Part shown: positions 1-64,000 of the stretch, piece after piece | How positions within the stretch are numbered: position 1 is the first letter of the stretch | Layout of the letters: each line of letters starts with the position of its first letter | Origin: Eurosta solidaginis | Lineage: Eukaryota; Arthropoda; Insecta; Diptera; Tephritidae | Direction of reading: 5' to 3' | NCBI RefSeq assembly: GCF_040869045.1 | Contig: NC_090320.1 | Location: forward strand, 118,429,112 to 118,493,111 | DNA length: 64,000 nucleotides | Notes under the pieces: model-generated | Told to the model about the DNA's origin: nothing | The model's database searches: none | The model's input: only the letters and a program-made list of their open reading frames with translations | Made by a program: the position numbers and the translations under genes

Positions 1-2662
1 AAAATCTTGGCCTGAATCATAATCGGCGTAAGCCACCCTGCGGGGTCAAAAAGTTTTGCGACCGATGAGAGAATTTGTCGTTTTGTACTAGTGGACGAGA
101 GCGATATTGAGTCCACTTTATACGAAAACGTGTCGGTTAGGGCGTTCCACTGTATGCCGAGAGTTTTGGTGTTGCTTGCTTTCTCCAATTCCAAAAGATT
201 GGTGTCCAGCAAGTCCTCTTCTTTAATATTTTTTATAATACTGGGGTGATTGGCCGTTATTTTCCGTAATGGAAATCCTGCTGGCGCTAACACTTGGAAG
301 ACTTGGGAGAGAGATGTTTCAGCAGAGAGAATTTCATGGCTGCCAGAGGGAATGTCATCTACATATGTTTCTTTCGTCAAAACAGGGACGGCTTTGGGGA
401 AAGTTTCTTCTACATCTTTGGCCAGTTGGTAAAGAGTACGTATGGCGAGGTAGGGGGCACAGTTCACACCAAATGTGACTGTTTTCAGACGATAGTCTTT
501 TATCGGGTCGCTCGGATATGAGCGAAAGACGATCCTCTGAGAGTCTCTGTCGTCTTCGTGCATTATAATTTCACGATACATTTTTTCTACGTCTCCGTTG
601 AAAACAAATTGGTATGTTCGCCACTTGAGAATCAGAAGTATCAGATCGGGTTGGAGGGTAGGGCCGGTATAGAGAACGTCGCTGAGCGCATGTCCAGATG
701 CCGACTTCTTTGAGGCGTTAAACACGACCCGCACCATTGATGTCTTTTTCTCGGGTTTGACAACTGCGTGATGAGGAAGATAAAATGAGAGGCATTTTCC
801 TCCGTCAAATTTTTCATAGGAGCCGGTTTCCTCCATATGATTGAGGGTGAGGTATTCTTCTAGGACACTATCATATTGAGTCTTTAAATCCCCTTTCTTC
901 TGGAAACTTCTCTCCAGTCCAAGAAACTGGCTTAGAGCTGAAAACCGCGAGTGGGATAATGAGATTGACTCTGGGAAGCTGGGTTTAAACGGCAGCCTTA
1001 CGATGTAACGACCGTTATCATCGCGTGAGGTTGTGGCTGCGTAGAAATTCTCGCAAAACTCGTCTTCTGGGGTTATTTGGGGTTTGGTGGGAACATCCTC
1101 TAATTCCCAGAATTTTCGCAATAGAGAGTTAAGATCTTCGTTCGTCACTTCTGACACTTGCATGCAGAAAGCGTTGACCATCACAGGGGCTCTACCGCTC
1201 AAAATCCATCCAAAAATGGTTTTCTGCGCTGGAAGATGGGGGGAAAGTTTCTCAACGCCATTTTGGATGATTTGCGGTATTACATCACTGCCTAGGACGA
1301 GATCTATTTGCGAGGGGGAGTGACAGTTCGAGTCTGCGAGGTTGAGGTGTGCCCATTTTGCTTGAAGCTCGCTAGTGAGCTTAAGCGAGGGGAGCATTTT
1401 TGTTAGCCGGGGTAATACTATTGCCTCTGCACTTATCCTGGTTTTAAAATCGATGGATACCAAAGTCAGAGAGCACAATTTGTTTGAGGTCTGAACTACC
1501 TTGCCGCCCATCCCTAATATTTCAAATCTATAGGGTTTGAATGGGAGTTTAAGTCTATTTTGGGCTCTGACCGAGATAAAGGTTCGTTCAGATCCCTGAT
1601 CTACAAGAGCACTTAGTTTAAAAATTTCTCTTTTATGCTCTATGGGTACGATAGCCGTGGGTAAAATTATTTCACAATCGTTTTCGTAATAAAACGATTG
1701 GACTTGGCTTTTCTCCGAGCATGAAGGGCTTTCATCCAGGGCATTGGCTTGATCGGGAGTATTACCGGGTGAGACTGTGGAATTCGTGGTCGTGGCTTGT
1801 GAGGCTGTCTTTTGCAATCGTGAGGGTTGTCTTTTCGGCACTTGAGATGTGTCTTCGTGAAGAACTGAGTTGTGCCGATCTTGACATTGATTGCAAGTTT
1901 GAGTACTGGAACAGTCTTTCAATATGTGTGACTGAGAGAGGCAATTGAAACACATATTGTTTTCTCTCACAAACCTTCTGCGATCAGAGGTCGACAGCTT
2001 CTTAAATTTGAAGCAACTTATAAGGGGGTGAGATGAGGTTTTACACATAGCGCACTTGTACATTGTCCGCTGCTCTATCATATGAGACTGGGTGTGGGAG
2101 GTCGATTTATTTTGAAACGCATGCGACTGTTGGGGTTTAAATGGCGGCCTAGTTTGAGGAGGAGTGAATTTACTTTTACTTGGGCGCCATTGATCAACTC
2201 TTTCTACCACTTCGTATCGCGTTGTGAGGAACTGGTCCTTTTGGAACCAGTTGGGAAGTTCTCTTCTTGAGGTTAGAGATTGCTCCCACAACGTGACTGT
2301 ATTTTCTGGGAGTTTAGAGGTAACCAGATAAATAAGTATGGGGTCCCTGTTATCTGTGGAGACTTGTTGCGTGGCGAGAATTTGAAGGCAATTATTTACT
2401 GAGGATTGAAATTTTTGGATGTCTTCACTGTTTTCCGTAGTGATAGTTTTTAAATTCATCAGGGCCCGTATTTGATTATCTACGAGAACTCGTCTGTTCT
2501 CGTATCGGGCCTTTAGGGCTTCCCACGCTAAGGCAAAGTTGTCGTCAGTCAAGGGGAATTGATTGACTATTTGAGCTGCCTTTCCTTGGGTTTTGTATCT
2601 GAGGTGATACAATTTTTGCGCTTGGGAGAGTTTGGGATGGTTAATATAAACGGCTGTGAACA
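1..2662 (-). CDS. pol: BEL/Pao gag C-terminus, protease, RT and start of A17 region (partial)
   Basis: A long open frame that I could read without a stop from just after the frameshift to the window edge. It contains a CX2CX4HX4C knuckle (CFNCLSQSHILKDC) followed by a second Cys/His-rich stretch. Next comes a DUF1758 protease with 'ALVDQGSERTFISV' and then RT with 'VVFNASKK' and 'TYVDDIPSG'. The last residues in the window, 'LFDPAGWLTPIMIQAKI', are typical of the A17/connection segment. I checked several stretches base by base rather than the whole frame. The open length and preserved catalytic YVDD suggest a fairly young copy whose main defect is the upstream frameshift. Confidence 0.8.
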
Positions 2663-3159
2663 TGAGGGCCATGAGGGTCACGAAATGAGGGCCATTTTTC
2701 ATAACTACCATAAAATATTTCGGTATCGCAGGGAGGGATTTTCAGCGAAATACCGGAGTTATTGGGTGGACCTGGTGTGACGGTAGGGGGCGCGGGGGCA
2801 TTTGCTTGTTTAAGCAACTGAAGCTGGTCTTCGATCTGGGCTTTCGTGTCTTCATACGCTATGAGACAGGACCTGTATTTGCTGTTAGCAGATGTTGGAA
2901 AATCTTCGGGCAGGTCCTGATCTGGGGTTTCGACAATTTTATCGAAAGCGTGTTGGACTCTATTCCAGAATTTTTCTATGTTTGAGTTTTTTATGTTAAG
3001 TGAGGACTCAGTGTTGTCTTGGAGCGACGTCGACCTAAACCGAGCACAATATTCCATAAAATTGTCCGTTTCGGATGTAAATTTTTTGGGGGCAGACGAA
3101 ATTTTAAATCTTTTAACTCCTTGAGTTTTGGAGGCACTTTTTTTTGGTTTCATCGTCAC
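2641..3159 (-). CDS. gag: BEL/Pao gag N-terminal fragment
   Basis: A 172-codon frame that starts with two nearby ATG codons (MTMKPKK) and ends at a stop at 2641. The N-terminus is basic. The middle is helical and charged. The C-terminal part carries the hallmark 'FYGSYEKWPSFRD', which opens the DUF1759 gag region of BEL/Pao elements. Right after this motif the frame shifts, and the last dozen residues are out-of-frame translation. The shift coincides with a short local direct repeat of ATGAGGG at 2660-2694. The continuation of gag and pol lies in another frame to the left. Gag would form the particle shell and bind element RNA; this copy could make only a truncated product. Confidence 0.85.
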   Translation of the reverse strand: MTMKPKKSASKTQGVKRFKISSAPKKFTSETDNFMEYCARFRSTSLQDNTESSLNIKNSNIEKFWNRVQHAFDKIVETPDQDLPEDFPTSANSKYRSCLIAYEDTKAQIEDQLQLLKQANAPAPPTVTPGPPNNSGISLKIPPCDTEIFYGSYEKWPSFRDPHGPHVHSRLY

Positions 3160-3947
3160 TCATTTTTGAGCTTTGTTTTATGACGCTTAGAGTTGAGAAT
3201 TAATAAAATTTAACTAAGAGAGAGAAAAAACTTTTTTTTTGAATAGAGTATTTGCTTTTAGCTATGTGAGGGAGTTACGTTTAAATATTCACGTAAGTAA
3301 AGAGGTTTTAATTAATTTGAAATTTGAGGGTATGACGAGACAAAGTTGATCACTGTGCCGCGGTGCACTGTATTTAAAATGTATTTGATGTGTATATATG
3401 CGTGAGGGTTAAATATACGTGGGAAAAATACAAATATATATATGTAAATATGAGTAATTATTTTTTAAGATTTTCACTATCGATATTTTTTGTGGACTGT
3501 ATAAAAGAGAATACAGAGTGAAAATAGTATATATTCGGGGAGTTTTTAGCTTTACAAGAGAGAATATATCTATTTATTTTTTTGTTTTCACGCTAATGTA
3601 CGCACCGAACCACTCTTGTACCACTGTATGAGGATACTTTACCGCTTATGTCGATTTGTGTAATTATAATTATATGTAATTGCAACGCAAGAATAACTTG
3701 TTTTTTTTTTTAATATTTGTTAAAATGGGGGCAAATCAGACGCTTGCAGAGGTTTTGCAATATATTTAATTGCCGACTGGAGATATTTTAATTTAAAATG
3801 AGAAAATTTTAAAATATGTTGAGATTTGTCGCAATAAAATTTGAGGGGTAGTTTTATAAATCGTGCCCACTGTAGCTCTAATCGAGTTTTTCTTCTTATG
3901 CTTTTCACATATACCGTATTGAGTTTTGCAATATGGGGTTATTGCTG

Positions 3948-3979
<32 letters not shown>

Positions 3980-4116
3980 CGAAATGGTATATCCAAGTTT
4001 TGGCGGGAAATTGAGAAAATTTGGAGGGAATTACCAATCCTCGAGAGTCAAATTTTTCCGCTCTCTATATATTTTTTCGTATGCGGTGTATTAAAATCGC
4101 ATTTAATACTCACGAT
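3160..4116. other. AT-rich noncoding stretch, probably BEL leader and 5' LTR
   Basis: No gene is visible. Its position directly upstream (on the minus strand) of BEL gag implies the element's leader and 5' LTR, but I could not identify a convincing TG...CA pair or primer-binding site. A (TA)n microsatellite lies at about 3946-3979. Confidence 0.4.
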
Positions 4117-4431
4117 TTACCAAATGGGTACTTTTTCCTGCGCTGGTTTCGCTAGTGGCGACGAAGGACCATTGTTTAGGGGAGCAGTACAAAATTTACC
4201 TTCCATTTTCTGCTGTGGGATGTAGCTGATGGACACGGTGGGCGCGAATATGGCTGCTGCGTTGATGTCGGGAGGATGGTGGCGATGATGATACAGCGGC
4301 GGTGGCGAATGCAGCTGCTGCTGGCTTAATTTCACAATGTGGGGGAAAAATGGTAGTGTTTCCTTGCACACCCTGCAAGAGCAACTCGTTCCTTTCCTTT
4401 TAAGGAAACTGCTTCTCACATACAAAGGCAC
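4117..4431 (-). other. GC-rich exon-like island with a consensus splice donor
   Basis: On the minus strand a 104-codon frame with Gln, His, Pro and Ala-rich codons lies in an otherwise AT-rich setting. Just past its 3' end the minus strand reads ATCGTGAGTATT, a near-consensus 5' splice site (GTGAGT). It could be the first exon of a host gene, part of a retroelement leader, or chance. No domain is recognisable, and a second frame over the same bases is also open for 62 codons, which weakens the coding case. Confidence 0.2.
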
Positions 4432-4923
4432 TTGGTAAAGTTAAAACGAGTTATCACTTTTAATGTGTGGATGATTTTCAATTTAATTTACAATTTGCAA
4501 TACAATATTTCTTAGGTCACACCGGGATGGTTAAATTCTTCGAATGTATAAAATATAAAAAGCAAAAGTCAAAAAACAATAATAAATGTATGTATGTCTG
4601 TCGTCCCATCTGTCAACCCATTGTTGGGGTTGCCAGCGAGGTGAAATACGCTTGCGTGTTAGCGTACAATTCTAAGAGTACGTGACTCATAAAACCAATT
4701 CAAATACTTAAATTTAATATAGACTATGTACGTAATATAGGTTATACGTATTTTTACGTGCAAATAGTTCAAGATGCGTACTTATACGTAAAAGGTACAT
4801 ATGTAAGTAAATTCAGTAATTCAATTAAATTCGAGATAAATTCAAGTTTAGGTTTTCTTACGACTAATTTTTATTAAAGAGAAGGGTTGGCTCTTGGCGA
4901 CTACGGCAGTCGCTCAAACACAC
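4432..4923. other. Unassigned AT-rich spacer
   Basis: I see no coding region. The stretch contains many TACGTA/ACGTA repeats at 4720-4800 and no recognisable element boundary. Confidence 0.4.
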
Positions 4924-5181
4924 GGTTCGAAACGAGCTCAAGGCCAGAAGCTAAATGGTTAGCGCAGCGTGCCTAAAGCGTACTGATGATGAAGGCTTAG
5001 CACCCTTCGAAATGGATCTATCTGCGCAGCTATGGCAGGTTGTCTGAAAAAATTTCTACTTACTATTCCTAAAACAAAATAAAATTTTGCAATTAAAGAA
5101 GAGAAATTAAAAAAAGAAAAATTAAAAAAACAATAATCATTACAAAAAATTATTGTTCTGGCCTTGAGCTCGTTTCGAACC
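4924..5181. repeat. Inverted-repeat locus with tRNA-like boxes and a hammerhead motif
   Basis: A 26-bp perfect inverted repeat (4924-4949 and 5156-5181) contains the B-box-like GGTTCGAAAC. Between the arms lie an A-box-like TGGTTAGCGCAGC (4956-4968) and a hammerhead ribozyme candidate (4978-5027). A separate A-rich stretch fills 5060-5150. The arrangement recalls the inverted tandem array at 38606-40604: a ribozyme-bearing, tRNA-like unit joined to an inverted partial copy. I infer a small SINE-like or retrozyme-like element. Its outer ends are not defined. Confidence 0.55.
4978..5027 (+). ncRNA. Hammerhead self-cleaving ribozyme candidate (SINE-like locus)
   Basis: The conserved core CTGATGA is at 4983-4989 and GAAA at 5009-5012. 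Helix I pairs GCGTA (4978-4982) with TGCGC (5023-5027), one pair being a G-U wobble. Helix II pairs GAAGG (4991-4995) with CCTTC (5004-5008), 5 of 5. Helix III pairs ATGG (5012-5015) with CTAT (5018-5021) across a 2-nt loop. The predicted cleavage base is C5022 (AUC triplet). One extra U (4990) sits between A9 and helix II, a position where insertions occur in some natural hammerheads. All core bases are present, so this is a strong structural match; activity is untested. Confidence 0.65.
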
Positions 5182-5256
5182 TTGAATACTTTATCAATAG
5201 GCCGATAAAACAAAAACAAGTAAGGAAGGCTAAGTTCGGGTGTAACCGAACATTAC

Positions 5257-7156
5257 ATACTCAGCTGAGAGCTTTGGGGACAAAATAAGGGAAAATCACC
5301 AGGTAGGAAAATTAACCTAGGGAAACCATCCATTGTCTTTGTATGACATGGGTATCAAATGGAAGGTATTAAAGAGTATTTTAAAAGGGAGTGGGCCATA
5401 GTTCTATAGGTGGACGCCATTTCGGGATATCGCCATAAAAGTGGACCAGGGGTGACTCTAGAATGTGCTTGTACGATATGGGAATCAAATGAAAGGCGTT
5501 AATCAGTATTTTAAAAGGTAGTGGACCTTAGTTCTATAGGTTGATGCCTTTTCGAGATATCGCCATAAAGGTGGACCATGGGTGACTCTAGAATGTGTTT
5601 GTACAATATGGGAATCAAATGAAAGGTGTTAATGAGTATTTTAAAAGGGAGTATTTTAATAGGTGAACGCCTTTTCGAGATATCACCATAAAGGTTGACC
5701 CGGGGTGACTCTAGAATGTGTTTGCACGATACGGGTATCAAATTAAAGGCATTAATGAGGGGTTTAAAAGGGAGTGGCTCTTAGTTGTATATGTGAAGGC
5801 GTTTTCGAGATATCGACCAAACTGTGGACCAGGGTGACCCAGATCATCATCTGTCGGGTGCCGCTAATTTATTTATATATATAATACCACGAACAGTATT
5901 CCTGCCAAGTTTCCAAGGGCTTTTGATTTCGCCCTGCAGAACTTTTTCATTTTATTCTACTTAATATGGAAGGTGTCACACCCATTTTACAAAGTTTTTT
6001 CTAAAGTTATATTTTGCGTCAAAAAACCAAGCCAATTACAATGTGTCATCCCTTTTTTTCATATTTGGTATAAAATTATGGCATTTTTTCATTTTTCGTA
6101 ATTTTCGGTATCGAAGAAGTAGGCGTGGTCATTGCCGGATTTCGGCCATTTTTTATACCAAGATAAAGTGAGTTAAGATAAGTACGCGAACTAAGTTTAG
6201 TAAAGATATATCGATTTTTGCCCAAGTTATCGTGTTAACGGCCAAACGGAAGGACAGACGGTGGACTGTGTATAAAAACTGGGCGTGGCTTCCACCGATT
6301 TCGCCCATTTTCACAGAAAACAGTTATCGTCATAGAATATATGCCCCTACCAAATTTCACAAGGATTGGTAAATTTTTGTTCGACTTATTGCATTAAAAG
6401 TATTCTAGAAAACTTAAATTAAAAAGGGCGGAGCCACGCCCATTTCGAAATTTTCTTTTATTTTTGTATTTTCTTGCACCATATTATTACTGGAGTTGAA
6501 TGTTGACATAATTTACTTATATACTGTAAAGGTATTAAATTTTTTGTTAAAATTTGACTTTTAAAATTTTTTTTTTTTAAATAGTGGGCGTGTTCGTCAT
6601 CCGATTTTGCTAATTTTTATTTAGCCCACATACAGGAATACAAGTAACGCTATTGACAAATTTCATCATGATATCTTCAACGACTGCCAAATTACAGCTT
6701 GCAAAACTTTCAAATTACCTTCTTTCAAAAGTGGGCGGTGCCACGCTCATTGTCCAAAATTTTACTAATTTTCTATTCTACGTCATAAGGTCAACCCACC
6801 TACCAAGTTTCATCGTTTTATCCATCTTTGGTAATGAATTGTCGCACTTTTTCGGTTTTTTGAAATTTTCGATATCGAAAAAGTGGGCGTGATTATTTAT
6901 AGTCCGCTTTCGTTCATTTTAAATAGCGATCTGAGATGATTGCCCAGGAACCTACATATCAAATTTCATCAAGATACCTCAAAATTTACTCAAGTTATCG
7001 TGTTTACGGACGGACATGTCTAAATAAATTCCTTTTTTTGCGCAGATCATTTTGATATATAGAAGTCTATATCTATCTCGATTAGTTTATGCCGTGACGG
7101 ATTACCGTTATGCGAAAAAAGTTAATATACTATGTGAGCTTTGCTCAGCTGAGTAT
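5257..7156. repeat. Interspersed noncoding repeat bounded by 13-bp inverted repeats
   Basis: ATACTCAGCTGAG at 5257-5269 is the exact reverse complement of CTCAGCTGAGTAT at 7144-7156. The left edge is preceded by TAAGTTCGGGTGTAACCGAAC, itself a small hairpin (GTTCGG/CCGAAC). Inside are a 130-bp tandem array and many short 'GGGCGTGG'-type phrases, but no long reading frame. It looks like a non-autonomous repeat without coding capacity. I do not assign a family. Confidence 0.55.
5341..5840. repeat. 130-bp tandem repeat, about four copies
   Basis: The phrase 'TATGGGAATCAAATGAAAGG' and its variants recur at 5341, 5471, 5601 and 5724. The first two periods are 130 bp; the last is 123 bp because of a small deletion. 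Each unit also carries 'GGTGACTCTAGAATGTG' and 'TTTCGAGATATCGCCATAAA'. The array lies wholly inside the 5257-7156 repeat. Confidence 0.85.
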
Positions 7157-7693
7157 AAAAATAATTGATTGCCTTCAGTGATTATAGGTCACGGTTGGGC
7201 ATATTGCACAAGCAACTCAATTTCACTAGACTGTGGATTTCACTATCACTATGACTAATTTTAGTAAAAATAAAAATATTTGTGCAAAAGAACTTTACTA
7301 TCGCGAAAAAAAGAAAAAGGTAAAAATTAACCTACATGTATCATTTATCTTTTTCTGTTTCATAGAGAGCTGCTTCGGCCGTTTTTGGTAATAAAAAAAA
7401 AAGATTGTTTTTTCATACCTACGCGTTTCGACGCGGCACTGTCGCGGGTCCTTAGGGTATTCTGTTGTTATTAACAATAATATTGAAAAATAGCAATTAG
7501 TTATAAACACACTCAATAATTTTCTCACAATATAATACTTTTCCATTGCAGGTTGACTTACCATGTAATGGTATTTACAAAAATATAAAGCTAAATTCGT
7601 AAGTTTCTCTTTACTTTGTACATGATTTTTCTTACATCACACAAACATTTCGCCTAAAGAAACAAAGATAGAATTCGAAAAGATCAGAATAAT

Positions 7694-8017
7694 GTGATAT
7701 ATGAAATTAAATTTAAAGGCGACGAAAATGCTGAATGCAACAAGAGCTACGTTGGCATTACAAAAAGAGCGTTGGGTATAAGACTACATGAACATGATAT
7801 GGACGCCAAAAACAAAAAGGATACAACAGCACTTGCAAAACACCTGACAAGCAACAATCACACAGCTGATTTCCCCAACGCTAAAATATTGGACATAGAG
7901 AGAACAGAAAAACGACGACTAATACTGGAAACTATGCAACAACAGTTGAGAAACTTCATAAACGTCAAAGAAGATATCAACAACACAAATAGTGCATATA
8001 CTGCGGTAATAAAGTAA
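7694..8017 (+). CDS. Penelope GIY-YIG endonuclease fragment
   Basis: This is the C-terminal part of a Penelope polyprotein. It opens with 'VIYEIKFKG' and continues with 'SYVGITKRALGIRLHEH', which match the two halves of the GIY-YIG nuclease core (here Y-E-I and Y-V-G). The family Arg and a later Glu (LILE) are present. Of the Cys pair that precedes the second half in Penelope endonucleases, one Cys is kept (AEC). The frame begins mid-protein: the first codon is GTG, not a real start. In an intact element the nuclease nicks target DNA for reverse transcription. Compare the longer homologous frame at 55188-56030. Without RT it is non-functional. Confidence 0.8.
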   Translation: MIYEIKFKGDENAECNKSYVGITKRALGIRLHEHDMDAKNKKDTTALAKHLTSNNHTADFPNAKILDIERTEKRRLILETMQQQLRNFINVKEDINNTNSAYTAVIK

Positions 8018-8307
8018 TACAAATTAATAAACTTGACAATTCAAAGGGAAAAGAAATGTGATATATTTTTAAATAACTTAATGTTCAATGTACTGGTGCT
8101 AGAAATGTTATATGTCTTAATGTTTGTGTGATATAAGAAAAATCATGTACAAAGTAAGGAGAAACTTACGGATTTAGCTTTATATTTTTGTAAATACCAT
8201 TACATGGTGAGTCAACATGCAATGAAAAAGTATTACATTGAGAGGAAATTATTGAGTGTGTTTATAACTAATTGCTATTTTTCATGTTTACTGTTAATAA
8301 AAAGAGA

Positions 8308-8349
8308 ATACCCTGAGGATGGCGCTGTCGCGTCGAAACGCGTAGGTAT
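8308..8349 (+). ncRNA. Hammerhead ribozyme candidate in Penelope pseudo-LTR
   Basis: Core CTGAGGA is at 8313-8319 and GAAA at 8335-8338. Helix I pairs ATACC (8308-8312) with GGTAT (8345-8349), 5 of 5. Helix II pairs GGCGC (8321-8325) with GCGTC (8330-8334), including a G-U. Helix III is the self-complementary ACGCGT (8338-8343), too short to close a loop in a monomer but able to form a dimer. The predicted cleavage base is A8344. One extra U (8320) follows the core. Minimal hammerheads with tiny or palindromic helix III are known from Penelope elements. The inverted left-arm copy (about 7415-7461, minus) has CTAAGGA and looks inactivated. Confidence 0.65.
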
Positions 8350-8734
8350 GAAAAACAAAAAAAATGTGTGTTCAATACGACGCACGTGACCTTTCATATA
8401 CTAGGTATGTCCGCAATCAATTTTCCAATTTTTTTTTATGAAATACAAGTACTGGGTTGTTCTTGTGTTAAATGAGCTTTGCCCCATTCATTGGGTACGA
8501 CCACTCAAATGCTGCAATGTTAAATTGAATCAACACCAAACTGTACAGCAATTTTGCAAAAAGCCAAAAAGAGCTGAAAATTTTCTAGAAAAAGTTAAGC
8601 AGAAAATTAGAGCTAAATAGCAATTGTTCAAGCTAAACGGAGAAAAAAAGCTAAATCCAGCTTGAAAAAAATCTAAAATGGCAGCACTGTTTATGATCGG
8701 TAAGTTAAACTGTTTCAGCGTGAAACAGCAAATA

Positions 8735-8884
8735 TTTTACCATGCTATCATATTTTTATGGAATATAAAACAGGGTAGGCTACCGGATTACCTCAGCGAT
8801 AACTTGATATTTTACCATGCTATGATATTTTTATAGAATATAAAACAGGGTAGGCTACCGTAATACCTCAGCGATAACTTGAGA
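8735..8884. repeat. 75-bp tandem duplication
   Basis: Two copies of a 75-bp unit start at 8735 and 8810. Both contain 'TATAAAACAGGGTAGGCTAC' and 'ACCTCAGCGATAACTTGA' and differ at a few positions. No coding function is apparent. Confidence 0.85.
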
Positions 8885-8989
8885 TATACAAATTTGTTTA
8901 GAAAAAATGATAGATTTAGGCTGCTGTAATACGGAACAGAAATAGACGAGAAAAATATTAAACAAGGGTTTGAAATGATCTTAATAGAT

Positions 8990-9178
8990 CTCATCGGAAA
9001 TAAAGGGGTGTCTAAATTTTGCTACTTTTAAGCGATTTCTTAAAAACCACTGCACATCAGTGCCTATCAGATGGTACTTGTAAAATTATTCGAGAAACAT
9101 ATTCTATAATGGCACTATCAAAAACGAATAGCATTCATAAACTTACAAAATTATATATTCAAAATGAAATAAGGCTCT
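8990..9178. other. Unassigned AT-rich spacer
   Basis: I see no gene or recognisable repeat in this stretch. Confidence 0.4.
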
Positions 9179-9520
9179 GACTGTTGCTCGTAATCACGTC
9201 CTTTCCGACAGCACGATAAATATTAATATTACATAAAACAAACATGATCCAGGCTTTCAGCCTTTAAGTAAACTTAAATATTCTGTTGCTCGGCATGTAA
9301 TCCTTTCCGAAAGCACCATCAGATCCAACACAAAACAAAACACAACATGTATGATTGGAAGCTAGGCCTGTCAACCCCTCAGTAAACTCAAATATTCTGT
9401 TGCCCGGCATTTAATTCTTTCCGACAGCACCATAAAAAATATTAAAAGAAAGTTGAATGATTTAAAAAATTCTGTTGATCGGAGTATCGTCCTTTCCGAC
9501 AGCACCACTTAGAATATTGG
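9179..9520 (+). repeat. Four hairpin-forming repeats
   Basis: A motif of the form CTGTTGCTCGG...CCTTTCCGACAGCACC occurs four times, starting near 9183, 9283, 9398 and 9470. The outer TGT/ACA and inner CGG/CCG segments can pair. The spacers are about 70-115 bp and share 'AAATATTCTGTTG'. Sequence between the motifs varies more than the motifs themselves. Family and function are unknown. Confidence 0.55.
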
Positions 9521-9916
9521 CAGCAGGGACGTCGCAACCGGAGGCCGACAGGGGGCAATATATGATCACTTTATGTCAATTTAATTCTATTGATCCAACA
9601 ACTGTTTTCATAAATTACTTATTGTCATCCATCAGACCATCGCAATGTGGCAAGTCTTGATATTTTGAAGTGTAAACAGAGCTTAAAAATTTCATTTCAG
9701 AGTAGATAATCAGATGGTATCGATTGTTTGTACATATATCGACGATTTTCATAAATGTGAGAAACGTACTACACTAAATATAAACAATTTGTTCAAATGT
9801 TGGTCAATCCCCTGATTTTTGAGTAGCAAGGTGGTCTGTGGTTGTGACCTTTCAGTAACAGCGGTGACTGAATCATTGTTTACAACTACAATGTGCGCTT
9901 TCACTTTCACTCATAC

Positions 9917-10176
9917 AATGCTACATTGTGAATCAAACTAAGTGTGATATCTTATCTGTCAACTGCCTGACAGGATATTCAATATGGCTACTTTTTAGCG
10001 TTTTGACAGAGTGTTCAATATGGCAGGGCATAGGGCCGGCTATCTTCAGCGGGTGATAGAAAGAGATACAGAATGACACAGTGATAGTCAATTACAAATC
10101 AGGTGATCCAATCACTTTGGAATTTTGACGTCCATGCAGAAGATATCACACATAGTTTGATTCACAATGCAATGCT
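9917..10176. mobile_element. MITE-like element with ~36-bp terminal inverted repeats
   Basis: The left arm at 9917-9952 (contains TTGTGAATCAAACTAAGTGT) and the right arm at 10140-10176 (complement contains TTGTGAATCAAACTATGTGT) are near-perfect inverted repeats. The ~190-bp interior has no reading frame. Size and structure fit a miniature inverted-repeat element. I saw no clear target-site duplication. Confidence 0.55.
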
Positions 10177-10402
10177 ACTTCATGTTTATAAAGAACTGGT
10201 TCTTTGGATTTGAAAGAAATCATGAAAGAAACCGCGAAATGATCGGAAAATAATTTAGTAGTATTTTAAAGTTGATTTATTTTTCTGGAGGTTGAAAGAC
10301 AGTGCGAGGAGGATCTTAAGGGAACAGATTATTTAGTATTAAGTTAATAGACATATGTGAGAGACTACGTATTAAGAAATATATTTTAAAAGTAGCAATG
10401 GA

Positions 10403-12351
10403 GGCATGTTGTTGTTGTTGTTGTAGCAATGCTTCGCCCCACCTAATAGCCGCGACTGATCATAAATTGTCATATCCTCTAACGGGAGTCCAAGGAAACT
10501 TGCCGTTTCAACAGGGGTGGACCATAAGGAAAGGGGTGTTAGAGGCGTTGGTTCCACATTACAATTAAAGAGATGGTTGGTGTCATGTGGGGACACATTG
10601 CAAGCGGGGCATACATTTTGTATGTCGATGTTGATTCTGGAGAGGTAAGAGTTTAACCTGTTACAGTATCCAGAACGAAGTTGAGCAAGAGTGACACGCG
10701 TTTCCCTGGGGAGTATGCGTTCCTCTTCCGCGAGTTTTGGATACTTTTCTTTAAGCAATGGATTCACCGGACAATTCCCGGCATAAAGGTGCGACGCCTG
10801 TTTATGGAGTTCACTAAGGACCTGCTTGCGTTTTTTCGCTTCATACGGCTGGGTTCTCAGGTGCCGTATTTCCTCAAAATGCTTACGGAGATGACTCCTT
10901 AAGCCCCTAGGCGGTGCTGGTTCATCAATCAGATGTCTGTTTGGTTAGCATCTCGTTTCTCTCCCTGATGGGGAGTATTCTCGCCTCATTATGTAGATGG
11001 TGCTCTGGGGATATAAGAAGACAACCCGTAGCGGTTCTGAGAGCAGTATTTTGGCAGTACTCTAGCTTTTCCAGTGATTAGTTTTTAGGCTTGGTGACCA
11101 TATAGGGGACACGTAGCATACAATTGACTGGCCAATTGCTTTGTAAGTGGTAATGAGCGTTTCTTTGTCTTTGCCCCAAGTACTGGCAGAAAGAGATTTG
11201 AGGATTTTATTACGGCTCTGGATTTTCGGTACAATTGCGGCGGCATGCTCACCAAAATGTAGATCCTGATCAAACGTCACATCCAGGATTTTGGGGTGTA
11301 GGGCAGTCGGTAGCGTAGTGCCATCGACGTGGATGTTCAAAATGGTCGACATTTGGGATGTCCATGTTGTAAATAAGGTCGCGGATGATTTGGTCGGTGA
11401 TAATGCCAGGTTTCGCGAGGCGAAAAACAGGAGAGATCAGGGAGGTAGCCGTTTATTCTGTTTCAGACTCATCGATCTGGGGCCTGGGCCTGTGGCCATT
11501 TTTGTGCAGTCATCGGCGGTTGATCCTATAAAAAGCTTTTGATAGGTCTAGCGCAACGAGTACTGTTCTATGGTAGGGGTTTTGATTTAAACCGCAATTT
11601 ATCTGGGTGCTATGGCATTTAGCGCGGTGGTAGTGCATGTAGTTTTCTAAAGACATGCTGATGACAGGCTAGTTGCAAATTTGCTTTGAAATATGGGAGC
11701 AAAATGGCTTCGAGCGTCTTGACTACTGGCGACAGGAGAGATATCGGGCGATATGAGTCTCCTATGTTAGCTGGCTTCCCAGGCTTTAGTGGCGAGATCA
11801 CCTTGGCCATTTTCCATTTTTCGGGAATGACAAAGGTGGAAAGAGACAGGTTGAAGACATGTGCTAAATATGTGAAATCCTCTGCTCCTAGGCTTTTAAG
11901 CATTGGCATGGCTATGCCGTCTGGGCCAACTGTTTAGATAGTTTAGCACGACCGATGGCATCCTCAACCTCTTTGGCGGTGATGCGCATTTTTTCGCATT
12001 GGACAGCACTTTATCGCCAAAGGCGATGGAAATTTTGTCATTGTGTTTGGACTGATTCGATAGGGACTTTACGGTGTACCAAAGCTTACCCATACCGAAG
12101 AGAGATTACAACTACTTAGGTGCTCCTCTCATTTCGCGTTCATCCACAAGCAATCTCATGCGTTGGTTTATATCCCTTATTTGGGTGTCGCCGGGATTGA
12201 GCTGTCTTTTAAGGTCACGTTCTCTCCCTAGATTTGCGGCCTCCGGCGGAAAATGAGACCGAATTTCGGGAATTCTTCTGCCGGGAATAAAGCGAGTCGA
12301 GGCCGATTCAATGACCTTGCGGAAAGCACGCTCCCCTTGGCGAGCATCAGT
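10403..12351 (-). pseudogene. Jockey-type LINE, decayed and 5'-truncated copy
   Basis: This is the same family as the LINE at 46260-50040. From the 3' end it has a (CAA)n tail on the minus strand, then the C-terminal zinc-binding segment 'CPACNVSPHDTNHLFNC' (frame 10372-10767). Further RT pieces follow in different frames (11062-11352 and 11619-11909, the latter with 'YRPISLLSPV'). Compared with the longer copy, about 250 bp are missing at 11518, removing the YADD catalytic motif, and another gap lies near 11960-11990. Homology stops at 12351, inside the region before RT. No target-site duplication was found. It cannot be active. Confidence 0.8.
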
Positions 12352-14318
12352 CGCGAATGAAAAATCGCTAATAGTGATAGCTTTTGATATCCAAATATAT
12401 CAGTGATTGGCGATTTTCCTTCATTCGATTCTTTTGAATGACAATCACCTCTGGCAACATTTCGCCAATAGCGATATTTCTTCATGAAGAATGAAAATTA
12501 CCTCTGGCAGCACTCGGTTGTGTTTACTTTTAGCTAGTTTGCTGTTTCAGGCGACGTTATTTTGAAGTGACATTTTCATAAGCGACGCACATAGGCAGAT
12601 TTTCAAGTTTTAGGCGGCCAAAAATATCTTATTGCCTATATCTTCTTAAAACTGTTTAATAAATGAAAAATTATAATAATTTGTGTCATTAATCGGCTAT
12701 TTTAAAAATATAGATATTACACTGTGTAACACTTAAACATTTCTGCGCAGCAAGAAGTGTAATTACTTAGTTCTGTCTTTATCTAGGGTAAATTTTTAAT
12801 TGCTTTTATGAAAAATTATAATAATTTATGTAACGAATCGGTTACATTAGAATAGATATTACACTGTGTAACACTAAAAAAATACCTGCGCTGTGAGGCT
12901 AATTTTCATGTTGTACAGCAACAAGGGTGTATCAAACCCTCTATATAACCCCCCTATCTGCAAGTACCTGCAGCTAAATTTAATGCAGTTGGCAAGCTAA
13001 TTGTTCCAAGTACCATGTTCAAAACTAATTTTGACTTGGACTGACTTGGAAACATAACAATACTGGTTTTGAACACCAAGAATAAAAAACATTTTTTTAA
13101 CATCTTAAATAAAACAGGTTCTTTATCAATTTATAACTTTTAAAAATCACAAACACCATTAATAATGTTAGTATTTACCGGAAATATCAGAATCCATCAC
13201 AATTACTCAATTCAATTGTCTTAAAACTTAAAATATTCACGTTAAAACATGCGATTTCACATAGGTTAAAAAAAAAACCATAACACGCGTTTCAGAAATA
13301 GCTAAATTCCGATTACTTGACAGCTAACGCCAGGTATGCGTTGGATGGGAAGGGGTAGAATTATTGTTCCCCTGTCTATTCTTAAGCTGTGGATGTGCTT
13401 TTTTTTGTAATTGTGGCAACTTTCAGAAATTCAATTATGACCGCCTAAATGTCTAAAATCTACCTATGTGCGATGTTATTAAAAATCCTTTTAATTCCGA
13501 GTGAAAGATGACAGCAAATTATATTAAAAAAAGTGAAATGTGGCAATTTTATGAGCCTATAAATGAAACGCATTCAAAGCCCGGTGATAATTGTAAAATT
13601 GCCCGTTCATATAAATATTTCATGAAGTGTTTAAAAGAGATTAAATGACTGATGTTTTTTGTTTTTAATTACACTATGAGACACCAAATAGACCTGTACC
13701 TTTGGAATTGGTTTAAGATAGGTCGCCTGTGTATTTCGTAAGCTACTACATGTAGGCAGCCGTTAGCAGTTTTATAAAATTTGTGTGTTTTGATGGAAAA
13801 ATAAAAGAATTATAGAAATATATATCACTCGTCTTATTGTAAACAGATTAACTCAAAATTTAAGTTTTTTGGGAGAATGCAATTCAAGTTTTGTCATAGT
13901 ATATGGTTGAATTTTCCGGCTAATTTCTAGGCACTGACAGTGGTAAGTCAATTTGGGTGGCTAATTTTCTGTTAAAGAATATTTTTATAATAGATTGAAG
14001 AATTTGCTATATTTTTGCTCTGGATTTTTCATTAAAAATAAATTCACTTTACTATAAAAACATTATGCAGCCAAATACAACTTTCATACGGAGTATTTCT
14101 TAGTACATCGGTGTAGTATAAAGATAATAGTAAATAGATCACGTTTTTATGGCGATACAAATACAGATTTATTTCGGGTTGATTCATCTTACATTTAAAA
14201 ATCAAAGCATTTTCAATTAGCAAAATTTATAAAACAAATATTTATTTCCGCTAGTTTCATCTCATTGAGTGTAATACGAGACTGAACATAATGTCGTCAG
14301 CCAATTAAAAATATATAT
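12352..14318. other. AT-rich stretch without a recognisable gene
   Basis: No coding region or family is recognisable. Phrases such as 'ACCTCTGGCA' recur at 12449 and 12502. A 144-bp spaced duplication ('ATGAAAAATTATAATAATTT' at 12663 and 12807) carries 'GATATTACACTGTGTAACAC' in both copies. Confidence 0.5.
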
Positions 14319-14818
14319 TGTAACGAATTTAGTGAATTCCGCATATTTTACAACTTCTGCTAACGTTCAAATCGCTAAACTATTGAATAAATAACTCCAA
14401 TATTCAATAATGCAAAATGGTCTTTATTAGACTACTTTGAAAGTACTTCACAATAACACTTATACTTCAAAACCAATAGCGTGCTTAAATCAAAACTGAT
14501 AACTAACTACTCAGCTTTCGCTGCCTATATACTCTCTGTTGCCTCGTCCACCCATTTCTCCTAAGGTCTAGTAACTTCGCGACCTTTGCTTGGTTACCAG
14601 CCATATATGTACATGTATATTTGTAGTTTATAGTCTCTCGCAGAGCCATATGCGTGTGTATATGTGAGTACTACTTCCGCTGATGGTATTATCTCTCTGC
14701 TGCCTTGTATGTACATGTGTAAATGATGATTGATTTGTTTACGTACATAAAAGTGGCTGCTTAGTATTGGATTAGGGATGCTAGTATCTATCACTTAGTG
14801 ATGTGAATATTCGTCACA
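14319..14818 (-). repeat. LTR of the gypsy deletion derivative (copy A)
   Basis: It begins TGTAACGAATTT and ends GTCACA on the plus strand, as do the LTRs at 50978-51572 and 53953-54547, with which it shares much sequence. It is 500 bp long against 595 bp in those copies and diverged, so it is an older copy or subfamily. Confidence 0.75.
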
Positions 14819-14820
14819 CT

Positions 14821-15224
14821 GCCCTCCACCTAGGTCTGATCGTCCCGATCAGACAAATCTCTCGATCTAACCGCTGCTAGCCTCTCCCAATTAACCACCC
14901 TTCTATTTCGTGGTTTCCCAATGGCTTGTATGCGGTAGAAGGTATCACTGATCCTCTTCACAACTTTGTACGGGCCTTCCCAACTGTATCAAAATTTGGA
15001 TGACACACCTTTCCTCCGGTGAGGGTTGTATAGCAGTACCAAATCTCCCTCCAGGAAAGCTTCCGAATTATTGTTCTTGTCGTACCTGTGTTTTATCCTA
15101 CTATTCATTATCCTGGACCGTTCCCTCACTCTCTGTTGTTTGGCCAATGAACTACTTCGCAGAGCTTGATGTTGACGGATTGACTTTGCATCATCAGTAT
15201 CGTCTTGAAGGTTCACAACAGTAG
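14821..15224 (-). pseudogene. Gypsy integrase C-terminal fragment
   Basis: On the minus strand this reads the same integrase tail as 51584-51973, with 'KHRYDKNNNSEAFLEGDLV' and 'LLYNPHRRKGVSSKF'. The longest uninterrupted piece is 14989-15216 (75 codons). The GPY/F-like end that follows is shifted by a small change near 14989. In the family this domain binds DNA; the catalytic core is absent here. It is a remnant rather than a gene. Confidence 0.7.
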
Positions 15225-15373
15225 TGAGCCCTGGCTTGAAACTACCCTTTCATTCTTTCTGGGAAATTCTTATCTTCCTTTCCTTCCTTGATGGTTCACA
15301 ACAGTAGTGAGCCCTGGCTTGAAACTACCCTTCCATTCTTTCTGGGAAATTCTTTCCTTGGTTTTAGTGCGTC
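15210..15373. repeat. 82-bp tandem duplication inside the derivative
   Basis: The phrase 'GTTCACAACAGTAGTGAGCC' occurs at 15211 and 15293, followed in both cases by 'CTGGCTTGAAACTACCCTT'. The duplication is local and absent from the copy at 51965. Confidence 0.8.
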
Positions 15374-15479
15374 GATTTGGGTTTGTGAATGACAGTGTTT
15401 CTCTCGCAGGTATCTTTGATTTTGCTTTGTTTGGCCCATTCGTTCCATCAACTTTGTCCGATCTACTGATTTTGTTACG

Positions 15480-16200
15480 AGTTAAGATAGGATAGGACAG
15501 TTTTCCTTATAGTAAAAAGTGAATCCGTTATATCAAATGAATTCGAATGAGAGTTAAAATCATGACACAAACACCGAAAAGGTTCATTTAATTCGAAATT
15601 AGTTCTGCACTGCCTCAAAAGAAGAGGTTTGTAATGTCTTGACGCTCGTGATGGGGCATTGAAGTTTACTTCGTTCAAAAGAAAGGGTCTAGAAATTAGT
15701 CCATTCAGTAGTTTAGCCATAAATAATACATCTAGCATTTCTCTACGACTAGCAAGAGTTGGAAGATTGATAAGTTTTAACCGACTAGTATAAGCTGGAA
15801 AATTATAGGCAGAGTTCCAATGAAAATTCCTTAAAGAAAAAAGTAAAAATTGCTTCTGTATTGACTCAAGCCTATCTGCATGAACTTGATGTCGCGGGTT
15901 CCAGACTATTGATCCGTATTCTAGTATCGGTCTAACTAATGTGGTAAAAAGGCTTTGGTTACATAAGGGTCACTAAATTCTTTAGACCATCTCTTCACGA
16001 ATGATAGAACACGTCTGCCTTATTGGCGGTAGTCATAATAAGAAGGTTGAAACTAAGTTTAGCATCCATCGTGACTCCCAAGCCAACAAAATAATTTACT
16101 GATACAAGACAAAAATTATCAATTACTTAAGATGCTGCTGGCAAAGATCTCCGAGAGAGGCACATGAATTTACATTTACTGATGTTCAGCGGAATTGAAT
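15480..16200 (-). pseudogene. LINE reverse-transcriptase C-terminal fragment
   Basis: The minus strand shows, in pieces across frames, the end of a non-LTR RT. It contains 'PLNISKCKFMCLSRRS' at the right and 'MLDVLFMAKLLNGLISRPFL' at the left, plus a typical 'NPRHQVHADR'-like stretch between. The longest frame is 15475-15738 (87 codons). Several stops and shifts interrupt it. It belongs to a jockey/I-type LINE but is clearly different from the 10403 and 46260 family. Endonuclease and the RT catalytic motif are absent. Confidence 0.65.
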
Positions 16201-16300
16201 ACGCGTTGCACCAAGCAACTGAACTTCTGGTAATACTACGGACTCAATCAGTCTATGTGAGGTCCTCATGGACCGGCCAGTTCAACCTAACCTAACTGTC
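16201..16300 (-). repeat. Short interspersed repeat with GGTTAGGTTAGGTT-like end
   Basis: On the minus strand it begins AGTTAGGTTAGGTTGAACTG and continues CCGGTCCATGAGGACCTCAC. It looks like the terminal segment of an interspersed element joined to the LINE fragment. The family is not identified. Confidence 0.4.
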
Positions 16301-17640
16301 TAAGCCGCCTACATAAATATTTAGACGGCGTCGAAATATGCGTATGTACAGCCGTCCGCGGCGAAGTGGAAGACACCAAAGAGCGACCACTGCCATCGTC
16401 GTCAACGATATTGAGAACGAGCAGTCAAGCATTATCTACCGGCAATCGCGGACGCGCTCCTTTCCATTTATTTTTGAATAGTTGTTAATATAGTTAATTT
16501 GAAGTATTTTATAAAGTTTGTAATATATAGTGGTAGTTAAAGTGCGTTCGAACATTCCTTCATATACATACAAAGTGAATTAAAAAATTATAACGTTTTA
16601 AGAAAAAACCTAAATAAACATCTTTTTTTTGGTGAAGTGAAGTGTAGCAAAGAGAGCCCAGAAAAGCTGAAAAATAGATAGAAATAGACGTGAGGGGCAA
16701 AGTTAGAAATGGGGGAAAAAGATGAAGGGCAGTCCTGTCAGGTGGAGTCTTCCCACCATTTTCAGCGCAACTTGCGCTGAACCGTGGGCACTGTGCTGAC
16801 TCCTATCTACTTACAGCGCCCCCAAACCTGACACTAGTCTACCCGTGTGTCACTCGGTCATTTTTCCCTACCACTCGCCTTCACCTTACCTTGCCACGCC
16901 AGAGCGCAACACCAACACCAAGAATTTGCATTATTAAAGGTTCACGATTTCATCCATACATAGTACAATGTTATTAACAATTTGATTTGGCTTAGATCTA
17001 TACCCTAAAATTATCGATTATATCGAATACAAAACTACGGTAGTCCGAAGAATAAAAGAAATCGATTAAAATTAAATTAAAAAAAAAAAACTAACAAAAT
17101 AATTACATTCTTATTCAATTCAATTCAAAAGTTTGCAAAAAAGGTAAGAAAAAGGAAACAAGGGGTGAGGTTCCTTATGCTAGTAAAAAAAAGCTTTATG
17201 AACCACCCTAATGTGCTATCCCACTGACTCCTATCTACAGATACAAAATTAAGGCGAAGTAAAATAAAAGTGCAAACAAAAAAATTCAAAAATCCTAATC
17301 CCTTACATACCGGAATCGCACAAGTAAATCCCAAAATCAATTTTGTACAAAGCAACAGTAGGTCATTAAAGTAAAAGAATTTATGTGTATATCAAAATAA
17401 AACAGGCATGCGTTACGATAATCGGTTCGTTGGTTAAGCATGCCTGAAATAAAAGGTATGTAAGTGCAAATGTATGTTTGTGAAGTTTTTATGTATGTAC
17501 ATATGTTCGTTGCAATCTGTTGTTCTTTTTCTTATTTGCTAATTCCTGTTCTATTTTTGCAAGATCAGGAATCTTTGCTAAACATATTTACATACAACTA
17601 AACAAGTGTATTTTAATAAATTTTTGAAGTTTCTCTCAGA
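16301..17640. other. Unassigned spacer, partly GC-rich
   Basis: 16700-16920 is noticeably richer in G+C than its surroundings and ends in CA-rich phrases. No reading frame or known domain was found. The rest is AT-rich. Confidence 0.35.
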
Positions 17641-17648
17641 ACACTCAC

Positions 17649-17691
17649 CAAGTTACTCTTCTTCTCCAACGGCGCCGCTGCAGTTGAGTAG
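17649..17691 (-). other. Candidate 43-bp internal exon
   Basis: On the minus strand a GC-rich 43-bp block is preceded by TTTTTTGTTTCAG, a good 3' splice site with pyrimidine tract, and followed by GTGAGTGTT, a near-consensus 5' splice site. One of the three frames is open and includes Ala-rich residues followed by a Lys/Glu-rich run. It sits in AT-rich DNA with no recognisable element. Short exons cannot be proven from sequence alone. Confidence 0.25.
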
Positions 17692-17749
17692 CTGAAACAA
17701 AAAACTCAAATATACATATGTACATATGACCACGCTCAAATACTGATCA

Positions 17750-18690
17750 AGATCGATCGCTTACGATCTTGGATAATGGGCGTATAGATAGTAATAAATT
17801 TATAGCCGTGATGACAATATGAAAAACAAACGTGGGTAAAAAAATTGTAAAAAAAATATGAAAAAGATGAAGGAGTTTTGGGATCAGGAAAAAAAGTTCC
17901 ACTAAGCATATCCAAATGATTAATTTTCGAGCCTGCAAAATTTGAGTTTTTTTACTTTTTTTCTTTGATTTCTAAGGTTTTTTTTCATGACCTACTGAAA
18001 AAATTTTCACGTATATCCTGTCCGACTCAAAATGGTCCGCTAAAATTTTTGGCGATAACAGTTTTGTGAAAAAAAAAGATATTTTTTTGGGTTTTGAGGA
18101 GTGTTTTGGTGAAAAAATTTATTTTTTCGCCATTTTTTTAAGGGTTTCTTCAGAAAAGTGCAAAAGTGTTGCCGATGAAAACGAATTTGTATCATAGTTC
18201 CTATCCCACTTAAAATTATGCGATAAAAACGTTGGCATCAACAGTTTAAAAAAAATTTTTTTTTTTTGGTTTTTGGGACTTATTTTGGCCGAAATCGACT
18301 TTTTTCATTTTCAATGCTCCAAATCATTTTTTATGTATATGTTACCATTAGACCCACCAATAAGTATACCAAAATTATCAGGGGACGAGCTAAGTTGATT
18401 TAGCGATGTCCGTATGTCCGTCTGTCCGTTTGTTTGAACGCAAACTAGTCCCTCAATTTTTGAGATATCTTGATGAAATTTGGTAAGCAGGCATATTTTG
18501 ATGGGGGATTTGACATTTGTCGGAATTGACCGGTTCGGACCACTATAGCATATACCTACCATACAATCGATTGTTCAATAAGGGAGTTTTCGCCATTTCT
18601 GCCTCATTTTAACAGCTAGCAACATCAAATTTTACCACAAGCTTACGTATTGGGCATAGATGGTTGTCTGAAAAAATCGTCAATTCTCTA
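17750..18690. other. Noncoding repeat-like spacer
   Basis: Low-complexity 'TTTTTTGG' and 'AAAAAATTT' phrases run through 17940-18310. 18400-18560 holds a 'GTCCGTCTGTCCGTTTG' segment of the kind found in noncoding parts of fly transposons. No gene is visible. Confidence 0.4.
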
Positions 18691-18699
18691 CTTCTAGTT

Positions 18700-19238
18700 T
18701 CATAAACCTTTTTACTCTTTTCGTGGGCCAACTTCAGCTCTCTCATTACGCTGCGGAGTGCAAATGCGGCATCGCTAACGCATTTTTCGCAGTTCTTTCG
18801 ATTTTCCTTTATGAAGGATCCAATTGTTTGTAATAATGATCGATTAACTCTCTCCGCAGCGTTGCTCCGTGGCGATTAGAATGCAGTTTTTATGTGTTTT
18901 GTGCCATATTTCTCCAAAAAGCTTTTAAACATTTCTGACACAAACTGTTTTCCGTTGTCCAAATGGACATATTCCGGCACGCCGAATACATGGAACACAT
19001 CTCTCTCTAAAAACATAACGACTTCTGCTGAAGTGGCCCTCCTCATAGGTCTTAAAAACACAAGCTTTAAAAAATGGTCTAAACACACAAAGAAAAACAT
19101 ATTACCATCACTAGAACGTAGATAAGGACCCATAAAATCAATAAACAAACGTTCGAAAGGTCGTTCTGTGACTTTTTGTTTACTCATTAATGGTTGTTTG
19201 AAACAATTTGTGTCTTGCTGATTTTGCAAGTTTCGCAA
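18700..19238 (-). pseudogene. Gypsy integrase catalytic core, broken
   Basis: The frame 18876-19238 carries 'FERLFIDFMGPYL' (first catalytic Asp) and 'YVHLDNGKQFVSEMF' (second Asp). A stop follows at about 18876. Sequence then continues in the same sense with 'AAERVNRSLLQTI', which includes the region of the catalytic Glu. The N-terminal zinc-binding domain is fragmentary. The integrase would insert element cDNA into the genome; a stop codon between the second Asp and the Glu disables this copy. Confidence 0.75.
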
Positions 19239-19328
19239 TTTTAAACATGGGAGTAGACATCCGAAACCATACCAGGCCAGTAATATTTTTGCCGTAGTCG
19301 GGATAATGTTTTATGGATACCACCATGA

Positions 19329-19877
19329 CTAGCGGACAGTGAGCTGTGAGACGCCTCTACCAGCCCCGGTCGCAACTCCGGCGGAACCCAGAACTTCCAG
19401 GCTGGCATGATCAGTTATGAAGGTGAACGGGGTTCCCTCCACATAAAGTCGGAATCTCTTCACACTCACGATCGCGGCGTAGCATTCAAGTTCTGTGATG
19501 CTATAGTTTTTTTGAACCTTATTAAGTTTTACCGAAACGTAGGCAATCGGTCTTTCGTTCTGGTCATCGTCCAATTGAAATAAAACCCCTCCCACTCCGT
19601 CAGTCGATGCATCACATTGAATATAGAATCTTCTATTAAAATCCGGATGCGTAAGCACTGGTGCAGAAATTAAGCTCTGCTTCAAAATTTCAAAAGACCT
19701 AATGGCTTCGTCCGTCATGGTAAATTTCTTGATATTGTCTTCCTTGAGGCAGTCGTGCAACGGAGCTGCAATGGTCGCATAGTCCTGTATGAAACGTCGG
19801 TACCAGCACGACATACCCAGGAACCGTCGTAGTTGCTTCGGGGTTTTAGGCATGGGGAAGTCCCTCACAGCTAGCAC
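19329..19877 (-). CDS. Gypsy RT connection and RNase H fragment
   Basis: A 182-codon frame. It starts in the RT thumb/connection ('TPKQLRRFLGMSCWYRRFI') and passes into RNase H with 'FYIQCDASTDGVGGVLFQ' (first catalytic Asp), 'YSITELECYAAIVSVKRF' (Glu) and 'FTFITDHASL' (Asp). All three expected acidic positions are present. The last ~18 residues are out of frame. The start is not a real initiation site, because the frame joins the RT piece at 19922 across a small disruption. RNase H removes RNA from the RNA-DNA hybrid during reverse transcription. Confidence 0.8.
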   Translation of the reverse strand: MLAVRDFPMPKTPKQLRRFLGMSCWYRRFIQDYATIAAPLHDCLKEDNIKKFTMTDEAIRSFEILKQSLISAPVLTHPDFNRRFYIQCDASTDGVGGVLFQLDDDQNERPIAYVSVKLNKVQKNYSITELECYAAIVSVKRFRLYVEGTPFTFITDHASLEVLGSAGVATGAGRGVSQLTVR

Positions 19878-19921
19878 TTTATTGGGGTCTGTTCTAATAC
19901 ACCCATCCCCGACTACGTACC

Positions 19922-20662
19922 CTAAATAACTTCTTTAAAACAAAACTTGCTCTTTTCTACATTAACTGTTAGCTTAGCTTCGCGAAGAAACCGAGCGACC
20001 TTTTCCAATAAACACATATGTGACACAAAATCCTCAGAACAAACTAACAAATTGTCAAGATAAACAAAAACACACTCACGTAAAGCGGCCGGAATGACCT
20101 TGTCCATAAGACGACGCATTCGTTGCGCTGCATTGCAAAACCGGAAAAGCATCACGGTAAACTGGTATCGGCCAAGGACAGTAAAAGCAGTCTTTTCCCT
20201 TGACTTCTTCTCCATAGGAATCTGCCAGAAAGCGTCATTCAGATCGATGGCGGAAATAAATCTGGTATTCTGTAATCGGCTAAGTATTCCGTCGATGTGG
20301 GGTAATGGGTAGGCATCCTTTATCGTCCTTTCATTCACTTTGCGGGTGTCGAAACACAGACGGTTTTTGGTCCCTTCGATCACCAGTGAGACTGCTGAGT
20401 TCCAACTGCTGTTGGACTCCTCGATGACACCCATGCTCAGCATCCTGTCCAGCTCCGCATATATAAGTTTTTGGATAGCACGGGAAATAGGGTAGTGGCG
20501 CTGTTTAACGGACAGATCCTTGTCAACCACCTCGATGACGTGTTCCTCCTTATCTGATTGGCCTGACCCTAATACCGCGAAGGACGGGAATTGAGCCTTT
20601 ACACGCTTCAACCTATCATTTTGCTCCGGCGTTAAAACATGCTGCACAGCGTCGGAAGACAA
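19922..20662 (-). CDS. Gypsy reverse transcriptase with YLDN at the active site
   Basis: A 246-codon frame covering the RT fingers and palm: 'YAELDRMLSMGVIEESNSSW', 'RLCFDTRKVNERTIKDAYPL', 'FISAIDLNDAFWQIPMEK' (first catalytic Asp in the IDLNDAFW block) and 'CVFVYLDNLLVCSEDF'. The last motif is normally YxDD; here codons at 20051-20062 give Tyr-Leu-Asp-Asn. Loss of the second Asp of this pair is expected to destroy polymerase activity. The frame begins with the linker after protease, and no initiation is implied. The rest of the fold is well preserved, so the substitution may be one of the earlier lesions. Confidence 0.85.
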   Translation of the reverse strand: MSSDAVQHVLTPEQNDRLKRVKAQFPSFAVLGSGQSDKEEHVIEVVDKDLSVKQRHYPISRAIQKLIYAELDRMLSMGVIEESNSSWNSAVSLVIEGTKNRLCFDTRKVNERTIKDAYPLPHIDGILSRLQNTRFISAIDLNDAFWQIPMEKKSREKTAFTVLGRYQFTVMLFRFCNAAQRMRRLMDKVIPAALRECVFVYLDNLLVCSEDFVSHMCLLEKVARFLREAKLTVNVEKSKFCFKEVI

Positions 20663-20960
20663 GTCACCCTCGGCGGGCAGAGCTCCGCCGCACTGGCAAC
20701 ATTCACACTATCATTCACTCCCTTACTGACCACAGTCATTACAAATGCCTGCCAAAAATCTACCCCCAGGTATACTTCTTCTTGGAGGCTATGTACGATT
20801 AGAAATTCTAATTATTTTGGTGTGTTATTCCACACAACTGGTAACTTTATTACCCCTACCACGGCGGTTTCCTCCCGTTCGCGGTTCGGATATTCTGGCC
20901 CTTGATTGGCATGATCAAGATTTCCTTTCCCCGTAGGAGTGCAACTGAGTCTTTTCCTAA
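20663..20960 (-). pseudogene. Gypsy aspartic protease region
   Basis: On the minus strand the active-site phrase 'LLDSG' lies near 20965-20980. The following frame reads 'ASCLGKDSVALLRG' and 'LPVVWNN', and the protease end is visible as 'LGVDFWQAFVMTVVSK'. The Asp of DSG is present. The region is split across frames and joins RT at about 20662. The protease would mature gag and pol. Confidence 0.6.
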
Positions 20961-21206
20961 GCAGCTGGCGCCCTGAGTCCAAGAGAGCCAGGACCTCCTA
21001 TAGTAGTTTTCGCAAAAAACCTATTATCAATTTTCACGGTGATTATGGTGGCAATTATTTTATTTTTCAGCTGCTTAAAATATCTCCTCTTCTCACGCAT
21101 TTGCTCTATTTTCTTAAAATTTCTTTTCTTCCTATTACTATTTATTGTTTCACAAAAAATCCCTCTCCTAGCTTCTTCATACTCAATTTTCCTCTCATGT
21201 AAACTC

Positions 21207-22537
21207 TTAGTTTCCCGTGTCACCCTCTTTTCTTCTACTTTCTCTAGTTCCGTTTCTACCCCTTTTCTTTGCAAAATCTTTAATGGGGTACTGCCTGGTT
21301 GTCTTCTGGCTGGAGTCCCCGGTCAGCTCCGTCAGTCTCGGGTTTCCCTGCTGAGGCTTAAAAACACAAAAGGACAAATCACTACCACAAGCAAAACAGA
21401 CCATATTGTGAAACGAGGAGGAACATTTATTTGGCTTTTGTGCTTCTGCCGGGTTTTTCACATAGTGATCCACCGGCATACCGCACGAAAAACACAACAT
21501 TAGGTGAAAGGGAGAAGCACAAAAGGAATTGACATTGGACGTGGACACGGAAGGACTAACAGCAGGACGAATCCTACTGTGATTGGCTGTGGGTTGGTGT
21601 TGGGGTGGACGTAGAGGTTTCCTATCAAAAGCTTCTATTTTTGCTTCCCCTAACTGTCCTGGAAGCTCGAAGCCTACCTCGCTGACTACTTTGGACATGT
21701 TCTTATTTTCTTTGATAAGTTTTTCGGCTCTCTTGCATTCCGCCTTGCGCTCCGCCAACGAGTCCATTTTTATGGCGAAGGTCAAGTTGGCCAGGTACGG
21801 TTTGGGGTTGCCCCTGATGATGCCAACCAACTCCTTTTCAGGGATCCTGTTCCGCAAACGGGATGGCATATTGTGGACTTCGGCCTAAAAGTCGTCGAAA
21901 GCTTCCGCGGGCAGCTTTTTCCTCTCAAGTTCGGCTCATCCGCATGGTCCTCGGGGACCTGGCAACACCACTTCAAGGCACCGCCGGAAACCAGACAATG
22001 GAAGCCCGTGAAAAGCTGGAATTAGGAAATGTTATGCTGCTTGCGCATACTCTGCATCCGAAAGATGAAGCTCTCGACGCTCATCCCTTTGTTGGTCCCA
22101 TCGAATTTGATGTGCCATTTTTCTATGTCAAGTTTTTTCCATATTTGAGGGTTACTACCATCTCATTCGGTAGTGCGATTGACGTTCGGAGTACCATTGC
22201 GTGTGGTAGTTTCCCCCCTCTGGTTCTGAGGCTTGGGCGTGGATGCCACAGCGGGCCGATGTCCCACCGCGGGACTGGATGCCTCCATCTCTGCCACGCG
22301 ACCACCAAGGTGATCGACATTGGTCTTAATGCTTCGCACTTCACCCGCCCTTGGAACCACCAAATCTTGTTGTTGCGCCATCATTGCCATCATGCGGCTC
22401 AGCTGTTCAACATTGGTTGCATGTTCATTAGCGTCGGTGAGAGGAGCATTTATGCCGCCGTGAACCACTGCTGGTGCGTTTCGCGATGGAACATCACCCC
22501 CTGTGCACCCACGTTCTCGCCACCGGACATTTGGCAC
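21207..22537 (-). pseudogene. gag: Gypsy gag in two overlapping frames
   Basis: The upstream piece (22163-22537, 124 codons) has Gln/Met-rich 'QLSRMMAMMAQQQDLVVPR' and a Pro/Thr/Arg-rich tail. The downstream piece (21207-21869, 220 codons) contains a Lys/Glu-rich helical region and two Cys clusters, 'LCFSCGMPVDHYVKNP' and 'VCFACGSDLSFCVFKP'. These look like altered CCHC knuckles: CX2C is kept and the later Cys/His positions are changed. A highly charged Lys/Arg/Glu segment continues to 20957. The frame in between is interrupted around 21870-22160. Gag would package RNA; the altered knuckles suggest decay. Confidence 0.65.
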
Positions 22538-22640
22538 CCCAAATCGATTTTCTGTGATAAATCCAAACTATTTTCTTTTTTCGCCGCGCACTACACAATA
22601 AAAAAAGGAACTTGGCCACACAATTTAACAAACAGGCCTT

Positions 22641-23298
22641 AGCTTCGGTTTGAGGCGCGCACTACAAGCTTGGTGCATTTAAAAGTATTTTGCTTTTTTT
22701 TTTTTGTTTGCCATTTTGCACTTACACTCATTGGCACTGATAAAATGATACTTTGGCCCGTTGACTCATTTTTTCCCTTCTTATAGCCACCACCGTGGTA
22801 AGGAACGTTACCCAGAAACGGAAAATTCCTACCTATACATGACAAACTTTCTCTTCGGATTTCCCGTATTTTTCATCGATACGTTCATACAATCATGCAC
22901 TCATACATTGACACGCTTACCGCTCCAAAAAATAAACACCTGAACAGATACATTTGCTTCGTGCCTTGACCGCTCACACTGATGCATTAACACACTCATA
23001 GCCTTGTACAAATACCTCTCCACATTCATACCAGAACAAAACAAACACATAGGTGCATGGCATTCGACAATGTTGCTAGGCTGTTAGCAACATAGTGAAT
23101 GCTGCTAACAACATGATGCCAATGCACAACACCTTACTTCCGCTGCAACATTGTGTTCACTATAGCTACAATGTTGTCAATACGCGATGCTATTAGGTTA
23201 GTGTCAACATTGCGGCTAAGACACGGACCTGGAAACAAAACACATGGACACATATACACGCTGCTACTCATTCAAGCCCGTATGGAGACAGGCTGTCG
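22641..23298. other. Gypsy leader and unassigned noncoding sequence
   Basis: 22641-22960 is the expected position of the gypsy 5' leader and LTR, but I found no definite LTR pair. 23040-23230 has repeated 'AACATTGT' and 'GCTAACAACAT' phrases. No gene was found. Confidence 0.35.
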
Positions 23299-23533
23299 TT
23301 ACACAGTAATAAACGTCTTTGTTAGAAAGTCGCTGGGCTCCTCCAGTTCCTCCACATAGACAATCTCTTTGAGCTGCCCTAGTTTTGTTTCTAAGTGTTT
23401 CTGGAATGTCGCCCAGTTCGTTGACCTAGGTTTTCTAAAGGTTCCTCCCTTCTCTACGCTCTTTAGGGTGATACTGAAGCTGATATATGCATTGTCGGAG
23501 AATGATGGTCTAGCAAAAACTATCCAATCATAC
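23299..23533 (-). pseudogene. LINE endonuclease C-terminal fragment
   Basis: The minus-strand frame shows 'SFSDNAYISFSITL' and 'GGTFRKPRSTNWATFQKHLE'. This is the usual transition from the APE-type endonuclease domain to the pre-RT region of jockey/I-type LINEs. It stops where the roo-like LTR begins at 23534, so the LTR element appears to have inserted into, or joined to, this LINE. The remainder of the LINE was not found. Confidence 0.55.
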
Positions 23534-24028
23534 TGTTCGACTTGGTAGAACACCAGTCGAGTATATTGAATAGCTTAGGTAGATTCACCTTAAGCTGTTG
23601 TTTTAACTTGGGCAGATTCGCCTTAAGTTGGTTTATTGAATTTGAATTTAGCTAGGGTAGAAACACCGAAATTATAATCATAAAATGAGCTGATGGGCTT
23701 AGTAGTGTCTCTAATCCCATTATATAATAAAAGGTGATAGTTCTTTTCTGCACACTGTTTTTTATTGTAGTAAGTCTTTTATACAAAATAAATGCTTACG
23801 CTAATAAATATCTTTAACTGTTAACAAATAATAAATTACAGGACTGGCAATAAGTAAATATATTAATGATTACTACATTGCATGTTTTACTATTTTATGC
23901 ATGTATTTGCGAAATTTAGTTTTATTGGTTTTTACTTATTATTACTATTAGTGTATTATGCTTACGCTTTCATTTCTTGCCCTTACTTAAAATATTTATA
24001 AATATATATAGGTACATATGTATTAACA
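23534..24028 (-). repeat. 3' LTR of the roo-like element
   Basis: 495 bp with TG...CA ends. The minus-strand start TGTTAATACATATG follows a polypurine tract (CGGCGGAGAA). On the minus strand it contains TATAAAAGAC and AATAAAAAAC, usable as promoter and polyadenylation signals. The matching 5' LTR is not in the window. Confidence 0.7.
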
Positions 24029-24339
24029 TTCTCCGCCGTGTTGAGCGGTTGGCGAAAAAATGGCTATGACTTTAAATTTGTGAGATATTGGATACTGGTG
24101 AATTGTTCTAATGTGGTATCGAAATCAATATTTGGTTCCAATATTTTCTTGATAGCAGTAGGCTTCCCGATAGCCGCAAATGATGTATGTAAGGAAGTGT
24201 GTCCATGAATGGTTCAAGACCTTCCTATGATGATACAGCTTGGTTATATAGACAGAATGCCAGAAGCGTTGATGTGAACCTTAATGGTCTCATTGCCACA
24301 GACTGTTGTCATTTCTATGGGTTCTGTTGTTGCGTAGAA

Positions 24340-24838
24340 TCACCGGTTATTAGTGTTCAGTAGAACAACGGATACATTGCCTTGGACGTAATCGACATTG
24401 CAATTTGGAGATGTTTTGTTATTGAAAAGAGCCACTTCACAGGAGTAGCTGGCGGAATCTCGGATGATACGGACTTGTATGGATGGACAAAGAAATAAAT
24501 GGGTTATGATTGTAGTGCACTTATTAATGTATTCATCTCCGTGGTCATTCACAGCCAAATATTCAATGTCTGTTTTTATTACAATCGTCGTGTTTCCTGT
24601 CCATGTGGGGGATGGGAGTGACGTTATGAAGTTCAAATCGTTCGTGATCGACTAAAGGTATCACAGCGACAAAGACAATCCTTCCATTTGTTGCAGCGCC
24701 CTTTATCTTCATGATCTTGTACAACTCTACTAATTCATTATCGTCAACTGGTAGAGTACGTCCAGTATAAAGATGTCCCTTAATTTTGGCGATTTCTAGC
24801 CTTAACTGCCTTGGTGTGAGAATGAGTGTATTTAGGGT
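24340..24838 (-). pseudogene. env: Envelope-like glycoprotein, C-terminal block
   Basis: A 98-codon minus-strand frame plus flanking sequence. It has scattered Cys residues and N-glycosylation-like sites, as in the ectodomain of F-type envelope proteins of insect retrovirus-like elements. It ends at 24340 with further related sequence toward the LTR in other frames. The foldback insertion at 24848 separates it from the N-terminal block. The expected membrane anchor is not visible as an intact frame. In the family this protein mediates membrane fusion; this copy is disrupted by the insertion and by frame breaks. Confidence 0.55.
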
Positions 24839-24847
24839 TCATGGTTG
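24839..24847. repeat. Target-site duplication of foldback element, left
   Basis: TCATGGTTG, repeated exactly at 27517-27525. It fixes the element boundaries. Confidence 0.8.
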
Positions 24848-27516
24848 AGCTCTGTGAAGTTGGCACCTACTTGGTCGAATAATTAAAAAAACCATACCTC
24901 ATTCGTTTGTCCACCGTTTGTCCATGTTTGTCCAGGAAAAATTTTCGTTTGTCCACCTTTTGTTAAAAAGTTATTTCAAAAAAAAAAAAAAAAATGTGTG
25001 TGAAGTTGGCACCTCCATTTGCGAGTATTTAAAAAAACTAAATGCCATTCGTTTGTCCATCGTTTGTCCACGTTTGTCCAGGAAACATTTTCGTTTGTCC
25101 ACCTTTTGTTAAAAAGTTATTTCAAAAAAAAAAAAAAAATTCCGTGTGAAGTTGGCACCTCCATTTACAAGTAATTAAAAAAACCAAATGCCATTCGTTT
25201 GTCCATCGTTTGTCCACAATTGTCCAGGAAAAATTTTTGTTTGTCCACCTTTTGTTAAAAAGTTATAACAAAAACATTTTTTTTTTCGAAAAAACCCAAA
25301 AAAAATTTTGTTTCGCTTTATTGTGCTAAATCGTATGCCCGTCGTTTTCCCATCGTTTGCCAATCGTTTGTCCATGTTTGTCCAAGCGAAATTTTCGTTT
25401 GTCCACCTTTTGTTAAAAAGTTATTTCAAAAAAACAAAAATCGTGTGTGAAGTTGGCACCTCCATTTACGAGTAATTGAAAAAACCAAATGCCATTCGTT
25501 TGTTTTTGGCGGCCACGGTGGTGTGATGGTAGCGTGCTCCGCCTATCACACCGTATGCCCTGGGTTCAACTCCCGGGCAAAGCATCATCAAAATTTTAGA
25601 AATAAGGTTTTTCAATTAGAAGAAAATTTTTCTAAGCGGGGTCGCCACTCGGCAGTGACTGGCAAGAACTCCGAGTGTATTTCTGCCATGAAAAGCTCTC
25701 AGTGAAAACTCATCTGCCTTGCAGATGCCGTTCGGAGTCGGCATAAAACATGTAGGTCCCGTCCGGCCAATTTGTAGGGAAAATCAAGAGGAGCACGACG
25801 CAAATTGGAAGAGAAGCTCGGCCTTAGATCTCTTCGGAGGTTATCGCGCCTTACATGTATGTATGTATGTTATAACTTTTTAACAAAAGGTGGACAAACG
25901 AAAATTTTTCCTAGACAAACGTGGACAAACGATGGACAAACGAATGGCATTTGTTTTTTTTAATTTCTCGTAAATGGAGGTGCCAACTTCACACACGATT
26001 TTTGTTTTTTTGAAATACCTTTTTAACAAAAGGTATTTAAACGAAAATTTCGCTTGGACAAACATGGACAAACGATTGGCAAACGATGGGCAAACGACGG
26101 GCATACGATTTAGCACAATAAAGCGAAACAAAAATTTTTTTGGGTTTTTTCTAAAAAAAATGTTTTTGTTATAACTTTTTAACAAAAGGTGGACAAACGA
26201 GAATTTTTCCTGGACAAACGATGGTCAAACGAATGGCATTTGGTTTTTTTAATTACTCGTAAATGGAGGTGCCAACTTCACACACGATTTTTGTTTTTTT
26301 GAAATAACTTTTTAACAATAGGTGGACAAACGAAAATTTCTCCTGGACAAACATGGACAAACGATGGGCAAACGACGGACATACGATTTAGAACAATAAA
26401 GCGAAACAAAAAATTTTTTGGATTTTTTCGAAAAAAAATGTTTTTGGTTATAACTTTTTAACAAAAGGTGGACAAACGAAAATTTTTCCTGGACAAACGA
26501 TGGACAAACGAATGGCATTTGGTTTTTTTAATTACTCGTAAATGGAGGTGCCAACTTCACACACGATTTTTGTTTTTTTGAAATAACTTTTTAACAATAG
26601 GTGGACAAACGAAAATTTCTCCTGGACAAACATGGACAAACGATGGGCAAACGACGGACATACGATTTAGAACAATAAAGCGAAACAAAAAATTTTTTTG
26701 GTTTTTTCGAAAAAAAAATGTTTTTGTTATAACTTTTTAACAAAAGGTGGGCAAACGAAAAATTTTCCTGGACAAACGTGGACAAACGAATGGCATTTGG
26801 TTTTTTTAATTACTCGTAAATGGAGGTGCCAACTTCACACACGATTTTTGTTTTTTTGAAATAACTTTTTAACAAAAGGTGGACAAACGAAAATTTTTCC
26901 TGGACAATCGTGGACAAAGGATGGACAAACGAATGGCATTTGGTTTTTTTAATTACTTGTAAATGGAGGTGCCAACTTCACACACGATTTTTGTTTTTTT
27001 GAAATAACTTTTTAACGAAAGGTGGACAAACGAAAATGTTTCCTGGACAAACATGGACAAACGATTTAGCACAATAAAGCGAAACAAAATTTTTTTTGGG
27101 TTTTTTCGAAAAAAAATGTTTTTGTTATAACTTTTTAACAAAAGGTGGACAAACGAAAATTTTTCCTGGACAAACGTGGACAAACGATGGACAAACGAAT
27201 GGCATTTGGTTTTTTTAATTACTCGTAAATGGAGGTGCCAACTTCACACGGAATTTTTTTTTTTTGAAATAACTTTTTAACAAAAGGTGGACAAACGAAA
27301 ATTTTTCCTGGACAAACGTGGACAAACGAATGGCATTTAGTTTTTTTAAATACTCGCAAATGGAGGTGCCAACTTCACACACGATTTTTTTTTTTTTGAA
27401 ATAACTTTTTAACAAAAGGTGGACAAACGAAAATTTTTCCTGGACAAACATGGACAAACGGTGGACAAACGAATGAGATATGGTTTTTTTAATTATTCGA
27501 CCAACTTCACAGAGCT
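24848..27516. mobile_element. Foldback-like element with tandem-repeat inverted arms
   Basis: The ends AGCTCTGTGAAGTTGG at the left and the complementary CCAACTTCACAGAGCT at the right are flanked by the 9-bp direct repeat TCATGGTTG (24839-24847 and 27517-27525). Both arms consist of tandem units rich in 'TTTGTCCA' (left, 24890-25505) or its complement 'TGGACAAA' (right, 25870-27490), with unit spacing of about 160-270 bp. Drosophila foldback (FB) elements have long inverted arms of tandem repeats and 9-bp target duplications. No transposase frame is present, so this is non-autonomous. A SINE lies at the arm junction. The element interrupts an envelope-like gene. Confidence 0.8.
25508..25868 (+). 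mobile_element. tRNA-derived SINE (copy 1)
   Basis: About 360 bp. The head is tRNA-like with an A-box region 'TGGTGTGATGGTAGCGTGC' and a B-box 'GGGTTCAACTCCC'. The body contains 'TCTGCCATGAAAAGCTCTC' and 'CATCTGCCTTGCAGATGCCG'. The tail is (TGTA)n. A second copy in opposite orientation is at 44902-45260. It lies between the left and right arms of the foldback element. RNA polymerase III would transcribe such elements from the internal boxes. Confidence 0.85.
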
Positions 27517-27525
27517 TCATGGTTG
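27517..27525. repeat. Target-site duplication of foldback element, right
   Basis: TCATGGTTG, identical to 24839-24847. Nine bases fits FB/MULE-type transposition. Confidence 0.8.
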
Positions 27526-28250
27526 CTGTGAGTGAGAGCAGCAACTAGATCGGTCTCGATTCATTGCAAATCTGAGGCAAGGTTATTGAGTTGAATCTCC
27601 AAAGACATGATGTGTTGAATAGAATTTAAATTTTTGTATATTGATTGTTTAAGATGCGACAAGCATGCCATTGTGTTGGTTTCGCTCTCCGTGCGAATGT
27701 TGATTGCTGAATCTGTTACTGAAGTTTGGTTTTTATGAGCATTAGTACAACATTTTCATTTTCCTTGACGTTAGATATAGTTTGGGACATATGTTCATAG
27801 TCTGAGTCCAAGACTCCAAAAAGGACATGAGCCACATTGCCGACGACATTTAGGGCCCCTCGTCGCCTTATTTTTGTAGCTATTAGGTGAGTTTCTTGAA
27901 TTAAATTATCCCAGCTCTGTCGAAGCTCTTGTGACATAGGCTTACACGACTCGCTAATTTTGGTCGGTTACACAGTTCTGCCAGTGACATTATTTCGTCT
28001 TCTAGAACCTTGTGTCTTTCCCCAAGAGGTGCGAGATATTATAAACCTCCAGGTAGCTGTCACCAGTTTTGATCCTATACCTTCGAAATACAACCCAGGA
28101 TTGCTTGGAAATTCCGTAACATTCACAGGCGAGGCTAATATGAGAGGGAGCAAGAGAGGCGAGATTAAAATTGTACTGAAAAGTCCTTGGGAGCTATATG
28201 AAAAGTTTTCGTTTTCGTTGACTTGTGCTGCTATCGTTTTTCGATGAATG
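27526..28250 (-). pseudogene. env: Envelope-like glycoprotein, N-terminal block with fusion-peptide-like region
   Basis: The frame at 27716-27937 (73 codons) contains a basic Lys-Ile-Arg-Arg-Arg cluster followed by a small hydrophobic Gly/Ala-rich segment. This is the arrangement of a furin-type cleavage site next to a fusion peptide in F-like envelopes. Upstream, 27968-28153 has residues resembling a mature N-terminus after a signal peptide. A stop separates the two frames. It abuts the target-site duplication of the foldback element at 27517-27525. Confidence 0.6.
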
Positions 28251-28950
28251 TTGCCTTTTTGGCGATTTATTCAAAGTGCTATAGTTGAGTATCGTTGAGT
28301 AATGGAGCAAGTCTGTGAATAGGCTTTTTAGAGTTGCCCTTGCTGCTTTTAAGTCGCATACTCGAATTAATCCATCGTCTCCCTTGTATATTCGTGTAAT
28401 TCTACCCAACGGCTATTGTAGCGCGGGGATATTGTCTTCCTTGAGGATAACAAGCATTCACATTGGGCGAAGGCGTTTTCCATTTTCTGTCCATTCCTTC
28501 CAGAATTAATGCTTGATTTCTGAAATTAACTTCCACCGACCGCCCAAGGATATTTTCGTCGACCTAGCGTTAGCATCATCTGATGTGAATGGTTTTCCTA
28601 CCTGGCGTAAGCGCGTTCTGATCATCGTAGTATAACGTCAGTTGGATTAACGGTCGAGAATTTAAAATGGCTTCTATTTCCACAACAACGATTTCTTGTA
28701 ACGTGCCTTTAGATTTAGTTCCGCCAGAGAATTTAAACACAATGAGAAGGCGTTTTTGCTAGATTCCAACTTTTTTGCATGTGAACACGTCTTGCACTTC
28801 ACCACACACAATCCAATTTCAATGTTAACCAGTTAACAGCAGAAAATTCTGTCAACAGTTTCAGCTGGTGTATAAATTCTCTGGATTTTCTCTTAATATG
28901 ATTTCTTTGTGGGAATATAGGTATTTAGTAGGATTAATTAAATTTAAATT
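28250..28950 (-). pseudogene. BEL-type integrase C-terminal region, decayed
   Basis: The frame at 28194-28409 begins 'MGRITRIYKGDDGLIRVCDL', the C-terminal signature of BEL/Pao integrases (GRI...G.DG..RV). Upstream on the minus strand other frames show 'AILNSRPL'-like and 'KEDNIPAL'-like phrases, also typical of this integrase. Several stops and frameshifts occur between them. No catalytic core was confirmed. Confidence 0.6.
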
Positions 28951-31586
28951 TTATTACTTGTAGCAATATATTTGCTTGTTTTATGATTTAATACGAGTTT
29001 GAACTTAATTAATATAATAATAGCAATATATTTGCTTGTTTTATGTTGATGCAAATTGCAGAAATTTTGCTTATTTCTTTACAAACAAAAACCTATTCAT
29101 ATACCCAAAATATGCCCTTTCATGAAATGTATGTAAATTAATCATACATTTATGAATTATCCCATCCCTTTTTGTTAATAAATTAAAATGTTAGGAAAAC
29201 GTATGCAAATTAAAATATGCATGCAAATAGTGTTTTGCCGACGGCATTTGCACACTTGGAATTTCTGTGCACACGAAATCCATTGCATATTTATAAAACG
29301 TTAATTTGCATAAAATGTATGCATATTAACCATGAAGTATGAATTATTAATAAATTGAAAAATTGAAATAAATAAAATATTTGATAACAGTTGAATAAAT
29401 AAAAATATATTTAGTTATTATTTGGACTATGGGTGGGAGGGGAGGTACCTATAAAGAAATTTCCTAAAGCATTTTATATGTGTTATTCAGTACAATGATG
29501 TAAGTACCTACATATGTACTTGAATATTTTCAAAGGCAGGTTTGATAAGCCAAGTCAAACTTAAATACATTTGACCTGCCTCAAATCAACCCTTAAATAT
29601 GTAAATAAGACCAACAATACACAAAAGACATGTGCCTGTTGATCAGATGTTGAGCATTGTATCAGATTGTATCATTGAATATATATGTATGAAAATACAA
29701 ACCAAAGCAAAAAAGTACAAATGTACATACATATATACATATTCAATAATACTCCAATTAAAGGCAGACATGTATAAAAAGCTTGGTCGCTTTGATGCTG
29801 TGGCAGTGTCTTAAGTTATTAATAAAACAACTTGTCGCTTTCCGCGTTATGTAGCGACCAAATCAATTATGGCAATCCGCGTATACGGCCATGTATATGT
29901 AAATATCAATGCTCGTAGCAATTAGCCGACGAAATACAATAGGCACGAGCCAAATTATGTGTCGTCGGTGGTTAAAAGTGTTGCCGTTTATACCTTTAAC
30001 AACTCACAGCTAAAAGGGGAATTTATTATAAAATTAAAATAAACGAATTTATTGCTCTTTTGCGAAATAATGTTATATTTCTTCGCAAAATTACTTTAAT
30101 TTATTTCGCCGCTCCCATATATTAATTTTTATCTATGAAAATAATGTAAAATTCTTACTTTGTACTGACATGTGATAAACAAGTCAGCATATACAGTATG
30201 ACGTCACAGTGCGAATTCGGGCCAGAAACGGGTAAAACACCACTCTTATGTTACAACTGCAACACAGTTGCTGCAAATTTGGCTGCGTGCCTGCGCGAAC
30301 AATTTTTCGGCAGAATATGATAGGGGGTTTCAAATAGCAAATAAAAATGTCCATAAGCTGTGACAACTCGGCAATTCAGGATATGAGAAAATTATTTGCA
30401 ATAATTTATATGAACAATGGATGGAAATTTTTAGATTATATTGCTAATATGTTAGTGGACATTTACTAGGCAATATCTGTGCATGTTTATTTGCATTTTT
30501 TACTACCATATTAGTACTTTCATACAGGCTTATAAATAGTTTGGTATTATTTCAAAGGAAAAGTGCGGGGTTATGAAAGTAGTTATGCTCGTCATAATGA
30601 ATACCCCCAATATGCATCGAAGTTGGAATTTATAAAATCGCAAAAATTTGTCTTTTGACGATTTTATCAAATGCCATGTTGCCGAATTGCAAAATTCTAT
30701 CATCAATTTGGACAACTTAAGAAGAAGCATTTATGAATGAAAAATCAAGAGGAAGCTAGTTTTTAGGATTTTGTGATTTACATACAAAACATGAGCATAC
30801 ATACATATGTAAATATGTATATGTGCTTGTGCGTATGGTTGGATGGTTGAAGTGAATTTTGTTTTCTTTGTCAACATGCGAATATAAAAATATTTCTTAG
30901 CTTACATATGAACATAGATTTGTACATATGCTTGTGCGTAAGAATAATTTTTGTTGGAAGTGGTTGATTGAAACAGTTTGTCTTTTATTTGAACATGTGA
31001 ATGTACAAACATTTGTTAGCTTATGCATGGATATATTGATATCAATGAAGTGGGTGGGAAATGGGGGTGTAGGCTGATCTTTAGTTTAGGAATATATGTG
31101 TGTACATATATACCAATCTAGGTTTGTTTATACCCACTCACCATTTAGGTGATTAAATTTTCAATTTCCCTACATATCAATATAATTTGATTACTCTTTC
31201 TGACAAAATAATGAGTTACCATACAATTGAACAAAAGAAATAATCAAATATGAATACTTTAGATGATCAAACACTGAATATATTTTTTCAACCACATTTT
31301 GGAATCATATTTGAATCAAATGTGTTTACTTTAGGAGATCAAAAATTTATAATAATTTTTAATTCAGCTTTCTGAATCTTTTTTGACTATATTTGTTGAC
31401 TGAATAATGTATTTTATACTTGTCAAAATATTTCTTTACATCGGAGCTGCTCAACCCCTATACACTTGTAGCACTTTTGTTTTTGTTTTTCCCTGAATCA
31501 TAGGCACAGATTCAAATTCACACTTTGAATATAAAAAAAAACAAGTAAGGACAGGACTGTCTTCGGTTTTTCACGGAAAAATAGCT
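28951..31586. other. AT-rich noncoding region with octamer cluster
   Basis: No gene was recognised. A 25-bp phrase 'TAGCAATATATTTGCTTG' occurs at 28962 and 29022. ATGCAAAT octamers lie at 29049, 29203 and 29221, with the complement at 29304. 29821-29990 is less repetitive than its surroundings and may be unique host sequence. (ATGT)n-like phrases recur around 30780-30930. Confidence 0.4.
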
Positions 31587-32811
31587 CAAGGCATTATGAT
31601 AGCAATAACGGGATATGATATAATTGTGCTTGTGACAATCCCGGTATAAAAAGAAAAATAATTCTTCATAAAAGTCATGACGCTTCTGTCTTGGTGGCCG
31701 CCGCAGAAATCGCATGACAAATAAGATCAAATAAATTGCTGGAAAAATAAGAATAATAAATTAAAAGTTAGAATAATTTTTGCGCCCACTGTATCTTTCT
31801 TCCACTAACCAGCTAAAGTACTACTACAGCAAATATAAATTACCTCGCTCTTCCACCAACTACAGCTACTAAATTTTCCGAATAATTAGCTATACAATTT
31901 TTTATTGGTTCTAAGTTTAATGTAACCCTAATAAAATGATATAACAATGAAAAGCTGCTATTTAATAGAAATAATTAAAGAAATATATATAAGTATGGCG
32001 TGTTTCAGTTATAAAACCTCCTTTTAGAGAGATCATAATTTTAGGAAAAATATTTTTTTACTTTAACTCCGGTCAAATAGAATAGGAAATAGTAAAAATA
32101 TTTTACTTCAACCCCCAGTAGAATAGGAAATAGTAATAGGAAACATCTTTTACGCTAAATATAATTGAATAGTAGTAAAAAATATTCTTACTTCAAATTC
32201 CCCAATAGACTAGAAAATAGTAATAGGAAAATACCAATACAAAAAAAATCTACTATTAACTCACAGAATTTAACAAAAACCAGTTTCAACCATAGTATTC
32301 CAATTTACTCATCAATAAAACGTGTACACATAAAGAAAAAAAATGCATAAATATGAACCCATGTTGGCATCAAGTGACTATTACTTCATAATAAATTTGT
32401 GAACATAACAAATTTTAAGTAGGTCTACACACTTAAAATTCTGATATGTAAAACCAAATGTCAATAACACTTGAAGCAAAACATTATTCACAAACACAAG
32501 CACATAACCATACAAATGAACATATATATTGTACTTCAAAACACAAAAAAAAAAAAATTGTACAAACAAGAGAACAATAGAAAAAAAAAAAAAATTTGTT
32601 AACACAAAAAATCACACATGGCAAGCAAATGTAAACGGATATAAAAATAAGTAAACAACGCTTTACGCTCAATATCAAATTACCGCAAGACAATACAATA
32701 GCAAACTAAAAAGCAATTAAAATTTAGTAAACTCTACATGGTCATTAAATCACTTTAAGAATCACATACAATTATTCTCAAGTGTATGCGATTCTTTTTA
32801 AAGGTGGATGA

Positions 32812-33273
32812 TGTGGTATTACCGCATTACAAGATATTTGTACTTATGTATACGCCAGAATAGGTCTAACTTGAAATACATAAACAAATGAATTTCACTT
32901 TCGAACACACACGAATTACTCATAGCGGCATAACTAAGTTACATTGAACCCAGCGGGGAGCTATATCCATTTACAGTTGTTTAACCCGTAAACATAACTG
33001 AATGACAACGTCAGTTTGTCGGTGCGACTAACCAAACATTATTACATAGTTAGGTAATAAGAATATTGTTCTGAATATGTATATAGAAATAGAATGTAGT
33101 TATTTTTAGTGTGTAAGTATTGTACAAGTATATTGTTATAGTATTGTAAGTAGAATTCCTATAAAAGGGAAAGCATTTTGTTAATAAAGAAGAATTATAA
33201 ATCTGATGTCTGCGCTGAACATTAGCGCCAACAAAAATCATTTTGTTTTAAATTTAAAAGCACACATTTTACA
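32812..33273 (+). repeat. Element X LTR1
   Basis: 462 bp, TGTGGTATTACC...CATTTTACA. It contains CCTATAAAAGGG (promoter-like) at about 33158 and AATAAAGAAG (polyadenylation-like) downstream. TGGCGATCCTGCCA follows immediately. Confidence 0.8.
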
Positions 33274-33970
33274 TGGCGATCCTGCCATCGTTTTAAATCC
33301 GGTAAATATTTTACATGGCGATCCTGCCAGTCTAGAGAAAAATTGGCAAAACTGCTAAAGATCTAGCTGGAGGAAGATCCTGCCAGTCTAGATCAATACT
33401 TGGCAAAACTGCTAAAGATCTAGCTGGTCAAAGGAACCCGTCAGCTCGCGACAATCAACTTTCTCGCGTCGCGTTAAATAAAACAAGTAGGACTCCCCTT
33501 CGATCCTACCAACTCAAAAAAAACCACACACAAATGAGATTGGATTTTTTTGGCAAAAGAAATGAAGGAAGTCACCACAGGAAAAATCGAGTACTACCCA
33601 AAGCAGCAAGGGAGCATAAAAGAAGTGGCACACCACTAAGGATTGATGACCAACAACAACATAAACTTGCAGCAAGCGAGCATAGACGAAGTGGAATAAA
33701 ATATAGCACCAAAAAAAAAAAAAACAGGACGGGCAATATCTTCACAATTGATGTCAGGTGGCGGCGTAACAGCAGAACGAGCAACCACATATTTATAAAA
33801 TTTAGAATAACTTGAGCGGCCCTGTGACGCTTAACCATTGGCAAAAATTATATTTTCGCCTAGGATTTTTTTTGTACAATAGGAGATATTAGAAATAATG
33901 TAAACAAAAAATATATATGTAAAATATATATGTGTAAAATATTGTGCGTCTCAATCGACAGTAAAGGCGG
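33274..33970 (+). other. Element X primer-binding site and leader (unit 1)
   Basis: TGGCGATCCTGCCA at 33274 is the expected primer-binding site; a related TGGCGATCCTGCCAG recurs about 40 bp later. 'AAACTGCTAAAGATCTAGCT' and 'GATCCTGCCAGTCTAGA' are each repeated. The leader ends in AAAGGCGG directly before LTR2, so this unit lacks an internal coding part. Confidence 0.65.
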
Positions 33971-34432
33971 TGTGGTATTACCACATTACAAGATATTTGT
34001 ACTTATGTACACGCCAGAATAGGTCTTACTTGAAATACATTAACAAATGAATTTCACTTTCGAACACACACGAATTACTCATAGCGGAATAACTAAGTTA
34101 CATCGAACCCAGCGGGGAGCCATATCCATTTACAGTTGTTTAACCCGTAAACATAACTGAATGATAACGTCAGTTTGTCGGTGCGACTGACCAAACATTA
34201 TTACATAGTTAGGTAATAAGAATATTGTACTGAATATGTATATAGAAACAGAATGTAGTTATTTTTAGTGTGTAAATATTGTCCAAGTATATTGTAATAG
34301 TATTGTTAGTAGAATTCCTATAAAAGGGAAAGCATTTTGTTAATAAAGAAGAATTATAAATCTGATGTCTGCGCTGAACATTAGCATCAACAAAAATCAT
34401 TTTGTTTTAAATCTAAAAGCACACATTTTACA
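33971..34432 (+). repeat. Element X LTR2
   Basis: 462 bp, same ends and length as LTR1 with scattered substitutions. It is followed by TGGCGATCCTGCCA. Confidence 0.8.
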
Positions 34433-34614
34433 TGGCGATCCTGCCATCGTTTTAAATCCGGTAAGTATTTTACATGGCGATCCTGCCAGTCTAAATCAAA
34501 ATTGGCAAAACTGCTAAAGATCTAGCTGGAGGAAGATCCTGCCAGTCTAGATCAATACTTGGCAAAACGGCTAAAGATCTAGCTGGTCAAAGGCACCCGT
34601 CAGCTCGCGACAAT

Positions 34615-35770
34615 CTACTTTCTCGCGTCGCGTTAAATAAAACAATCGATCCTACCAACTCAAAAAAACCACACACAAATAAGATTGGCTTTTTTTGGCA
34701 AAAGAAATGAAGGAAGTCATCACAGGAAAAATCGAGTACTACCCAAAATAAAAATCACTATGATGCATAGCAGCAAGCGAGCATAAAAGAAGTGGCATAC
34801 GATTAAGGATTGATGACCAACAACAACATAAATTTGCAGCAAGCGAGCATAGACGAAGTGGAATAAATATAGCAGCAAAAAAAAAAAAAAAACAGAACGG
34901 GCAATATCTTCACAATTGATGTCAGTTGGCGGCGTAACAGCAGAACGAGCAACCACATAAGTTTAAATTTAGAATAACTTGAGCGGCCCTGTGACGCTTA
35001 ACCATTGGCAAAAATTATATTTTGCTTAGGATTTTTTTTTTACAATAGGAGATATTAGAAATAATGTAAACAAAAAATGTATATGTAAAATATATATGTA
35101 TACGTAAAGTACATAAAAATTCAATATTTAAGAAAATTCGAATGCTCAGGAGAAATTCCATAGGACATTTTTATAAATTTTAAAAGTAAAATTACTATCT
35201 ACTTTCTCGCGTCGCGTTAAATAAAACAATCGATCCTACCAACTCAAAAAAAACCCACACACAAATGAGATTGGCTCTTTTTGGCAAAAGAAATGAAGGA
35301 AGTCACCACAGGAAAAATCGAGTACTACCCAAAATAAAAATCACTATGATGCATAGCAGCAAGCGAGCATAAAAGAAGTGGCATACGATTAAGGATTGAT
35401 GACCAACAACAACATAAATTTGCAGCAAGCGAGCATAGACGAAGTGGAATAAATATAGCAGCAAAAAAAAAAAACAGAACGGGCAATATCTTCACAATTG
35501 GTGTCAGTTGGCGGCGTAACAGCAGAACGAGCAACCACATAAGTTTAAATTTAGAATAACTTGAGCGTCACAGGGCCATTGGCAAAAATTATATTTTTGC
35601 TTAGGATTTTTTTGTACAATAGGAGATATTAGAAATAATGTAAACAAAAAATATATATGTAAAATATATATGTATACGTAAAGTAAATAAAAATTCAATA
35701 TTTAAGAAAAATGGAATGCTCAGGAGAAATTCCATAGGACATTTTTATAAATTTTAAAAGTAAAATTACT
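34615..35770 (+). repeat. 584-bp tandem duplication in element X leader
   Basis: 'CTACTTTCTCGCGTCGCG' occurs at 34615 and again at 35199. The following ~570 bp are repeated with few differences, including the TATACGTAAAGTA...AATTCAATATTTAAG segment. Unit 3 shows a single copy, so the duplication is specific to unit 2. Confidence 0.85.
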
Positions 35771-35789
35771 CCGTTAGTAATAAATAAAA

Positions 35790-36008
35790 ATGCAAAAAGA
35801 TTTCTCAGACTTTCCTCTTCACTGGTGGGACGAGAATACCCTACATACTAGGGACCTACAAAAGGAATTAGAAAGATTAAACAAATTGTGGAAAATAATA
35901 GGAATGAAAAGCGAACCAACAATAGAAGACATAATATATCCCACAACCAGGGAGGAGGAAATAATGCGAATGCTTAGAAGAGTGTTTCCCGGAAACGCCA
36001 AATGTTAA
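35790..36008 (+). CDS. Element X small frame A (72 aa), unknown function
   Basis: An ATG-started 72-codon frame. The N-terminus is 'MQKDFSDFPLHWWDEN' with a Trp-Trp pair. The middle is a Leu/Lys/Glu-rich helix ('DLQKELERLNKLWKIIGM') that may form a coiled coil. The C-terminus is basic and ends in Cys. It lies about 230 bp upstream of frame B. The copy in unit 3 (44805-45398) keeps most residues, has TTG in place of ATG, and is split by a SINE. I recognise no family. It may be a remnant of a spliced or truncated gag/env frame rather than a functional protein. Confidence 0.45.
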   Translation: MQKDFSDFPLHWWDENTLHTRDLQKELERLNKLWKIIGMKSEPTIEDIIYPTTREEEIMRMLRRVFPGNAKC

Positions 36009-36243
36009 GTTATAATAGCATCTAAAATTTTTTTTACTACGAATAGATGAAAATATTTTTAAATATTTTATAAACTATACTAAGCTAGTAAATCCAAAAA
36101 TTTTTTTTTTTGAAATATTAAAAAATTTTTTTTACCCTAAATAAAAATATTTTAAGAAATATTCTAGAACAAAAATTCTTAAAATAAAAAGTTATAAATA
36201 AAACAAAATATCTAACATTTTATTAAAATTAGTGAAGTTTAAA

Positions 36244-36348
36244 ATGTCTTGGTGGTCAAAGATTGCCCAAGGCATCATGATAGTGATAGCCGGATACGAA
36301 CTAGGGAAAGAAAGCTCTGAAACAACAGAGAACAAGATAACCAGGTAG
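36244..36348 (+). pseudogene. Element X small frame B, truncated copy
   Basis: It starts 'MSWWSKIAQGIMIVIAGYEL' as in the longer copy at 45616-45897. A deletion of about 19 bp after 'NKITR' creates an immediate TAG, giving roughly 34 codons. Downstream sequence homologous to the transmembrane part remains but is out of frame. A further remnant in unit 1 at 31587-31625 still resembles the AQGIM...GY core. Confidence 0.6.
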
Positions 36349-38223
36349 ATACAGAAAATATTCCGAACATTCCAGATGTTTGGTTAGCAGTTACAATTTG
36401 CGCATTCATGCTACTGATCGCCACAATAGCTATGACGCTCAAAAGTTATATGAAATTCAAATATAGGCAACAAAAACCCGTTCAAACTCGTATCTAAGGA
36501 ACTCTATTGTTAGTACCAAACCCAAAGCTGAGGAAGAGCAATACACACTTCAAGTAAATTTCAAAATGTAGCAATCGACAGCAAGGCAGCTTCGAAAGCC
36601 CTGCCTAAATTTAATAGCAAATAAATAATTTTAATGCTTCCGTTGAATGCTCCCGACAAAGATGGTCATGTAGCAATAGAAAATTCTAGGGCAGTGGAAA
36701 TAGGCAAAAACTAAGAACGAAGAAAAATATGATAATAACAAAAATTGTACAACCAGCCAATATTAAAAAATATATGTAAAGCGCTATACAAATTTGCAGC
36801 AATAAGACATGTCGCGCTCCTAAAATGGTAGCGTAAGAAATACAAGAAACCTGATTGTATATGATAAAATTGACTTAGGACAATTACTTATCAGGCTGTA
36901 CACACGTTGTACAAATGCCGCCAATCCAGGACTTGAAATTTATAAGGAAAACACAGTTGTCGAAAAATAATTGTTGGTGAAAAATAATTGAATATTTACT
37001 CGAGTAGGCAAATTTAAAATAATAATTGATATCCAAGCTCTCTAAGATCAAATAATTGCATTAACCAATTGTGCTTGTGACAATCCCGGTATAAAAAGAA
37101 AAATAATTCTTCATAAAAGTCATGACGATTCTGTCTTGGTGGCCGGCGCAGAAATCGCATGACAAATAAGATCAAATAAATTGCTGGAAAAATAAGAAAA
37201 ATAAATTAAAAGTTAGAATAATTTTTGCGCCCACTGTATCTTTCTTCCACTAACCAGCTAAAGTACTACTACAGCAAATATAAATTACCTCGCTCTTCCA
37301 CCAACTACAGCTACTAAATTTTCCGAATAATTAGCTATACAATTTTTTATTGGTTCTAAGTTTAATGTAACCCTAATAAAATGATATAACAATGAAAAGC
37401 TGCTATTTAATAGAAATAATTAAAGAAATATATATAAGTATGGCGTGTTTCAGTTATAAAACCTCCTTTTAGAGAGATCATAATTTTAGGAAAAATATTT
37501 TTTTACTTTAACTCCGGTAAAATAGAATAGGAAATAGTAAAAATATTTTACTTCAACTAGGAAACATCTTTTACGCTAAATAGAATTGAATAGTAGTAAA
37601 AAATATTCTTACTTCAAATTCCCCAATAGACTAGAAAATAGTAATAGGAAAATACCAATACAAAAAAAAATCTACTATTAACTCACAGAATTTAACAAAA
37701 ACCAGTTTCAACCATAGGATTCCAATTTACTCATCAATAAAACGTGTACACATAAAGAAAGAAAAATGCATAAATATGAACCCATGTTGGCATCAAGTGA
37801 CTATTACTTCATAATAAATTTGCGAACATAACAGATTTTAAGTAGGTCTATACACTTAAAATTCTGATATGTAACCCCAAATGTCAATAACACTTGAAGC
37901 AAAACATTATTCATAAACACAAGCACATAACCATACAAATGAACATATATATTGTACTTCAAAACACAAAAAAAAATTGTACAAACAATAGAAAAAAAAA
38001 ATTTGTCAACACAAAAAATCACACATGGCAAGCAAATGTAAACGGATATAAAAATAAGTAAACAACGCTTCACGCTCAATATCAAATTACCGCAAGACAA
38101 TAAATTACAATAGCAAACTAAAAAGCAATAAAAATTTAGTAAACTCTACATGGTCATTAAATCACTTTAAGAATCACATACAATTATTCTCAAGTGTATG
38201 CGATTCTTCTTAAAGGTGGATGA
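36349..38223 (+). other. Element X unit 2, 3' internal noncoding region
   Basis: No long frame is present. It carries conserved blocks found also in units 1 and 3: 'GCTTGTGACAATCCCGGTAT' (37074; also 31648 and 50310), a tiny 'MTILSWWPPQKS' frame near 37122, and repeated 'AATAGGAAATAGTAA' phrases. It ends in AAAGGTGGATGA before LTR3. Confidence 0.6.
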
Positions 38224-38605
38224 TGTGGTATTACCGCATTACAAGATATTTGTACTTATGTACACGCCAGAATAGGTCTAACTTGAAATACATAAAGAAA
38301 TGAATTTCACTTTCGAACACACACGAATTACTCATAGCGGCATAACTAAGTTACATTGAACCCAGCGGGGAGCTATATCCATTTACAGTTGTTTAACCCG
38401 TAAACATAACTGAATGACAACGTCATTTTGTCGGTGCGACTGACCAAACATGTATGTAGTTATTTTTAGTGTGTAAGTATTGTACAAGTATATTGTTATA
38501 GTATTGTAAGTAGAATTCCTATAAAAGGGAAAGCATTTTGTTAATAAAGAAGAATTATAAATCTGATGTCTGCGCTGAACATTAGCGCCAACAAAAATCA
38601 TTTTG
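38224..38605 (+). repeat. Element X LTR3, left part
   Basis: It matches LTR1 and LTR2 but lacks about 60 bp after 'CTGACCAAACAT'. It is interrupted at 38606 by the inverted tandem array and resumes at 40605. Confidence 0.75.
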
Positions 38606-40604
38606 TAATTTATTTAATAATTTGGGAAAAATTTAAACAACGTGACATCAGGACGGACAAGGCGACAGCTGTTTCGATTATACCTTGTAAATCTCTTCAA
38701 AGCCTTTTCTCCCGGGAGTGGGAGTCGAACTCGCACCCCTACGATAGTTGAAATGGTTGTAAACGCATTCAGCTACGTCATGCCTGTTGTGAAGTCTTTC
38801 CCAATTGCCTTCTTTTTGCATATTTTAATCTTTTTACACATTGCATACTTCGTATGCAATTATGTGTTAAAGCTATGCTTGGTACGGCGGTTTTCAAAGA
38901 AACTTTGGTTTTGTTGCTGTTTTCGTTCTATTTATAGAACTACAACGAATTAACCAATTTTGTCTGTTTGTATGATTTTTAATAATCGGGGATTGCCCAT
39001 ATTGCTTTTTTTTAAATGTATGAAAACATTTATTTGAAGCAATTTTTTAATTTTTATAATTTATTTAATAATTTGGGAAAAATTTAAACAACGTGACATC
39101 AGGACGGACAAGGCGACAGCTGTTTCGATTATACCTTGTAAATCTCTTCAAAGCCTTTTCTCCCGGGAGTGGGAGTCGAACTCGCACCCCTACGATAGTT
39201 GAAATGGTTGTAAACGCATTCAGCTACGTCATGCCTGTTGTGAAGTCTTTCCCAATTGCCTTCTTTTTGCATATTTTAATCTTTTTACACATTGCATACT
39301 TCGTATGCAATTATGTGTTAAAGCTATGCTTGGTACGGCGGTTTTCAAAGAAACTTTGGTTTTGTTGCTGTTTTCGTTCTATTTATAGAACTACAACGAA
39401 TTAACCAATTTTGTCTGTTTGTATGATTTTTAATAATCGGGGATTGCCCATATTGCTTTTTTTTAAATGTATGAAAACATTTATTTGAAGCAATTTTTTA
39501 ATTTTTATAATTTATTTAATAATTTGGGAAAAATTTAAACAACGTGACATCAGGACGGACAAGGCGACAGCTGTTTCGATTATACCTTGTAAATCTCTTC
39601 AAAGCCTTTTCTCCCGGGAGTGGGAGTCGAACTCGCACCCCTACGCACCTTCATACATTTAAAAAAAAGCAATATGGGCAATCCCCGATTATTAAAAATC
39701 ATACAAACAGACAAAATTGGTTAATTCGTTGTAGTTCTATAAATAGAACGAAAACAGCAACAAAACCAAAGTTTCTTTGAAAACCGCCGTACCAAGCATA
39801 GCTTTAACACATAATTGCATACGAAGTATGCAATGTGTAAAAAGATTAAAATATGCAAAAAGAAGGCAATTGGGAAAGACTTCACAACAGGCATGACGTA
39901 GCTGAATGCGTTTACAACTATTTCAACTATCGTAGGGGTGCGAGTTCGACTCCCACTCCCGGGAGAAAAGGCTTTGAAGAGATTTACAAGGTATAATCGA
40001 AACAGCTGTCGCCTTGTCCGTCCTGATGTCACGTTGTTTAAATTTTTCCCAAATTATTAAATAAATTATAAAAATTAAAAAATTGCTTCAAATAAATGTT
40101 TTCATACATTTAAAAAAAAGCAATATGGGCAATCCCCGATTATTAAAAATCATACAAACAGACAAAATTGGTTAATTCGTTGTAGTTCTATAAATAGAAC
40201 GAAAACAGCAACAAAACCAAAGTTTCTTTGAAAACCGCCGTACCAAGCATAGCTTTAACACATAATTGCATACGAAGTATGCAATGTGTAAAAAGATTAA
40301 AATATGCAAAAAGAAGGCAATTGGGAAAGACTTCACAACAGGCATGACGTAGCTGAATGCGTTTACAACCATTTCAACTATCGTAGGGGTGCGAGTTCGA
40401 CTCCCACTCCCGGGAGAAAAGGCTTTGAAGAGATTTAAAAGGTATAATCGAAACAGCTGTCGCCTTGTCCGTCCTGATGTCACGTTGTTTAAATTTTTCC
40501 CAAATTATTAAATAAATTATAAAAATTAAAAAATTGCTTCAAATAAATATTTTCATACATTTAAAAAAAAGCAATATGGGCAATCCCCGATTATCAAAAA
40601 TCAT
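38606..40604. mobile_element. Inverted array of 451-bp units with tRNA-like boxes and hammerhead motifs
   Basis: Two and a partial direct units (marker CGTGACATCAGG at 38641, 39092 and 39543, period 451) are followed by two inverted units (complement at 40024 and 40475, period 451). Orientation switches at about 39645-39651. The insertion is flanked by AAAAATCATTTTG at 38593-38605 and 40605-40617, a 13-bp duplication of LTR3 sequence. Each unit has a tRNA-like segment with an A-box-like TGACGTAGCTGAATGCG and a B-box GAGTTCGACTCCC, then a hammerhead-like fold. Repeated 103-codon frames on one strand are a by-product of the repeats. Confidence 0.75.
39968..40015 (+). ncRNA. Hammerhead-like ribozyme fold in 451-bp unit (representative)
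   Basis: Helix I pairs AAGGC (39968-39972) with GCCTT (40011-40015). Helix II pairs GATT (39981-39984) with AATC (39995-39998), with a possible inner TAC/GTA extension. GAAA is at 39999-40002. Helix III is the palindrome ACAGCTGT (40002-40009) and the cleavage base is C40010 (GUC). The first core strand reads TTGAAGA (39974-39980) rather than CTGANGA, with one extra U before it. The C3-to-U change is in all five copies: minus 38659-38706, 39110-39157 and 39561-39608; plus here and 40419-40466. It may weaken activity. The B-box ends 14 nt upstream. Confidence 0.5.
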
Positions 40605-40645
40605 AAAAATCATTTTGTTTTAAATTTAAAAGCACACATTTTACA
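40605..40645 (+). repeat. Element X LTR3, right end
   Basis: AAAAATCATTTTG (target duplication copy) is followed by the last LTR bases, ...CACATTTTACA. TGGCGATCCTTCCA then follows as primer-binding site. Confidence 0.7.
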
Positions 40646-41124
40646 TGGCGATCCTGCCATCGTTTTAAATCCGGTAAATATTTTACATGGCGATCCTTCC
40701 AGTCTAGAGAAAAATTGGCAAAACTGCTAAAGATCTAGCTGGAGGAAGATCCTGCCAGTCTAGATCAATACTTGGTAAATCTGCTAAAGATCTAGCTGGT
40801 CAAAGGAACCCGTCAGCTCGCGACAATCAACTTTCTCGCGTCGCGTTAAATAAAACAAGTAGGACTCCCCTTCGATCCTACCAACTCAAAAAAAAAACCA
40901 CACACAAATGAGATTGGATTTTTTTGGCAAAAGAAATGAAGGAAGTCACCACAGGAAAAATCGAGTACTACCCAAAGCAGCAAGGGAGCATAAAAGAAGT
41001 GGCATACGACTAAGGATTGATGACCAACAACAACATAAATTTGCAGCAAGCGAGCATAGACGAAGTGGAATAAAATATCGCACAAAAAAAAAAACCAGAA
41101 CGGGAAATATCTTCACAATTGATG

Positions 41125-41982
41125 TCAGGTGGCGGCGTAACAGCAGTGTTTGTGTGTTTGTTTTCGTATATTGCGTTTTGGTCTGGAGTTTGCAGTTGGT
41201 GTTTGTTTGTTGAGTTCTGGTTGTGGTTGGCCGTTTTGTGTTGACTGCGTTGGTGATTCCAAAGGCGTATCTTCGTGCCAAATGTATGCAGGTTTCAAGC
41301 GATCGATGCTGATATTGGTATATTTTCCCCGGATCAACAATGTAGAAAATTTTGTTTGTCGGTGTAGCACCTCAAATGGACCCTCGTATGGGGCCGTAAG
41401 TGACGGACGAATGCTGTCAGTGCGAACTAGAACGTGCGAGCATTTTGATAAATCTGGGTGCATGAAGCTCGTTGGTGATCCATGAAACTCTGATTGTGTC
41501 GGTCGCAATTTATCCATTGTCTGTCGTAAGTTTTTTAGGAATTCGTACGGTGTTATGACGGAGTCTGAGTACTCAATAAATTCCCCAGGTATTTTGATAG
41601 TCGATCCGTATAGCAGTTCTGCCGGGGAAGCTTTTAATTCTTGTTTGTATGCAGCTCTTAGACCCAATAGCAAGAGGGGTAAGTTAGCTGTCCATTGGTC
41701 CTTTCCGGTTGCTAAAACGGATGATTTAAAGGTTCGATGCCAACGCTCGATCATACAATTTGCTTGTGGGTGATATGGCGTGGTTCTTATGTGCTTGGTT
41801 CCTAGCATTTTGTATAGTTCCTTTAGGAGATGGGACCCGAACTGTCGTCCTTGATCGGTTGTTATGTACTGTGGACAACCAAATCTAGCGACCCATGTTG
41901 CTACGAAGGCGCGGGCAACGATATCGGCCGTAATGTTAGCAATCGTTACGGCTTCCGGCCACCGCGTGAAGCGATCGATCAT
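41125..41982 (-). CDS. Gypsy integrase core and C-terminal domain fragment
   Basis: A 285-codon frame. It starts at 'MIDRFTRWPEAVTIANITAD' just after the first catalytic Asp block. 'YITTDQGRQFGSHLLKELY' supplies the second Asp and 'TTPYHPQANCMIERWHRTFK' the catalytic Glu. The GPY/F-like domain ('YEGPFEVLHRQTKFSTLLIR') and a Pro/Gln/Asn-rich tail follow. The final 'HCCYAAT' is read from element X, showing the end is foreign. The upstream stop at about 41995 separates this frame from the RNase H-integrase frame that belongs to the same protein. Integrase joins element DNA to the target. Confidence 0.85.
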   Translation of the reverse strand: MIDRFTRWPEAVTIANITADIVARAFVATWVARFGCPQYITTDQGRQFGSHLLKELYKMLGTKHIRTTPYHPQANCMIERWHRTFKSSVLATGKDQWTANLPLLLLGLRAAYKQELKASPAELLYGSTIKIPGEFIEYSDSVITPYEFLKNLRQTMDKLRPTQSEFHGSPTSFMHPDLSKCSHVLVRTDSIRPSLTAPYEGPFEVLHRQTKFSTLLIRGKYTNISIDRLKPAYIWHEDTPLESPTQSTQNGQPQPELNKQTPTANSRPKRNIRKQTHKHCCYAAT

Positions 41983-41994
41983 GGTTAGGCAGTA

Positions 41995-42666
41995 TCATTG
42001 GTCGTTATGTAGCGGGAGCGGTCCAATTATGTCGACATTGACATGAGCCAACCGACGATCCGGCAGGTCGTACTTTTGGATGGGCGATTTGATATGTCGG
42101 TGTACTTTTGACCTCTGACACTGTATGCAATTCCGCACGAATGTGGCTGTTTGGTTGCGTATTCTAGGCCATACGAAGCGTTCAGTAACCAATCGAACTG
42201 TGACTTTTGTACCAGGGTGCGACATGCAATGAACGTTGTTTATTATCTGTTCTCGAAAGCGCTTCGGTATGTACGGTCGTATGATTTTCGTGGATACGTC
42301 GCACCAAAGCTCATATTCACCATCAATTTTAATACGTTTTAGTTTTAGCGATGTAGTATTACTTTTTCGCAATTCGTCTATTTCGCCGTAGCTCTCTTGT
42401 TCTTTCGCTATTGCGTTGAAGTCGATATGTGATTTGATAGTAAGGACCCTTGATAGTAAATCTGCGATATTGTTGTTTGAGCCCTGTATGTGGCGGAGAT
42501 CAGTTGAAAATTGGCTTATGAAATCCAGGTGGCGTTGTTGACGTGGTGATGCTTTTTCGTTATTTTGGTTGAAGGCATACGTAAGTGGCTTGTGGTCGGT
42601 CAATATATAAAATTGTCGACCTTCCAGCATATATCTGAAATGTTTCACCGCTTTATACACGGCCAA
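41995..42666 (-). CDS. Gypsy RNase H end and integrase N-terminus
   Basis: A 223-codon frame. RNase H is represented by 'VYKAVKHFRYMLEGRQFYIL' and 'TDHKPLTYAF'. The spacer 'DLLSRV' follows, then the integrase zinc-binding HHCC region with 'HCMSHPGTKVTVRL' and 'FVRNCIQCQRSK', and the core start 'NVDIIGPLPLHNDQ'. A TGA ends the frame just before the continuation in 41125-41982. The N-terminal RNase H catalytic residues are missing because of an internal deletion at about 42667-42687. Confidence 0.8.
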   Translation of the reverse strand: MAVYKAVKHFRYMLEGRQFYILTDHKPLTYAFNQNNEKASPRQQRHLDFISQFSTDLRHIQGSNNNIADLLSRVLTIKSHIDFNAIAKEQESYGEIDELRKSNTTSLKLKRIKIDGEYELWCDVSTKIIRPYIPKRFREQIINNVHCMSHPGTKVTVRLVTERFVWPRIRNQTATFVRNCIQCQRSKVHRHIKSPIQKYDLPDRRLAHVNVDIIGPLPLHNDQ

Positions 42667-42687
42667 TAGTTCGTTGTTGGTATTTCC

Positions 42688-43780
42688 TCATTTGGATGGG
42701 TTTATGGACAGTCCGTACTCCCGTAACCGTGTGAATACATTTCGTAGATGTTGCCGGTGCTCCTCGTCATTTTGAGAGGCGACGAGTATGTCGTCGATGT
42801 AAGCGAAAACAAAGGCCAGACCTCGAAGAGCTTCGTGAATCCACCTTTGAAATGACTGAGCCGCGTTTCTTAGACCGAACGGCATATATAAATACTTGTA
42901 GAGACCGAACGGTGTTGTAGTAACTGTCTTGTGGACATCATCGGGGTGTATTGGCAACTGGTGGTAGGCTTTTTGCAGGTCTATTTTGCTGAAGATTTTT
43001 TTGTCTTCTAACATCGCTGTACAATCCTGCAAGTACGGGATTGGGTACCTGTCTGGTGTTGTCTGTGCATTCAACCTCCTGTAATCGCCGCACGGGCGCC
43101 ATGATCCGTCTGATTTTTTTACCATATGCAACGGGCTGGCATAGTTGCTGCTGGATGGACGTATAATACCCTGGCGCATGAGAAGTTCGAATTCGGATTT
43201 TGCTATCTTAAGTTTGTTGGGCTCAAGGCGTCGGGCACGTGCAAACACTGGTTGCCCTGTCGTCTCTATTCGATGTTGTGTCGTAAGGCCTCGTGATGGG
43301 CGAACTGATGATAAGGTAGTAATGTCTTTGAATTCCTGCAATATTTCGGCGTAGTTTCTGGTGCTATCAAATGTGCGGATTATTAACGCGCTTACCTGTT
43401 TTGGAAGGCACTTCGCTTTAATTTTCGACAAGTTGTCGATTAAGTGGTTGTTTTTAAAGTCGATTAGAAGACCGTGATGGCGTATGAAGTCTGCGCCAAT
43501 TATTGGGATTTGGACATCTGCGATAGTAAATGCCCAGTCAAAGGTACGTCGAAGACCGAGATCGAGGCTGAGATTACGTTGACCGAACGTGGCGATTGGA
43601 GTGCCGTTCGCAGCGTATAATTGTATGGTTGATTTGACACTAGAGGTTGCATATTTCCGAGGCAATACGGATATGTCTGCTCCGGTGTCGATTAAGAACG
43701 GGATGGCGGATTTTTGGTCGCTAATTGTTAGGCGGTTAACACTGGCGACCGCCGCGTGTTTTGCGCCAGTGGCCGCTGAT
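42688..43780 (-). CDS. Gypsy protease and reverse transcriptase
   Basis: The minus-strand frame includes the protease active site 'PFLIDTGADISVLPRKYA' (about 43675-43725), the flap-like region, and 'PIIGADFIRHHGLLIDF'. RT follows with 'WRPCGDYRRLNAQTTPDRY', 'IFSKIDLQKAYHQLPIHP', 'YMPFGLRNAAQSFQRWIHEA' and 'FAYIDDILVAS' (YIDD at 42790-42801). All three RT catalytic acids are present. It ends abruptly after 'LSINPSK', where the thumb, connection and first half of RNase H have been deleted. Enzymatically the RT core looks intact, but the protein is truncated by the deletion. Confidence 0.85.
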
Positions 43781-43782
43781 AA

Positions 43783-44505
43783 TCATTTTTGATCGCTGTC
43801 GTTGTTATTTGACTTTTTGTACTTACATGGTTGTCGGCAGTTTCTGCTATCGGGGCCAAATTTCCTGTGGTACCAACACTCGTCGGGGTAGGCGGGCGTG
43901 CTGCTCCGAGCTCGTTCGGTAGACCGTTGTCGTGATCGTTGACGGGAGCGGTCGAATTGTCTATCACGCGCGCTATACATGAGATCGAATCTCTTTGATA
44001 GTTGGTTTATAGCACTGCGCAAACCGTCGTATTCCCCTTTGGGGTCGGTTGCTGGAGCTGGAGTCATCGGTTGTTTACCTAACGTGCCTTGTACAGCGGA
44101 AGCGCTATTGATTTGGAGGCTTATTGTGTCAACAATAGCGTCTGCTATTTTGAGATACTCCTCGGGTCGGCCTGTGCACGCGGCCACGGCTGCTTGGGCA
44201 TAAATTGGTAAACGCTTTGCCCAAATGTTCTTGACGGCAGATTCATGCATAGCGTCGCCTGCTAACCTCATCATTTCGGAAAATAGTTGGCTCGGCTTTT
44301 GGTCCCCTAGCTGGGTTTCATTTAGCATTTGGTTCAGACGCTTTTGTTGGCTATCTGCAAAGAAGGTAATAAGCCACGTCGGGGTTACCAATGTAGAATT
44401 TTGTGCGTAGTTATAACACGTGTGTTCTAGTGTATGATCAGATGAGAAGTGTTTTTTGCCGCTATGCGAATATGTTATTGAAGCTATAACTCGCTCTATG
44501 TGCAA
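43783..44505 (-). CDS. gag: Gypsy gag, N-terminally truncated
   Basis: A 240-codon frame. The middle resembles a capsid-like helical region ('SQLFSEMMRLAGDAMHESAV', 'YLKIADAIVDTISLQI'). It is followed by an Arg/Ser-rich segment ('DRSRQRSRQRSTERARSS') and a Cys/His box 'CWYHRKFGPDSRNCRQPC', which fits the CHCC arrangement of CsRn1-type gags rather than the usual CCHC knuckle. The frame is open at its start and the true initiator is not identified; the first ~30 residues may be noncoding. It overlaps the pol region in another frame, as is common in the group. Confidence 0.75.
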   Translation of the reverse strand: MHIERVIASITYSHSGKKHFSSDHTLEHTCYNYAQNSTLVTPTWLITFFADSQQKRLNQMLNETQLGDQKPSQLFSEMMRLAGDAMHESAVKNIWAKRLPIYAQAAVAACTGRPEEYLKIADAIVDTISLQINSASAVQGTLGKQPMTPAPATDPKGEYDGLRSAINQLSKRFDLMYSARDRQFDRSRQRSRQRSTERARSSTPAYPDECWYHRKFGPDSRNCRQPCKYKKSNNNDSDQK

Positions 44506-44804
44506 AGTGAACAGCTAACTGAAAAACACTCTCATCGCCGTTTATTCATGTAACGGTGACTACAAGAAAATACAAACACAAGAGTTTATTCTTACAGTGG
44601 CCAAAGAAGAGCTAAACTTAAACTAAGAGAAATCAAAATGTAATGTTGTCTATTTGATGTAGAGCCACCACATATGTATACGTAAAGTAAATAAAAATTC
44701 AATATTTAAGTAAATTGGAATGCTTAGGGCACACAAAGGAGAAATTCCATAGGACATTTTTATAAATTTTAAAAATAAAATTACTCTGTTAGTAATAAAT
44801 AAAA

Positions 44805-45398
44805 TTGCAAGGAGATTTCTCAGACTTTCCTCTTCACTGGTGGGACGAGAATACCTTACACACTAGGGACCTACAAAAGGAATTAGAAAGATTAAATAAA
44901 TAAAAAATAAATGTAAGGCGCGATAACCTCCGAAGAGATCTAAGGCCGAGCTTCTCTTCCAATTTGCGTCGTGCTCCTCTTGATTTTGCCCTACAAATTG
45001 GCCGGACGGGACCTACATGTTTTATGCCGACACCGAACGGCATCTGCAAGGCAGATGAGTTTTCACTGAGAGCTTTTCATGGCAGAAATACAATCGGAGC
45101 GCTTGCCAGACACTGCCGAGGGGCGACCCCGCTTAGAAAAATTTTCTTCTAATTGAAAAATCTTATTTCTAAAATTTTGATGTTGCTTTGCCCGGGAGTT
45201 GAACCCAGGGCATACGGCGTGATAGGCGGAGCACGCTACCATCACACCACGGTGGCCGCCGAAAGATTAAATAAATTGTGGAAAATAATAGGAATGAAAA
45301 GGGAACCAACAATAGAAGACATAATAAACCCCACAACCAGGGAGGAGGAAATAATGCAAATGCTTAGAAGAGGGTTTCCCGAAAACTCCAAATGTTAA
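44805..45398 (+). pseudogene. Element X frame A, copy in unit 3, interrupted by a SINE
   Basis: Residues match frame A at 35790-36008 from 'DFSDFPLHWWDEN' to the end, with changes such as Lys-to-Gly and Ser-to-Arg. The initiator is TTG. The SINE at 44902-45260 and its 16-bp target duplication split it inside the 'ERLNK' region. Confidence 0.75.
44902..45260 (-). mobile_element. tRNA-derived SINE (copy 2)
   Basis: Reverse orientation of the family at 25508-25868. Its tRNA-like head is at the right (complement of GGCGGCCACGGTGGTGTGAT) and the tail at the left. It is flanked by a 16-bp direct repeat GAAAGATTAAATAAAT at 44886-44901 and 45261-45276. This confirms insertion by target-primed reverse transcription, which LINE machinery would supply. 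Confidence 0.9.
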
Positions 45399-45615
45399 GT
45401 TATAATAGCATCTACATTTTTTTTTTACTACGAATAGATGAAAATATTTTGAAATATTTTATAAACTATACTAAGCTAGTAAATCAAAAAAAAATTTATT
45501 AAAAACAATTTTTTTACCCTAAATAAAAATATCTTAAGAAATATTCTAGAACAAAAATTCTTAAAATAAAAGTTATAAATAAAACAAAATATCTAACATT
45601 TTATTAAAATTAGAG

Positions 45616-45897
45616 ATGTTTAAAATGTCTTGGTGGTCAAAGATTGCGCAAGGCATCATGATAGTGATAGCCGGATACGAACTAGGGAAAGAAAGCTCTG
45701 AAACAACAGAGAACAAGATAACCAGGTATGAGCTGCCAACTAAGGTAGATACAGAAAATATTCCGAACATTCCAGATGTTTGGTTAGCAGTTACAATTTG
45801 CGCATTCATGCTATTGATCGTCACAATAGCTATGACGCTCAAAAGTTATATGAAATTCAAATATAGGCAACAAAAACCCGTTCATACTCGTATCTAA
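45616..45897 (+). CDS. Element X small frame B (93 aa), predicted single-pass membrane protein
   Basis: An ATG frame starting 'MFKMSWWSKIAQGIMIVIAG'; a second ATG gives 'MSWWSK'. Residues about 11-20 are hydrophobic. A Glu/Thr-rich middle region ('KESSETTENKITRYELP') follows. A strong transmembrane segment ('VWLAVTICAFMLLIVTIAMT') lies at about residues 55-75, with a basic C-terminal tail (YMKFKYRQQKP). The frame is intact in this unit and broken in unit 2. I do not recognise a family. A shrunken envelope-type anchor is one possibility. Conservation across units could be recent descent rather than selection. Confidence 0.5.
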   Translation: MFKMSWWSKIAQGIMIVIAGYELGKESSETTENKITRYELPTKVDTENIPNIPDVWLAVTICAFMLLIVTIAMTLKSYMKFKYRQQKPVHTRI

Positions 45898-46303
45898 GGA
45901 ACTCTATTGTTAGTACCAAACCCAAAGCTGAGGAAGAGCAATACACACTTCAAGTAAATTTCAAAATGTAGCAATCGACAGCAAGGCAGCTTCGAAAGCC
46001 CTGCCTAAATTTAATAGCAAATAAAAAATTTTAATGCTTCCGTCGAATGCTCCCGACAAAGATGGTCATGAAGCAATAGACAATTCTAGGGCAGTGGAAA
46101 TAGGCAAAAACTAAGAACGAAAAAAAATATGATAATAAAAAAAATTGTACAACCAGCCAATACTAACAACAAAAATGAAGAAAAAGTAACAAAGAGAACA
46201 TATAAAAATATATGTAAAGCGCTATATAAATTTGCAGCAATAAGACATGTCGCGCTCCTGTTGTTGTTGTTGTTGTAGCAGTGCGTCGCCCCGACGCGAC
46301 CGA

Positions 46304-48388
46304 TCACAAACTGTCATCAATATCCTCTAACGGGAGTCCAAGGAAACTTGCTGTTTCAACAGGGGTGGACCATAGGGAGAGGGGTGTTAGAGGCGTTGGT
46401 TCCACATTACAATTAAAGAGATGGTTGGTGTCATGTGGGGACACATTGCAAGCGGGGCATACATTTTGTATGTCGGGGTTGATTCTGGATAGGAAAGAGT
46501 TTAACCTGTTACAGTATCCAGAACGAAGTTGAGCCAGAGTGACACGCGTTTCCCTGGGGAGTATGCGTTCTTCTTCCGCAAGTTTTGGATACTTTACTTT
46601 GAGTACTGGATTCACCGGGCAATTCCCGGCATAAGGGTCCGACGCCTGTTTGTGGAGTTCACCAAGGACCTGCTTGTGTTTTTCATACGGCTGGGTTCTC
46701 AGGTGCCGTATTTCCTCAGAATGCTTACGGATATGACTCCTTAAGCCCTTAGGCGGTGCTGGCTCGTCAATCAGATGTCTGTTGGGATGCCCAGGTTTCT
46801 GGGTATTCAACAGGAACTGTTTGGTCAGAATCTCGTTTCTTTCCCTGATGGGGAGCATTCTCGCATCATTATGCAGATGGTGTTCTGGGGACATAAGAAG
46901 ACAGCCCGTGTCAATTCTGAGAGCAGTATTTTGGCAGGCCTGTAGCTTCTTCCAGTGGGTAATTTTTAGGCTTGGCGACCGTATGGGTGACGCGTAGCAC
47001 GTAATCGGCTGGCTAATTGCTTTGTATGTAGTCATGAGCGTTTCTTTATTTTTTCCCCAGGTACTGCCAGCACGGAATTTGAGGATTTTGTTACGGCTCT
47101 GAATTCTCGGAACAATTGCGGCTGCGTGCTCACCAAAATGTAGATCCTGCTCAACCGTTACACCCAAGATTTTGGGGTGTAGGACAGTCGGTAGCCTAGA
47201 GCCATCGACGTGGATGTTCAAAATGGTCGACATTTGGGACGTCCATGTTGTAAATAAGGTCGCGGAAAATTTAGTCGGTGATAATGCCAGGTTTCGCGAG
47301 GCGAAAAAGCTGGAGAGATCAGGGAGGTAGCCGTTTATTTTATTGCATAGCTCATCGATCTGTGGGCCTGGGCCTGTGGCCATTAATGCGCAGTCATCGG
47401 CGTAGGAAACGACTGTGACTCCTTCCGGTGGTGAAGGTAGCTTAGATATGTAGAAATTAAACAAAAGTAGGTATAAGACACCACCCTGTTGCACCCCTTG
47501 TTTAATTCTCCTTGGCTTTGATGTTTCGTTTCTAAATAGCACCGATGCCTGCCGACCACCCAGATAATTTGCGGTCCACCTTTTAAGACACGGGGGAAGG
47601 GTAGACCCTTCCAGGTCTTGCAGTAACGAGCCATGGTTGACCGTATCACAAGCTTTTGATAGGTCTAGCGCTACGAGTACTGTTCTATGGTGGGGGTTTT
47701 GATTTAAACCGCAATTTATCTGGGTGCTAATGGCATTTAGCGCGTAGGTAGTGCTATGGAGTTTTCTGAAGCCATGCTGATGGGAGGCTAGCTGCAAATT
47801 TGCTTGGAAATAAGGGAGCAAAATGGCTTCGAGCGTCTTTGCTACTGGCGATAGGAGAGATATCGGACGATACGACTCTCCTATGTTAGCTGGTTTACCA
47901 GGCTTTAGTAGCGGGACCACCTTGGCCATTTTCCATTTCTCGGGTATGACAAAGGTGGAAAGAGACAGGTTGAAGACCTGCGCTAAATATTTGAAACCCT
48001 CTTTCCCTAGGCTTTTAAGCATCGGCTTGGCCATGCCGTCTGGGCCCACTGCTTTGGATGGTTTAGCGCGACCAATGGCGTCCTCAACCTCTTTAGCGGT
48101 GATGGTGATTGGTGACGCGTTGAATTTGTGTTTATGTGCGTGTCTGTTGGCCCTCCGTCTATCTTTGTCGACCGTAGAATGCATTATATATTGTCGGCAG
48201 AAAGCGCTCGCGCATTTTTTCGCATCCGACAGCACTTTGTCGCCAAAGGCGATGGAAACTTTGTCTTTGTGCTTAGTCGGATTCGATAGGGACTTTACGG
48301 TTGACCAAAGTTTACCCACACCGGTAGAGAGGTTACAACCCCTTAGGTGCTCCTCCCATTTCGCCCGCTTGTGTTCATCCACAGGCAA
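46304..48388 (-). CDS. LINE reverse transcriptase and C-terminal zinc domain
   Basis: A 694-codon frame, the longest in the window. RT blocks are 'GPDGMAKPMLKSLG', 'SYRPISLLSPVAKTLEAILL', 'QHGFRKLHSTTYALNAI', 'LVALDLSKACDTVNH' (catalytic Asp), 'IKQGVQQGGVLYLLLFNFYI' and 'VVSYADDCALMATG' (YADD at 47393-47404). The C-terminus has 'CPACNVSPHDTNHLFNC', a CCHC zinc-binding box common in jockey-like elements, followed by 'LSLWSTPVETASFLGLP'. The first Met is arbitrary: the protein continues upstream but is interrupted by a short deletion near 48430 relative to the copy at 12180-12220. RT catalytic residues are intact. Confidence 0.9.
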   Translation of the reverse strand: MPVDEHKRAKWEEHLRGCNLSTGVGKLWSTVKSLSNPTKHKDKVSIAFGDKVLSDAKKCASAFCRQYIMHSTVDKDRRRANRHAHKHKFNASPITITAKEVEDAIGRAKPSKAVGPDGMAKPMLKSLGKEGFKYLAQVFNLSLSTFVIPEKWKMAKVVPLLKPGKPANIGESYRPISLLSPVAKTLEAILLPYFQANLQLASHQHGFRKLHSTTYALNAISTQINCGLNQNPHHRTVLVALDLSKACDTVNHGSLLQDLEGSTLPPCLKRWTANYLGGRQASVLFRNETSKPRRIKQGVQQGGVLYLLLFNFYISKLPSPPEGVTVVSYADDCALMATGPGPQIDELCNKINGYLPDLSSFFASRNLALSPTKFSATLFTTWTSQMSTILNIHVDGSRLPTVLHPKILGVTVEQDLHFGEHAAAIVPRIQSRNKILKFRAGSTWGKNKETLMTTYKAISQPITCYASPIRSPSLKITHWKKLQACQNTALRIDTGCLLMSPEHHLHNDARMLPIRERNEILTKQFLLNTQKPGHPNRHLIDEPAPPKGLRSHIRKHSEEIRHLRTQPYEKHKQVLGELHKQASDPYAGNCPVNPVLKVKYPKLAEEERILPRETRVTLAQLRSGYCNRLNSFLSRINPDIQNVCPACNVSPHDTNHLFNCNVEPTPLTPLSLWSTPVETASFLGLPLEDIDDSL

Positions 48389-48411
48389 TCTGATGCGTTG
48401 GTTTATATCCC

Positions 48412-49602
48412 TTATTTGGGGGTCGCCTGGATAAGGTCACGTTCTCTCGCTAAGTTTGCAGCCTCCGCCGGGAAGTGGGGCCGGATTTCGGGAATTCTCC
48501 CGGCGGGGATGAAACGTGCCGAGGCGGATTCAATGACCTTGCGGAAGGCACGCTCCCCTTGGCGGGCATCAGTCGGGATAGGGAGGGCAGCAAAGAGGTT
48601 GTCTGTAAAAGATTTATATTCTTCCCACTTTCCTTTTTTAAAGTTTATGAAAGTGCGTTTTTCGGTGACGATGAAGTCGGCGGTACGCTCGAGCGAAACA
48701 AGTATAGGCAGGTGGTCGGATGCCAATGATACCATCGGCTGCCAGTTGACGCAGTTTACGGCGTCTGCGCTCACGATTGAGATATCTGGCGAACTGTGAC
48801 AGCTTCCTACCATACGTGTGGGGGCGTCTCCGTTTATTGTGCAGAACGTCGTTTATTCTATTTGATCCGCCAACATCTCACCCCTACTGTCCGCCCGCAA
48901 ATTTGAATGCCATAGATCATGATGGGCATTGAAATCGCCTAAAATAATGCGATTGTTGCCAGTAAGGCTCTGATTTTAGGGCGGTATCCACTGGGCAACA
49001 GGTGGCAGGGGGATGTAGATGTTGATGATTTCTAGGTTTGCATCGCCTGACCGTACAGATAGGCCTTGACGTTCTAAGACATTGTCCCTGCGGTCGATGC
49101 CAGGATCAAATATGTGATATTGCACAGAGTGGTGTTTTATAAACGCGAGGCCGCCTCCATTTCCGCTCTCGCGATCTTTTCTGTGGACATTATACTCAGA
49201 GCAGGTCTGCAATGCAGATCGTGCTGTGAGTTTAGTCTCTTGAATCGCAGCAATGCGGATGTTGTGCCGCTTCATGAAATTGACTATCCCCGTAATCTTC
49301 CCAGTTAGTCCATTACAGTTTAACTGCAGAATTCTGAAGTACATGGGGGGAGACGTCGCCACTCTGGGGGTAAGTGACGGGTGACTACGCCTGGGTTGAG
49401 GAAGGCCAGGACGCAATTGCTGTTGTGTCCCTGGGACTGGGCGTCCTTGGGCAAGCATTGGGGTACCCGGATGATTTGGGTTTGCGACCTGGCAACATGG
49501 CGCGATGAAACCCGTCGGGGGGTTGCCGTCGCGGAGACCAGAACATCTAGGAAAGTGGCACCACCCAAGGCAGGAGCTGCATTGGGCGGATGTCGCAAAC
49601 AT
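48412..49602 (-). pseudogene. LINE endonuclease region, two frames
   Basis: The frame at 48976-49602 starts in a finger region and passes to the APE-type endonuclease 'FRILQLNCNGLTGKI' and 'NIRIAAIQETKLTAR' (Asn and Glu of the active site), then 'YNVHRKDRESGNGGGLAFI'. It stops near 48976. 48412-48813 continues with 'SPDISIVSADAVNCVNWQPM' and 'LASDHLPILVSLE' (the SDH motif), ending near the deletion at 48430. The nuclease nicks target DNA to prime reverse transcription. The key N, E, D and H residues visible here are conserved, but the frame is broken. Confidence 0.8.
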
Positions 49603-50040
49603 ATATATTCTGTGCTGGCAAACGGAGGTAGGGACTAAGAGTCTGTTTCCCTGACCTACAGTATTGCTGCCGGAACAGAGGGGGGGAGAAGACGGGGGCA
49701 GGGGCTGTTGCTCAGCATTGCTTCCGACTCTACTACGAAGATTGTAGTTATGAGTGGTAGCAGCTGTTTGAGTTGTTGGCGCCGTGGGGCGTGAGCAGCA
49801 GTGGGTACTTGTTGTGGCTTGCTGAGCAGCGGGGCTGCTGGAAGGTAGTGGGGGGTGCTTAGACGTAGACTACGGGACGCCCTTGGTCGTGAACAGCAAG
49901 GAGCCACAAAAGGTTTATAAAAGTTACGTGGACGTCGGGTTTTGGGATCAAGCCCAGAACAACCTGTCCGATGCAACCATCCCTTACACGAGACACACTG
50001 AACAGAGTATGACCGTCCTAAAAAGAGTCTTTTCCGGCAG
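49490..50040 (-). pseudogene. LINE N-terminal region with two PHD-like Cys/His fingers
   Basis: On the minus strand two similar modules appear. 'CVSCKGWLHRTGCSGL' lies at about 49950-50000 and ends with 'FVAPCC'. 'CSSCLGWCHFPRCSGL' lies at about 49540-49600 and ends with 'FIAPCC'. Each has CX2C, an aromatic, a further Cys/His pair and CSGL, as in PHD-like treble-clef fingers. Between them is a Pro/Gln/Ala-rich linker. They are in different frames, so the copy is mutated. The role in this LINE is unknown; such fingers often bind chromatin or nucleic acid. Confidence 0.6.
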
Positions 50041-50977
50041 ATGTCGCGCTCCTAAAATGGTAGCGTAAGAATTACAAGAAACCTGCTTGCAGATGATAAA
50101 ATTGACTTAGGACAATTACTTATCAGGCTGTACACACGTTGTACGAATGCCGCCAATCCAGGACTTGAAATTTATAAGGAAAACACAGTTGTCGAAAAAT
50201 AATTGTTGGTGAAAAATAATTGAATATTTACTCGAGCAGGCAAATTTAAAATAATAATTGATATCCAAGTTCTCTAAGATCAAATAATTGCATTAACCAA
50301 AGAGGTTATGCTTGTGACAATCCCGGTATAAAAAGAAAAATAATTCTTCATAAAAGTCATGACGATTCTGTCTTGGTGGCCGCCGCAGAAATCGCATGAC
50401 AAATAAGATCAAATAAATTGCTGGAAAAATAAGACAAATAAATTAAAAGTTAGAATAATGTTTGTGCCCACTGTATCTTTCTTCCACTAACCAGCTAAAC
50501 TACTACAGCAAATATAAATTACCTCGCTCTTCCACCAACTAAAGCTACTAAATTTTCCGAATAATTAGCTATAAAATTTTTTACTGGTTCTAAGTTTAAT
50601 GTAACCCTAATAAAATGATATAACAATGAAAAGCTGTTATTTAATAGAAATAATTAAAGAAATATATATAAGTATGACGTGTTTCAGTTATAAAACCTCC
50701 TTTTAGAGAGATCATAATTTTAGGAAAAATATTTTGTTACTTTGACTCCGGTAAAAAAATAGGAAATAGTAAGAGGAAAATATTTTACTTCAAACCCCAG
50801 TAGAATAGGAAATAGTAATAGGAAACATCTTTTACGCTAAATAGAGTTGAATAGTAGTAAAAAATATTCTTACTTCAAATTCCCAATAGACTAGAAAATA
50901 GTAATAGGAAAATACCAATACAAAAAAAAATCTACTATTAACTCACAGAATTTAACAAAAACCAGTTTCAATCATAG

Positions 50978-51572
50978 TGTAACGAATTTCCTGCAAATCC
51001 TCTTATTTGCAATCTTCTGTTGAGTTCGAATCACTAAACTGTTGAATAAATAACTCCAATATTGAATAATGGAAAAATGGCCTTTATTAAAGTACTTCAC
51101 AATAACACTCAAACTGTCCAACGAATAGCTTAATAACCAAACTGATAGCTCAAATGAAACTCCACTATTCAAAATAATACTGCTATTGCTCGCTAGATAT
51201 CGTCTTAGTCGTAACTGCTTGACAACTCAAATCAAACTGAATTACATTTTACTCGCTTGTGCCGCTTTTATATTTTACGCTGCATACATCTAGGCTCTTC
51301 TATTTCCAGAACTTACCAACTATTTCGAGTGTTTATAGTTCTCATATAGTTTCTACTTGTTTACAATTTTCTACTTTTCAGCGTCTCTCAGATGTATGTG
51401 AGTTTGTAGTTTACAGTCTCTCGCACACACATAGGCGTATAAGTAAATGCATCTGTGTGTGACATCTCTCGGCTGCCTTATATATGTGTATACATGATTT
51501 GATTATTGACGTGAACATCGCTTAGCATCGCCTTAGTGATGGTATAGCTTAGGGATGCTAATATCCGTGACA
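50978..51572 (-). repeat. 3' LTR of gypsy derivative copy B
   Basis: TGTAACGAATTT...ATCCGTGACA, 595 bp. The adjacent minus-strand AGGTGGAGGGCAG is the polypurine tract. Confidence 0.9.
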
Positions 51573-51583
51573 CTGCCCTCCAC

Positions 51584-51973
51584 CTAAGTCTGATCGTCCC
51601 GATCAGACAAATCTCTCGATCTAAACGCTGCTAGCATCGCCAAATGTACCACTCTTCTACTCCGTGGTTTCTCAATGCTTTGTATGCGGTAGATGGTATC
51701 ACTGATCTTCTTCACAACCTTGTACGGGCCTTCCCAACTGCACCGAAATTTGGATGGAACACCTTTCCGCCGGTGAGGGTTGTATAACAGTACCAAATCT
51801 CCCGCCAAGAAACCTTTCGAATTATTTTCCTTGTCGTACCTGTGTTTCATCTTACTACTCATTATCCTGGATCGTTCCCTCGCACTCTGTTGCTTGACCA
51901 ATGAAGAACTACTTCGCAGAGCTTGCGCTGGACGGATTTCCTTTGCATAATCAGTATCGTTCCGACGCTTCAC
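51584..51973 (-). CDS. Integrase C-terminal tail of derivative copy B
   Basis: A 129-codon frame with the Arg/Lys-rich segment 'SKMKHRYDKENNSKGFLAGD' and the GPY/F-type module 'FRCSWEGPYKVVKKISDTIY', ending 'RSRDLSDRDDQT' next to the polypurine tract. It lies directly downstream of the gag-protease frame (overlap of 4 bp). The large pol middle was deleted, leaving this DNA-binding end. It probably has no independent function, although deletion may have been tolerated because cis signals near the 3' end were kept. Confidence 0.8.
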   Translation of the reverse strand: MKRRNDTDYAKEIRPAQALRSSSSLVKQQSARERSRIMSSKMKHRYDKENNSKGFLAGDLVLLYNPHRRKGVPSKFRCSWEGPYKVVKKISDTIYRIQSIEKPRSRRVVHLAMLAAFRSRDLSDRDDQT

Positions 51974-53616
51974 AACAGTAGGCTTGAAGCCACCCTTGCA
52001 TTCTTTCTACGTCCGTTAGGGCTTTTCAATGCCAGTGTTTCTCTCACAGGTACCTTCGGTATTGATTTGTTTGGCCCATTTGTTCCATCAACCTTTACCT
52101 TTGAATTTCGTGGCCTTCGTCGAGTCTTCTCCACCAGTACCCGATTACTGCTGAACCCTTTTTCCAAACTAAAGTTAAGTGGCACATCTTGGTTCTCATA
52201 ACGCATCACCCTTCTCTGCATATCGATCTTGATGTCATGGTCAACCAAGAAATCCACTCCCAATATAACTTCATCAACAATCTCCGCCACAACAAATTTG
52301 TGTAGAACCATGACCTTCCCAATCAATACTTCACATATCACTTCTCCCTGAACTTGGTTATACTCGCCAGTGGCCGTACGCAACTTTGCTCCAGGTAACG
52401 GTTTTACTCTCCTGTTGACCAAGTCAGATCGGATCAAGGAATGAGATGCGCCCGTATCTACAGTCAGTATTCGTTCTTTGCCATCCACATTCCCTCTGAC
52501 GGTAAGACTGCTTGATTTCCTTCCAATTTGCGACACAGATATCACAGGGCATTCAATAGCTGGATCTAGCTCTCTACCTCTAACTCGCTCTTGCTCATCT
52601 CCTCCAGCTTTGCGTTTACGGCCACCCACATTGTTGGAACTATTAAGACCAAGATCGCAATGACGTGCTATGTGACCGGACTTCCCGCATTTGAAGCATT
52701 TGATAACTTTTCCACTTCGCTTTTGCGATCCTTTCAGTGCCTCCAATATTGCGTCTACCCACTCTGGCCTTTCTACTTCCACACGGCGTGCTTTGAAAAC
52801 TGGCTTACACAGAAGCGACGCTGTTTCCTGAATCAGAGCTTGTGACACCGTTTCTGCGAATGTTGGCTTTGGGTTTGCGTATGTAGCTCGCTTTGTTTCG
52901 ACGTCCCGTATGCCATTTATGAAACTCTGGATTTTTACCCTTTCAGTGTATTCCATGGGTGCGTCGGCATTTGCAAGATGAGCCAATCTTTCAATATCTG
53001 AAGCAAACTCCTGCAATGTCTCATTTCCTTTTTGGTAGCGGTTTTGCAACTCAATTTGGAATATCTGTTTTCTATGCTCGCTTCCATAACGTCTCTCGAC
53101 AGCGGCCATCAATGCTTCATAGTTGTTCCGCTCTCCTTCGGGAATCGTCTGTAGGATTTCGGCTGCTGGCCCTTTCAATGCCACGAACAGAGCTGCAACT
53201 TTATCTTCAGCATTCCAGTTGTTAGCTGCCGACGTCTTCTCAAATTGTAGCTTAAAGACCTGGAATGGAACAGAACCGTCAAAGGATGGTGTTTTTACCT
53301 TTGGATTGCTTGCTGAAACAGCTGGGCGGTTTAATTGCAAATCTTGTATACGACCTCTCAAAGCATCCACCTCGGCTTCGATTTTTTCCTCAAACTGCGT
53401 TATTTTCTCGTCCATACGTGCTTCGAGTTTTGATGATATACGCGCCTCTTGCGCTTCGAGTTGTACTGTTATGCGTGCCTCTTGTTCTTTCAGTTGTGTC
53501 TCCATCTTTGATGTAATCTGTGTCGACATTTCTACCATACGCGTTTCTTGTGCTTCAATCTTCGATGTTATGCGTGTCTCCTGCGATTTTAGTTGGGATG
53601 ATATATGTGACGACAT
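51970..53616 (-). CDS. gag: Gag-protease of derivative copy B
   Basis: A 548-codon frame. Residues ~1-90 form a long coiled coil of repeated 'QEARI' and 'KLEA'-type heptads. Residues ~110-260 are a retrotransposon gag/capsid domain ('FEKTSAANNWNAEDKVAALF', 'QNRYQKGNETLQEFASDIER'). A CCHC knuckle 'CFKCGKSGHIARHC' is near residue 320. The aspartic protease at about 375-470 has 'LTVDTGASHSLI' and 'ILGVDFLVD'. A basic tail follows. The frame is intact from its first ATG, but a 1-nt shift near 53640 separates it from the SAP-containing N-terminus at 53555-53899. The second ATG context is unproven as a start. Confidence 0.85.
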   Translation of the reverse strand: MSSHISSQLKSQETRITSKIEAQETRMVEMSTQITSKMETQLKEQEARITVQLEAQEARISSKLEARMDEKITQFEEKIEAEVDALRGRIQDLQLNRPAVSASNPKVKTPSFDGSVPFQVFKLQFEKTSAANNWNAEDKVAALFVALKGPAAEILQTIPEGERNNYEALMAAVERRYGSEHRKQIFQIELQNRYQKGNETLQEFASDIERLAHLANADAPMEYTERVKIQSFINGIRDVETKRATYANPKPTFAETVSQALIQETASLLCKPVFKARRVEVERPEWVDAILEALKGSQKRSGKVIKCFKCGKSGHIARHCDLGLNSSNNVGGRKRKAGGDEQERVRGRELDPAIECPVISVSQIGRKSSSLTVRGNVDGKERILTVDTGASHSLIRSDLVNRRVKPLPGAKLRTATGEYNQVQGEVICEVLIGKVMVLHKFVVAEIVDEVILGVDFLVDHDIKIDMQRRVMRYENQDVPLNFSLEKGFSSNRVLVEKTRRRPRNSKVKVDGTNGPNKSIPKVPVRETLALKSPNGRRKNARVASSLLL

Positions 53617-53899
53617 TGATGATACTGTCGATGTTTGAGCAGCTTATTGCAGCCAATATCATGTTCAAGTCTGTGCTCGTAACTGTCTGCGATGTTTCAT
53701 TTTTCTCTTCAATTTTTGTTGTTGTCTCGTCCCCATCAGGATAAAAGGCATACTCGTCCACATCAATTCCTTGCGACTCCATTACCTCTCGTAGCCGTGC
53801 TTGAAGTTCGATCTTATTGCCGGTTGTATTTAATCCACGGTTCTCCAACTCCTTTTTCAGTTGCTGGATCTTCAATTCACTGAACTTTGCCATGTCCAA
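53555..53899 (-). CDS. SAP-domain N-terminus of gag, derivative copy B
   Basis: A 114-codon frame starting 'MDMAKFSELKIQQLKKELEN'. The first ~40 residues match the SAP fold (two helices, 'LKKELENRGLNTTGNKIEL' and 'QARLREVME'), a DNA-binding motif seen in chromatin proteins and in gag of some insect gypsy elements. An acidic, Thr-rich linker follows. Past about 53650 the frame diverges from the gag coiled coil, which continues in another frame. The start lies 50 bp inside the 5' LTR, as expected for gag. SAP might tether the particle or pre-integration complex to DNA (inference). Confidence 0.75.
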   Translation of the reverse strand: MDMAKFSELKIQQLKKELENRGLNTTGNKIELQARLREVMESQGIDVDEYAFYPDGDETTTKIEEKNETSQTVTSTDLNMILAAISCSNIDSIINVVTYIIPTKIAGDTHNIED

Positions 53900-53952
53900 G
53901 TTGTATTCCCAATCTTCGGAATTTATTCAACAATTCCTCTTCTGACACCAAT

Positions 53953-54547
53953 TGTAACGAATTTCCTGCAAATCCTCTTATTTGCAATCTTCTGTTGAGT
54001 TCGAATCACTAAACTGTTGAATAAATAACTCCAATATTGAATAATGGAAAAATGGCCTTTATTAAAGTACTTCACAATAACACTCAAACTGTCCAACGAA
54101 TACCTTAATAACCAAACTGATAGCTCAAATGAAACTCCACTATTCAAAATAATACTGCTATTGCTCGCTAGATATCGTCTTAGTCGTAACTGCTTGACAA
54201 CTCAAATCAAACTGAATTACATTTTACTCGCTTGTGCCGCTTTTATATTTTACGCTGCATACATCTAGGCTCTTCTTTTTCCAGAACCTACCAACTATTT
54301 CGAGTGTTTATAGTTCTCATATAGTTTCTACTTGTTTACAATTTTCTACTTTTCAGCGTCTCTCAGATGTATGTGAGTTTGTAGTTTACAGTCTCTCGCA
54401 CACACATAGGCGTATAAGTAAATGCATCTGTGTGTGACATCTCTCGGCTGCCTTATATATGTGTATACATGATTTGATTATTGACGTGAACATCGCTTAG
54501 CATCGCCTTAGTGATGGTATAGCTTAGGGATGCTAATATCCGTGACA
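53953..54547 (-). repeat. 5' LTR of gypsy derivative copy B
   Basis: Nearly identical to 50978-51572. Three differences were seen (GC/CC near 54104, AT/TT near 54277, T/C near 54287). Confidence 0.9.
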
Positions 54548-54937
54548 ATAGTATTCCAATTTACTCATCAATAAAACGTAAACACATAAAGAAAGAAAAA
54601 TGCATAAATATGAACCCATGTTGGCATCAAGTGACTATTACTTCATAATAAATTTGCGAACATAACAAATTTTAAGTAGGTCGACACATTTAAAATTCTG
54701 ATATGTAAAACCAAGTGTCAATAACACTTGAAGCAAAACATTATTCATAAACACATGCACATAACCATACAAATGAACATATATATTGTACTTCAAAACA
54801 AAAAAAAAAAAAAATTATGATATTTATTTGCTGACCGCTTTATGGATTTTTTTATTAATGTTAGTTTTTTAATAAACTGATGCGGTCTGGTGTGCGCTAG
54901 TGCAAGAAAAAAAGATACACTTTTGCTCTACTTAACT

Positions 54938-54974
54938 CCCTACGTTTCGCCAATCTCCTTGGCATCCTCAGGGG
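54938..54974 (-). ncRNA. Hammerhead ribozyme candidate in second Penelope copy
   Basis: On the minus strand: CTGAGGA (54965-54971), an extra U, GCC pairing with GGC around a 9-nt loop (helix II), GAAA, then the palindrome ACGT (helix III, only able to form between two copies) and cleavage base A. Helix I pairs CCC with GGG (3 bp). The layout is the same as at 8308-8349, including the extra U. With so short a helix III, cleavage would be expected mainly in a dimeric form, as described for Penelope hammerheads. Confidence 0.6.
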
Positions 54975-55187
54975 CAGGATCTTTATTTTATAAAACACAA
55001 ACAAAGATAATACATAAGAGACAATATCATATAAAAATGTATAAGTATCACTTACATTGAAAAGTTGGAAGAAATATATAATATAAAAACATTAAACATA
55101 ACAACAATTTTTTTTTTTAATTTGAGTCACATAACATAATTTATCTGTAGCATCAATGTCAGGTACATTTGTCAGACTGATTTGTTA

Positions 55188-56030
55188 TCATAAACATAAC
55201 AAATATGCTGCAGCGATTTCGTCGCCATCTTCCTTTTTGTTCATTGTTTTTTCTCTGTTTTTCAAAATATGTAGGCTCTCCAGTGTATATCTTGTTCTCT
55301 CTCTTTTCTCTGTGTCTAAAATTCTCGCGTTTTGTGTATCAGCTGTATGCGCATGTGTCAGTATATGTTCCGCAAGAGCTGTTCCGCTTTTGTTTCTTCT
55401 TATATCCGATTCGTGTTCTTGTAATCGCACTCCTTGTGGTCTTTTTGTCGTTCCAATGTAAATTTTGTTGCAGTCGTTGTTCTCTCCTCCGTTGCATTTA
55501 ATTTCGTATATGACATTGTTTCTATGTTGTGATTCTACTTTGCTTTTGGTTTTGGTGTATACAGTTGAGAGTGTGCAATTTGATTTGTACGCCAGAGATA
55601 TGTCTTGTTTGTGTTCTTTTAAGTTTTTGTTTAGCTCGTCTGAGAATTTTGGAATGTATGTGATGCTGTGGTATCGTTTTGTCTCATTTGTTGTTTGTGA
55701 AAGGGTTATTTCTTTGGAATTATTATTAATTTCTTTGGTTTTTTGTTCAATGAGGGTATTTACTAAAAGACGCGGGTAGTTGTTATTTATAAGCACTTTG
55801 CAAATTTTTTCCTTGTTCGATTCCGTAAATTGTTCATGGCTAAGGGTTAAAACTTTATTTATCATATTTTTAGCTGTACTGATTTTGTATTTTTTCGGCT
55901 GGGCTGAGAGAAAATTGATTATTCTGCCTGACGCTATAGGTTTCGAGTACCAATTGAGAAAAATTTCATTGTTGTTTCTGTGTATAAGGACATCCAAGAA
56001 CGGGATCTTTTTGTTTTCTTCTTTTTCCAT
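55188..56030 (-). CDS. Penelope RT C-terminus and GIY-YIG endonuclease
   Basis: A 280-codon frame. The start 'MEKEENKKIPFLDVLIHRNN' is the post-catalytic RT region (IPFLDV is characteristic of Penelope RTs), then 'FLNWYSKPIASGRIINFLSA'. A linker rich in Lys/Asn precedes the endonuclease: 'NNVIYEIKCNGGENNDCNKI', 'YIGTTKRPQGVRLQEHESDI' (GIY-YIG core, catalytic Arg) and 'HILTHAHTADTQNARILDTE' with His residues, then Glu in 'RTRYTLESLHI'. The CX6-8C pair of the zinc-binding insert is present. The endonuclease looks intact. The RT half is broken upstream. Confidence 0.9.
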   Translation of the reverse strand: MEKEENKKIPFLDVLIHRNNNEIFLNWYSKPIASGRIINFLSAQPKKYKISTAKNMINKVLTLSHEQFTESNKEKICKVLINNNYPRLLVNTLIEQKTKEINNNSKEITLSQTTNETKRYHSITYIPKFSDELNKNLKEHKQDISLAYKSNCTLSTVYTKTKSKVESQHRNNVIYEIKCNGGENNDCNKIYIGTTKRPQGVRLQEHESDIRRNKSGTALAEHILTHAHTADTQNARILDTEKRERTRYTLESLHILKNREKTMNKKEDGDEIAAAYLLCL

Positions 56031-56054
56031 AGTAAACTGTAATTTGTTATGATA

Positions 56055-56353
56055 CTAGTTGAAAATAACCTCAACGTCGCTTTGTTTTACAATAGCAAAA
56101 ATGTCGTCTACATATTTTACTATAAACTTTATATTTATGTTGTGAAGTTTCTTTAATTGTAAAATGGTGGCATCGAGTAAATCGTCCATGATTACGTCCG
56201 CTATTGTAGGAGATAGGGGGTTGCCCAAAGCTTTGCGTATAAGTTTTGTTATCGTACATGAAATAGTTATTGTCCTTCAGACAGAAGTTCAGTATTTCCA
56301 GAAACTTATTTCTCGGTATGTTTGTTTGGATCTGATGATCATTTGTGTGCCAT
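56055..56353 (-). pseudogene. Penelope RT catalytic region, broken
   Basis: The minus-strand pieces contain 'NKFLEILNFCLKDNNYFMYD', then a frame change near 56220. In the new frame are the conserved palm region and YVDD (codons at 56103-56114), followed by a stop near 56054 just before the 55188-56030 frame. The RT N-terminus is absent; sequence switches to the tandem array at about 56353. Confidence 0.75.
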
Positions 56354-58213
56354 GTAGATAGAGACAAAATGTCTCAATTGTGTTGTTAGTGTAGAAATGA
56401 GAAAAACTGAATTAAGCATGAAAACAAATACGAGCAGGATGGCATAGTGGTTAAAGGCTACTGCAGTTTCACCATGTGATTCACGGTTCGAATCACGATG
56501 AAACCTTTGATTAGATTACAAAATTGCCTGATGACGATTACGTTGGCGGTTTTCGAAATGGGTCCATCGCCATATGCCAGTAAATGTTTCTTTCTTTTCA
56601 GTTTCTCATAGAAAACATAATAATTGAAATTCAATTATTATAAACCGGTGTTAAGCTCATGAATTCTTAAATATAAGTATAAACTGAACACAAACAAACA
56701 TACATAAATATGTACAACTGAGCCCGAGTTTACAAAGCTTCTCATTCGCAACGAAGAAGAATTTTACAAAAAAAAATCTACATGGCACACAAATCAATAT
56801 AGAGACAAAATGTCTCACTTATGTTGTTAGTGTAGAAATGAGAAAAACTGAATTAAGCATGAAAACAAATACCAGCAGGATGGCCTAGTGGTTAAAGGCT
56901 ACTGCAGTTTCACCATGTGATTCACGGCTCGCATCCCGGTGAAACCTTTGATAACATTACAAATTGCCTGATGATGATTACGTTGGCGGTTTTGGAAATG
57001 GGTCCATCGCAATGTACCAGTAAATGTTTCTTTCTTTTCGGTTTTTCTTAGAAACCATAATAATTGAAATTCAATTATTATAAGCCGGTGTTAAGCTCAT
57101 GAATTTTTAAATATAAGTATTAACTGAACACACCATTAAACAAATATACATAAATATGTACAACTGAGCCCGAGTTTACAAAGCTTCTCATTTGCAACGA
57201 AGAAGAACTTTACAAAAACAAATCTACAGGGCACACAAATCAATATAGAGACAAAATGTCTCAATTGTGTTGTTAGTGTAGAAATGAGAAAAACTGAATT
57301 AAGCATGAAAACAAATACCAGCAGGATGGCCTAGTGGTTAAAGGCTACTGCAGTTTCACCATGGGATTCACGGTTCGAATCCCGGTGAAACCTTTGATAA
57401 CATTACAAAATTGCCTGATGATGATTACGTTGGCGGTTTTCGAAATGGGTCCATAGCAATATGGCAGTAAATGTTTCTTTCTTTTCAGTTTCTCTTAGAA
57501 AACATAATAATTGAAATTCAATTATTATAAGCTGGTGTTAAGCTCATGAGTTCTTAAATATAAGTATAAACTGAACACACCATTAAACAAACATACATAA
57601 ATATGTACAACTAAGCCCGAGTTTACAAAGCTTCTCATTCGCAACGAAGAAGAACTTTACAAAAACAAATCTACATGGCACACAAATCAATATTGAGACA
57701 AAATGTCTCAATTGTGTTGTTAGTGTAGAAATGAGAAAAACTGAATTAAGCATGAAAACAAATACCATCAGGATGGCCTAGTGGTTAAAGGCTACTGCAA
57801 TTTCACCATGTGATTCAGGGTTCGAATCCCGGGGAAACCTTTGATAACATTACAAAATTGCCTGAAGATAATTACGTTGGCGGTTTTCGAAATGGGTCCA
57901 TCGCAATATGCCAGTAAATGTTTCTTACTTTTCATTATCTCTTAGAAAACATAATAATTGAAATTCAATTATTATAATCCGGTGTTAAGCTCATGAATTC
58001 TTAAATATAAGTATAAACTGAACACACCATTAAACAAACATACATAAATATGTACAACTGAGCCCGAGTTTACAAAGCTTCTCATTCGCAACGAAGAAGA
58101 ACTTTACAAAAACAAATCTACATGGCACACAAATCAATATAGAGACAAAATGTCTCAATTGTGTTGTTAGTGTCGAAATGAGAAAAACTGAATTAAGCAT
58201 GAAAACAAATACC

Positions 58214-58290
58214 AGCAGGATGGCCTAGTGGTTAAAGGCTACTGCAGTTTCACCATGTGATTCACGGTTCGAATCCCGGTGAAACCTTTG
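58214..58290 (+). ncRNA. tRNA-like RNA polymerase III promoter segment (unit 5)
   Basis: The A-box TGGCCTAGTGG (58221-58231) and B-box GGTTCGAATCC (58266-58276) have tRNA spacing. A D-arm-like GGCC...GGCT pairs. The T-stem is imperfect and there is no plausible anticodon arm or acceptor stem, so it is tRNA-derived and not a tRNA. Equivalent segments occur in all eight units and (with different sequence) in the 38606-40604 array. Confidence 0.6.
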
Positions 58291-58303
58291 ATAACATTAC
58301 AAA

Positions 58304-58354
58304 ATTGCCTGATGATGATTACGTTGGCGGTTTTCGAAATGGGTCCATCGCAAT
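58304..58354 (+). ncRNA. Hammerhead ribozyme in ~446-bp unit (representative, unit 5)
   Basis: Helix I pairs ATTGC (58304-58308) with GCAAT (58350-58354), 5 of 5. The core CTGATGA is at 58309-58315, with an extra U next. Helix II GATTAC/GTTTTC has four pairs and two U-U mismatches. GAAA is followed by helix III ATGG-GT-CCAT with a 2-nt loop and cleavage after C (AUC). Copies start at 56523, 56963, 57410, 57857 (CTGAAGA), 58304 and 59642. Units 6 and 7 have lost the C and G of the core (TTTTTGATGA). Unit 1 has one helix I mismatch and unit 3 has A at the cleavage base. Confidence 0.7.
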
Positions 58355-59768
58355 ATGCCAGTAAATGTTTCTTTCTTTTCAGTTTCTCTTAGAAAACATA
58401 ATAATTGAAATTCAATTATTATAAGCCGGTGTTAAGCTCATGAATTCTTAAATATAAGTATAAACTGAACACACCATTAAACAAACATACATAAATATGT
58501 ACAACTGAGCCCGAGTTTACAAAGCTTCTCATTCGCAACGAAGAAGAACTTTACAAAAACAAATCTACATGGCACACAAATCAATATAGAGACAAAATGT
58601 CTCCATTGCGTTGTTAGTGTAGAAAGGAGAAAAACTAAATTAAGCATTAAAACAAATACCAGCAGGATGGTCTAGTGGTTAAAGGCTACTGCAGTTTCAC
58701 CATGTGATTCACGGTTCGAATCCCGGTGAAAACTTTGATAATATTACAAAATTTTTGATGATGATTACGGTGGCGGTTTTCGAAATGGGTCCATCGCAAT
58801 ATGCCAGTAAATGTTTCTTTCTTTTCAGTTTCTCTTAGAAAACATAATAACTGAAATTCAGTTATTATAAGCCGGTGTTAAGCTCATGAATTCTTAAATA
58901 TAAGTATAAACTGAACACACCATTAAACAAACATGCATAAATATGTACAACTGAGCCCGAGTTTACAAAGCTTCTCATTCGCAACGAAGAAGAACTTTAC
59001 AAAAACAAATCTACATGGCACACAAATCAATATAGAGACAAAATGTTTCAATTTTTTTGTTAGTGTAGAAATGAGAAAAACTGAATTAAGCATGAAAACA
59101 AATACCAGCAGGATGGCCTAGTGGTTAAAGGCTACTGCAGTTTCACCATGTGATTCACGGTTCGAATCCCGGTGAAACCTTTGATAATATTACAAAATTT
59201 TTGATGATGATTACGGTGGCGGTTTTCGAAATGGGTCCATCGCAATATGCCAGTAAATGTTTCTTTCTTTTCAGTTTCTCTTAGAAAACATAATAACTGA
59301 AATTCAGTTATTATAAGCCGGTGTTAAGCTCATGAATTCTTAAATATAAGTATAAACTGAACACACCATTAAACAAACATGCATAAATATGTACAACTGA
59401 GCCCGAGTTTACAAAGCTTCTCATTCGCAACGAAGAAGAACTTTACAAAAACAAATCTACATGGCACACAAATCAATATAGAGACAAAATGTCTCAATTT
59501 TTTTGTTAGTGTAGAAATGAGAAAAACTGAATTAAGCATGAAAACAAATACCAGCAGGATGGCCTAGTGGTTAAAGGCTACTGCAGTTTCACCATGTGAT
59601 TCACGGTTCGAATCCCGGTGAAACCTTGATAACATTACAAAATTGCCTGATGATGATTACGTTGGCGGTTTTCGAAATGGGTCCATCGCAATATGCCATG
59701 GAAAACATAATAATTGAAATTCAATTATTATAAGCCGGTGTTAAGCTCATGAATTCTTAAATATAAGT

Positions 59769-60835
59769 AAAAATACTTTAATTACACATTTCGACAAAAA
59801 TGGTACTTTATCGTTAGCAGTATATGCATCAAATGTTGCTATTGGAGCAGTTCTTCAACAAATTAACAATAATATACTAGAACATTTAGCTTATTTTTCA
59901 AGAAAATTAACTACAACAGAAACTAAATATTCAACATTTGATCGTGAACTTTTGGCAATTTATAATTTTCTTGAAGGTAGAACTTTTACAATTTATATTG
60001 ATCATAAACCTTTAATTCATGTTCTAAATTCTAAAGTAGATAGATCTCCTCGTCAAATACGTCATCTTGAATATATTGCTCAATTTACAAATGATATTCA
60101 AAATATACGTGGAAAAGACAACATAGTTGCCGACACACTTTCTCGTATTCCAGAAGTAAATGCAATTTCAACTCAAGATATAAATTTAGAAACTTTATAT
60201 AAAGAATAACAAACTGATACATTTTTACAAAAAACCATTTCTGATCAAAATTCTAAAAATAATTTAAAAGAAATTCTTATTCCAGTTATTAGTTTAAACA
60301 TATGGTGTGATGTTTCTCTACAACCTTTTCGACCTTATGTCCCACATTCTATGAGAAGAATTATATTTGACAAAATTCACTCATTATCTCATCCAAGTAT
60401 AAGAACAACTAGAAAATTAATTCAAAATAAATATTATTGGCCTAACATAAAAAGTAAAGAAATTAACGATTTGACTTCATCTTGTATCAATTTTTAAAAA
60501 TCCAAAATTTCAAGACATATTAAATCTTCTATTCAAAAAATTCAAATACCATCAGGTCGTTTTGAACATATTCAAATGGATATTGTTGGACCTTTTCCAG
60601 TTTCAAATGAAAATTGTTATATTTTAACAATTATTGATAGATTTTCAAGTTGGCCTGAAGCTTATCCACTTAAAGATATTTCAACAAATACTATAGTAAA
60701 AACTTTTATTCAAAATTATATACCACGATTTGGTATACCATTGCATATTACAGTAGATCAAGGTTCACAATTCACCTCAAAATTTTTTACGGAATTAACT
60801 AAACTTTTAGGTTCTCATAAAATTCATACATGGGT
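59769..60835 (+). pseudogene. AT-rich Ty3/gypsy RNase H-integrase fragment
   Basis: Plus-strand RNase H ('LAVYASNVAIGAVLQ', 'TTETKYSTFDRELLAIYNF', 'FTIYIDHKPLIHVL') runs in one frame to 60209 (stop). An interrupted zinc-binding region follows, then the integrase core at 60576-60835 ('MDIVGPFPVSNENCYILTII', 'PLHITVDQGSQFTSKFFTEL'). Codon third positions are almost always A or T, unlike the other gypsy copies here. It starts abruptly after the tandem array and ends at about 60835 before the integrase Glu, where a different gypsy element starts. RT, protease and gag are missing. Confidence 0.8.
59952..60209 (+). CDS. Gypsy RNase H C-terminal frame (AT-rich copy)
   Basis: An 85-codon piece of the same protein. 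It has 'TDH'-like 'IYIDHKPLIHVLNS', 'QIRHLEYIAQFTNDIQNIRG' and 'NIVADTLSRIPEVN', the standard link between RNase H and integrase in Ty3/gypsy. It reads upstream in frame to about 59770, so the Met is internal. A TAA at 60207 interrupts the connection to integrase. Confidence 0.8.
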   Translation: MAIYNFLEGRTFTIYIDHKPLIHVLNSKVDRSPRQIRHLEYIAQFTNDIQNIRGKDNIVADTLSRIPEVNAISTQDINLETLYKE

Positions 60836-60863
60836 GATAAAGTATAGAGGAACGAGATGCTAG
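60576..60863 (+). CDS. Gypsy integrase core fragment (AT-rich copy)
   Basis: 95 codons with the first ('MDIVGPFP') and second ('VDQGSQF') catalytic Asp motifs and 'IIDRFSSWPEAYPL' between. The last ~10 residues belong to the neighbouring element. The catalytic Glu block is absent. Confidence 0.8.
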   Translation: MDIVGPFPVSNENCYILTIIDRFSSWPEAYPLKDISTNTIVKTFIQNYIPRFGIPLHITVDQGSQFTSKFFTELTKLLGSHKIHTWVIKYRGTRC

Positions 60864-60930
60864 TCCTACCGGGACTGGGCGATGAGGTGGTAATTGGCAC
60901 GGACTATATGGCGAAGGTTAACTTGGAGAT

Positions 60931-61650
60931 GTGGGGAGATGTGGTGGTCAAGAAATAACGTTGAGAGTAGACGAACGGAAGCAAGAGGTAGCGACATGTA
61001 CAACTATGGTCGAAACGAATAGCGAAGATTACAAGGAACACAACCCAATGGCGTCGGTAGAACATAGCAAGACAGATGATTCGGTGAGTAGATTTCTGAG
61101 TCAGGAATTACAGGTGTTCACAAAGATGTCAGGAGTATCCAACGTGGCCATACACAAAATAGTTATGAGGGACGACCGTCCAATTAAGCAAAGGTACTAT
61201 CCGAAGAATGCGAAAATGCAAGAAATTATCAACAAGGATATCGACGAGCTGATCGAAAAAGGTTGCATCGAACCATCGAATAGCCCGCACAGCGCACTCA
61301 TAGTTTTGGCAAAGAAGAAGAATGGTAAATGGAGACTCTGCGTAGACTACCGTCAACTAAACGCGAGATCAGTACCAGACGCATACCCTTTACCACGTAT
61401 ACAACATATCTTTGACAAATTAAGAAGCGCGAGATTTATCAGTAGCCTCGACTTGAAAAATGGATATTGGCAAATCCCTATGGAAGCAAGCAGCAAGCAA
61501 TACACCGCATTCACAGTACCTGGGCGTAGACTATATCAATGGAGGGTAATACCATTTAGCTTGCACTCAGCCCCAACAACTTTCCAGCAATCACTTGATC
61601 GTGTCATAAATAGGACCAGAATTGGAACCATACGCGTTTGCTTATCTTGA
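60931..61650 (+). CDS. Gypsy reverse transcriptase fragment
   Basis: A 239-codon frame. The first ~60 residues are linker. RT motifs are 'IINKDIDELIEKGCIEPSNS', 'KWRLCVDYRQLNARSVPDAY', 'ARFISSLDLKNGYWQIPMEA' (catalytic Asp) and 'QWRVIPFSLHSAPTTFQQSL'. A frameshift near 61620 puts the YLDD motif (61643-61654) in the next frame. RT would copy element RNA into DNA. Apart from frame breaks, the catalytic residues seen are normal. Confidence 0.8.
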   Translation: MGRCGGQEITLRVDERKQEVATCTTMVETNSEDYKEHNPMASVEHSKTDDSVSRFLSQELQVFTKMSGVSNVAIHKIVMRDDRPIKQRYYPKNAKMQEIINKDIDELIEKGCIEPSNSPHSALIVLAKKKNGKWRLCVDYRQLNARSVPDAYPLPRIQHIFDKLRSARFISSLDLKNGYWQIPMEASSKQYTAFTVPGRRLYQWRVIPFSLHSAPTTFQQSLDRVINRTRIGTIRVCLS

Positions 61651-61779
61651 CGATATTATCATTACAAGCAAAACATTGGAAGAGCACATTGCACATTTAA
61701 CAGAAGTATTTCGAAGACTGCATAGAGCGAACCTGAGGATAAACCCGGAAAAATGTGAGTTTTTAAGAAACGGTTAAAA

Positions 61780-62390
61780 TATCTAGGTCATGTCGTTAGC
61801 GAGGAAGGCATCCATACCGACCCAGACAAGATAGCAGCCATCAAAGAACTGGAACCACCGAAGAACATACGAGAATTACAAAGTTTTCTAGGAGTCGTGT
61901 TGTGGTATAAAAGATTCGTGCCGGATTTCTCACAAGTCGCACACTCGTTAACATCGATGCTTAAGAAAGGTAGTAAGTGGAGGTGGTCTGAAGAGCAGCA
62001 ATCAGCATTCGAAGCACTTAAGGCAGCACTGACGCAGGTACCGGTACTCGCTTGTCCAGGTTTTTCGAGGAAGTTTAGTTTACAGACGGATGCAAGTGAT
62101 TTTGGTCTTGGTGCAGTACTTACGCAAGGTTGAGGCGACGAAGAGCGAGTAATAGCATACGCAAGCCACAGGTTAAACAAGGCAGAGATGAACTACTCAC
62201 CGACAGAAAAGGAGTGTTTGGGCAATACGAAAGATGACGCCGTACCTAGAAGGATACAAGTTTACAGTAATAACAGATCACCTAGCGTTGAAATGGTTGA
62301 ATACGATAGAGAGTCCGACTGGTCGGATTGCCAGAAGGGCGCTGGAAATACAGTAATACTAATTTGACGTACAGTATCGAAAAGGAAAGT
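61780..62390 (+). pseudogene. Gypsy RT connection and RNase H, broken
   Basis: The frame 61897-62133 carries 'LWYKRFVPDFSQVAHSLTSM', 'FEALKAALTQVPVLACPGFS' and 'FSLQTDASDFGLGAVLTQG' (first RNase H Asp), then a TGA. Sequence continues 'YASHRLNKAEMNYSPTEKEC' (Glu) before another frame change near 62230. RNase H cannot be made as one protein. Confidence 0.75.
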
Positions 62391-62929
62391 TGAACGTTGT
62401 GCCAAATGCACTATCAAGGCAACCGATGGACGAGCAGTTGAGTACGTTGACGATGGATGACGGAAAAGCCGAGTGTAAGTGGATTAACGCAAAGATGGCA
62501 GATGTAAGAAAGGCCCCGGAGAAATTCCCGGAGTACGTTATCGAGGATGGAAAGTTGTACAGACGCATAGGAAGTCAAATGGATTGCGACGCCGCAGTGC
62601 CATGGAAGCTATGTGTGCCAACTCCACAGAGACGTAGAGTGCTAGAGGAGATTCACGACACACCCAGCGCGGGGCATATGTGTATCCGAAAATCGATAGC
62701 AAGAGCAACAACACGTTTTTACTGGCCAGGAATGTTAAGGGATATAAAAAAGTATGTACAGCAGTGTCACGCAAGTCAAATGTACAAACCGAGTCAACAG
62801 CCAGCCGCGGGTAAGATGCTAACGAAGATTTCAGAGGAGCCTTGGGCAACAGTCTGTGAAAACTTTGTTGGTCCAATGCCACGATCGAAGCATGGCATTA
62901 GTATCCCTAGACAAATTTTCAAGGGGTAG
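62390..62929 (+). CDS. Gypsy integrase N-terminal domain and start of core
   Basis: 179 codons. 'NVVPNALSRQP' links from RNase H. The zinc-binding domain includes 'IHDTPSAGHMCIRKSIARAT' and 'YVQQCHASQMYKPSQQPA' (HHCC pattern with one Cys replaced: CHAS). The core begins 'ENFVGPMPRSKHG', where the expected first catalytic Asp position is Asn. The frame ends after a shift near 62900. Confidence 0.75.
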   Translation: MNVVPNALSRQPMDEQLSTLTMDDGKAECKWINAKMADVRKAPEKFPEYVIEDGKLYRRIGSQMDCDAAVPWKLCVPTPQRRRVLEEIHDTPSAGHMCIRKSIARATTRFYWPGMLRDIKKYVQQCHASQMYKPSQQPAAGKMLTKISEEPWATVCENFVGPMPRSKHGISIPRQIFKG

Positions 62930-62985
62930 TACCAATCAGAAAGGCAACGACAGAATGTTTAATAAGAGGATTTCGAGAGAGGATT

Positions 62986-63309
62986 TTGGCACGGTTCGGC
63001 GTCGCAAAAGTATTTATTACGGACAACGGAGTGCTGTTTATCAGCAGACGTTTTAAGAGATTTTTAGACGAACTCGGCGTGAAACACCAATTAAAGGCAC
63101 CGTACATACCGCAGAAGAACCCGACAGTGAGAGCAAACAGGAACATCAAGAGGATCATAGCACAATTTACGGGAAAAGAGCAGAAGACATGGGATGAGTT
63201 GTTACCAGAGATAACGCTGGCACTGAATACAAGTGTATGTGAATCGACCGGTTACAGTCCGGCAAACATAGTACAAGGGAGGGAACCGGGAATTCCCAAC
63301 AGCCTTTAG
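62986..63309 (+). CDS. Gypsy integrase core, second half
   Basis: 107 codons. 'ARFGVAKVFITDNGVLFISR' has the second catalytic Asp. 'KNPTVRANRNIKRIIAQFTG' is the block that normally holds the catalytic Glu before Arg; here it is Val. With the Asn at the first Asp position, two of three catalytic acids are lost. 'TWDELLPEITLALNTSVCES' and 'GYSPANIVQGREPGIP' complete the domain. Confidence 0.75.
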   Translation: MARFGVAKVFITDNGVLFISRRFKRFLDELGVKHQLKAPYIPQKNPTVRANRNIKRIIAQFTGKEQKTWDELLPEITLALNTSVCESTGYSPANIVQGREPGIPNSL

Positions 63310-63368
63310 GTGAGTAGACATTTGGTACAGGTGAGAAATTAGAGAACCCAGGAGAGAAGTCAACGAGG

Positions 63369-63863
63369 ATGAAAGAAATATTCGAGGTGGTACGACTGAA
63401 GCAAGAGAAAGCAACCGACGCCGCCGACAACAACGAATCCAGGAAGCAAAGTCATAAACAGAACAGCAAGAAGAACGCTAGCAAAAATCAAATCCCGTCA
63501 ACATCGTCCAATCGAACAGCAAGCAACATTTCCGAAGTACAACAGAGAGAACAGCGAGGTAGCCATTTGCGGTACGCTCGCACGAGTCAGCGAAGAGACC
63601 GAGAGACAACACGGAGAGAACCAACGTACAAGTCAACAGCTGATAGCATACAGAGACGGTCAAGTACAAAACATTGCGGAGAATCAGGTACGAATATTTC
63701 CAGAAAATCAAGTACAGATCGCCAGAGAACAGACAAATGGATCAAGGTTACACCTAGGGAGGCAGCTCGCTATGGCAGCCCTAAAAAAACACTCACCCCG
63801 AGAAAACCGCGGGATAACAGACTATTTTGTAAAATTCTACTTCAATCCGGATCAAATCGGTAG
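63369..63863 (+). CDS. Basic low-complexity C-terminal tail of gypsy pol
   Basis: A 164-codon frame rich in Lys, Arg, Ser, Asn and Gln ('NNESRKQSHKQNSKKNASKN', 'RRDRETTRREPTYKSTADSI'). It lies just downstream of integrase, separated by a stop at 63309 or a frame change, and overlaps the expected end of pol. No domain is recognisable. It may be the extended integrase tail or the start of another frame. Confidence 0.4.
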   Translation: MKEIFEVVRLKQEKATDAADNNESRKQSHKQNSKKNASKNQIPSTSSNRTASNISEVQQREQRGSHLRYARTSQRRDRETTRREPTYKSTADSIQRRSSTKHCGESGTNISRKSSTDRQRTDKWIKVTPREAARYGSPKKTLTPRKPRDNRLFCKILLQSGSNR

Positions 63864-64000
63864 TAACGGACACGCCCAACCGGAACAGTGTAAAATCATA
63901 TACGAAGAAATTTCATTTCAAGAAGTACCCGGAAGTCGAATAAACTACTAAAAGCTCGGTAAACTCTAACCACAATTACATAAATATCACATAAATATAC

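Follow-up and report, generated by a model that had tools for sequence, protein, structure and literature searches.

Array and unit

The window analysed here, a stretch of 64,000 nucleotides from contig NC_090320.1 of the tephritid fly Eurosta solidaginis, contains a tandem array whose units combine tRNA-like promoter boxes with a motif resembling a hammerhead ribozyme. This locus raises the question of whether such an array is a satellite or a mobile element and, if it is mobile, which enzyme copies it and from what template. The reading favoured here, with a probability of roughly two in three, is that the unit is a young, non-autonomous, retrozyme-like retroelement mobilised in trans by Penelope-like elements (PLEs) through a proposed cycle of RNA circles.

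The first-pass annotation, made from the sequence alone, described eight units of about 446 bp. Repeat analysis agrees, giving a period of 446-447 bp with seven full units (441-447 bp) and one partial unit lacking some 30 bp in its interior, equivalent to 7.6 copies of a 447-bp unit with 34.5% GC. Unit 5 is nearly identical to the array consensus, which coincides with the majority sequence of the 109 units that reach 430 bp in the window and the fetched loci, and the other six full window units are 95.7-98.4% identical to unit 5. The length and GC content of the unit fit the range given for metazoan non-LTR retrozymes in the part of PMC7229834 consulted (150-450 bp, GC below 50%). Within the array there is no ORF of at least 150 aa, and the RT and GIY-YIG coding sequence of an autonomous PLE is absent from it. 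A search of phages for the unit gave no match. Elsewhere in the window, a motif at position 4983 is a candidate for a second ribozyme family.

Table 1. Features of the insertion; unit features are located in unit 5.
Feature	Position in window	Strand	Basis
5ʹ-truncated PLE (RT and GIY-YIG parts, 3ʹ UTR), left arm	54811..56338	-	sequence comparison
PLE-type minimal hammerhead in PLE 3ʹ region	54930..54977	-	motif match; relative L044 aligned
19 nt identical to unit columns 422-440, inverted, between PLE and array	56341..56359	-	
Tandem array, 7.6 units of 447 bp, right arm of insertion	56361..59768	+	repeat analysis
Unit 5, one difference from array consensus	58142..58588	+	unit alignment
A-box-like TGGCCTAGTGGTTAAAGG, unit column 80	58221..58238	+	
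B-box-like GGTTCGAATCC, unit column 125	58266..58276	+	
Type I hammerhead-like motif	58304..58354	+	sequence and fold comparison
TTTT inside motif, possible Pol III stop, columns 190-193	58331..58334	+	
25-bp near-perfect palindrome in each unit, columns 257-281	58398..58422	+	
First 3ʹ-end cluster, columns 312-327, 23/60 arms	58453..58468	+	
Second 3ʹ-end cluster, columns 349-359, 20/60 arms	58490..58500	+	
Interrupted gypsy-type RNase H coding sequence at right junction	59769..60209	+	

Dispersal and insertion anatomy

The unit is not a local satellite. A genome-wide search, suggested as a check in the first-pass annotation, recovered dispersed arrays with recurrent 3ʹ ends in 34 fetched loci, and at least 183 matches (40 of 703 candidates scored) are spread over every one of the six large contigs as well as some of the small ones. 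Mean identity to the consensus is 98.4% across the 109 near-full units from these loci and the window. Present as tandem arrays at dozens of sites in the genome, the unit proves to be mobile and young.

The 3ʹ ends cluster at two sites 30-40 nt apart in 43 of 60 arms, a set that is not free of artefacts (one arm divided over L010 and L011, short hits to the palindrome, and the 19-nt piece of the window). These clusters are taken as reverse-transcription start sites 1 and 2, the second giving an optional tail of 30-40 nt. The remaining 17 arms, including both ends of L022, end outside the two sites. The 5ʹ ends are scattered, with 0/60 in columns 312-327 and 4/60 in columns 349-359. Seventeen of 39 insertions consist of two arms arranged head-to-head, one of which (L015 at 4370) is probably a palindrome artefact, and 22 have one arm; none of the 17 is tail-to-tail. 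Exact target-site duplications (TSDs) of 5-9 bp flank 6 of the 17 two-arm insertions, against a mean of 0.07 on re-pairing, and one of at least 5 bp flanks 1 of the 22 one-arm insertions. Altogether, 7/39 insertions have exact TSDs of 5-10 bp, and one further insertion has a TSD of 4 bp.

These ends bear directly on the possibility that the unit is a plain satellite, or a tandem repeat of SINE origin, that spread through exchange at the DNA level and resembles a hammerhead by chance. Some neighbouring units, such as window units 6 and 7, do share variants as in unequal exchange, and SINE-derived satellites are on record (PMC10702118, in the part available). Nevertheless, the insertions number in the dozens, are dispersed, share recurrent 3ʹ ends and in some cases have TSDs, all of which argues against a satellite, as does the rarity of the hammerhead descriptor by chance (see below). 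The insertion ends strongly disfavour this explanation, which is highly improbable.

Foldback-type DNA transposons such as FB, Galileo and Tetris have inverted tandem arms, constant outer ends and short TSDs, and the insertions resemble them in these respects. On this view, a transposase would move the element, and the arms would be terminal inverted repeats with internal repetition. However, the outer ends of a single insertion differ in site: a short end is paired with a long end in 10 of the 13 two-arm insertions having both ends in a site, a pattern noticed before testing and counted with the short site widened to columns 312-334. Moreover, the 3ʹ ends scatter inside each site, exact TSDs of two-arm insertions range from 4 to 9 bp, and L023 is a one-arm, 5ʹ-truncated insertion with an exact 10-bp TSD. 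A foldback origin is already disfavoured by these observations and has very little chance of being correct.

PLE-like ends and the window junctions

The PLE enzyme is suggested as the copier of the unit because the array ends look like those made by Penelope elements. According to the portions of PMC3846280 used here, PLEs have inverted pLTRs, one of which may bear a 31-bp tail, and TSDs of 8-10 bp; head-to-head inverted arms, TSDs and two 3ʹ sites 30-40 nt apart are likewise common to the Eurosta insertions and PLE pLTRs, as far as the material drawn from PMC3846280 and PMC11167929 goes. In Anolis, the PLE protein both cleaves and extends the two strands; its internal start falls 111-118 nt inside the ORF, the hammerhead cut being at +26 (PMC11167929). 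For Adineta, the part of PMC3846280 consulted explains head-to-head arms instead by self-priming on an antisense template. PLEs also resemble the unit in having a hammerhead upstream of the 3ʹ sites; of two local PLE copies, one ends about 84 nt and the other about 125-130 nt beyond the cut. Unlike PLEs, the Eurosta unit is non-coding, forms arrays of short units and has a closed helix III, whereas helix III of PLEs is loopless. Nor is there convincing sequence in common between the unit and the seven PLE 3ʹ regions sampled, the best E values being 0.017 on the opposite strand and 0.33 on the same strand. On the anatomy of the insertions, mobilisation of the unit by PLEs is well supported.

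In the window itself, a PLE stands head-to-head with the array, and the junction runs from the PLE arm through 19 inverted unit nucleotides into the array. This PLE carries an ORF of at least 150 aa, and its similarity to a relative (L044) stops about 125-130 nt past its own hammerhead cut. The 19-nt piece has no similarity to PLE copy L049 at the corresponding place. A tblastn alignment running into these 19 nt had prompted their reading as a piece of PLE ORF, which was rejected because PLE copies L049-L051 lack such sequence there. On the right, the array ends near unit column 317-320, at a junction placed by comparison with a homologous gypsy copy, L052, whose match to the window starts at 59768. 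The adjoining 495 bases of that full gypsy copy have no match in the window; since the left side shows no trace of the gypsy element interrupted on the right, no TSD proves joint arrival of PLE and array. Among the fetched loci, other PLE sequence lies near the unit only in L037, where it does not form an arm.

Hammerhead-like motif

The hammerhead described in the first-pass annotation holds for the core, helix I, helix III and the cut-site C, but helix II, which went unmentioned, is weak. In unit 5 the motif consists of helix I (ATTGC/GCAAT), CTGATGA, one extra U, the weak helix II, GAAA and helix III, with the predicted cut after C 58349 (column 208). CTGANGA is present in 6/8 window units, the number originally given; the 5-bp helix I is intact in five, the helix III string occurs in all eight, and H17 is C in seven. 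Both core and helix I are intact in 77/109 units. Helix II is not contiguous, since the extra U is followed by G-C and A-U pairs, two U-U mismatches and then A-U and C-G pairs. The hammerhead fold has an energy of -2.5 kcal/mol versus -9.0 for the minimum-energy fold, and the 77-nt context of the motif favours a AAAAUUGCC/GGCGGUUUU hairpin. G10.1-C11.1 follows one extra nucleotide in 9/9 aligned sequences, and this extra nucleotide after A9 is common to the unit motif and the local PLE hammerheads, that of the window PLE comprising CTGAGGA, the extra U, GCCAA/TTGGC and GAAACGTA.

A descriptor combining the core, helix I, helix III and cut-site features but leaving out helix II, picked after the motif had been seen, was matched once in 14.3 Mb of sequence simulated at unit composition with helix III kept short, and 12 times with the helix III loop left free. 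The hammerhead-like motif exceeds chance expectation. Among the 109 units, substitutions per site per 100 copies number 1.89 in the motif, 1.65 in the rest and 1.41 at 13 core positions, and no sign of purifying selection on the motif emerged, conservation being no higher than in the rest of the unit. Dead copies need not display conservation of the motif.

Rfam detected no hammerhead or tRNA family in the whole window at the gathering threshold, and none at E<=10 on five stretches of it. The same models also miss the PLE-type and related motifs of the window, so they are insensitive to this hammerhead variant. A score at background level had been named beforehand as grounds for refuting the hammerhead; the Rfam result is formally of that kind, but it comes from models that also fail on PLE-type hammerheads. 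Viral contigs searched for the motif pattern and for the tRNA-like pattern gave no match. The proposal of a working hammerhead is only partly supported, given the weak helix II and the lack of extra conservation in the copies, and the motif is a putative ribozyme.

Template of each insertion

Variants that are fixed within an insertion provide information on its template. In L022, C361T is present in 10/10 pieces across both arms, and in L034, T146- and C441T are each present in 6/6 across both arms. At least one fixed variant was found in 16/37 insertions and none in 21/37; over the same 37 insertions, 31 variants are fixed, 112 are partial and 1189 are singletons. Little is shared between insertions: of 20,850 piece pairs from different insertions, eight have at least three non-fixed substitutions in common, seven of these lying within one fetched locus and the other being an unlinked pair with three substitutions. 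Some variants are therefore present in all units of an insertion, in two cases in both arms, and unit-specific variants are hardly shared between unlinked insertions. This argues for a one-unit template, the simplest form of which would be an RNA circle copied several times round. Diagnostic variants are not always fixed (T377G in 8/9 pieces of L029, G200- in 2/3 of L040), and stray copies of them occur in L018, L021 and L022. Arms with a period of two or three units are found in L018, L014 and L034, the period-3 pattern of the - arm of L034 not continuing in its + arm. L022, a main witness for a one-unit template, ends off both 3ʹ sites. Source arrays that were already homogeneous could leave the same pattern as a one-unit template.

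The same evidence weighs on an explanation without circles, in which PLEs would use linear multimeric transcripts of young, homogeneous arrays as templates and the motif would be a decayed or idle relic. The weak helix II and the lack of extra conservation are in keeping with this, as is the finding that hammerhead mutations in the Anolis PLE leave insertion in vitro unchanged (PMC11167929), and the 21 insertions with no fixed variant are uninformative on a one-unit step. The both-arm variants of L022 and L034, however, need a one-unit step after mutation, or homogenisation, and unit-specific variants are hardly common to unlinked insertions, even if neighbours in one locus do share them. Linear templates are accordingly judged unlikely, although they deserve serious consideration.

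Pol III-like boxes

The unit contains sequences resembling A and B boxes, with starts 45 nt apart. CTGATGA follows the end of the 11-nt B box after 32 nt, rather than the 28 nt given originally. The TTTT inside the motif is present in 8/8 window units, so a Pol III transcript could terminate upstream of the cleavage site. ARAGORN reported no tRNA at its default setting and, at a lowered threshold, low-scoring pieces in the unit as everywhere in the window. Of the tRNA-like promoter proposed at first, the boxes at this spacing therefore stand, but no tRNA model matches and the TTTT lies within the motif; Pol III transcription of the unit as first stated seems doubtful.

Boxes in every unit also recall Helenus TRIMs, short non-autonomous LTR elements with tRNA-like LTR sequence, one family of which is known to form tandem arrays (PMC10886601, in the part available). 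According to the same part of that paper, Helenus elements own LTRs, a PBS, a PPT and, in animals, 4-bp TSDs, none of which was found in the Eurosta unit. The fetched insertions show no LTR-internal-LTR structure, no PBS or PPT in the unit was convincing by eye, TSDs of the unit vary and its arms are inverted. Membership in this group is barely credible.

Proposed cycle and related elements

In the favoured PLE-driven cycle, the array would first be transcribed, and its RNA would then be cut to molecules of one unit, perhaps sometimes two or three, most likely by the hammerhead-like motif. The cut molecules would be closed into circles. PLE protein would next cut both strands of an AT-rich target, and reverse transcription would be started from one end of the target or from both, beginning inside the RNA at one of two sites that lie about 104-119 and 141-151 nt past the predicted cut. 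Several laps round the circle by the PLE enzyme could then build a tandem arm at each end, after which head-to-head joining would leave the arms between short target duplications. The last two steps, comprising PLE cutting, priming and arm joining, are supported by insertion anatomy; circularity, the role of the ribozyme in cutting and the promoter are what we infer. A more specific version is tentative, at somewhat less than even odds: a Penelope enzyme would reverse transcribe a ribozyme-made circle in rolling fashion from both break ends, so that every arm would consist of repeated laps of one circle, arms of period two and three would reflect laps of dimeric and trimeric circles, and the window would hold a chimera with one arm copied from PLE RNA and the other from its hitchhiker.

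The retrozyme-like reading of the first-pass annotation is supported by dispersal, PLE-type ends, TSDs and signs of a one-unit template, but its hammerhead and Pol III parts are weak. As described in the part of PMC7229834 consulted, metazoan non-LTR retrozymes share with the Eurosta unit short AT-rich tandem units, a type I hammerhead-like motif, the lack of LTRs, TSDs longer than 4 bp in several insertions and co-occurrence with PLEs. By comparison, the Eurosta unit has a weaker helix II, carries A and B boxes and has insertion ends that point to PLE machinery. Schistosoma Sm-alpha repeats, which have a Pol III-type promoter, and cave-cricket pDo500 are likened to the unit by description, both being tandemly repeated sequences that contain a hammerhead. 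Conservation in pDo500 is reported to be higher in the hammerhead region than elsewhere (PMC2837043, part available), which is not so in the Eurosta unit.

Significance

In 2020, Cervera and de la Pena named PLEs as a strong candidate for retrozyme mobilisation (PMC7229834, part consulted). The movement of animal retrozymes and the use of circles as true templates have been the subject of proposals, with no demonstration found in the literature consulted, some of it in part. The literature search found no description of such an element in tephritids; PLE-hammerhead papers of 2014 and 2017 lay outside it, and an earlier mention is possible. The Eurosta unit joins Pol III-like boxes to probable PLE mobilisation and is a natural substrate for the question of hammerhead function in PLEs. 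Because the family is young and its well-bounded insertions number in the dozens, the questions of mobilisation and template become directly testable.

Tandem array and its unit

The tandem array with tRNA-like boxes and a hammerhead-like string that the first-pass annotation had described is real, and all of the elements claimed for it occur in the consensus of its 447-bp unit. Its full units are 95.7–98.4% identical to unit 5 (58142-58588). A- and B-box-like sequences lie 45 nt apart in each full unit, and the string read as a hammerhead begins 32 nt past the B box in each, which is downstream as claimed but not by the 28 nt given. Of the eight units of the window, six have an intact CTGANGA, as had been counted, and five an intact 5-bp helix I. 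All eight units also carry TTTT at columns 190-193 (columns are positions within one unit), inside the motif, so Pol III might stop there, and multimeric transcripts of the unit would need Pol II or weak termination. In the fold predicted for a circle, 64% of the unit is paired, and one 447-nt stretch folds barely better than its own shuffles (z = -1.05). Units 6 and 7 resemble the product of a local duplication.

Repeats and hammerhead-like motifs of the window (PLE, Penelope-like element)
Feature	Position	Strand	Description
Tandem array	56361-59768		Seven complete units (441-447 bp) plus an incomplete one that has an internal deletion
Palindromes of units 6 and 7	58844-58868; 59290-59314		25 bp; both units share the paired changes T264C and A274G, and the palindrome stays self-complementary
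Hammerhead-like motif	4978-5027	+	Full 5-bp helix II (GAAGG/CCTTC) and 5-bp helix I; shares the TTCGAAATGG.TC.ATC string with the array; lies within a short element whose ends are inverted; possibly a second family with a ribozyme
PLE-type minimal hammerhead	8309-8348	+	CTGAGGA, extra U, helix II, GAAACGCGTA; AATAAA shortly upstream; region probably a PLE 3ʹ end
Two adjoining tandem duplications	38601-39645; 39650-40609		Period of 451 bp and 99% matches in both
Large irregular array	25868-27472		11-bp motif TGGACAAACGA; periods of about 132-397 bp
Related array	24853-25384		Related to the 25868-27472 array, in opposite sense

The hammerhead-like motif

The core, helix I and helix III proposed for the array's hammerhead are found in the consensus, but helix II is the motif's weak point: one extra U is followed by only G-C and A-U pairs and then by two U-U mismatches. 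The hammerhead fold has an energy of -2.5 kcal/mol versus -9.0 kcal/mol for the best fold. Two local PLE hammerheads, compared in this way, give -9.0 versus -14.7 and -11.9 versus -14.1 kcal/mol. The covariance-model check did not bear the hammerhead out, with no Rfam match to the array motif even at E<=10, a weak test because Rfam was also silent on the PLE-type and related motifs of the window. A descriptor that ignores helix II (it asks for 5 bp or more in helix I, GAAA, a closed, short-looped helix III of 4 bp or more, and UH) had one match in 14.3 Mb of sequence simulated from the unit's dinucleotide composition, and 12 matches when any helix III loop was allowed, frequencies that are a guide and not a P value because the descriptor was picked after the motif was seen.

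An alignment of the array with six PLE loci from this genome (L043-L048, one with a changed core, CAGA for CTGA) and the two other window motifs shows C3, G5, A6, G8, A9, an extra nucleotide, G10.1, C11.1, and GAAA in common. The six PLE loci keep the motif with one extra nucleotide after A9, and by eye their helices I and II differ between loci on both strands of the helix. In the Anolis PLE hammerhead, stem II begins at the start codon (PMC11167929), which on our reading of that paper overlaps A9; this placement agrees with the extra-nucleotide pattern of the array and local PLE motifs. The Anolis hammerhead cleaved only when PLE protein was added (PMC11167929). That a ribozyme of the unit works at some stage seems an even bet.

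Genomic dispersal and insertion ends

A genome-wide search, as the annotation had advised, found the unit dispersed through the 1.9-Gb Eurosta solidaginis genome, with at least 183 matches (40 of 703 candidates scored) on each of the six large contigs as well as on some small contigs. Thirty-four loci were fetched (L009-L042), of which L041 duplicates L040 and was left out of later counts; because they were taken from the best matches, older copies are under-represented. The 109 units that reach 430 bp or more average 98.4% identity to the consensus.

Arms, the tandem runs of units of which an insertion has one or two, numbered 60, including the window, omitting L041, and retaining a few alignment artefacts. 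Their 3ʹ ends cluster at columns 312-327 (site 1, short; 23/60) and 349-359 (site 2, long; 20/60), with 17 elsewhere, and 5ʹ ends fall in the same intervals in 0/60 and 4/60 arms. Two arms are present in 17 of the 39 insertions scored for flanks, all head-to-head and none tail-to-tail; one of the 17, L015 at 4370, probably arose as an artefact of a palindrome. Among two-arm insertions, 13 have each end in a site, and 10 of the 13 combine a short with a long end (binomial P 0.046, with the short site widened to column 334 and the pattern spotted before being tested). Exact target duplications of at least 5 bp bound the outer ends of 6 of the 17 two-arm insertions, versus a mean of 0.07 on flank re-pairing, and 1 of 22 one-arm insertions. 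AT content is 74-75% in the ten bases adjoining insertions versus 67% farther away. At the first insertion of L018, the 45 bp flanking one side form an almost exact inverted copy of the 45 bp flanking the other, so this locus may belong to a larger palindrome.

Comparison with Penelope-like elements

The Adineta account (PMC3846280) describes PLEs with direct pLTRs plus one inverted pLTR, an optional 31-bp tail on one inverted pLTR, palindromes at junctions, duplications of 8-10 bp with some cases lacking any, and sequences between pLTRs carried in trans; it ascribes head-to-head junctions to self-priming on an antisense template. The Anolis PLE protein cuts and extends both strands and starts inside the RNA, 111-118 nt into the ORF, two start sites accounting for the tail; the hammerhead cut is at +26, and the figures of that paper place the starts 85-92 nt from it (PMC11167929). 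In the unit, the ends lie 104-119 and 141-151 nt beyond the predicted cut at column 208, and in two local PLE copies about 84 and 125-130 nt past their own cut. Unit insertions thus resemble those of PLEs in direction, number of end sites and site spacing, and roughly in distance from the cut. PLE copies with long uninterrupted reading frames are present in the genome, so the machinery is available in principle. We put the probability of PLE-type mobilisation of the unit at about 0.85.

A probable one-unit template

Distances within and between insertions are nearly equal (0.0322 versus 0.0324), so most differences between units arose after insertion. In 37 insertions with at least two pieces, 31 variants are fixed, 112 partial, and 1189 singletons, the fixed ones being spread over 16 insertions, some with just two pieces. 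C361T occurs in 10/10 pieces of L022 (five per arm), whose history may be unusual because its outer ends (columns 397 and 225) are off both sites; T146- and C441T each occur in 6/6 pieces of L034 (five in one arm, one in the other). Fixation can be imperfect (T377G in 8/9 pieces of L029, G200- in 2/3 of L040), and stray copies of diagnostic variants occur in L018, L021, and L022. Only 8 of 20,850 pairs of pieces taken from different insertions share at least three non-fixed substitutions; seven of these pairs each lie within a single fetched locus (L010, L018, L025, L026), and the eighth joins L018 and L021. Shared flanks show segmental duplication at L010 and L026, and these duplicated pairs serve as a positive control for the copying of several units at once. 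Had aged arrays been copied in this multi-unit way, unit-specific variants would have reached other loci, and there is hardly any sign of such spread.

Arms have a median length of three units and a maximum of about 12 (L021, internally rearranged). A one-unit template giving multi-unit arms would most simply be a circle, and a template of one unit, probably circular, is moderately favoured. Some arms are periodic: the minus arm of L034 repeats every three units (its plus arm does not continue the pattern), L018 (5455) and a stretch of L014 every two, and L029 roughly every two. Such periods may mark laps of dimeric or trimeric circles, or they may stem from exchange at the DNA level.

The window locus and overall reading

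To the left of the array lies a minus-strand PLE whose best matches are tephritid proteins and which is 5ʹ-truncated, its similarity to another PLE copy (L049) ending near 56338. The next 19 nt are inverted unit columns 422-440, followed by the array, so the two arms, one of PLE and one of units, stand head-to-head. The array arm ends at site 1, and the PLE arm ends where a PLE end might be expected. A single chimeric insertion, formed when copying switched template from PLE RNA to unit RNA, is the likely origin of the locus. On the right, the array abuts a gypsy fragment, and the neighbouring part of that gypsy is absent from the window, leaving no duplication to prove a single event. Elsewhere among the fetched loci, PLE sequence lies near an array only at L037, and not as an arm; there, the array and the coding sequence of another PLE share an orientation about 317 bp apart.

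The strongest evidence is the insertion record rather than the ribozyme itself. Together, the unit reads as a retrozyme-like element that is non-autonomous and mobilised by PLEs, and its copies seem to begin from a single unit.
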